Positions 1 through 64,000 of a stretch of 64,000 nt of DNA are shown piece after piece. The translations under genes were made by a program, and so were the position numbers. The first letter of the stretch is position 1. Every line of letters begins with the position of its first letter. The notes under the pieces are model-generated. The model was not told the origin of the DNA. It made no database searches and was given only the letters and a program-made list of their open reading frames with translations. This stretch comes from an uncultured Muribaculaceae bacterium (lineage in GTDB: Bacteria; Bacteroidota; Bacteroidia; Bacteroidales; Muribaculaceae): contig CAMWJS010000009.1 in assembly GCA_947174635.1 (NCBI GenBank), forward strand, positions 1 through 64,000, written 5' to 3'.

Positions 1-50
1 TGTAAATCTGCTGGTTTATACCTTCGGTGGTTCGAATCCATCTTCGCCCA
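1..50 (+). tRNA. tRNA-Tyr (anticodon GTA), 3' part only, truncated by window start
   Basis: GTA anticodon at bases 2-4, long variable arm, GGTTCGAATCC T-arm, discriminator A. Confidence 0.8.
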
Positions 51-60
51 CAATTCCTAC

Positions 61-133
61 GCGGAAGTAGCTCAGTTGATAGAGCATCAGCCTTCCAAGC
101 TGAGGGTCGCGAGTTTGAGCCTCGTCTTCCGCT
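61..133 (+). tRNA. tRNA-Gly (anticodon TCC)
   Basis: 73-nt cloverleaf; GCGGAAG/CTTCCGC acceptor, CTTCCAA anticodon loop. Confidence 0.93.
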
Positions 134-152
134 CAAAGTATTGCACTGATTT

Positions 153-224
<72 letters not shown>

Positions 225-318
225 CTAAAATTCAAAAATTTCAAAGCCCCGATAGCGCCCTGCGGTGTCGTGGCTACTTGTTGAGAGTTAATCATTTAAT
301 CAAATAAATAGCAAAGTT

Positions 319-1503
319 ATGGCTAAAGAGAAATTCGAAAGAACCAAACCGCACGTTAACATCGGTACCATTGGTCACGTAGACCACGGTAAAACCACTT
401 TGACTGCGGCTATCACTACAGTTCTTGCAAAGGCTGGTCTTTCAGAGGTTAAGTCATTTGACCAGATCGACAACGCGCCCGAAGAAAAAGAACGTGGTAT
501 TACAATTAACACCGCACACGTTGAATACGAGACCGCAAACCGTCACTATGCACACGTAGACTGCCCCGGACACGCTGACTACGTTAAGAACATGGTTACC
601 GGTGCTGCTCAGATGGACGGTGCTATCATCGTAGTAGCTGCTACCGATGGTCCCATGCCCCAGACTCGTGAGCACATCCTTCTCGCCCGTCAGGTGAACG
701 TTCCCCGTATCGTTGTTTTCTTGAACAAATGCGATATGGTTGACGACGAAGAGATGCTCGAACTCGTTGAAATGGAAATGCGCGAACTTCTCTCAGCTTA
801 TGAATATGATGGCGACGAGACTCCCATTATCCGTGGTTCTGCTCTTGGTGCTCTTAACGGCGAGCCCGAATGGGAAGCTAAAGTTATGGAGCTTATGGCA
901 GCCGCTGACGAATGGATTCCCCTGCCTCCCCGTGACATCGACAAGCCCTTCCTTATGCCTGTTGAGGACGTATTCTCAATCACCGGTCGTGGTACCGTTG
1001 CTACCGGTCGTATCGAAACTGGTATCGTAAAAGTTGGCGACGAGGTTCAGATCATGGGTCTTGGTGCAGACATGAAATCAACCGTAACCGGTGTTGAAAT
1101 GTTCCGCAAACTTCTCGATCAGGGTGAAGCCGGTGACAACGTAGGTCTCCTCCTCCGCGGTATCGACAAGAAAGAAATCAAACGTGGTATGGTAATCTGC
1201 CACCCCGGAGTTGTTAAACCTCACAACAAATTCAAAGCTTCAGTTTATATCCTGAAGAAAGAAGAAGGTGGTCGTCACACTCCGTTCCACAACCACTACC
1301 GTCCCCAGTTCTACATCCGTACGCTCGACGTAACCGGTGAGATCACTCTCCCCGAAGGTGTTGAAATGGTAATGCCCGGTGACCACGTGGAAATCATCGT
1401 TGAGCTCATCAACCCCGTAGCTTGCGACCAGGGTCTTCGTTTCGCTATCCGCGAAGGTGGCCGCACCGTAGGTTCGGGTCAGATCACCGAAATCATCGAC
1501 TAA
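319..1503 (+). CDS. tuf: Elongation factor Tu
   Basis: [49 protein letters not shown] GTPase motifs. Confidence 0.99.
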
Positions 1504-1540
1504 TACCTTTCTGAAGATATTATCTGAAAGATAACAAAAC

Positions 1541-1589
1541 AAGTCAGGTTCCTGACGAGAACCAAGTGTAGTTGAGAACCTGACTTTTT
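1541..1589 (+). terminator. Hairpin terminator after tuf
   Basis: AAGTCAGGTTC ... GAACCTGACTTTTT inverted repeat with T-run. Confidence 0.6.
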
Positions 1590-1593
1590 AAAC

Positions 1594-1666
1594 ACGGGAA
1601 TAGCTCAGTCGGTAGAGCACTGGTCTCCAAAACCAGGTGTCGGGAGTTCGAGCCTCTCTTCCCGTG
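1594..1666 (+). tRNA. tRNA-Trp (anticodon CCA)
   Basis: ACGGGAA/TTCCCGT acceptor, CTCCAAA anticodon loop, discriminator G. Confidence 0.92.
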
Positions 1667-1680
1667 CTAAAATTTTTAAA

Positions 1681-1875
1681 ATGAAAAAATTAAAACTACT
1701 TACGAATATAGAGGAGTCGTATGCCGAGCTTCGGTATAAGACTTCTTGGCCTACCAGAAAGCAGTTGATAAAAAGCGCATGCATCGTCATGATTGCTTCC
1801 GTGATTATCGCTCTGATAATCTTTTTGATTGACTTTGTGTGGCAACATTTAGTGGGATTTGTTTATCCCAATTAA
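1681..1875 (+). CDS. secE: Preprotein translocase subunit SecE
   Basis: 64 aa, single TM, ELRYKTSWPTRKQL motif, directly upstream of nusG. Confidence 0.95.
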   Translation: MKKLKLLTNIEESYAELRYKTSWPTRKQLIKSACIVMIASVIIALIIFLIDFVWQHLVGFVYPN

Positions 1876-1896
1876 TCTCTGAAAGTGGATTTATCG

Positions 1897-2460
1897 ATGG
1901 CTGAATCAAAGAAGGCATGGTACGTTCTGCGTGCCATTTCAGGAAAAGAAGCAAAGGTTAAAGAAGTGTTGGACGCGCAGATGCGCAACACGGACCTTGG
2001 TAACTATCTGTTTCAAGTGTTGATACCCACTGAAAAGGTGTTGACAGTGCGTAACGGGAAGAAGGTTGTTAAAGAAAAGAACCTTTATTCCGGTTATGTT
2101 TTTGTTGAGGCCGACCTTCAGGGTGAGGTCATGCACACGTTGCGTAACACCACCAATGTAATCGATTTTCTCAAAGGCAGAGGCAAGGATGCCAAGCCCG
2201 AGGCTCTTCGCGAGAGCGAGGTGATGAGGATGCTGGGCACAGCCGACGACCTCAATGAGATTCCCGAAGAAGGCGTTAACGACTATATGGTCGGAGAGAG
2301 CGTGAAAGTGAACTACGGTCCTTTCACCGGCTTTATCGGAGAAATCATCGATGTCTATCCCGAGAAGAAGAAGCTGAAGGTAGAGGTTAAGATTTTTGGC
2401 AGGAAGACTCCGCTGGAGTTGGAAAATTCGCAGGTAGAGCGTGAATTGCGCGAGGCGTAG
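1897..2460 (+). CDS. nusG: Transcription termination/antitermination protein NusG (ORF opens at 1885; MAESKKAWYVLR start preferred)
   Basis: WYVLRAISGKEAKVKE, GYVFVEADL, NYGPFTGFIGEIIDVYPEKKKLKVEVKIFGR (KOW). Confidence 0.97.
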   Translation: MAESKKAWYVLRAISGKEAKVKEVLDAQMRNTDLGNYLFQVLIPTEKVLTVRNGKKVVKEKNLYSGYVFVEADLQGEVMHTLRNTTNVIDFLKGRGKDAKPEALRESEVMRMLGTADDLNEIPEEGVNDYMVGESVKVNYGPFTGFIGEIIDVYPEKKKLKVEVKIFGRKTPLELENSQVERELREA

Positions 2461-2531
2461 TGTTGTTACGGGCACGAAATCTTGAGGCGAGACATGCGAA
2501 AAACAAACAAATTTAAATAGAGTAATTAGAA

Positions 2532-2975
2532 ATGGCTAAAGAAATTGCTGGACAGATCAAATTGCAGATTAAAGGTGGAGCAGCAAATCCATCGCCGCCA
2601 GTAGGTCCCGCTCTGGGTTCGAAGGGCATCAATATCATGGAGTTTTGCAAGCAATTCAATGCCCGCACCCAGGACAAGGCAGGAAAAGTGCTTCCTGTAG
2701 TAATCACTTACTACACCGACAAGAGCTTTGACTTCGTTGTAAAGACACCTCCTGTGGCTATCCAGTTGCTGGAAGCTTCGAAGAAGAAGAGCGGTTCGGC
2801 TCAGCCTAACCGTACGAAGGTGGCTGAAATCACCTGGGAGCAGGTAAAAGCGATTGCTGAAGACAAAATGCCTGATTTGAATTGCTTCACGGTAGAATCT
2901 GCGATGAAGATGGTTGCCGGAACAGCCAGAAGCATGGGTATCACCGTAAAAGGGGCGTTCCCTGAAAATAACTAA
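2532..2975 (+). CDS. rplK: 50S ribosomal protein L11
   Basis: [38 protein letters not shown]. Confidence 0.99.
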
Positions 2976-2990
2976 TAAACTTCAATTGAC

Positions 2991-3686
2991 ATGGGTAAAC
3001 TTACAAAGAATCAAAAGTTGGCTTTAGAGAAGATTGAAGCTGGGAAGGCGTACACACTTGCGGAAGCGGCAGAAAAGGTAAAGGAAATCACCTATACCAA
3101 ATTTGATGCCTCACTTGATATCGACGTGCGTCTTGGCGTAGATCCCCGAAAGGCCAATCAAATGGTACGTGGCGTGGTTACACTGCCCCACGGAACCGGC
3201 AAACAAGTCAAAGTGCTTGTACTTTGCAATCCCGATGCTGAAGCAGCTGCAACTGCAGCGGGTGCCGACTACGTAGGTCTTGAAGAGTATATCGACAAGA
3301 TTAAGGGTGGCTGGCTTGATGTTGATGTTATTATCGCTCAGCCTGCAGTTATGGGTAAAATCGGTGCTGTTGCCCGAGTTCTCGGTCCGCGCGGCCTTAT
3401 GCCCAACCCCAAGAGCGGTACTGTGACTGTTGATGTTGCAAAAGCTGTAGAGGAAGTTAAGAAGGGTAAAATCGACTTCAAGGTTGACAAGAACGGTATC
3501 GTTCACTCTTCGATTGGTAAGGTGTCATTTACCGCTGAGCAGATGAAAGACAATGCCCGCGAGTTCATCAACACTCTTATCAAGCTCAAACCCGCCGCAG
3601 CCAAGGGAACATATATCAAGAGCGTTTATCTTTCGAGCACAATGAGTCCCGGTGTAAAGGTTGACACCAAGAGCATTGACGTTTAA
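2991..3686 (+). CDS. rplA: 50S ribosomal protein L1
   Basis: [23 protein letters not shown]-like segment; operon position. Confidence 0.99.
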
Positions 3687-3707
3687 TCCATTTAACGAGA
3701 CCAAGAA

Positions 3708-4229
3708 ATGAAAAAGGAAGATAAAGCAATCATAATTGACCAAATCAAAGAGACTCTCAGCAGCTACAGTTGCTTCTATCTTGCAGAGACTGCAGGACTC
3801 GACGCTGAGGCTACAAGCGAATTGCGCAAGGCTTGTTTCCAGGACGACATCAAACTGGTCGTTGTAAAGAACACTTTGCTTCACAAAGCTTTGGAGAGCA
3901 TTGATTTCGATTTCAGCGAAATTTATTCTGTGCTTCACGGCTCGACCTCGTTGCTTTGCTCCAACACGGGCAATGCTCCGGCCAAGCTGCTCAAGAAGAT
4001 GCAGAAAAAGGACCAACCCCTTCCCCGCCTCAAAGCGGCTTTTGTAGAGGAAACCATCTATGTAGGTGAAGACCAGCTCGAGACCCTCTCGAAAATCAAG
4101 AGCAAGAACGAGCTTATTGCCGACGTCATCGCGTTGCTGCAATCGCCTGCCAAGAACGTTGTTTCTGCCCTTCAGTCGGGTGGCAACAAGCTTCACGGTA
4201 TCCTTGAGACATTATCAAACAAAGAATAA
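3708..4229 (+). CDS. rplJ: 50S ribosomal protein L10
   Basis: operon position and L10-like N-terminal region (VVKNTLLHKALE). Confidence 0.96.
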   Translation: MKKEDKAIIIDQIKETLSSYSCFYLAETAGLDAEATSELRKACFQDDIKLVVVKNTLLHKALESIDFDFSEIYSVLHGSTSLLCSNTGNAPAKLLKKMQKKDQPLPRLKAAFVEETIYVGEDQLETLSKIKSKNELIADVIALLQSPAKNVVSALQSGGNKLHGILETLSNKE

Positions 4230-4264
4230 TAAAATAGAAAATAAACAAATTAAATCATACAAAA

Positions 4265-4639
4265 ATGGCAGATTTGAAAGCTTTCGCAGAACAATTAGTT
4301 AACCTTTCAGTAAAGGAAGTAAACGAACTTGCTCAGATCCTCAAAGAAGAGTACGGTATCGAACCTGCAGCAGCTGCAGTAGCAGTAGCAGCCGGTCCCG
4401 CAGCAGGCGCACCCGCAGCTGAAGAGAAATCAGCTTTTGACGTAGTTCTTAAGAACGCCGGTGCAAGCAAACTCGGTGTTGTTAAGCTCGTGAAAGAACT
4501 CACCGGTCTTGGCTTGAAAGAAGCTAAAGAATTGGTAGACGGTGCACCTTCAGTAGTTAAGGAAGGTCTCGCTAAAGCAGATGCCGAAGGCCTCAAGAAA
4601 CAACTTGAAGAGGCTGGTGCTGAAGTTGAACTGAAATAA
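4265..4639 (+). CDS. rplL: 50S ribosomal protein L7/L12
   Basis: Ala-rich hinge then [33 protein letters not shown]. Confidence 0.99.
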
Positions 4640-4643
4640 TATT

Positions 4644-4696
4644 GCCTGATATTCAGGCGATTAGGTTAAGAGTCATCGTAAGATGATTCTTAACCT
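4644..4696 (+). promoter_or_regulatory. Two consecutive hairpins between rplL and rpoB (possible attenuator or processing site)
   Basis: GCCTGA-TAT-TCAGGC (4644-4658) and AGGTTAAGAGTCATC-GTAA-GATGATTCTTAACCT (4663-4696, one G-U). Confidence 0.5.
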
Positions 4697-4747
4697 TATT
4701 GTGTTCATTATTAATTCAAGTTCACTAATCTACGCAATATTTTTTAG

Positions 4748-7700
4748 ATGTCAGTTTCACAAGATAAACCCCGTATAAATTTTGCATCGGTAAAGAATCA
4801 GCTTCCTTATCCTGACTTTCTCGAGGTGCAATTAAAATCATTCCGCGACTTTCTCCAGCTGGAGACTGCGCCGGAGAAAAGAAATAACGAGGGGCTTTAC
4901 AAGGTTTTTGCGGAAAATTTCCCGATAGCCGACACTCGCAACAATTTCGTTCTGGAGTTTTTGGACTATTATATCGATCCTCCCCGCTACACTATCGAGG
5001 AGTGTCTCGACCGTGGCCTTACGTATAGCGTTCCCTTGAAAGCCAAGTTGAAATTATACTGTACCGACCCTGACCATGAGGACTTTGCAACGGTTATCCA
5101 GGATGTATATCTTGGTCCTATCCCCTACATGACGGAGAAGGGTACGTTTGTAATCAACGGGGCAGAGCGCGTGGTAGTATCGCAGTTGCACCGTTCGCCG
5201 GGCGTGTTCTTCGGACAGAGCACCCATGCCAACGGCACCAAGCTCTACTCGGCGCGTATAATTCCTTTCCGTGGCTCATGGATTGAATTTGCCACTGACA
5301 TCAACAACGTGATGTACGCTTACATCGACCGTAAGAAGAAATTGCCCGTGACAACGCTGTTGCGTGCCATCGGTCTTGAAAGCGACAAAGATATCATCGA
5401 GATCTTCGGTCTCGCCGAAGAAATCAAGGTCAACAAGACCAACCTCAAGAAGGCCGTCGGCCGCAAGCTTGCCGCCCGTGTGCTTCGCACCTGGGTAGAA
5501 GACTTCGTTGACGAAGATACCGGCGAGGTTGTGTCAATCGAGCGTAACGACGTGGTCATCGACCGCGAGACAGTGCTCGAGGAGGACCATATCGACGCCA
5601 TTCTCGAAGCCGGCGTGCAAAACATCCTTCTTCACAAAGAGGATGCCAACACCTCTGACCACTCGATTATCTTCAACACACTTCAGAAAGATACATCAAA
5701 CTCCGAAAAGGAGGCTATACAATATATCTATCGCCAGCTGCGCAACGCCGAGCCGCCGGATGACGCCAGCGCCCGTGAGGTCATCACCAACCTTTTCTTC
5801 TCGGAAAAGCGTTACGACCTGGGCGAGGTGGGCCGCTACCGTATCAACAAGAAGCTCGGCCTCACCACTCCGATGGACGTGAAAGTCCTCACCAAGGAAG
5901 ATATCATCGAAATCATCAAATATCTCATCGAGCTTATCAACTCCAAGACTGATGTCGACGATATCGACCACCTGAGCAACCGTCGCGTGCGCACTGTCGG
6001 CGAGCAGCTCTACAACCAGTTCGGCGTAGGTCTGGCACGTATGTCGCGTACAATCCGCGAACGCATGAACGTGCGTGACAACGAGGTGTTCACACCTATC
6101 GACCTTATCAACGCCAAGACCATATCTTCGGTCATCAACACATTCTTCGGCACCAACGCCCTGTCCCAGTTCATGGACCAGACAAACCCGTTGGCCGAGA
6201 TGACCCACAAGCGCCGTATGTCGGCCCTCGGCCCCGGCGGTCTGTCGCGTGAGCGCGCAGGCTTCGAGGTGCGAGACGTACACTACACCCACTACGGACG
6301 CCTTTGCCCGATCGAGACCCCTGAAGGTCCCAACATCGGTCTTATTTCTTCGCTCTGCGTCTATGCCAAAATCAACGACCTCGGATTTATCGAGACTCCC
6401 TACCGCGAGGTGAAAGACGCCAAAGTCAACCTCAACAACGACGATGTGGTATACCTCACCGCCGAAATTGAGGAAGGTAAAGTGATTGCCCAGGGCAACG
6501 CACCTTTGAACGACGACGGCACCTTCATCCGCGAGCGCGTCAAAGCCCGTCTCGACGCCGACTTCCCCGTTGTGGCACCGCAGGAGGTGGAACTTATGGA
6601 CGTGTCGCCCACACAGATTGCGTCAATCGCCGCATCGCTCATCCCCTTCCTCGAGCATGACGACGCGAACCGCGCGCTCATGGGCTCGAACATGATGCGC
6701 CAGGCAGTTCCCCTTATGCGTTCGGAAAGCCCGATTGTCGGCACCGGTCTCGAAGGCCAGCTCATCCGTGACTCGCGCACTCAGATTACAGCCGAAGGCG
6801 AGGGCACAATCGAATTTGTCGACGCACGTTGCATCCGCATACGTTACGACCGCACCGAGGAGCAGGAATTCGTGGCATTTGAAAGCGCTGTCAAGGAATA
6901 CTCAATACCCAAGTTCCGCAAGACCAACCAGAGCACCACTATCGACCTCCGTCCCATCTGCGTGAAGGGACAGCGTGTCAAGAAGGGCGACATCCTCACC
7001 GAGGGATACTCTACCGAAAACGGCGAGCTCGCTCTCGGACGCAACCTCAAGGTGGCGTTCATGCCCTGGAAAGGTTACAACTACGAGGACGCCATCGTGC
7101 TCAACGAACGCGTTGTCAAGGAAGATATCCTGACCTCAGTCCACGTCGACGAGTATTCGCTCGAAGTGCGTGAGACGAAACGAGGCATGGAGGAACTCAC
7201 ATCGGATATCCCCAACCTCAGCGAAGACGCCACCAAGGACCTCGACGAACGCGGTATCATACGTATCGGCGCCCACGTCGTGCCCGGCGACATCATGATC
7301 GGTAAAATCACGCCCAAAGGCGAGTCTGACCCCACTCCCGAGGAGAAACTGCTCCGCGCAATCTTCGGCGACAAGGCCGGCGACGTCAAGGACGCATCGC
7401 TCAAGGCATCTCCCTCGCTCAAAGGTGTGGTTATCGGCACGAACCTCTTCTCGCGCGCCGTCAAGACCAAGAAGAACAAGGCTACCAACGCCCTGCTTCC
7501 CAAGCTCGACGAAGAGTATGAAGAGAAACTCAACAACCTCAAGAGCATCCTTGTGTCGAAGCTTCTGAAGCTTACCGAAAAGCACAGATCGAACGGAGTC
7601 AAGGACTTCCTCGGCACCGATATCATCGCCAAGGACCAGAAATTCTCCGCTCCCGCGCTCAAGGATATCGACTACGACACAATCAACCTCAGCAACTGGA

Positions 7701-8560
7701 CCGAGGATGAGCACACCAACGAGCTCATTCGCCAGACCATAGCCAACTACCTGCGCAAATCGAAAGAGGTCGACGCAGAGCTCCGCCGCAAGAAATTCGA
7801 CATCTCGATCGGCGACGAGCTGCCCTCGGGCATCATGCAGATGGCCAAGGTCTACATCGCCAAGAAGCGTAAGATCAGCGTCGGCGACAAGATGGCAGGC
7901 CGTCACGGTAACAAAGGTATCGTGTCGCGTATCGTGCGTCAGGAAGACATGCCGTTCCTTGCCGACGGTACTCCCGTCGACATTGTCCTCAACCCGCTTG
8001 GTGTGCCTTCGCGTATGAACCTCGGACAGATATTCGAGACCGTACTCGGATGGGCAGGACGCGAGCTCGGCGAGAAATTCGCAACCCCGATTTTCGACGG
8101 TGCCACTCTCGACGACCTCAACGAATGGACCGACAAGGCAGGCCTTCCCCGCTACGGTAAGACCTACCTCTACGACGGCGGCACCGGCGAACGCTTCGAC
8201 CAGCCGGCTACCGTAGGTATCATCTACATGCTTAAGCTCGGCCACATGGTTGAAGACAAGATGCACGCCCGTTCAATCGGTCCGTACTCTCTCATCACCC
8301 AGCAGCCTCTCGGCGGTAAGGCCCAGTTCGGTGGTCAGCGTTTCGGAGAGATGGAGGTGTGGGCGCTCGAGGCATTCGGCGCATCGCACATCCTTCAGGA
8401 AATCCTGACTATAAAGAGTGACGACGTCACAGGCCGTTCGAAAGCCTACGAAGCCATAGTCAAGGGCGACCCCATGCCCCCGGCAGGTATCCCCGAGTCG
8501 TTGAACGTATTGCTCCACGAGCTCCGCGGCCTCGGCCTGAGCATCAAGCTCGAGCAATAA
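4748..8560 (+). CDS. rpoB: DNA-directed RNA polymerase subunit beta
   Basis: 1270 aa; [42 protein letters not shown]. Confidence 0.99.
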
Positions 8561-8666
8561 GTCTCCGACTGTCTATAGCAATCACCATATCAGAGACGCC
8601 GGGCAGAATATCCCAGATATTCTGCCGGGCTTTCCTCAGAAAATATAAACAGCTTTTTTACAGAAT

Positions 8667-12962
<4,296 letters not shown>

Positions 12963-13007
12963 CGCCAATTAACGAAATCCGTTAAACATAACTTTGATAT
13001 TTGAACT

Positions 13008-13047
13008 CAGTGGCACGACCTGCAAAAGGCCGTGCCACTGAATTTTT
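13008..13047 (+). terminator. Rho-independent terminator after rpoC
   Basis: CAGTGGCACG ... CGTGCCACTG followed by AATTTTT. Confidence 0.8.
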
Positions 13048-13274
13048 GTATCCATCGGAAAAATTCTGTCTTGATGATTACGAGAGTAGAGTCATGAAAC
13101 TGCGAAATTCAGCATAGGAATATATTGGGGTCCGTTAGACGTGTTTATCCGGCAGTTATGGGCAGTTTTATGCATTGACAGGCCCTCTGTTTCAGTGATA
13201 GTGCCGGCTGTCTGAGAAGTCATATATGGCTTGAAAGTTTTTCCGGCAGCAATAATGGATATTTGATAAAACAG

Positions 13275-13320
13275 GTATCGCACAAACGGCTGTCAGTTAT
13301 TGCAGCCGTTTGTGCGATAC
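13275..13320. repeat. 17-bp perfect inverted repeat / hairpin
   Basis: GTATCGCACAAACGGCT-12nt-AGCCGTTTGTGCGATAC. Confidence 0.85.
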
Positions 13321-13324
13321 TCTA

Positions 13325-13362
13325 AGAGGGTGTCTCATAATTTTTGTTATGAGACACCCTCT
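13325..13362. repeat. 16-bp perfect inverted repeat / hairpin (likely convergent terminator)
   Basis: AGAGGGTGTCTCATAA-TTTTTG-TTATGAGACACCCTCT. Confidence 0.85.
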
Positions 13363-13409
13363 AATTCCTGACGTGTCACCCTCCGGAAATGCTCGTCGTG
13401 CTGAGCCTT

Positions 13410-14423
13410 TCAGCTGAGCCTTTCGGGATGGCCGGAATGTATCGTTTTGTCTCCGTAGTCGGGGAGTGTGTTGCGCAGCGACGCTGAGTCCGAAGCATTG
13501 CGTTTCGACCTCGGTTTCGGCATCTTGAGTTTGAATTCATCGAAGCCCTGGCCGTAGACGCCGTTGACATTGGCCTGCGTTATGAATGCGTCCTTGTCAA
13601 TCGACTTGATGATGCGGTGGATGGTCACGGCCTCTATCTTGCGGCACATCACCAGAAGCACCTTTACATCCTGCTTGCTGTACCAGCCCATGCCGTTGAG
13701 CACCGTGCAGCCGCGGTGGGCTTCATTGTTGATGGCAGTGGCAATCTCCTCCCAATGCTGCGGCGAGAAGATGATGAACTGCACCGCCTGACGGTTGGTA
13801 TTGATGGTCTGGTCGGCCATCAGCGATACGACAAGCAGCACCACAAAACCATAGACGAGGCGCTCTATACCGTCGTCAAGACCGAATATGAGCAGCGATG
13901 ACGATATGATGCAGAAATCGCAATACTGCATCGTGCGACCTACCGACACATTGGTCTTTTTCGACATGATTGCGGCAACGATATCCGTTCCTCCCGTCGA
14001 CCCGTTGTGCACGAATGCGAGCCCCAGGCCTATACCGCACATCATCGAGCCTATGATGATGCTCATAAACGTTTCCCCCTCAAGCAGAGGCTCGGGGAAC
14101 AGCGGCATAAGCGCGCCGATGGCTATCGAGACCACCGTTACGCCGAATATGGTCCTTATGACGAATGTCTTTCCGACAATTCGGTATGCGATTCCCAGAA
14201 GCAGTATGTTAAGCACATACATCGTTATTGCCACCGGCACCCCGAAGCCGAATATCTTTTCTGTGGCGTAGTATACCACCTGTCCGGCACCGGCCATACC
14301 GCCGGTGATGACTCCGAACGGCGCTATAAATGCCGAAAACCCAAGACCGTAAAGCATTATGCCAAAGACAATGAAAAAATAGTCCTTGGCACTTACCCAT
14401 ATTTTGTGATTCTTCAGTTTCAT
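13410..14423 (-). CDS. YitT family membrane protein (YitT + C-terminal DUF2179-like domain)
   Basis: Multi-TM; GITGGMAGAGQVVYY, HNGSTGGTDIVAAIMSKKTNVSVG; C-term KVLLVMCRKIEAVTIHRIIKSIDKDAFITQANVNGVYGQGFD; start MKLKNHK chosen over ORF start 14468. Confidence 0.9.
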   Translation of the reverse strand: MKLKNHKIWVSAKDYFFIVFGIMLYGLGFSAFIAPFGVITGGMAGAGQVVYYATEKIFGFGVPVAITMYVLNILLLGIAYRIVGKTFVIRTIFGVTVVSIAIGALMPLFPEPLLEGETFMSIIIGSMMCGIGLGLAFVHNGSTGGTDIVAAIMSKKTNVSVGRTMQYCDFCIISSSLLIFGLDDGIERLVYGFVVLLVVSLMADQTINTNRQAVQFIIFSPQHWEEIATAINNEAHRGCTVLNGMGWYSKQDVKVLLVMCRKIEAVTIHRIIKSIDKDAFITQANVNGVYGQGFDEFKLKMPKPRSKRNASDSASLRNTLPDYGDKTIHSGHPERLS

Positions 14424-14523
14424 CCGATACAAAATTATAATTGTTTTAAATCCACTCCGTAGTATCATTAAATGAAAGTATCACGTCGCTATAACGGATG
14501 CTTTTCATCGCGTTCACTTCTTG

Positions 14524-14531
14524 CAAAGGTA
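14524..14531 (-). promoter_or_regulatory. Candidate Bacteroidetes -7 box (TACCTTTG) upstream of the YitT gene
   Basis: minus strand GTTATACCTTTGCAAG matches TAnnTTTG. Confidence 0.45.
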
Positions 14532-14573
14532 TAACAATATTTTGCAATTTTATTCAAAAATACACGTTTTTTA

Positions 14574-15026
14574 TCAACTTGCACCCGCTTTTTTCAGCCA
14601 TAGAATAAGCCACACTGCAATCGTTGCTATTACTATGGATAGTGTGCCCGAGAAGCCGCTTTTACCTTCGGTCAGAGTGCTGCTGTCGGCGGTTGTATGC
14701 AAGCTGCCTGCTGCAATGCTGTCGGTAGCGCAGTGTTCCGTCTGCTCCACCACGGCGTTGTCCCGCCTCTCTCGCGCCAGCCTTTCCCCTCTGACCGTTA
14801 CGGTAGCCCCCGACGTTGCGTCATGTATTACAATCTCTGGCCGTTCTACCACGACATTGTCAATCCGCTCCAGCACGGCGTCAATACCGACAATCCTCTC
14901 CACCCTCATCGCGGCCTCATCCCTGATCTCCACGCTTGCCGACTCCGCCGCCTGATGCTTCGCCCTGCACCCCACAGCACCCAAAAGGCACGCTCCGACA
15001 GCCAATCCAATCAAAATCCATCTCAT
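14574..15026 (-). CDS. Small lipoprotein-like protein with C-terminal TM helix; candidate unimolecular spanin
   Basis: N-term MRWILIGLAVGACLLGAVGC (signal + Cys), C-term GTLSIVIATIAVWLILWLKKAGAS; downstream of holin and endolysin. Confidence 0.6.
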   Translation of the reverse strand: MRWILIGLAVGACLLGAVGCRAKHQAAESASVEIRDEAAMRVERIVGIDAVLERIDNVVVERPEIVIHDATSGATVTVRGERLARERRDNAVVEQTEHCATDSIAAGSLHTTADSSTLTEGKSGFSGTLSIVIATIAVWLILWLKKAGAS

Positions 15027-15060
15027 AATTTAAACCTCCCATCAAAAAAAATAATCCAAA

Positions 15061-15105
15061 GTCAGACCCGTCCGACCGGTCTGACTCGTCCGACTACTCC
15101 GACCG
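15061..15105. repeat. Nonamer array N1 (5 x 9 bp)
   Basis: gtcagaccc gtccgaccg gtctgactc gtccgacta ctccgaccg. Confidence 0.85.
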
Positions 15106-15107
15106 AC

Positions 15108-24000: not shown

Positions 24001-26783
24001 TCAAGATCGAACACATGCGCGACCGTCTTACCCCTCTTGCCCCCGAGACTGTCACCGTCAAGGTCACGAACGCGGCCGGCAAGGGTGTTGGCGCAGCACT
24101 TATCCTCGACATGTATTCAAAGGCTCTCGACAACCTCGCTTCGCAGTCATGGACATTCAGCCCCTCTTATTCATATAGCAGAGGCGTGTCGTACGATAAC
24201 AATCTTCTCTACCCCGGCAGAAACAGCAGCACTACGCCTTTCAAATCGCTATCGGTCAATCCGGTTGGCTATCCGGCCTTTAACTTCTACGGCATGTCGT
24301 GGGCAGGCCGCTTTGGTCGCAACAGCGTGGTCATGTACAAAATGCAGGCACGCAGCGCGGCTATGGGTGCGATAATGGCGGAGAGCGCCTCCTATGCTTG
24401 TGTTGAGGAAGAAATGGTCGCTTATGATGAAGCTGCTGATGATATGAATGTCGTCCGCGAGCATAAATCCGCGCTCTACGGCTCGGCTGCCGGTGTCGCG
24501 CTGTCTGAAACTGTCGTGACGGCCTACGGTTCCGACGGCGGTGCCGCCAATGCCGCGCAAGAGCAGTACCGTCCGGCCGAAGTGCCCCTCGCTTTCTTCG
24601 CTCCGATGCTTTCGACCGGTGCCGACGGCTCTCTGACCTACTCGTTCACCGTGCCCAATGCCAACACCACATGGGTGCTCAACGCCCTTGCCTATACCGA
24701 CGCTCTTGCCACCGGTCTCGACGTCCGCGAGGTTATCTCCTCAAAGCCAGTGATGGTCGAGCCCAACATGCCGCGCTTCCTCCGCACCGGCGATGAGGCC
24801 GACATCCGCGCCACGGTCATGAACGCCACTGACGCTACTGCTTCCGTAACGACTACCTTTGAAATCCTCGACCCGGCCACCGGCAGTGTCATCGACACTC
24901 AGTCGGTCGACTCCGAGATAGCGCCCCGCGGCTCGGCCACGGTGAAATTCTCACTCTCCGCTCCCGCCACGGCCGGCGCGCTGATGGTAAGGGTGAAATC
25001 GTCGACCGAAAGCTACAGCGACGGTGTGATGACCCTGCTCCCCATTCTTGAATCGTCGCAGCCTGTCATCGACGCATCGACATTCTACCTCGCTCCGGAG
25101 CAGAAGGAACTGACGCGCGAGCTGCCCGCTCAGGCTGCTGACTCACGGGTGACTCTCTCGTTCTGCGAAAACCCGACATGGGAGGTGGTATCCGCACTCC
25201 CCGGTCTCCGCGCTGACGATGCCGCCACCTCTCTCGCTGCCTCGGCTCAGATATTCTCGGCTGCCGTGTCGCGCTACGTGCTTCAGCTCAACCCCGCCGT
25301 CGAGCCTGCCCTCAAGGAGTGGCTCGCCTCAGGCAAGGAGGGTGAGATGCTCTCGATGCTCAACCGCAACGACGACCTCAAGCAGCTGGTGCTCGCCGCC
25401 ACCCCCTGGGTGCAGGAAGCCCAAAGCGATGAGGAACGCATCTCGCGCCTTGCGCTTCTCTTTGACCGCAAGGAGATTGACCGCAGCATCAGGTCGGCTG
25501 TAAAGAAACTTGAAAAAATGCAGCGTGACGGTGGCGGATGGTCATGGACCGACAGCTACGAATACCCCTCCGAATGGGTCACGATGCTTATTCTCAACAA
25601 CTTCGCCGAGCTCCGTCAGCTGGGCTGCTACCCGGCCGAACTTGACGGCATGACGAAAAAAGCGCTGAAATACATTGACTCTGAGGTTGCCAAGTCCTAC
25701 GCCAAATATCCCGACAGCGACTTCTCATACTACGCCTATGTCCGTTCGCTCTACCGCGACGTGCCCATGTCGACCGGCGCGCAGAAAGCCTACAACTCTG
25801 CCGTGCAGCGGACACTGAAAAACTGGAAGAAATCATCGACTGCGGCCAAGGCTGCCGATGCATTGCTACTCTATCGCAGTGACTACAAGGAGGTTGCCCG
25901 TCAGGTGCTCGCTTCCTTGCGCGAATATGCCACTTCTACGCCCGAACTCGGCATGTGGTGGGACTCTGTCGACGGCAGCAGCTGGCGCTCGCTTACCTCT
26001 GTCGGTCAGACCGCTTTCATCCTCCAGGCTTTCAACACCATAGAGCCCGGTTGCGCCGAAATCGACCCCATACGCCAGTGGCTTATCCTCAACAAGATAG
26101 TTCAGGACTGGGGCACATCGGTCGACGCGTCGGCATGCGTGGCCGCAATACTGCAATGCGGCTCGTCGTGGCTCAACCGTCCCGGCGACGCTGTCATCAC
26201 CGTTGACGGAAAGACCATCGAGCCTGACCGCCTCGACCGCCTGACCGGTCAGGTCATCGCCGACATTCCCGACGCAAAGGGCGAACTTCAGATAACCCGC
26301 ACCGCCGAAGGCCCCGCATGGGGTGCCGTAGTGGCGCAGTCTACTCAGGTAATGAAGGATATAAAGGCTCATTCCATACCCGAGCTTTCGGTGAGCAAGG
26401 AGCTTTTTGTCCGTACTGACACCGGCTGGGCTCCCGCCGATACATTCTCTGTCGGACAGGTTGTCAAAGTGCGCCTCGTCATGAAGTCGATGCGCGACAT
26501 GGACTATGTCACCCTCGTCGACAACCGTGCCGCAACATTCGAGCCTGTGGTCCAGACTCCGCGACCCGTCTACTGCGACGGTCTCGTGTTCTACCTTGAG
26601 AACCGCGACGCCGCCACCAACCTCTTCATCGACCGCATGCCAAAAGGCCAGTACGTCATCGAATACGAAATGAATGTCAACAACGCCGGCACCTACTCCT
26701 CGGGCATAGCCACTCTCCAGAGTCAGTACGCTCCCGAAATGACAGCCCACTCCGCCGGCACCGCCCTCACAGTGACCGACTGA
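21099..26783 (+). CDS. Alpha-2-macroglobulin family protein (MG2-type), apparently lacking the thioester motif
   Basis: ~1894 aa, N-terminal signal MIKRFLFILFAFIPFFMNA, LAIYHPGDTLDFVAVVYDY (MG2), FFAPMLSTGADGSLTYSFTVPNANTTWVLNALAYT; ATG at 21099 preferred over ORF start 21003. Confidence 0.88.
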   Translation: MIKRFLFILFAFIPFFMNAAKPKNNAPDFAYPQQVIKDADKMLDKALKDGDGTAVVEALIRSGLAQTAISPDSLPSVIYRIEAINAKEKNEVTNALLDLLLAEIYTQYYERDTYNLDRRPALAAPGTDITLWSGKEFKDKIVGLYEHALTFAPALKKARITDYSSVVECDKTAAIFYPTLFDFASCQAVDGISGLSNETMQVLSPIFFYNFRLILPNVLAKPSQAAISIANRWVEENTGAPRVAALLSRYEMIEDYIVDDDEEVVDDSVDMIDSGADTAPDTAPTPLMRLYDENKTTPYAIELLLAENFNSLSIGQKATAYRMLKDFETANPAYFRINAVKNALSELSQPSVSLHFPSLVARGKEFKVDVSLANTNSVELLVYRVKNPNVLSGDRTFRLKDCESTPVARIPVSSSGVVPFSETQKVALTLDNYGVYVLTTSLKGADRSQWLSSVSCTDIALLDTDGRGLLRVFAVDGRNGAPLSGASVTSYNVAGGVPNKLRTRETGAEGSVDLNRGNIRNLLIQATKGADIFSPGINEYFYNSGNANTATTAFVRTSLAIYHPGDTLDFVAVVYDYSGKTRRLVKNADFKAVLRNPNYVAVDTVDIRTDDFGRASAGFTIPDEGLTGYFSISIRNPQTKREIAQQSVMVSDYKLPTYEAKVDSVTVNDADGSVIVLGKALTYSGFPVQNAVVEASLSGMQRVWWRSNSIKFHTNTLSTDADGAFRWELSKEVLDGSPFRGGKYEVSFVVTSPSGENRSCRDEFSLSKEASITVNDGGWMPAVKDARLKISVLNPLGTPVDASLRLTFKNDSGSEYVVDGRSRAGITVADLSALRSGEYHLTVSAVDIDAAKTEADVTVYNTADTACPESYGIWTPASSVKAKASDRKAEIVYGISVDNPHILMTVYSNDNLIEQKWIDARKGMNRLSVTVPDSIPDMSVRLSTVIDFTEWTRTLNVTVDNPDAALKVKIEHMRDRLTPLAPETVTVKVTNAAGKGVGAALILDMYSKALDNLASQSWTFSPSYSYSRGVSYDNNLLYPGRNSSTTPFKSLSVNPVGYPAFNFYGMSWAGRFGRNSVVMYKMQARSAAMGAIMAESASYACVEEEMVAYDEAADDMNVVREHKSALYGSAAGVALSETVVTAYGSDGGAANAAQEQYRPAEVPLAFFAPMLSTGADGSLTYSFTVPNANTTWVLNALAYTDALATGLDVREVISSKPVMVEPNMPRFLRTGDEADIRATVMNATDATASVTTTFEILDPATGSVIDTQSVDSEIAPRGSATVKFSLSAPATAGALMVRVKSSTESYSDGVMTLLPILESSQPVIDASTFYLAPEQKELTRELPAQAADSRVTLSFCENPTWEVVSALPGLRADDAATSLAASAQIFSAAVSRYVLQLNPAVEPALKEWLASGKEGEMLSMLNRNDDLKQLVLAATPWVQEAQSDEERISRLALLFDRKEIDRSIRSAVKKLEKMQRDGGGWSWTDSYEYPSEWVTMLILNNFAELRQLGCYPAELDGMTKKALKYIDSEVAKSYAKYPDSDFSYYAYVRSLYRDVPMSTGAQKAYNSAVQRTLKNWKKSSTAAKAADALLLYRSDYKEVARQVLASLREYATSTPELGMWWDSVDGSSWRSLTSVGQTAFILQAFNTIEPGCAEIDPIRQWLILNKIVQDWGTSVDASACVAAILQCGSSWLNRPGDAVITVDGKTIEPDRLDRLTGQVIADIPDAKGELQITRTAEGPAWGAVVAQSTQVMKDIKAHSIPELSVSKELFVRTDTGWAPADTFSVGQVVKVRLVMKSMRDMDYVTLVDNRAATFEPVVQTPRPVYCDGLVFYLENRDAATNLFIDRMPKGQYVIEYEMNVNNAGTYSSGIATLQSQYAPEMTAHSAGTALTVTD

Positions 26784-26788
26784 TAAGA

Positions 26789-26814
26789 GAGGGTGCGTTG
26801 CAAGACTCACCCTC
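26789..26814. terminator. GAGGGTG/CACCCTC hairpin after the A2M gene
   Basis: GAGGGTG-CGTTGCAAGACT-CACCCTC, 5 nt after stop. Confidence 0.5.
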
Positions 26815-26853
26815 CCGGCGCCATAGTTTCAGTCCCGACTGATTTCCTCTAAA

Positions 26854-26898
26854 TTCGGACTCGTCGGACAGGTCTGACCTGTCCGACGGGTCCGACTG
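26854..26898. repeat. Nonamer array N3 (5 x 9 bp)
   Basis: ttcggactc gtcggacag gtctgacct gtccgacgg gtccgactg. Confidence 0.85.
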
Positions 26899-26910
26899 CT
26901 TTTCCCACGG

Positions 26911-26930
26911 CACCGCGGTTTTCCGCGGTG
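26911..26930. repeat. 8-bp hairpin CACCGCGG-TTTT-CCGCGGTG
   Basis: perfect inverted repeat directly after array N3. Confidence 0.7.
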
Positions 26931-27009
26931 TCATGGTATATTGCCGTTTTTCGCATCATTCGTGCTATTTTTTAGTTAAAACGTACACTTAATTGCCTTA
27001 GCTTGTCAG

Positions 27010-27017
27010 TATCTTTG
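27010..27017 (+). promoter_or_regulatory. Candidate -7 box (TATCTTTG) upstream of the GDPD-VCBS gene
   Basis: GTCAGTATCTTTGCG, TAnnTTTG, 36 bp before ATG. Confidence 0.45.
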
Positions 27018-27052
27018 CGTTATCCAAACTTACCTTACATAAAGCTAAACCA

Positions 27053-29656
27053 ATGAAATTACTGACAATCGCGGTTGCCCTGCTGGCAACCCTATCGGCA
27101 AGCGCACAGGACCATATCTCCGAATTGCGTCAGCGCCTTCTTGGCGATGGAAAAGATTATGTATTCGTCGTGGCTCATCGCGGCGACTGGCGTTCGGCAC
27201 CCGAAAACTCCATCGGCGCCATCAGCAGTGCCGCCGACAAAGGGGCCGACATGGTGGAAATCGATATCCACAAAACCAGGGACGGCCAGTTCGTGCTGAT
27301 GCACGACGGCAACATCGACCGCACCACCAACGGCCGCGGCAATATCTCCGACATGACGCTCGAGCAGCTCAAATCCTACCGACTCCGTTACTCCGACGGC
27401 AACCTTTCCGACGAAACAATCCCGACCCTCGAAGAGGCGCTTCTCGCCTGCAAGGGGCGTGTGCTTGTCAATATCGACAAGGGGCACGATTACCTCGCTG
27501 AAATCTCGCCCATAATCCAAAAAACCGGGACAGAGGACCATGTGGTGCTCAAAGGGAGCAATTCGGTTGCCGATGTCAAAAACAAACTCGCCGGCTACGA
27601 AAACATCATCTTCATGCCGGTGGTAAATCTCGAAAACAGTTCGGCAAGCGGCTATGTGTCAGGTTTTCTTTCCGATTACGGTCCTGCGGCCATCGAAGTG
27701 CAGTTCTCCAAGGACAATATCCCGGGCATGAGCATCATTCCGACCATCGTCGACAGCGGTTGCCGTGTATGGGTCAACACCCTGTGGGAAAGCCTGTGCG
27801 GAGGTCACGAGGACGAAAAAGCGATGCGCGACCCCGACGCCAACTGGGGCTGGGTGCTCGACCGCGGTGTCACGATAATACAGACCGACCGCATCGCCGA
27901 ACTCATCAATTATCTCAAGACCAAGGGGCTGCGAGGCGAGGAGGCTACGCAGCCCCTTGCGTCTCCGCGCTTTGCCGCATTCGAGAAAGCCGGCGAGATG
28001 CAGCGTCTGTCAAACGGCTCAGGTGCATGGGGCGACTACAACAACGACGGCTACCTCGACCTTATCGCCATAGGCTGCAACATCAACGACGGATGGAAGG
28101 ATGTGGCCTACCTCTACGAGAACAACGGCGATGGCAGCTTCACCCGCCATGACAATCCGATAAGCGGCGCCAGGGAGTCGGCCGTAGCGTGGATTGATTT
28201 TGACAACGACGGCAATCTTGATATCGTCACCTGCGGCGCGCGGTCGGGCAACCGTGCCAACGCTGCAACACGCCTTTTCCGCAACACCGGCCCGCAGGGA
28301 GGCTACGCCTTCGAGCAGGTGCAGTCGACCGGAATGGAGGGTATATCCAACGAGTCGGAAAAATGCTATCACTATATCGCGGTGGCTGATTTCGATAACG
28401 ACGGGTGGCAGGATATCCTCATCACCGGACAGAACAGCAGTGGCGCCCGCCGCACGTCGCTCTACCGCAACGAGGCCGGGAGCGGTCGCTTCACTCTCAT
28501 GGACAAGGCGCTCGACGGTGAGCGCTGTCTGCGTCCGCTCAGTTCGGGGTGCGTTTCGTTTGCCGATATGAACCGCGACGGCTATCAGGATATTCTCGTC
28601 AGCGGCTACGGTGACAAATTCTCGACATATCCCCAGCAGACAGGCACTTACTATATCTATACCAACAATGGCGACGGCACTTTCTCCGAAACCGGCAGCG
28701 GCAATGAGTGGGGCACATTCCTCGGCACATGTGTATGGGCCGATGTCAATGCCGACGGTTATGCCGATTTCATCATCACGGGCAAGCACCGCAACGCCTC
28801 AAATCAGGATATCAACCAAGGTAAGTTCTATATCAACAACGGCGACGGTTCTTTCCACCTTGTACGTTCAGCCGAGGCCAATATCGAGGGGGTGAACACC
28901 GCGGGTGTCGACTTCGCCGATGTCAACAACGACGGTCTGCTCGACATGGTCATCGCAGGCAACGGCACCACATCAAATGGGCGTACCTGGATATACATCA
29001 ACGAAGGCAATGTGCGTTTTGCTCCTGATGCCGTGACTGTCAATAAATTGCGCAACGCCACGGTGGCTCTCGGCGACTATGACAACGACGGCCGCGTCGA
29101 CCTCTTCCAGTGCGGCTACCGCGACGGCAGCGGTGCGGGCAGCATTTCGGAGATATGGCACAATGTTTCTGCCTATGGCGCCAATGAGGCTCCGGGTGTC
29201 CCCGGCTCCCTGCAGGCTATTGTCGACGGTACGAAAGTGAAATTCAGCTGGACAGCACCTGCCGACGACACCACTCCCGCCGAGGCTCTGCGCTACAATC
29301 TCTATGTGCGCGACACGGATAGCGGCAGCACCGCTATGGTCGTGCCCGCCGATATCGCCACCGGACGCCTCAAGACCGGCGAGATGACTCAGGCGCTTTT
29401 CACCACAAGCTACGAAATGAATCTCCCCGTTGCCGACAAAAACTACGAGTGGGGGGTGCAGGCCATTGACACCGCTAAGGCTGCCGGAAAATTCGCAACC
29501 GGAACGTTCGCCACTTCAGGCATATCGGATGTTGAAGCCGACGTGGAGGCTGGCGAGGCAAAATACTATAACGTGTCAGGCATCGAAGTGAAAAATCCCG
29601 ACAGCGGTATCTTCATCGTCAAAAATGGCAACTCTGCTACAAAAGTGGTTCGCTGA
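27053..29656 (+). CDS. Secreted glycerophosphodiester phosphodiesterase-like domain fused to VCBS/FG-GAP repeats
   Basis: VVAHRGDWRSAPENSIGAISSAADKGADMVEIDIHKTRDGQFVLMHDGNIDRTTNGRG (GDPD); repeated DxDNDGxxD loops (VCBS); signal peptide; C-term KYYNVSGIEVKNPDSGIFIVKNGNSATKVVR. Confidence 0.9.
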   Translation: MKLLTIAVALLATLSASAQDHISELRQRLLGDGKDYVFVVAHRGDWRSAPENSIGAISSAADKGADMVEIDIHKTRDGQFVLMHDGNIDRTTNGRGNISDMTLEQLKSYRLRYSDGNLSDETIPTLEEALLACKGRVLVNIDKGHDYLAEISPIIQKTGTEDHVVLKGSNSVADVKNKLAGYENIIFMPVVNLENSSASGYVSGFLSDYGPAAIEVQFSKDNIPGMSIIPTIVDSGCRVWVNTLWESLCGGHEDEKAMRDPDANWGWVLDRGVTIIQTDRIAELINYLKTKGLRGEEATQPLASPRFAAFEKAGEMQRLSNGSGAWGDYNNDGYLDLIAIGCNINDGWKDVAYLYENNGDGSFTRHDNPISGARESAVAWIDFDNDGNLDIVTCGARSGNRANAATRLFRNTGPQGGYAFEQVQSTGMEGISNESEKCYHYIAVADFDNDGWQDILITGQNSSGARRTSLYRNEAGSGRFTLMDKALDGERCLRPLSSGCVSFADMNRDGYQDILVSGYGDKFSTYPQQTGTYYIYTNNGDGTFSETGSGNEWGTFLGTCVWADVNADGYADFIITGKHRNASNQDINQGKFYINNGDGSFHLVRSAEANIEGVNTAGVDFADVNNDGLLDMVIAGNGTTSNGRTWIYINEGNVRFAPDAVTVNKLRNATVALGDYDNDGRVDLFQCGYRDGSGAGSISEIWHNVSAYGANEAPGVPGSLQAIVDGTKVKFSWTAPADDTTPAEALRYNLYVRDTDSGSTAMVVPADIATGRLKTGEMTQALFTTSYEMNLPVADKNYEWGVQAIDTAKAAGKFATGTFATSGISDVEADVEAGEAKYYNVSGIEVKNPDSGIFIVKNGNSATKVVR

Positions 29657-29677
29657 CTTCTATGACAGTGCCGCCGC

Positions 29678-29722
29678 TGTCCGACAAGTCCGACCCGTCA
29701 GACAAGTCGGACCGGTCCGACC
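29678..29722. repeat. Nonamer array N4 (5 x 9 bp)
   Basis: tgtccgaca agtccgacc cgtcagaca agtcggacc ggtccgacc. Confidence 0.85.
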
Positions 29723-29748
29723 GCCCCAAAATAGCAGCTGAAAATTTT

Positions 29749-29787
29749 GTTAGTCAATATCGCGGAAAATTTGCGATATTGACTAAC
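29749..29787. promoter_or_regulatory. 15-bp perfect inverted repeat overlapping a candidate -7 box (operator candidate)
   Basis: GTTAGTCAATATCGC-9nt-GCGATATTGACTAAC; TAACTTTG at 29784-29791. Confidence 0.65.
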
Positions 29788-29866
29788 TTTGTATCTGGAT
29801 AGATTGTTGTCTAAATCGGGCTCCGTTGCCCGCATTTATAATGACAACTTCAATTCATTGCCCGTT

Positions 29867-31393
29867 ATGCTTAGATTTTACTCTCTGCTGATAATCATTG
29901 CCGCATTTGCCGGCATCAACGTAGAGGCCTCCCCCAAATATGAGATGCGGGGGGCGTGGCTCGTCACGGCCTACGGCATCGACTGGCCATCACGACAGGG
30001 TGTCACCCCGCAGGTGGCGAAAAAGCAGCAGCACGAACTCGATTCCATCATCATGGGGCTGCACCGCGCCGGCATCAACGCCGTGTTCTTTCAGGTGCGC
30101 CCAATGGCCGACGCTCTCTACAATTCATCCTACGAACCCTGGTCGGGCTATCTCACCGGCACACGTGGCACCGCCGCCACCTACGACCCCCTGACCCACT
30201 GCATAGAGAGCTGCCACGCCCTTGGCATGGAGTGCCACGCATGGATAAACCCTTTCCGTGTCGGCACCGCCAGGCCGTCCGCTTCGCTTGATGCCTCGAC
30301 CCGTTCCCTCTGGATGACAAACCGTGTGGGCAAATCCACGATGACTATATTCAACCCGGCTCTCGATGAGACGCGCCGCCATCTCTGCAACGTATGTTGC
30401 GAAATCGCCACCAACTACGACATCGACGGCATCGTGTTCGACGACTATTTCTACAATCCGGAATTCATACCCGAGGATGAAACTGCCGCCGACTGGAAAG
30501 ACTATCTCGCTGCGGCTGCATCGGGCGTGTCGATGGCCGACTGGCGCCGCGACAATATCAACCGCGCCATTGCCGACGTCCACGCTGCGCTGAGCGCAAT
30601 CAAAGATGGCAAAATACGTTTCGGCGTCTCCCCGCAGGGGATTGCCGGAGCAAACGGCGTCTACGACAGCGAGGGTGTCCCGTCGCTCCCGTCCTACGGC
30701 GTGGTGACGGCCGACAGCCAGTACGACAAAATATACTCCGACCCTGTCAACTGGCTCAAAGAGGGACTCGTCGACTACATCTCGCCCCAGATCTACTGGA
30801 CCACCGACAACTCCCGCCACCCCTACGGAGGTCTCTCCCGGTGGTGGAACGACGTGGCCGAGATGTACGGCCGCCATTGCTTCCCGAGCCAGACCATCGC
30901 CGCTTTCGCCAAAAAAAATACTCCCGAGCAGTGGGACGAGACATTCCGTCAGATTGAGCTCAACCGCGAGTCGTCGTTCAACTATGCCCCGGGCGCGGTG
31001 CTCTACTCCGCCCGCTTCATAGCCGGAAAGACAGGCTCAGGTTTCGGCAAAGCGCTGCAGCAGAAGATATTCCGCGTGCCGGCTCTCGTTCCGCCCATGC
31101 GCTGGAAGGAAAATGTCCGGCCTCTTGAGGTCACCGACCTCACTCTCGGCAAGTCGGGACTTCTGCAATGGAGCGCCGCCGACGATGCACGTTACGTGAT
31201 TTATGCCATACCGGAGTCGGTTGGCGACGATGAAGCGCGTGCATCTGACTGCGACGGTATAGACTCCGCCTATATCCTCGCCGTCACCTACGACACAAGC
31301 TATTCTCTCCCCGCCGCCTACCGCAGTGGCTACCGCATAGCCGTCACTCCCTACGACCGCTACGGCATCGAGTGGCAGCCCACCTACCTGTAA
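29867..31393 (+). CDS. Glycoside hydrolase family 10-like (GHL10/DUF187) secreted protein
   Basis: EMRGAWLVTAYGIDWPS, INAVFFQVRPMADALYNSSYEPWSGYLTG, MECHAWINPFRV, VDYISPQIYW; start MLRFYSLL preferred. Confidence 0.9.
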   Translation: MLRFYSLLIIIAAFAGINVEASPKYEMRGAWLVTAYGIDWPSRQGVTPQVAKKQQHELDSIIMGLHRAGINAVFFQVRPMADALYNSSYEPWSGYLTGTRGTAATYDPLTHCIESCHALGMECHAWINPFRVGTARPSASLDASTRSLWMTNRVGKSTMTIFNPALDETRRHLCNVCCEIATNYDIDGIVFDDYFYNPEFIPEDETAADWKDYLAAAASGVSMADWRRDNINRAIADVHAALSAIKDGKIRFGVSPQGIAGANGVYDSEGVPSLPSYGVVTADSQYDKIYSDPVNWLKEGLVDYISPQIYWTTDNSRHPYGGLSRWWNDVAEMYGRHCFPSQTIAAFAKKNTPEQWDETFRQIELNRESSFNYAPGAVLYSARFIAGKTGSGFGKALQQKIFRVPALVPPMRWKENVRPLEVTDLTLGKSGLLQWSAADDARYVIYAIPESVGDDEARASDCDGIDSAYILAVTYDTSYSLPAAYRSGYRIAVTPYDRYGIEWQPTYL

Positions 31394-31402
31394 ATTTAGT
31401 AG

Positions 31403-31421
31403 CCGCGGTTTTTAACCGCGG
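31403..31421. terminator. Hairpin CCGCGGTT-TTT-AACCGCGG after the glycosylhydrolase
   Basis: perfect 8-bp inverted repeat between stop and the ribD start. Confidence 0.45.
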
Positions 31422-31448
31422 AAAATACCAATCAACCCAATATAGCCC

Positions 31449-32468
31449 ATGGACTACGACCTCAGATACATGCGCCGCGCCATTCAGCTGGCCAAATCGT
31501 CGCCCGCCGACACTCACCCCAACCCCAATGTAGGCGCCGTCATCGTGGCCGGCGACAGGATAATAGGGGAGGGGTACCACCGCCGCTGCGGACAACCTCA
31601 CGCCGAAGTCAACGCCGTGGCCTCCGTAGCTCCCGCCGACCGCCCGCTGCTCGCCGACGCCACCATCTATGTGACTCTCGAACCGTGCTCCCACTACGGC
31701 AAGACGCCTCCCTGCGCCCGCCTGATTATCGACAGCGGCATTCCACGCGTGGTGATAGCGTGCGGCGACCCGTTCGACAAAGTTCGCGGCCGCGGTGTGG
31801 CCATGCTACGCGATGCCGGTGTCGAGGTGGTTGAGGGTGTCCTTGAGGATGAGGCACGTCGGCTAAATCCCAAGTTCTTTACCGCGCATACGTTTCAGCG
31901 TCCGTTTGTCACCCTTAAATGGGCGCAGAGTGCCGACGGATTCATGGACGCCCTGCGCGACCCGTCGCAGCCGGCGTTCCGGTTCTCGACACCGCTCGAC
32001 GCGGCTCTCGTGCACCGCGAGCGGGCTCTCCACGACGCCCTGCTCACCACCGCCTCCACGCTCCTTTCCGACAATCCGCGCCTCGACGTGCGCCTGTGGG
32101 GCGGTCCAAACCCTGCGGTGGCCGTAATTGACCGCTGCGGCGTCATCGACGAGACCGCAGCCTCTCGACTCAATCTCTTTTCCCGCCCCGACCGCCGCAT
32201 CATAATGCTGACCTCCCGCCCGTTGCAACTCCCCGGCGTAGAGAATGTCGAGGTAACACCCGCTACCCCCATCTCCGAAATGCTCTCGCTGCTCTATCGC
32301 CACGGCATAACCTCGATAATGACCGAATGCGGCCCGCGCCTCCTCCAATCGCTCATCGACGCCCGCCTCTACGACACCGTCCGCGTCTACACCTCACCCC
32401 ATACCCTCGGCGACCGCGGCACCGCGCCCGCTCCACTAATGCCGGGAAAAGCAGAGCCTGCGCCGTGA
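31449..32468 (+). CDS. ribD: Bifunctional diaminohydroxyphosphoribosylaminopyrimidine deaminase / 5-amino-6-(5-phosphoribosylamino)uracil reductase
   Basis: HPNPNVGAVIVAGDRIIGEGYHRRCGQPHAEVNAV, TLEPCSHYGKTPPCARLII, FVTLKWAQSADGFM. Confidence 0.96.
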   Translation: MDYDLRYMRRAIQLAKSSPADTHPNPNVGAVIVAGDRIIGEGYHRRCGQPHAEVNAVASVAPADRPLLADATIYVTLEPCSHYGKTPPCARLIIDSGIPRVVIACGDPFDKVRGRGVAMLRDAGVEVVEGVLEDEARRLNPKFFTAHTFQRPFVTLKWAQSADGFMDALRDPSQPAFRFSTPLDAALVHRERALHDALLTTASTLLSDNPRLDVRLWGGPNPAVAVIDRCGVIDETAASRLNLFSRPDRRIIMLTSRPLQLPGVENVEVTPATPISEMLSLLYRHGITSIMTECGPRLLQSLIDARLYDTVRVYTSPHTLGDRGTAPAPLMPGKAEPAP

Positions 32469-32564
32469 CCGAAGGTCAGCGGAGCAGGCTCCCGATTGTG
32501 TGTAAGTCAATTATTGATTGGATATTCGATTGAAATCTTTGTCTGATTTTACTCCTTTGTAAAT

Positions 32565-33146
32565 TTAGAAAGGAGAGCCGTAGCGTATTTCGCGGTAGAT
32601 CGTATTGAATTTTTCGCTGAGTTCTTGGTCGTCAATAGTGAAATACAGACATGTGCTTATATTGTTGTAGCGTGTCAGTTGTTCATTGCTCATCTCGCCT
32701 GTTTTATTGGAGAGCGCACCATTAAGGCCGTATGAATCGTATTTCTTGCCGGCATCATCATCGAGTTTGTCAAGTTCTACAGCGATAGCTATAGCGTTCT
32801 TGTCGAGGGCTCTGACATTATCTCTGTTTTTTGATTTGGCGTTATTGTACCATACATAGGCATCAAGCATGCGATCTATGTCGCCTGATTTCGCATTGGC
32901 CAAATACTCCTCGACTTCTGTAGGATTTAAGAGGGGGCAATCGGCACTTTCGGATGATTCTTCCTCATCCTCGTCGGCTGATATATCTTCTTCCACATAT
33001 TCCTCATTAAAATCCTCAGAGTTGTCGGCAGATAGTTCGGCGCTTGTTTCCTGATTGCTTGTTTTGTCGTTCGATTTGTCTCCGCCGCAGGCGGTTGTGC
33101 CGAACAGGATGGCTGCGGCAGCGATTGAATAAAATACTTTTTTCAT
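32565..33146 (-). CDS. Hypothetical acidic lipoprotein
   Basis: MKKVFYSIAAAAILFGTTACGG lipobox; acidic low-complexity linker; start chosen over ORF start 33398. Confidence 0.8.
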   Translation of the reverse strand: MKKVFYSIAAAAILFGTTACGGDKSNDKTSNQETSAELSADNSEDFNEEYVEEDISADEDEEESSESADCPLLNPTEVEEYLANAKSGDIDRMLDAYVWYNNAKSKNRDNVRALDKNAIAIAVELDKLDDDAGKKYDSYGLNGALSNKTGEMSNEQLTRYNNISTCLYFTIDDQELSEKFNTIYREIRYGSPF

Positions 33147-33213
33147 GTTGTTGTGAATTTTATAGGTTTGGGAGGTTGCCGTGTAGCGGTTTGGCTGCGG
33201 GCAGCCTGATATG

Positions 33214-33717
33214 TTATCCGACAATATTGTCGCCCATATTGCTGATAGTGGCGTTGAAGCAGATGTAAACAACTGCGAGTTTGATGACTGTCGATACAAG
33301 GTAGACGGTAAATGCCGATGCGGCGCGTTTGCCGGCTTCCTTGGCATCTTTGTTGCCCTTGAATTCAAACAGCCATGCGAGTCCGTAGGGGAGGGCAAGC
33401 ATGAAGATGATGCCGACCACGGCGCTTGCTTTCAGTGCGATAAGCAGGCCTATGAGCGAACCGACAAATGTTCCCCATTTGCCACCTTTGCCGTAGGGAT
33501 AGAGCTTGGCGGCGAGTTGAGGCACATACTTGCTGTTGACGACCATGCTTGCGATTACGAGCACGGCACACAGGGCGATGATGCCCCACGAGATGGGCAG
33601 GTCGGCGACAAGTTTTGCGATAAGCAGACCGATGAATGCAAACAGCGGGCCCGGAATTTTGTTAACGAAGCACCCCAGAAAACCGAGGCACATCAGAAGA
33701 ATAGCTACAATTGCCAT
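33214..33717 (-). CDS. DUF456-like small multi-TM membrane protein
   Basis: IPGPLFAFIGLLIAKL ... FVGSLIGLLIALKASAVVGIIFMLALPYGLAWLFEF. Confidence 0.75.
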   Translation of the reverse strand: MAIVAILLMCLGFLGCFVNKIPGPLFAFIGLLIAKLVADLPISWGIIALCAVLVIASMVVNSKYVPQLAAKLYPYGKGGKWGTFVGSLIGLLIALKASAVVGIIFMLALPYGLAWLFEFKGNKDAKEAGKRAASAFTVYLVSTVIKLAVVYICFNATISNMGDNIVG

Positions 33718-34294
33718 AATGATTTGTGATTTAAATGGTTAATTTAAATGGTTAATAAAAATCGATTGTGCGAATTTTGAACCCCGGTCGGGCTGTTGTT
33801 CAGTTGCCTCGTATGCCTTGTTTTTTCATGGATGGAGCAGGCGGCCGCAGAGGCAGGTATATGACAAAGCGCCCGCACGCCGTAATGGCGCCGGGATGAA
33901 ATGAAACAACCGTCGGCAAATATCTTGTCGATGGCCGCTTGGCTGAAAAAATGGTGTTGTGGGGTAAATGATACGAGTGCTGCCTTCATACGTTGTATGA
34001 TTTATACATCGTGGCAGTACCCGGGCACGTAGTGATACGTAAATACGAAACGAATGGGCATTGGAGATTTCCGTTGAAATCTCAATCGTTCCGGCAATGC
34101 TATTGGACGATTGCAATGCAAATTTAAGTAAAAAATAATGCCGGACAATAATTTTTGTGTTAATAAAGGTTAATGGAATGCGGTTCGTTTGGTGTTGTGT
34201 CGAAGTGGGAAATGTGGCGGAGGTCGCGCCGTGATGCACGTGAAATGAAATTGTGAAAATTTCCTGATTATTGAAGATAAATCGTCGGTGCAAA

Positions 34295-34327
34295 TTGTTA
34301 TTTATTGCGTAAAAATTTGTAACTTTG
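34295..34327 (+). promoter_or_regulatory. Candidate promoter of the nuo/atp locus (TTG ... TAACTTTG)
   Basis: TTG at 34295-34297, TAACTTTG at 34320-34327, spacer 22 nt; ~250 nt before nuoA. Confidence 0.5.
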
Positions 34328-34578
34328 CACGAGAAAAAAGAGGCAAACATTGGCAAATAGCCTTATTTCTGATGCTAACCGTCTGAGCATTTTGTATTTA
34401 AGCAGAGTGACAATAGTTGTTATCGCTTGCCTGTGAAATGCTTTTGACTGTCGTTTTCGGTCGGAATTTCCGGTCGCTCTGCTATGCGGAAGGCCGATTT
34501 TCAGGTTCCGGATAACAATTTTTCAGATGCAGCTCCTTTTTTTATTTGGATATAGCATAAAATAATCAATCTATATAT

Positions 34579-34959
34579 ATGGTATCATTAGCAATATTCG
34601 GAATTGAAAACAACAGCATTCTTGCCCTGACGGCATTGCTGACCGGTATCGCATTGGTAGCGCTTGCAATGTTGATTGCCAAGCTGATTGGTCCGCGCTC
34701 GTTCAACCCCCAGAAGGGTGAAGCATACGAGTGCGGTATCCCCACGCGAGGCAACTCGATGACCCGTTTTTCGGTGGGCTACTACCTCTATGCTATTCTG
34801 TTTTTGATGTTTGACGTCGAAGCTATCTTCCTGTTCCCCTGGGCTGTGCGTGTGCGCGACCTCGGTTCGGCAGGTCTTATCAGCATCGCCGTCTTCTTAG
34901 GTTTTCTTATATTGGGCCTCGCATACGCTTGGCGGAAAGGAGCTTTGTCATGGAAGTAA
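34579..34959 (+). CDS. nuoA: NADH-quinone oxidoreductase subunit A
   Basis: [49 protein letters not shown]. Confidence 0.97.
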
Positions 34960-35546
34960 CTACCAAGAGCATGCCCTATGAGGCGTGGAAAGACAACGAA
35001 TATATCGAAAAGCTCGTAAAGGAGCTTCAGGACAGCGGTGCCAACGTGCTCGTCGGCACTCTGGATAAACTTATCAACTGGGGGCGGTCTAACTCAATCT
35101 GGCCTCTTACTTTCGCCACCAGTTGCTGCGGTATCGAATTTGTGTCGCTCGGCGCGGCGCGTTTCGATATGGCGCGTTTCGGCTGGGAAGTGGCGCGTGC
35201 CTCGCCCCGTCAGGCCGACTTTATCATGGTGGCCGGTACGATTGTCAACCGCATGGCTCCCGTGCTCCGTCGTCTCTACGACCAGCTTGCCGAGCCCAAG
35301 TATGTGATTGCCTGCGGCAGCTGCGCCATCTCGGGCGGTCCCTTCCGCAAGTCATACCATGTGGCCCGCGGCATCGAGGATATCGTGCCCGTCGACGTGT
35401 ATGTGCCCGGATGTCCTCCGCGCCCCGAAGCCATGATCTACGGCATCATGCAGCTGTCACGCAAAATCAAGGTGGAGAAATTCTTCGGCGGTGTGAACCG
35501 TCAGGAGCGCCAGCAGAAATTCTTTGAGGAGCATCCCCTCGACTGA
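34950..35546 (+). CDS. nuoB: NADH-quinone oxidoreductase subunit B
   Basis: [58 protein letters not shown] start, overlaps nuoA. Confidence 0.97.
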
Positions 35547-35610
35547 TGCAGGTCATGCCAATCACCACCATTAATAAACAATCATTATTGTAAAAGAAAC
35601 AACCAACAAT

Positions 35611-37239
35611 ATGGCCACAATACAGGATAAGATCTCAAAGCTGTTTCCCGCCGCCACATTCGAGCAGGCCGACACGCTGCAGATTACTGTTCCCGACGCA
35701 CAGCTCCAGAGCCTCGCGCGCACTCTCCGCGACGACGCCGACCTGGCTTTCGATTTCCTCGTGACTATCGTCGGCATGGACTGGAAAGACTCGATGGGCT
35801 GCATCTACTATCTGAGCTCATCGGTCCACAGCCACACCCTGGCTGTGAAGGTGTCGACCACCGACCGCGAGAAGCCCATGCTCCACTCCGTGTCAGAGAT
35901 ATGGACTATCGCCGAAATCTTCGAGCGCGAGGTATATGACTTCTTCGGCATCGTATTCATCGGCAACAAGGATATGCGCCGCCTCTTCCTCAATATCGAC
36001 TGGGTGGGATATCCCCTGCGCAAGGACTATAACGCATCGCCCGAGCTCAACCCCGTGACAATCGAAAACGAGCGTCAGAGCGACGGCACCGACATGTATG
36101 TCGAGAATGCCGAGGGCAAGGTGGAAAAGAAACACCGCCTGATTTTCGACAAGGATGACTTCGTTGTCAATATCGGTCCGCAGCACCCCGCCACACACGG
36201 TGTGTTGCGCTTCCGCACAGCTGTCGACGGCGAGACTATAAAGAAAATCGACGTCTACATGGGCTACATCCACCGCGGCGTTGAAAAACTTTGCGAGGAT
36301 CTTACATATCCGCAGACGCTCCACTTCATGGACCGTCTCGACTACTTCTCGGCCCACAACTACCACCACGGCCTCTGCCTCTGCATCGAGAAGGCCGCCG
36401 GAATCGAAGTGCCCCGCCGCGCGCAGGTCATCCGTGTCATCATGGACGAGCTCTCGCGTATAGCATCGCACTGCCTCTTCATCGGTACGTTCTGTATGGA
36501 CCTCGGCGCCACCACCATGCTCTTCTACACGCTCCGCGTGCGCGAGCAGATACTCGACATCATGGACAAGACATGCGGCGCCCGCATGACATTCAACTAT
36601 GATGTGATCGGCGGTGTCATGGCCGACCTCGACCCCGACTTCGTCGCCGACGTCAAGGCTCTCCTTGCAGTCCTTCCCAAGAACATCAAGGAATACAACA
36701 AGATATTCACCGGCAACGTCATCACCAAGAACCGTATGGAGGGCGTAGGTGTCCTCTCGCGCGAGGATGCCATCGACTACAGTGTCACCGGCCCCTCGGG
36801 ACGTGCTTCCGGCTGGGCGTGCGACGTGCGCAAGACCCACCCCTACAGTGTATACTCCGAGCTCGACTTCGAGCAGGTGGTCATGGAGGAGGGCGACTCG
36901 ATGGCGCGTTTCAAATGCCGTCTGAAAGAAATCGAACAGTCGGCCCACATCATCGAGCAGCTCATCGACAATATCCCCGACGGCGATTACTGCGCCAAGG
37001 TGCCCAAGGTGCTCAAACTTCCTGTGGGACAGTGGTTCCAGATGGTGGAAGGCTGTCGCGGTGTCTTCGCCGTATACCTCGAGAGCGACGGCTCAACCAA
37101 GCCCTACCGCCTGAAAATCGCGCCCCCCTGTCTGCCTCTGGCTGCAGTGGTCGACCACATCACTTCGGGCAACAAAATCGCCGACCTCATCACCATCGGC
37201 GGCTCGCTCGACTACATCGTGCCCGATATGGACAGATAA
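35611..37239 (+). CDS. nuoCD: NADH-quinone oxidoreductase subunit C/D fusion
   Basis: NuoC-like N-terminus then FVVNIGPQHPATHGVLRFRTAVDGETI, GYIHRGVEKL (NuoD). Confidence 0.97.
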   Translation: MATIQDKISKLFPAATFEQADTLQITVPDAQLQSLARTLRDDADLAFDFLVTIVGMDWKDSMGCIYYLSSSVHSHTLAVKVSTTDREKPMLHSVSEIWTIAEIFEREVYDFFGIVFIGNKDMRRLFLNIDWVGYPLRKDYNASPELNPVTIENERQSDGTDMYVENAEGKVEKKHRLIFDKDDFVVNIGPQHPATHGVLRFRTAVDGETIKKIDVYMGYIHRGVEKLCEDLTYPQTLHFMDRLDYFSAHNYHHGLCLCIEKAAGIEVPRRAQVIRVIMDELSRIASHCLFIGTFCMDLGATTMLFYTLRVREQILDIMDKTCGARMTFNYDVIGGVMADLDPDFVADVKALLAVLPKNIKEYNKIFTGNVITKNRMEGVGVLSREDAIDYSVTGPSGRASGWACDVRKTHPYSVYSELDFEQVVMEEGDSMARFKCRLKEIEQSAHIIEQLIDNIPDGDYCAKVPKVLKLPVGQWFQMVEGCRGVFAVYLESDGSTKPYRLKIAPPCLPLAAVVDHITSGNKIADLITIGGSLDYIVPDMDR

Positions 37240-37304
37240 TCCGCACCGAGTCACAGTATTATAAAACGGAAATATAGTAATTATCAAATAAAGATAAAAT
37301 CTTC

Positions 37305-38399
37305 ATGTTTGACTTTTCGAATATAACAGGATGGATTCACGACCTGCTGTCATCATTCATGGCAAACTGGCTGGTAGTGCTGACCGAGTGCGTCCTCATA
37401 GGTGTCGGCCTGCTGCTGGCATATTCTTTGCTGGCGTTGTTCTACATCTATTTCGAGCGCAAGGTGTGTGCCGCGTTCCAGTGCCGCCTCGGCCCCAACC
37501 GCGTAGGTCCGTTCGGCTTGCTGCAGAGCTTCGCCGATATGTTCAAAATCCTTATCAAGGAGCTTATCTGTCTGAAGCATACCGATAAATTCCTCTTTGC
37601 CCTCGCACCCTATCTGGTTGTCGGCGCTTCGATGCTTGCGTTTGCCGTACTTCCCTGGGGCAGAGGTCTTCAGATTATTGATTTCAACATCGGTATCTTC
37701 TTCCTGATAGCCGTTTCGTCGATAGGTGTGCTCGGCATACTTCTCGCCGGATGGTCGTCCAACAACAAGTTCACCCTTATCGGTGCGTTGCGTTCAGGCG
37801 CGCAGATGGTCAGCTACGAGCTGTCAATCGGTCTGTCGGTCATCACCATGGTGGCTTTCGCCGGCACAATGTCGGTGACCGGCATCGTAGAGGCGCAGGG
37901 CGACTGCTGGTTCATCTTCTCAGGCCATGTGCCCGCCATCATCGCTTTCATCATCTATATGATAGCCGGTACGGCCGAGACCAACCGTGGCCCGTTCGAC
38001 CTTCCCGAGGCCGAGTCTGAGCTTACCGCCGGTTATCACACAGAGTATTCGGGTATCCACTTCGGTTTCTTCTATCTGGCCGAATATCTCAACCTCTTCA
38101 TCGTGGCAGGCGTTGCGTCGCTCCTCTTCTTCGGCGGATGGATGCCTCTGCACATCCCCGGTTGGGAAGGCTTCAATGACGTGATGAACAATATCCCCGG
38201 CCCGGTATGGTTCCTGGGCAAGGCTATCGCGCTCTCGTTCGTCATCATCTGGTTCAAGTGGACGTTCCCCCGTCTGCGTATCGACCAGCTTCTTGCTCTC
38301 GAATGGAAATACCTCCTCCCCATCAATCTTTTCAACCTCGTTCTGATGGTGCTGGTGATTGTCTATGGCCTTCACGGTCCGGTAGTTCCCGTAGAGTGA
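37305..38399 (+). CDS. nuoH: NADH-quinone oxidoreductase subunit H
   Basis: [61 protein letters not shown]. Confidence 0.98.
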
Positions 38400-38498
38400 T
38401 ACGGAGCCCGAGCAGGCAGTCATGACAGCAGCATCCACTATGGTGTGAAAATTAACCCACAAACTTCCATATATAAAAAAACGAAATCAGCAAAATAA

Positions 38499-40010
<1,512 letters not shown>

Positions 40011-40042
40011 TATTATCAACAAACGAATTTAATAACAGCGAT

Positions 40043-40276
40043 ATGACACTAAAAATCATCTCAGCCACAGAAGTGCTCTTCGAAGGGGACGTGGACACGG
40101 TGACATTGCCGGGCGAAAAGGGACGCTTCACGGTTCTCAACAACCACGCGTCGTTGATTTCGACCCTTGTGGCAGGCGACATCGTCTACGGCCATGACTC
40201 CGAGAAGTCGGTGACCCGCATCGAGGGGGGCATCGCTGATGTGGACAGCAACATAGTGTCGGTCTGCGTATATTGA
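40043..40276 (+). CDS. atpC: F1 ATP synthase subunit epsilon (short form, N-terminal domain only)
   Basis: TLPGEKGRFTVLNNHASLISTL; 77 aa. Confidence 0.92.
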   Translation: MTLKIISATEVLFEGDVDTVTLPGEKGRFTVLNNHASLISTLVAGDIVYGHDSEKSVTRIEGGIADVDSNIVSVCVY

Positions 40277-41376
40277 CTCTGATGAAACGACTCACCCTCA
40301 TAGCAATACTGCTTGTCTCGACACTGGTGTCGATGAGCTTCTCCGCTGCGGCTTCGTCAACTCACGGCGACGGCGCGGAAGGGGAGGGCAAAATCGACCC
40401 TAAGGAGATAATTTTCGAGCACCTGGGCGACCGCTACGGCTGGGAAGTGCCTTTCTGCCATCACAAGTCGATACCGCTGCCCATAATAGTGTTCGGCAGC
40501 GACGGCCTGCACATATTCTCGTCGGAGCGTGTGGCGCACGGTCAGGAGTATGTCGACGGCGGCAAGACGTTCCGTCTGGCGGCTGAAGGTGATTTCAAGG
40601 GCAAGGTCGTTGAGATTGTCGACGGCAAGGAAGTGCGTCCTTTCGACATCTCGATAACCAAGAATGTCGCCGCCCTGATACTGACCGTCATTGTTGTCTG
40701 CGCGCTTCTTCTGCCGCTGAAGAGCTATTACAGGCGCAAGGGGTATAAGGCTCCCCGCCGCTGGCTCGGAGCTATCGAAGCGCTCACGGCATTCATCTAT
40801 GACGGTGTCATTAAGTCGACGCTCAAGGATAAGGCCTCAAAGTTCGCACCCTATCTGCTCACGGTGTTCTATTTCATATTCGTGATGAACCTCATGGGAC
40901 TGATGGTGGTGTTCCCCGGCGGAGCCAATCTTACCGGCAATATCGCCGTGACACTCGTGTTGGCGACACTTACATTTTTCGTGACCAATATCTTCGGCAC
41001 AAAGCATTACTGGAAAGATATATTCTGGCCCGATGTGCCCCTGTGGCTGAAGTTTCCGCTCCCGATTATGCCTATAATTGAGGTTTTCGGAATCTTCACC
41101 AAGCCTGCGGCGCTGACAGTGCGTCTGTTCGCCAATATGATGGGCGGTCACATGATAGTGATAGTGCTGACGCTTCTCATCTTCATTTTCGCGCAGATGG
41201 GTATGGCGGCTGCCGGCGGTACGGCGGTGGTTTCGTCGCTCTTCTCGATATTCATGTTGCTGATCGACGTTCTGGTCAGCTTCATCCAGGCCTACGTGTT
41301 CACGATGCTCTCGACTATATTTATATCGCTGGCTCAGGAAAATCCCCACAAGGAGCATGCCGGAGCCGCGCATTAA
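40273..41376 (+). CDS. atpB: Fo ATP synthase subunit a, with long N-terminal signal/periplasmic extension
   Basis: signal-like N-term; KPAALTVRLFANMMGGHMIVIVLTLL. Confidence 0.97.
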   Translation: MTLMKRLTLIAILLVSTLVSMSFSAAASSTHGDGAEGEGKIDPKEIIFEHLGDRYGWEVPFCHHKSIPLPIIVFGSDGLHIFSSERVAHGQEYVDGGKTFRLAAEGDFKGKVVEIVDGKEVRPFDISITKNVAALILTVIVVCALLLPLKSYYRRKGYKAPRRWLGAIEALTAFIYDGVIKSTLKDKASKFAPYLLTVFYFIFVMNLMGLMVVFPGGANLTGNIAVTLVLATLTFFVTNIFGTKHYWKDIFWPDVPLWLKFPLPIMPIIEVFGIFTKPAALTVRLFANMMGGHMIVIVLTLLIFIFAQMGMAAAGGTAVVSSLFSIFMLLIDVLVSFIQAYVFTMLSTIFISLAQENPHKEHAGAAH

Positions 41377-41379
41377 CTG

Positions 41380-41424
41380 GATCGGAGAACTCCGAGTACT
41401 CCGAGGACTCAGAGCACTCCGAAT
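41380..41424. repeat. Nonamer array N5 (5 x 9 bp) between atpB and atpE
   Basis: gatcggaga actccgagt actccgagg actcagagc actccgaat. Confidence 0.8.
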
Positions 41425-41452
41425 CAGAAACAAAAACTGAAACAGAAACTAA

Positions 41453-41725
<273 letters not shown>

Positions 41726-41780
41726 ACAGTAGCCCACCAACTACGTTTAATCGTCAACTAACCTATTCCCTTTTTCAACA

Positions 41781-42278
41781 ATGGAACTATTCACCCCTGA
41801 CTTCGGTCTGATATTTTGGATGTTTCTCAGCTTCGCCGTGCTCTTTTTCATCCTGTGGAAATTTGCGTGGCCGGCTATCACCAAAATGATTGACCAGCGA
41901 GCCGAGTTAATCGACAAGGGTGTGGAATATGCTCAGCAAGCCAAGCAGGACCTCGACCACGCGCAGGCAAAGGCCGAAGAAGTAATGCAGGAGGCACGCC
42001 GTCAGCAGGCCGATATACTTCGCGACGCAGACCGCGTAAAGACTCAGATTATCGAGGAAGCCCGTGGCGAGGCCCGTCAGGCAGCCGCCAAGGAGCTCGA
42101 CCAGGCAAAACTGCAGATTGAGCAGGCCCGCAAAGAGGCTGAGCAGAATATTCGCGACGAGGTGAGCGCATTCGCATTGAACATCGCACAGAAAGTGGTG
42201 CGCAACCAGATGGGCGACACCAAGGCGCAGACACAGCTTGTCGACAGTTTGCTCGACGAAATAGAGAAGAAAAACTGA
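41781..42278 (+). CDS. atpF: Fo ATP synthase subunit b
   Basis: N-term TM then long charged helix; operon position. Confidence 0.96.
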   Translation: MELFTPDFGLIFWMFLSFAVLFFILWKFAWPAITKMIDQRAELIDKGVEYAQQAKQDLDHAQAKAEEVMQEARRQQADILRDADRVKTQIIEEARGEARQAAAKELDQAKLQIEQARKEAEQNIRDEVSAFALNIAQKVVRNQMGDTKAQTQLVDSLLDEIEKKN

Positions 42279-42287
42279 TAAAGCGAT

Positions 42288-42833
42288 ATGAACGACGGTC
42301 TTATACCACGACGATATGCCAAGGCACTGCTTAAGTTCGCCGCCGAGAGGGGGCAGGACAAGCGTGTCTATGAGCTGATGCAGGCCCTCTGCGACAGTTT
42401 TGCCGCGCAGCCTGCATTGGGCAAGGCGGTGACAAACCCATTTGTCGGCGAGGCCGACAAGACGAAGCTGCTGATGACAGCGGCGGGCGCTACCGACAAG
42501 GATACTGTCTTCGCCGACTTCATCAAATTGCTGATAGCCAACAACCGCATCGGCATGATGCGCCCTATGGCCATGGCCTATCTCGGGATGTACCGCAGGG
42601 CCAACAACATCTATCTTGTAGAGATAACATCGGCGGCTCCGCTCGCCGACAAGGAGATGAATCGGCTCAAGGCTCTGATTGAAAGCCATGTGGACGGTGC
42701 GACTGTGGAGTATGAGACTGCTGTCGACCCCGAGCTTATCGGCGGTTTCGTGGTAAAGATTGACTCCGAGCGTCTTGACGCTTCAATCAAGAATGAATTG
42801 AAACAATTGCGTTTGAAACTTTTAAGCAAGTAA
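42288..42833 (+). CDS. atpH: F1 ATP synthase subunit delta
   Basis: IPRRYAKALLKFA ... VDPELIGGFVVKIDSERLDASIKNEL. Confidence 0.96.
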   Translation: MNDGLIPRRYAKALLKFAAERGQDKRVYELMQALCDSFAAQPALGKAVTNPFVGEADKTKLLMTAAGATDKDTVFADFIKLLIANNRIGMMRPMAMAYLGMYRRANNIYLVEITSAAPLADKEMNRLKALIESHVDGATVEYETAVDPELIGGFVVKIDSERLDASIKNELKQLRLKLLSK

Positions 42834-42839
42834 ACAATA

Positions 42840-44414
42840 ATGATTAACCCCAGCGAGATATCGGAAGTATTAAAACAACAGCTCGAGAGCGTTAACTCCA
42901 AGGTAGCGTTTGAAGAGGTAGGCTCGGTGCTTGAAGTAGGCGACGGCGTAGCACACGTATATGGTCTTGACAATGTGTGCGCCAACGAGCTCGTTGAGTT
43001 TGAGAACGGCGTCAAGGGCGTGGCACTCAACCTTGAGGAGAGCAACGTCGGCGTCATCCTGCTCAACGATGTCAACAAAGTGACCGAAAACATGACCGTG
43101 CGCCGCACCGGAGAAATCGCCTCCATACCTGTGGGCGAAGGTGTCTTCGGCCGCGTAATCAACGTATTGGGCGAGCCTGTCGACGGTCGCGGACCCATCG
43201 AGGGCGAGCGATTGCTGATGCCTCTGGAGCGCAAGGCTCCGGGTGTTATCTTCCGTCAGCCCGTTAATCAGCCGTTGCAGACAGGTATCAAGGCCGTCGA
43301 CGCCATGGTGCCCATCGGCCGCGGACAGCGCGAGCTTATCATCGGCGACCGCCAGATAGGCAAGACTGCAATCGCAATCGACACAATCATCAACCAGCGC
43401 AAGAACTTCGAGGCCGGCAAGCCCGTCTACTGTATATACGTGGCCATCGGCCAGAAAGCGTCGTCAATCGCCGCTACCGTGGAGACCCTCCGTCAGCACG
43501 GCGCCCTTGACTACACTGTAGTCGTTTCGGCTTCGGCTTCCGACTCGGCCGCGATGCGCTACTATTCGCCTTTCGCAGGCGTGGCCATCGGCGAGTATAT
43601 CCGCGATACGGGCCGCGACGCGCTCATCGTCTACGATGACCTGTCGAAACAGGCTGTCGCATACCGCGAGATTTCTCTTATCCTCAAGCGTCCTTCGGGT
43701 CGCGAGGCATATCCGGGCGATATCTTCTACCTGCACTCGCGTCTGTTGGAGCGTGCGGCCAAGATTATCGACAACCAGAAGGTAGCTTCGATGATGAACG
43801 ACCTCCCCGCGGTGCTCAAGCCCATCGTCAAAGGCGGCGGCTCGCTCACCGCACTCCCTATCATTGAGACCCAGGCCGGCGACGTGTCGGCATATATCCC
43901 CACCAACGTTATCTCCATCACCGACGGACAGATATACCTGGAGACCGCACTGTTCAACCGCGGTATCCGTCCCGCCATCAACGTGGGTATCTCCGTGTCG
44001 CGTGTGGGCGGTAACGCACAGATCAAGTCGATGAAGAAAGTGGCCGGTACGCTGAAAATCGACCAGGCCCAGTTCCGCGAGCTCGAGGCATTCACCAAGT
44101 TCGGCGGCGACATCGACCCCGTCACCGCGCGTGTCATCGACCGCGGCCGCAAGAACGAGCGCCTGCTCATCCAGCCCCAGTATCAGCCCTGGGCGGTTGA
44201 AGACCAGGTTGCAGTGATATTCTGCGGTGTGAACGGATTGCTCGGCAATGTTCCCATCGAGAAAGTGGACGAGTTTGAGAACGCTCTTCTGCAGCTTCTC
44301 CACGCCAAGTACAAGGAGGAAATCATTGTGCCGATAGCGCAAGGCAAGCTCACCGACGAGGTTTCGGACAAACTCAAGGCTGTGGCTGCCGAAGTGGCTT
44401 CACGCTACAACTGA
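42840..44414 (+). CDS. atpA: F1 ATP synthase subunit alpha
   Basis: [52 protein letters not shown]. Confidence 0.99.
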
Positions 44415-44425
44415 TAACTTTATAG

Positions 44426-44460
44426 TCCGGAGTTTCTCCGTGCATTCGGAGAACTCCGGA
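44426..44460. promoter_or_regulatory. Strong hairpin between atpA and atpG
   Basis: TCCGGAGTTTCTCCG-TGCATT-CGGAGAACTCCGGA (14 bp, one bulged T). Confidence 0.6.
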
Positions 44461-44534
44461 AATTATGACCTCTCGCTCCGCATCCCTCTCTCTGCAGCAA
44501 AATATTATAACCCCAATCATCGCGATATCCGACA

Positions 44535-45416
44535 ATGGCAACATTAAGAGAATTAAAAGGACGAATAGGCTCTGTGGCATCATCCGAGAAAATCACCGGA
44601 GTGATGCGTATGACCTCGTCGGCCAAAATGCACAAGGCTGAGCAGATGCTCAAACAGTTGGTGCCGTTCCGCAGTCAGGTTGAAACCATAATAGGCAATC
44701 TGCTGTCGGCCGACACTGCTTTCTCGTCGCCGTTGCTCGACGAGCGCGAGGTCAGAAACGCCACCGTAGTGGTGTGGGGCTCGGACGACGGCCTCTGCGG
44801 TGCCTACAATGTCAACATCTACAAGCAGCTTGTGGCATTGCTGGGCAAGATGCGCGGAGAGCTCGGCGACGATGCTCAGATACGAGTGATGCCTGTAGGC
44901 GCAAAAATAGCCAAGGCCGCCCGCAAACTGAAATTGCCCCGTGTCACGGTCGAAGAGCCCGAAGGTGTCAGCGCCAAGAGCGATGACACTGTGGTGAAGG
45001 AATTCACCCGCGGCCTTGTCGACAAGTTCATCGCCGGCGAAACCGACCGTGTGGAGTTGCTCTACATGAACTTCAAGAGCGTGTCGCGCCAGCGTCCGCG
45101 TGTCGACACACTGATGCCTGTCACCCCCTCGGCTCTCGGGGCAGGTGAGGAGGCTAAGAGCGCCCGCCCCTATATCTTCGAACCTGATGCAAACACCATC
45201 TTCAACCGGGTGCTCCCGCTGTTTATCCTCTCGGTGATGCAGGAAGTGTTCTGCGAGAACCGGGCTTCGGAGCAGGCTGCGCGTGTGATGGCTATGCAGA
45301 GCGCCAACGACAATGCCAAGAAGCTGCTCGACCAGTTGCGTCTGGAATACAACAAGCTGCGTCAGCAGAGCATCACTACCGAACTTCTCGACATCGTCGG
45401 GGGCCAGGTGAGATAG
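44535..45416 (+). CDS. atpG: F1 ATP synthase subunit gamma
   Basis: LRELKGRIGSVASSEKITGVMRMTSSAKMHKAEQ ... YNKLRQQSITTELLDIVGG. Confidence 0.98.
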   Translation: MATLRELKGRIGSVASSEKITGVMRMTSSAKMHKAEQMLKQLVPFRSQVETIIGNLLSADTAFSSPLLDEREVRNATVVVWGSDDGLCGAYNVNIYKQLVALLGKMRGELGDDAQIRVMPVGAKIAKAARKLKLPRVTVEEPEGVSAKSDDTVVKEFTRGLVDKFIAGETDRVELLYMNFKSVSRQRPRVDTLMPVTPSALGAGEEAKSARPYIFEPDANTIFNRVLPLFILSVMQEVFCENRASEQAARVMAMQSANDNAKKLLDQLRLEYNKLRQQSITTELLDIVGGQVR

Positions 45417-45480
45417 CGCGAGGCAATCATAAATGAGAAAATAATATAAACAACATATCTAAAACGTAAGATAGAAACTT

Positions 45481-46242
45481 ATGGGTAGTGTAAAAGATTA
45501 TTTTTCAGGCTTAGGCTCCGGATTCTTGAGTCTCCTCAAAGGTATGCAGGTGACCGGCAAGGAATTCGTGACTCCTAAGATTACGGAAAAATATCCCGAA
45601 AATCGAGAGACTCATCACATACCGCAGCGTTTCAGAGCTTGTCTGGAGCTGAAATATGACGATGAAGGAAACCACAAATGTATCGCCTGCGGCACTTGCG
45701 AGCGCAACTGTCCGAACGGCACTATCAACGTCCTGACCAAGATGGTTGACAAGTGGGACGGCACCAAGAAAAAGAAACTCGACAAATATATCTACGACTT
45801 GGGCAGCTGTACGTTCTGTCAGCTCTGCGTAGTGTCATGTCCGACCGACGCGCTGGAATTTTCCAACGACTTCGAGCAGGCAGTGTTCACCCGCAGCAAG
45901 CTTGTCAAGCAGCTCAACTATCTGCCCGAGAAGCCCGAGCCCGAACCCACCGAGGAGGAGAAGGCCAAAATCCTTGCCGAGAAGAAAGCCAAGATAGAGG
46001 CAGCCAAAGCCGCTGCTGCCGCCAAGAAAGCAGCAGGCGCAGGCGCTCCGGCAGCTCCGGCGTCGCTCATCGACGAGAACGACCCCAAGGTGAAGGCCGC
46101 GCTTGCCAAGTGTGCCGGCGACCCCGAGAAGGAAGCCAAAGTGCGCGAGGCTCTCGAGAAGGCAGCCCGTCTGAAAGCCGAGAAAGCTGCAGCGGCACCG
46201 AGCGCTCCGAATGCAAACAATGAAAATAAAAAACAAAACTAA
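45481..46242 (+). CDS. nuoI: NADH-quinone oxidoreductase subunit I (2x 4Fe-4S) with ~100-aa Ala/Lys/Glu-rich C-terminal tail
   Basis: CIACGTCERNCP and CTFCQLCVVSCP clusters. Confidence 0.96.
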   Translation: MGSVKDYFSGLGSGFLSLLKGMQVTGKEFVTPKITEKYPENRETHHIPQRFRACLELKYDDEGNHKCIACGTCERNCPNGTINVLTKMVDKWDGTKKKKLDKYIYDLGSCTFCQLCVVSCPTDALEFSNDFEQAVFTRSKLVKQLNYLPEKPEPEPTEEEKAKILAEKKAKIEAAKAAAAAKKAAGAGAPAAPASLIDENDPKVKAALAKCAGDPEKEAKVREALEKAARLKAEKAAAAPSAPNANNENKKQN

Positions 46243-46245
46243 AAT

Positions 46246-46767
46246 ATGGAATCAGTAGGAAGTATCATTGCTTATGTCGTAGTCGCGCTGGCGATTATGA
46301 TATTCTCGGTACTGGCTGTGACGACACGCAAGATTTTGCGCTCGGCGACATTTCTGCTGTTTGCCCTCTTTGCCACCGCAGCCGTCTATTTCATGCTCGG
46401 CTACCAGTTCCTGGGCGGTGTGCAGATTGCAGTTTATGCCGGGGGTATAGTGGTGTTGTTCGTGTTCTCGATTTTGCTGACAAGCCATCCGGGCGACAAC
46501 AGTAGCAAGCTTGAGTCAAAGAAAAAGACCGTAGGTCTTATCGGAGCCGTAGCGATGTTTGCGGTGTGCGCATGGTCGCTCATCAGCCGTTGCTCTGTCA
46601 TCAAAAATCTGCCTGACCTTGGAGAGACTCAGCTGCCGACAATGAAACAGATCGGCGCCGACCTTATGAGCTCGGGCGACCACGGTTATCTGTTGCCTTT
46701 CGAGGCTATCAGTGTGTTATTGCTCGCATGTATAATCGGTGGCATAGTTGTGGCACGTAAAAAATAA
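46246..46767 (+). CDS. nuoJ: NADH-quinone oxidoreductase subunit J
   Basis: multi-TM; GYQFLGGVQIAVYAGGIVVLFVFSILL. Confidence 0.96.
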   Translation: MESVGSIIAYVVVALAIMIFSVLAVTTRKILRSATFLLFALFATAAVYFMLGYQFLGGVQIAVYAGGIVVLFVFSILLTSHPGDNSSKLESKKKTVGLIGAVAMFAVCAWSLISRCSVIKNLPDLGETQLPTMKQIGADLMSSGDHGYLLPFEAISVLLLACIIGGIVVARKK

Positions 46768-46769
46768 AT

Positions 46770-47105
46770 ATGGATATGGATTTCTTGAATAATTTTCAGC
46801 TGAACTCACTGATGTTCCTGATACCCAGCCTGTTTATGTTTTGCTGTGGTGTTTACGGGTTTCTGACCCGCCGCAACATGATTGCGATGCTGATATCTTT
46901 GGAGCTTATGCTCAATGCAGTGGACATGAACTTTGTGGTGTTCAACCGCTTCCTTTGCCCCGCGCAGATGGACGGTATGTTCTTCACGCTTTTCGCCATC
47001 GCGATAGCCGCAGCTGAGACTGCCGTAGCGATAGCGATCATCATCAATGCCTACCGCATTGCTAAAGATATCGATGTCAAAGATTTAACCAAAATGAAAT
47101 TTTAA
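46770..47105 (+). CDS. nuoK: NADH-quinone oxidoreductase subunit K
   Basis: LTRRNMIAMLISLELMLNAVDMNFVVF, AAAETAVAIAI. Confidence 0.97.
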   Translation: MDMDFLNNFQLNSLMFLIPSLFMFCCGVYGFLTRRNMIAMLISLELMLNAVDMNFVVFNRFLCPAQMDGMFFTLFAIAIAAAETAVAIAIIINAYRIAKDIDVKDLTKMKF

Positions 47106-47111
47106 AGACTC

Positions 47112-49118
47112 ATGGAAGCAACATTACCGCTTTTGATTTTGGTTCTGCCATTGCTGATGTTCCTCTTCCTGGGGCTTTTCGGCAAGTTTATGAGCCACAA
47201 GTGGGCAGGCATCATCGGCACCGCCGGTATGGGTGTGACGATGATACTGGCTTACTACACTGCTTATCTTTATTTCTTCTCAGGCAATTTTGTCGAGGAC
47301 GGCACCCGCGTGCAGTACATCGTGTTCAATCAGGACTGGCTGTCACTGTGGGGCAATCTCGTAATCAAACTGGGATTTTTGTTAGACCCGATTTCGGCGC
47401 TGATGCTTGTGGTGATTACCACCATCTCGTTCATGGTGCATCTCTACAGCAACGGCTACATGCGCGACCATCACGGCGTGTGGGAGACAGGTTTCCAGCG
47501 TTTCTACGCGTTCCTGTCGCTCTTCAGCTTCTCGATGCTCGGTCTTGTAGTGGCCACCAACATCTTCCAGATGTACATCTTCTGGGAGCTCGTGGGCGCA
47601 TCGTCCTACCTGCTGATCGGTTTCTACTATACCAAGCCGTCGGCCGTGTCGGCATCGAAGAAGGCGTTTATCGTCACCCGCTTCGCCGACCTCGGCTTCC
47701 TTATCGGTATTCTCATACTGTCGTTCACTACCGGAACGTTTGACTTCATGTCGCTCACCTCGACACCTCTGGCTGGTGTTGAAAACACTTACATCGTAGA
47801 CGCAGCGACAGCAACAACCGCTCTCGAGACAGGCGCAGGACAGATGTTCCTCGGCGGCTCGCTCATGACATGGGCTCTGGTGCTCATCTTCATGGGAGGT
47901 ATGGGTAAGTCGGCGATGATGCCGCTCCATATCTGGCTCCCCGACGCTATGGAAGGCCCGACCCCCGTGTCGGCCCTCATCCACGCCGCAACCATGGTCG
48001 TGGCCGGTGTATATCTCGTGGCCCGTCTGTTCCCGCTCTTCATGATCAATGACGATTTGGGCGGCGCAGCGCTCGACATCGTTACCGTGGTCGGCGCACT
48101 GACAGCATTTTATGCAGCGGTCGTTGCCTGCACGCAGCTCGACATCAAGCGCGTGCTCGCGTTCTCGACCATATCGCAGATTGCGTTCATGATGGTGTCG
48201 CTCGGCGTATCGCGCCCCGAGGTACATGACAACCTCGGCTACATGGCGTCGATGTTCCATCTGTTCACCCACGCTATGTTCAAGGCGCTCCTCTTCCTCG
48301 GAGCCGGCGCTCTTATCCATGCTGTAGGCTCGAACGACTACACCGCGATGCACGGTCTGCGCAAGCGCATGCCCATCACCCACATCACGTTCCTTGTGGG
48401 CTGTCTCGCCATCGCCGGTATCATACCGTTCTCGGGCTTCTTCTCGAAGGACGAAATCCTTACCGCATGCTTCGGCAACTCAATCATCGCTTACGTATGG
48501 ATGTCGATGGTGGCCGGTCTGACAGCGTTCTATATGTTCCGTCTCTACTACCTCATCTTCTGGTGGAAAGAGCACAAAGTGCATGAAGGACACCATGCTC
48601 CCAAGGACCAGCCCTGGACCATGACCCTTCCCCTGGTAATCCTTGCCATCGTCGCCACATTCGCAGGCTTCGTGCCCTTCGGCGACCTGGTGACATGGAA
48701 CGGCCATCCGCACCACGGCGGCATCAACTGGATGATAGCATCGATAAGCCTCTGCGTGGCATTGCTCGCAATCGGCCTCGCCACAATCATGTACCGCAAG
48801 GAGAACCCGCTTCCCGAGCGCATGCGTCACCTCTTCCCCAATCTGTGGACATGGGCACGCAACCGTTTCTACTTCGACGAGCTCTACATGTTTATCACCC
48901 ACAAGATTATCTTCAACAGCATCTGTAAGCCGATAGCATGGTTTGACCGCCACGTCATCGACGGCACGATGGACGCGTTCGCCTCTGTCACCAACAAGGC
49001 ATCGTACGCAATCCGCGGCCTGCAGTCGGGCAACGTACAGAGCTATGTATGGGTTTACCTCATCGGAGCCATCGTGCTTGGTGGAGGAACAGTGGCTGTA
49101 ATCTTCCTATTCTTCTAA
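47112..49118 (+). CDS. nuoL: NADH-quinone oxidoreductase subunit L
   Basis: WELVGASSYLLIGFYYTKPSA, MPLHIWLPDAMEGPTPVSALIHAATMVVAGVYLVAR. Confidence 0.98.
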   Translation: MEATLPLLILVLPLLMFLFLGLFGKFMSHKWAGIIGTAGMGVTMILAYYTAYLYFFSGNFVEDGTRVQYIVFNQDWLSLWGNLVIKLGFLLDPISALMLVVITTISFMVHLYSNGYMRDHHGVWETGFQRFYAFLSLFSFSMLGLVVATNIFQMYIFWELVGASSYLLIGFYYTKPSAVSASKKAFIVTRFADLGFLIGILILSFTTGTFDFMSLTSTPLAGVENTYIVDAATATTALETGAGQMFLGGSLMTWALVLIFMGGMGKSAMMPLHIWLPDAMEGPTPVSALIHAATMVVAGVYLVARLFPLFMINDDLGGAALDIVTVVGALTAFYAAVVACTQLDIKRVLAFSTISQIAFMMVSLGVSRPEVHDNLGYMASMFHLFTHAMFKALLFLGAGALIHAVGSNDYTAMHGLRKRMPITHITFLVGCLAIAGIIPFSGFFSKDEILTACFGNSIIAYVWMSMVAGLTAFYMFRLYYLIFWWKEHKVHEGHHAPKDQPWTMTLPLVILAIVATFAGFVPFGDLVTWNGHPHHGGINWMIASISLCVALLAIGLATIMYRKENPLPERMRHLFPNLWTWARNRFYFDELYMFITHKIIFNSICKPIAWFDRHVIDGTMDAFASVTNKASYAIRGLQSGNVQSYVWVYLIGAIVLGGGTVAVIFLFF

Positions 49119-49155
49119 CCGACACAGAGCGCTAACAGTTTCAAATATAGTAATT

Positions 49156-50700
49156 ATGTTATCCAATATACTGATATATTTCGTAATCGTCCCCATCCTG
49201 ATGCTGGGGGGACTGGCACTGTGCCGCAATATCAAGCAGATACGCGCGGTAGCAGTGGCGGGTTCGCTTGTGCTGATAGGGCTGAGTGTTTACCTGCTGG
49301 TAGAGTACATCGCCCAGAGAGGCCTCGGCGCTGACGCTCCGATGCTTTTCACCGGTTCGTGGACCTGGTTCGAGGCGCTCGGCATACATCTCGCGGTGGG
49401 TGTCGACGGCGTTTCAATCGCCATGCTCGTTCTGACATCGATCATTATCTTTGCCGGTTCGTTCGCTTCCTGGAAAATAGACAATCCCAGAGCCTTCTTC
49501 CTTTGGCTGATACTTCTCTCCACTGGTGTGTACGGCTTCTTCATCTCGGTCGACCTGTTCACCATGTTCATGTTCTATGAGGTGGCGCTCATCCCGATGT
49601 ATCTTCTCATCGGCGTATGGGGCACCGGCCGCAAGGAATACTCGGCAATGAAGCTTACGCTCATGCTCATGGGAGGCTCGGCATTCCTTATGCTCGGTCT
49701 GATCGGTATCTATTACAACACCGAGATGCCCGACGGCTCGCACACCTGGAACATCATTGAAATCGCCCACCAGGGCCATATCGACAAGGGCTGGCAGTAC
49801 TTCCTGTTCCCGATGACCTTCGTAGGTTTCGGTGTGCTCGGCGCGATGTTCCCCTTCCACACATGGAGTCCCGACGGTCACGCATGTGCGCCGACCGCAG
49901 TGTCGATGCTCCACGCCGGCGTGCTCATGAAGCTCGGAGGCTACGGCTGCTTCCGCGTGGCCATGTACCTGATGCCCGAGGCAGCCAACGACCTCGCCTG
50001 GATATTCTTGATCCTGACCGGTATTTCGGTTGTCTACGGAGCTTTCTCGGCTTGCGTGCAGACCGACCTCAAGTATATCAACGCCTACTCTTCGGTGTCG
50101 CACTGCGGCCTTGTGCTCTTCGCGATACTGATGATAAACACCACGGCGATGACCGGTGCGGTGATGCAGATGCTCTCGCACGGTCTGATGACGGCCCTCT
50201 TCTTCGCGCTCATCGGTATGATTTACGGACGTACGCACACTCGTGACATACGCCAGATGGGCGGTCTGATGAAAATCATGCCTTATCTCGCCGTATGTTA
50301 CGTGATAGCCGGTTTCGCCTCTCTCGGACTTCCCGGTCTGTCGGGCTTCGTGGCCGAGATGACCATCTTCGTGGGCTCGTTCCAGCAGGGTATGGGCGAG
50401 TATCTCGCCGGCGCAGGTTCGCTCCGCCTGGTATTCACCATCGTGGCATGCTGCTCGATTGTGATAACCGCGGTCTATATCCTCCGCGTGGTAGGCAAGC
50501 TCCTGCTCGGTCCGGTACAGGACAAGCACCATCTTGAGCTCACCGACGCCACCTGGTGGGAACGTCTGTCGACCGTGACACTGATTGTGAGCGTCGCAGC
50601 CATCGGTTGCTTCCCCAACTTCTTCACCGGCCTTATCCGTGACACATTCAGCGGCGAGCTTTTCGAGGCCGTGAAGTTGAACATGATGAACATATTCTAA
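49156..50700 (+). CDS. nuoM: NADH-quinone oxidoreductase subunit M
   Basis: FYEVALIPMYLLIGVWG, FPFHTWSPDGHACAPTAVSMLHAGVLMKLGGYG. Confidence 0.98.
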   Translation: MLSNILIYFVIVPILMLGGLALCRNIKQIRAVAVAGSLVLIGLSVYLLVEYIAQRGLGADAPMLFTGSWTWFEALGIHLAVGVDGVSIAMLVLTSIIIFAGSFASWKIDNPRAFFLWLILLSTGVYGFFISVDLFTMFMFYEVALIPMYLLIGVWGTGRKEYSAMKLTLMLMGGSAFLMLGLIGIYYNTEMPDGSHTWNIIEIAHQGHIDKGWQYFLFPMTFVGFGVLGAMFPFHTWSPDGHACAPTAVSMLHAGVLMKLGGYGCFRVAMYLMPEAANDLAWIFLILTGISVVYGAFSACVQTDLKYINAYSSVSHCGLVLFAILMINTTAMTGAVMQMLSHGLMTALFFALIGMIYGRTHTRDIRQMGGLMKIMPYLAVCYVIAGFASLGLPGLSGFVAEMTIFVGSFQQGMGEYLAGAGSLRLVFTIVACCSIVITAVYILRVVGKLLLGPVQDKHHLELTDATWWERLSTVTLIVSVAAIGCFPNFFTGLIRDTFSGELFEAVKLNMMNIF

Positions 50701-50713
50701 AGATTAATAAGAA

Positions 50714-52186
50714 ATGGATTATTCTCAATTTTTGGCAATGAAGCAAGAAATAGGATTGTTAATCGTATTCCTATTGGTCTTCCTCTATGATTTATTCGCA
50801 CCGCGCTATGCGGTGGCCGGCACAGACAAGAAAGCCGTCAAAGGCATTTCGATGCTGGCTACGGTGCTCTTTGCGGTCTTCACCGCCTACGGCTTCTGCT
50901 GCTCGGTGACTGACAACGCCCAGAGCGTGTTCGGCGGCATGTACTCGACCACACCCGTTGTGGCGACAATCAAAAACATACTGAATATCGGTGTGCTTAT
51001 CGTGCTCATCCAGTCGATGCAGTGGAATGCGAGCGAAGCTCAGGCTACGCGTCGCGCCGAGTTCTACGAACTTCTGTTCATCACCCTCTTCGGCATGTAT
51101 CTGATGATATCGGCCCGCCATTTCCTCCTCTTTGTCATCGGACTTGAGTCGGCATCTCTTCCGCTGGCAGCTATGGTGGCATTCGACAAGAACAAATACG
51201 AGAGCCACGAGGCGGCTGTCAAGTATATACTTACCGCCGTGTTCTCGTCGGCAATCTTCATGCTCGGACTGTCGTTTGTCTATGGCCTTGCAGGCTCGCT
51301 CTACTTCGATAAAATCGCGGCTGCAGCGCTTCAGGATTCAGGCCTCCTTATCGTGGCCATGGCTTTCGTGATGGCAGGTATCGGCTTCAAGCTGTCGCTT
51401 GTGCCTTTCCACCTCTGGACCGCCGACGTATATCAGGGCGCACCCACTTCGGTCACCTCCTATCTGTCGGTCATCTCTAAAGGCGCCACAGCATTCGCTT
51501 TCATGGTAGTGATGGTGCAGGTGTTCGGCCAGTTCTACTCCGACGCATGGGAATGGATGCTCTACGCGCTCATCATCGCCACAATCACTATCGGTAACCT
51601 CTTCGCGATACGTCAGCGCAACATGAAGCGCTTCCTGGCGTTCTCGTCAGTGTCGCAGGCCGGCTACATCATGCTCGGTGTGATAGGCGCCAACGAGATG
51701 TCGCTCGCAGCCATGATGTTCTATATCCTTGTCTACATCTTCTCGAACCTTGCCGCGTTCGGCGTAATCCAGGCCATCGAGAACAAGACAGGCCTTGTGG
51801 GCATGGACTCTTACCGCGGTCTGCACAAGACCAACCCGCGTCTGGCGTTCGCCATGATGCTGGCGATGTTCTCGCTCGCAGGTATCCCGCCTTTCGCAGG
51901 TTTCTTCAGCAAGTTCTTCATCTTCACCGGCGCTCTCAACCAGGGCAGCGTGGCGATGTATGTGCTGGTGCTCATAGCGTTGATCAACACTATCGTTTCG
52001 CTCTACTACTATCTGCTCGTGGTCAAGGCGATGTACATCGCTCCCGAGGAGTGCGAGATAGCCAACTTCAAGAGCGCATGCTCGGAGCGTCTGGCTCTCG
52101 TGGTAACCGTAGGCGGTATCATACTGCTGGGTATCGTCAGCGTGGTCTACAACTCGATACTGACTATGACTTCGTCTCCGCTGTAA
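50714..52186 (+). CDS. nuoN: NADH-quinone oxidoreductase subunit N
   Basis: FKLSLVPFHLWTADVYQGAPTSVTSYLSVISKGA. Confidence 0.97.
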   Translation: MDYSQFLAMKQEIGLLIVFLLVFLYDLFAPRYAVAGTDKKAVKGISMLATVLFAVFTAYGFCCSVTDNAQSVFGGMYSTTPVVATIKNILNIGVLIVLIQSMQWNASEAQATRRAEFYELLFITLFGMYLMISARHFLLFVIGLESASLPLAAMVAFDKNKYESHEAAVKYILTAVFSSAIFMLGLSFVYGLAGSLYFDKIAAAALQDSGLLIVAMAFVMAGIGFKLSLVPFHLWTADVYQGAPTSVTSYLSVISKGATAFAFMVVMVQVFGQFYSDAWEWMLYALIIATITIGNLFAIRQRNMKRFLAFSSVSQAGYIMLGVIGANEMSLAAMMFYILVYIFSNLAAFGVIQAIENKTGLVGMDSYRGLHKTNPRLAFAMMLAMFSLAGIPPFAGFFSKFFIFTGALNQGSVAMYVLVLIALINTIVSLYYYLLVVKAMYIAPEECEIANFKSACSERLALVVTVGGIILLGIVSVVYNSILTMTSSPL

Positions 52187-52211
52187 TCGCGGCGCGATTG
52201 GAAATACCATC

Positions 52212-52251
52212 ACCGGCAGGAAGCAAACCGATGCTTCCCGCCGGTTTTTTT
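52212..52251 (+). terminator. Rho-independent terminator of the nuo/atp locus
   Basis: ACCGGCAGGAAGCA...TGCTTCCCGCCGGTTTTTTT, 26 bp after the nuoN stop. Confidence 0.85.
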
Positions 52252-52260
52252 GTAGACACC

Positions 52261-52311
52261 TGCACCGTATCCGTCCGAAAAAGTCGGCCTTTTTCGGACG
52301 GATACGGTGCA
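52261..52311. repeat. 22-bp perfect inverted repeat / hairpin
   Basis: TGCACCGTATCCGTCCGAAAAA-GTCGGCC-TTTTTCGGACGGATACGGTGCA. Confidence 0.9.
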
Positions 52312-52410
52312 GAAACTAAACTTTGCGAAGGTGTTGCAAAACTCGATTTAGTGGTCAAAAGTAGCTGCGAATTGTAGAGGCGCGATTTATTACTTAAGGA
52401 GCGACGTCAG

Positions 52411-52656
52411 AGAGCCGGGAGGCTCGGGGGCTACTATTAACCGGGGTTCGGAGACCGCAGAGCGGTTGCAGCCCCCGGCCATAAACCCAGCCGCCCAATA
52501 GGCCCCGGAGGGGCGGTTTGTGGTTGTAAACAAGCCGGTTACCACACTCCGCCCTTCCCGGGCTCAGGAGATGATTGCTACCGGTTACCCCGGTCTGCGC
52601 CCGCTCCGCGGTCTCCGAACCGGGGTTAATAGTAGACCCTCAAGCCTCCGGCTTTC
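52411..52656. repeat. Family B long palindromic element, copy B1
   Basis: AGAGCCGGGAGGCTC...ATTAACCGGGGTTCGGAGACCGC...GCGGTCTCCGAACCGGGGTTAATAGTAGACCC...GCCTCCGGCTTT. Confidence 0.9.
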
Positions 52657-52670
52657 AGATGAAGTTATGC

Positions 52671-52749
52671 TTAAGTAAACAGCATTGGGGCGCGGTTCAT
52701 CGCGTCCGCATCCAGATGGTATAACACGCTAAATATCATATCCATAGCG
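52671..52749. repeat. Family C element fragment, copy C1
   Basis: TTAAGTAAACAGCATTGGGGCGCGGTTCATCGCGTCCG shared with C2; right arm missing. Confidence 0.75.
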
Positions 52750-52775
52750 CGGGGGGTGTTGCAGAACTCCAAAAC

Positions 52776-52856
52776 GTAGGGACGCACGGCTCGTGCGTCC
52801 GCAAAACAGCGCTGATTATCAGCCTTTTACCGGACGCACGAGCCGTGCGTCCCTAC
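52776..52856. repeat. 81-bp nested-palindrome element, copy A3, inside an outer inverted repeat (52755-52774 / 52871-52890)
   Basis: 26-29-26 architecture; outer GGTGTTGCAGAACTCCAAAA / TTTTGGAGTTTTGCAACACC. Confidence 0.95.
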
Positions 52857-52928
52857 ATCGCAAACCGAAATTTTGGAGTTTTGCAACACCCTCAAAGATA
52901 AGAATGAGTTTTGTAACACCCTCACGTC

Positions 52929-53045
52929 TTAAGTAAACAGCATTGGGGCGCGATTCATCGCGTCCGTGCTATAGTGAGATAAAGCGCTGTATATCACAAT
53001 GATAACGCGTATGCATTGGGACGCGGCCCAATGCTGTTTACTTAA
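52929..53045. repeat. Family C element, copy C2 (24-bp terminal inverted repeats)
   Basis: TTAAGTAAACAGCATTGGGGCGCG (52929-52952) vs CGCGGCCCAATGCTGTTTACTTAA (53022-53045). Confidence 0.9.
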
Positions 53046-53060
53046 CGGGGGTGACATCAG

Positions 53061-53307
53061 AGAGCCGGGAGGCTCGGGGGTCTACTATTAACCGGGGTTC
53101 GGAGACCGCGGAGCGGGCGCAGACCCCGGCCATAAACCCACCCGCCCAATAAGCCCGGGAGGGGCGGTTTGTGGTTGTAAACGAGCTGGTTACCACATAC
53201 CGCCCTTCCCGGGCTCAAGAGATGATTGCTACTGATTACCCCGGTCTGCGCCCGCTCCGCGGTCTCCGAACCGGGGTTAATAGTAGACCCTCAAGCCTCC
53301 GGCTTTC
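53061..53307. repeat. Family B long palindromic element, copy B2
   Basis: arms 53087-53125 and 53243-53281 near-perfectly inverted; inner arms AGCCCGGGAGGGGCGGTTTGTGGT / ACCACATACCGCCCTTCCCGGGCT. Confidence 0.92.
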
Positions 53308-53321
53308 CGATGAGATTATCC

Positions 53322-53340
53322 TTAAGTAAACAGCATTATA
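53322..53340. repeat. Family C end fragment, copy C3
   Basis: TTAAGTAAACAGCATT. Confidence 0.7.
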
Positions 53341-53443
53341 TAGCGTCCCTACAAATTAGTTTGTATATTTTGAGTTTTACAACGCCTCAATTAGTAAATT
53401 CCAGTTGGTTACAAATTGTAACCAACTGGAATTTACTAATTGA

Positions 53444-54748
53444 CTAACGCCAGTTGCGGTAGGCGTAGCCGAGCATTTTGTAGGCTTCGCGGTCGAGCTC
53501 TTCGCGGAACTGGGGTGCGGCTATCGAGATGAGCAGGCGGGCGCGGTCCACCATATTGCGGCCGCGGAGATTGACGGCACCGTATTCGGTCACTACCCAG
53601 TTGGTCTGGAAGCGTGTCGTGACAACGCCGGCTCCGGGTGTCAGTATCGGTTTGATTTTGCTCTCCCCTTTCGACGTGGTCGACAGCATGGCGATGAACG
53701 ACTGTCCGCCCGGACTTCGCGACGTACCGTATATGAAATCCTGCTGTCCGCCCACGCCCGAATAGATGCGCGTGCCGATCGAGTCGGCGCACACCTGCCC
53801 CGACAGGTCGATCTCAAGACATGAATTTATTGCCACAGCGTTGCGGTTCTGCGCGATGATGAACGGATCGTTGACCCATGAGATATCGCGGAACATCAGC
53901 GATCGGTTTTTGTCCATGAAGTCATACAGACGGCGCGTGCCGAGCGCAAGCGACGCCACCGACACTCCCGGCTCTATATTCTTGCGCGAATTGTCCACGA
54001 CTCCCGATTCAATAAGGTCGACCATGCCGTTGGTAAGCGCCTCGGTGTGGATGCCCAGATGGCGGTGCGAGCTGAGCGAATGCAGCACGGCGTTAGGCAC
54101 CGTACCGACACCGACCTGCAGCGTAGAGCCGTCCTTTATCTGCTCGGCGATGTAGCGGCCGATCGACAGTTCCGCCTCCGTCGGCTCCAGGTCGGGAGTC
54201 TCGGCCAGCGGGTCGTCGACTTTGACAAGAGCGTCGATTTTCGATATATGTATCACCGAGTCGCCGTAGGTGAACGGCATCATCGGGTTTATCTGGGCTA
54301 TAATCGTTTTGGCGCACTCCACGGCCGAGGGAGTAAGGTCGGCCGAAACACCGAGCGACACATTGCCGTATTCGTCGGGGAGCGAGCAGTTGATAAGAGC
54401 CACATCAAGCTTTATGGTTCCGTCACGAAACAATATCGGCACCTGGCCGAAAAACCGCGGCGTGGTCGTGGCATAACCCTCGTTGACCCAGCCGCGCACC
54501 GCATTCGACACAAAGAACGAATCGATGTGAAACGCATCCTTTAACTCCGGATTGCACAACGGCGACACACGGCGTCCAAGCGCAAAGGCATTGTAAAGGA
54601 TGACATCGTGCAACTCATTTCCACGTTTCGCAAGAGCCGCTATCAGTGCCTCGGGTATGGAGCAGCTGCCCTGTACAAAAACATGGTCACCGCTCTTTAT
54701 CAGTTTTACCGCCTCATCAGGCGTTACATATTTGTATTGTGTTAACAT
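53444..54748 (-). CDS. Acetyl-CoA hydrolase/transferase family protein (CoA-transferase)
   Basis: MLTQYKYVTPDEAVKLIKSGDHVFVQGSCSIPEALI ... GGQQDFIYGTSRSPGGQSFIAMLSTTSKGESKIKPIL, VVTEYGAVNLRG. Confidence 0.92.
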   Translation of the reverse strand: MLTQYKYVTPDEAVKLIKSGDHVFVQGSCSIPEALIAALAKRGNELHDVILYNAFALGRRVSPLCNPELKDAFHIDSFFVSNAVRGWVNEGYATTTPRFFGQVPILFRDGTIKLDVALINCSLPDEYGNVSLGVSADLTPSAVECAKTIIAQINPMMPFTYGDSVIHISKIDALVKVDDPLAETPDLEPTEAELSIGRYIAEQIKDGSTLQVGVGTVPNAVLHSLSSHRHLGIHTEALTNGMVDLIESGVVDNSRKNIEPGVSVASLALGTRRLYDFMDKNRSLMFRDISWVNDPFIIAQNRNAVAINSCLEIDLSGQVCADSIGTRIYSGVGGQQDFIYGTSRSPGGQSFIAMLSTTSKGESKIKPILTPGAGVVTTRFQTNWVVTEYGAVNLRGRNMVDRARLLISIAAPQFREELDREAYKMLGYAYRNWR

Positions 54749-54922
54749 TTTATCGATTTTGCGGTTAATTCGTGACTACTTATTTTTTAACAACTTTTCA
54801 TCAACCGATAAGCACCGGCAGATGTTAGACATATAAATAACCTACCATATATACTCTATCAGGTGGGGATGGAAATCCCGAGAGGCGCGGTTGGAAGCGA
54901 CGCGCAGCCTGACATGACAACA

Positions 54923-54950
54923 AGAGGGTGGAGCCTCCGCTTCACCCTCT
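54923..54950. terminator. AGAGGGTG/CACCCTCT hairpin downstream of ubiE/menG
   Basis: perfect 8-bp inverted repeat in intergenic DNA. Confidence 0.5.
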
Positions 54951-54974
54951 TTAATTCCGTGGGGTGCAACGGTT

Positions 54975-64000: not shown

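Follow-up and report, generated by a model that had tools for sequence, protein, structure and literature searches.

The repeat island between the convergent nuoN and CoA-transferase genes of an uncultured Muribaculaceae bacterium is very probably a nest of non-autonomous mobile elements, in which IS4-type mini-elements with a REPIN cargo are inserted in REPs, inside an A-type mini-element. A preliminary description of the window (the entire analysed stretch of 64,000 nucleotides) had divided this region into three interleaved palindromic families, A, B and C. All the pieces that it named are present in the interval 52327-53345, exactly where it placed them, and the interval indeed contains no transposase ORF. 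The repeats are real and highly multi-copy, and chance is excluded. With up to 2 mismatches, the end sequence TTAAGTAAACAGCATT occurs 4 times in the window compared to a mean of 0.00 in shuffled sequences; in the genome assembly (2.9 Mb, 123 contigs), it is found in 107 copies compared to 2 for the reversed control, and the A end in 225 copies compared to 0 in the control. Family B is represented by 86 matching pieces in the genome, both orientations counted. Beyond the window, the sequence sampled consisted of stretches around the matches and of contig ends that bear the repeats.

Layout of the island

The family C, previously taken for a separate palindromic family, is no unit of its own, and its ends are the 18-bp terminal inverted repeats CAATGCTGTTTACTTAAG of the B-carrying elements. 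Almost all B copies the borders of which are intact show the order CAATGCTGTTTACTTAAG - B - CTTAAGTAAACAGCATTG, and orientation identifies CAATG as the outer end of the 18-bp repeat. Given that the C ends face outward from the neighboring B elements, the possibility that C is an independent element with its own ends is ruled out, and the core of C2 is the DNA between two adjacent elements. The ends of C2, which had been described as 24-bp perfect repeats, differ at one base (TTAAGTAAACAGCATTGGGGCGCG vs TTAAGTAAACAGCATTGGGCCGCG); they are imperfect because 18 nt are transposon end and the remainder is REP sequence. The TTAAG at both borders of B also raised the possibility of a TTAA-type (piggyBac-like) target, which was rejected because TTAAG is part of the 18-bp ends, outside which the duplicated 10 bp are located. 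The CAATGCTGTTTACTTAAG/CTTAAGTAAACAGCATTG ends bound other cores as well, both in the same genome and in other genera, so that the link of B to these ends is one of association. Three such cores of 290-390 bp (L116, L049 and L178) resemble paired long folded units, with the order of hairpins as in B and other sequences; these are perhaps REPs of other RAYTs.

The whole island is bracketed by an A end on the forward strand (GAAGGTGTTGCAAAACTC, 52327-52344), a member of the family of 225 genomic ends, and its inverted partner on the reverse strand (GAGTTTTACAACGCCTCA, 53372-53389), which form the left and right borders of the enclosing A-type element. The left border is followed by the left half of a GTAG-type REP (GTAGAGGCGCGATT, 52374-52387, forward strand), which is the landing site of B1 and a target seen across the family. 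End matches and comparison of the flanks delimit B1 as an IS4-type mini-element (52388-52687, forward strand), with the left 18-bp end eroded to TTACTTAAG (52390-52398) and the right end CTTAAGTAAACAGCATTG at 52670-52687. It encompasses B unit 1, a folded RAYT-type REP recognized by profile search, alignment and fold (52409-52524, forward strand), and B unit 2, which was detected by profile search in inverted orientation and completes a tail-to-tail pair (52541-52657, reverse strand). The next segment, 52688-52752, is the inside of a GTAG REP pair (GGCGCGGTTCATCGCGTCC...), that is, C1 minus the transposon end; it is cut off by A3 and has a complete relative in L116. The A3 mini-element (52754-52891, 138 bp) has ends GGGTGTTGCARAACT around a GTAG REP pair and shows an inner inverted repeat of 31 nt and an outer one of 21 nt. 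In this type of REP pair, which forms both the core of A3 and the landing sites, a GTAG head is followed by a palindrome and the two copies are inverted relative to each other (GTAGGGACGCACGG...CCGTGCGTCCCTAC).

To the right of A3, repeat comparison reveals an additional nested A end (GAGTTTTGTAACACCCTCA, 52906-52924, reverse strand), and end matches identify the right end of another IS4-type mini-element (52928-52945, forward strand), the body of which has disappeared or given way to A. This remnant is separated from B2 by the interior of a second GTAG REP pair (52946-53028), equivalent to C2 minus both transposon ends. B2 is an IS4-type mini-element of 310 bp (53029-53338, forward strand; ends CAATGCTGTTTACTTAAC and CTTAAGTAAACAGCATTA) with 97-98% identical copies at C85 and in the genome G005. 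B2 contains unit 1 at 53059-53175 (forward strand, profile search) and the inverted unit 2 at 53192-53308 (reverse strand, profile search and alignment), and it is followed by the right half of a GTAG REP, recognized by reading of the sequence (TATAGCGTCCCTAC, 53339-53352, reverse strand). B1 and B2 share 93% identity across 261 nt; the arms of B2 span 58 nt and are 93% complementary, and those of B1 span 68 nt and are 78% complementary.

Just outside the island, there are perfect palindromes with arms of 24 bp and 28 bp (52260-52312 and 53387-53443), for neither of which a further copy was found among the loci fetched. The window also contains additional GTAGGGACGC REP pairs (18217-18297, 20588-20668 and 58021-58101).

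With regard to the A-type elements, A3 consists of the GTAG REP pair inside the ends GAGGGTGTTGCARAACT, and other copies in the genome are 97-99% identical to it. The 17-bp A end is located beside an ORF encoding a fragment of an IS1182/IS5-like transposase on a contig from a viral collection (L343), and the same sequence is present on L327; no transposase linked to the A end was identified within Muribaculaceae. An IS1182/IS5-type origin of the A ends is thus a lead, not a family assignment.

IS4-family ends, target duplication and landing sites

A scan for the 18-bp end across 84,980 species genomes identifies two loci (L296 and L277) in which an ORF of ~440 amino acids fills an element of ~1.45 kb with the identical 18-bp end. 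Each of these elements is broken by a contig end just short of the second terminus and is without one end. The encoded proteins match pfam profile PF01609 at 1e-14 and 1e-12, respectively, above the cut-off, and, among the NCBIfam models, that of the IS4 family, NF033592, fits the L277 protein best (E 1.4e-28; 100 bits, below the curated cut-off of 115). The identical 18 bp are found on L296, L277, L257 and on contig ends of Muribaculaceae Isolate-013 and Duncaniella sp. SC0308_comb_2, with one end only in each case. In the latter two genomes, the ends run into contig breaks together with the start and the finish of the gene, a pattern to be expected of multi-copy elements when assemblies are fragmented. 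A copy with both 18-bp ends and an intact gene on a single contig was not seen among the genomes scanned. The autonomous element with matching termini, for which the preliminary description had proposed to search, is thus represented by IS4-family elements of relatives that each show one end. Viral contigs searched for the C end yielded only single scattered matches, and a tblastn search of plasmids with a C-terminal transposase peptide yielded no match.

B1 and B2 are ~300-310 bp long, encode no transposase and share their termini with each other and with an element that encodes an IS4-family transposase (PF01609, NF033592). These features are those of MITEs, and B1 and B2 are accordingly annotated here as MITEs of an IS4-family insertion sequence. 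The assembly of the same genome contains 0 matches to the corresponding IS4 transposase, keeping in mind that a multi-copy element can drop out of an assembly this fragmented; the present activity of the elements is therefore unproven. Two PF01609 transposases that are encoded in this genome (L159 and L167) were considered as the potential partner and rejected, as they belong to an unrelated element with other ends. In four of the IS4-family loci (L192, L203, L257 and L277), a hairpin is located just inside the left end of the element, and a further copy of its sequence stands at the beginning of the transposase gene (GCGGACATGGCCGC ... GCCATGTCCG), where it may act as a brake on translation.

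Target duplication was analyzed in 46 non-redundant elements bounded by both ends. In 10 of these, the 10-mers on the two sides are identical, and in 19 (the 10 included) they differ by at most one mismatch, compared to a mean of 1.6 and a maximum of 5 with 9 or 10 of the 10 positions matching when left and right flanks of different elements are paired. Perfect duplications of 7, 8, 9, 11, 12 or 13 bp are found in 0 of the 46 elements. Thus, the IS4-type family makes a fixed target duplication of 10 bp. The copies in the window come without a clean duplication: 8 of 10 positions agree between the flanking 10-mers of B1, with its eroded end, and 5 of 10 between those of B2. In G005, which is another species, a 98% identical B element is located inside a REP and is flanked by the perfect 10-bp duplication GGACGCGATA.

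The outer flank resembles either half of the GTAG-tagged REP in 65 of 103 distinct Bacteroidales ends compared to 0.8% of positions drawn at random from these loci, and the empty sites, when rebuilt, mostly turn out to be GTAG-tagged REPs (e.g., GTAGGGACGCGCCA/TGGCGCGTCC in Duncaniella and GTAGGGTCGCGGCA/TGCCGCG in G163, the slash marking the junction). In Bacteroidales, the elements thus land mostly in GTAG-tagged REP hairpins. In Gammaproteobacteria, several flanks resemble, by eye, terminator hairpins instead. The stem lengths of the rebuilt empty sites were of no use as a criterion, most probably because the control windows are hairpin-rich themselves, and the flank count was used in their place.

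Other loci present what appear to be simpler or earlier stages of the same process. In L032 and L036, an element resides in the right REP of a pair and is flanked by a perfect duplication; in L035, both REPs of a pair are occupied. In L003, L019 and L122, there is a single element, the two flanks of which are the outer halves of both REPs, an arrangement that would fit recombination between two elements with deletion of the inside of the REP pair. It is these exchanged flanks that point to recombination between copies. The proposal in the preliminary description that non-autonomous elements landed next to or into each other is borne out by the IS4-family ends, the 10-bp duplication, the REP sites and the ~107 ends in the genome. 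The proposed activity of the island finds no backing in the assembly, which is devoid of a matching transposase, and a hot spot as a property of this particular site is not indicated either, given that many sites in the genome look alike.

B units as probable long folded REPs beside RAYT genes

A profile search identifies 60 distinct B units. Among 40 distinct aligned units, 93.4% of the cells in four helices are paired, and 36 cells are changed on both sides with the pair kept, compared to 10.4 in shuffled alignments; thus, the main stem is CCGGGGT/ACCCCGG in some units and CCCCGGT/ACCGGGG in others. The B sequence of the window consists of two such folded units of ~117 nt each, arranged tail to tail in inverted orientation, and the fold is conserved. 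An Rfam scan of the window detects tRNAs only, with no family matching the island.

The covariation, together with the location of the island between convergent genes, could be taken to indicate a structured RNA or terminator region that is selected at this position, with the palindromes acting as bidirectional terminators or mRNA stabilizers and mobility being incidental. This interpretation appears very improbable considering that the units are scattered over dozens of unrelated loci, where they come with transposon ends and target duplications, that no such sequence follows nuoN in the relatives, and that none of the Rfam families matches.

Free single B units that lack the 18-bp ends are present in G001, G005 and G007 as well as in the window itself (20836-20951, near a GTAG REP pair with A ends at 20553-20690). 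In G005, five B units surround a gene for a Y1 (RAYT-type) transposase with the HVH motif, and G007 encodes a RAYT that is 64% identical to that of G005 and is followed by a diverged inverted B pair, with GGGCC-GGA-GGCCC where most units carry GAGCC-GGA-GGCTC. The RAYT genes adjacent to B units thus come from these two related genomes; no RAYT close to the B-linked ones is found in the assembly of the genome under study. The head of the B unit is GGAG in most of the free units and AGAG or GGAA in many of the transposon-borne units. Among the 41 genomes searched, B is present only in this genus. Judging from the sequences, the B pair has the anatomy of a REPIN with its RAYT, with units far longer than known REPs, and the action of the RAYT on B is putative. 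Another Y1 transposase gene in the same genome (L135, G000:C46) adjoins repeats of a different family (GATGCC..GGCATC, ATTAACCCGGTCATGG) in a layout similar to that of B.

The location of B units around RAYT genes and the REPIN-like layout of paired inverted units are also compatible with the view that B and C are REP/BIME repeats spread by the RAYT (Y1) only, with the C ends being part of the REP and no IS4-type element involved. Under this scenario, which we consider very improbable, it would be hard to account for the free B units without 18-bp ends and for the fact that these ends bound unrelated cores as well as an IS4-family gene and come with a 10-bp duplication. Y1 transposases of the IS200/IS605 kind are not known to duplicate their target.

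Gene order, origin of the nest and related systems

In the five relatives in which the region is readable, nuoN is followed by another conserved gene, without any repeat. An identical arrangement in all relatives combined with the absence of copies elsewhere, which the preliminary description had named as evidence against mobility, was accordingly not observed. In four stretches from relatives, the CoA-transferase gene is absent within 12-19 kb downstream of nuoN. In the genome under study, the gene that follows nuoN in the relatives starts 596 bases into contig C2 (L351, G000:C2:1-720); A and C repeats belonging to the families found in the island make up the first 237 bases of this contig. 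The island thus marks a break in gene order that could result either from recombination between repeats or from an assembly misjoin. In the latter case, which would be compatible with the nest model, the local arrangement would be partly misassembled and the adjacency of nuoN and the CoA-transferase gene would exist on paper only. The different gene after nuoN in the five relatives, its presence close to the beginning of contig C2, preceded by A and C repeats, and the many contigs of this assembly that end inside the same repeats are what a misjoin would produce, although genuine recombination between repeats would look identical. Given that the repeats and the nested order recur at other places and that B1 and B2 differ by 7% and so are not one copy counted twice, we regard misassembly as rather doubtful, although with an appreciable chance of being correct.

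The nest probably formed as follows. The outermost A-type mini-element (ends GAGGGTGTTGCARAACT) carries GTAG-tagged REP pairs (REPINs), into the hairpins of which IS4-family mini-elements (18-bp ends CAATGCTGTTTACTTAAG, 10-bp duplication) inserted, with B, a second kind of REPIN, as the cargo; further A-type elements, such as A3, would then have inserted within the nest. The B elements would be moved by an IS4-family DDE transposase acting in trans, with a preference for GC-rich hairpins, and the B units were probably spread at first by a RAYT. Homologous recombination among the many copies would reshuffle the flanks.

In several unrelated genomes, the same 18-bp end encloses REP pairs: GTAGGGACGCACCC pairs in a Bacteroides MAG (Mgla), GTAGGTTGGGC pairs with perfect 10-bp duplications in Sulfuricella, pairs in Cellvibrio and, in a Pseudomonas, GTGGCGAGGGGGCTTGCCCCC, in which the core of the group I REP of P. 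fluorescens SBW25 (GGGGGCTTGCCCCC) is embedded. Cores other than REP pairs exist between the same ends as well (e.g., the AT-rich 103-bp element of Duncaniella). A comparable case is that of the MIC231 cassettes and IS231 of Bacillus, in which, as here, IS4-family ends that finish in ...ACTTAAG surround unrelated cargo and GC-rich symmetrical targets are preferred; in MIC231, however, the cargo consists of genes and the host belongs to a different phylum, whereas here the cargo is a folded repeat.

REPs are known targets of insertion sequences, including an IS4-family case, ISRm22 of Sinorhizobium meliloti, which makes a 6-bp duplication and for which hybrid target duplications have been attributed to recombination (Tobes and Pareja 2006, PMC1525189). 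The present elements resemble ISRm22 in that an IS4-family element lands in REP hairpins and exchanged duplications are explained by recombination; unlike ISRm22, with its 6-bp duplication and its own transposase, they make a 10-bp duplication, are gene-less in the window and carry cargo that is itself a REP pair. As in REPINs and RAYTs (Bertels and Rainey 2011, PMC3116915; Nunvar 2010, PMC2817692), two inverted folded repeats are separated by a short spacer and have relatives beside a Y1 (HUH) transposase gene, but the B units, at ~117 nt with several hairpins, differ from the known REPs of 20-40 bp, and many of the pairs are located inside IS4-type ends. A passage in a 2013 study describes REP dimers inside longer palindromes and mosaic, interleaved intergenic repeats in Neisseria (Di Nocera 2013, PMC3733652). 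The island shares with these GTAG REP dimers the enclosure by other inverted sequences and the interleaving of repeat families; that passage ties the enclosing palindromes to no transposase, whereas the enclosing repeats here carry IS4-family ends and a duplication.

Thus, insertion sequences that target REPs are already known, but IS4 mini-elements with a REPIN core in several genera of two phyla look like a new variation on these; a literature search that had most subscription journals outside its range turned up no paper in which IS4 mini-elements carry REPINs. We tentatively suggest, at somewhat short of an even chance, that such mini-elements form a widespread class, in which a RAYT repeat serves as cargo and like repeats as landing sites, so that nested islands are built jointly.

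The prevailing view of REPINs is that their RAYT moves them and that inheritance is mostly vertical. If they also ride IS4-family elements, this would provide a second, faster route between sites and species, and the B element of the sister species, 98% identical and flanked by a perfect target duplication, fits such IS4-borne spread. For annotation, the ends serve to recognize the A, B and IS4-type families, which makes masking or typing possible. If the proposed scenario is correct, it would explain the nested palindromes between genes of these gut bacteria, at which assemblies break, and would offer a testable case of mobile elements using each other's hairpins as targets.
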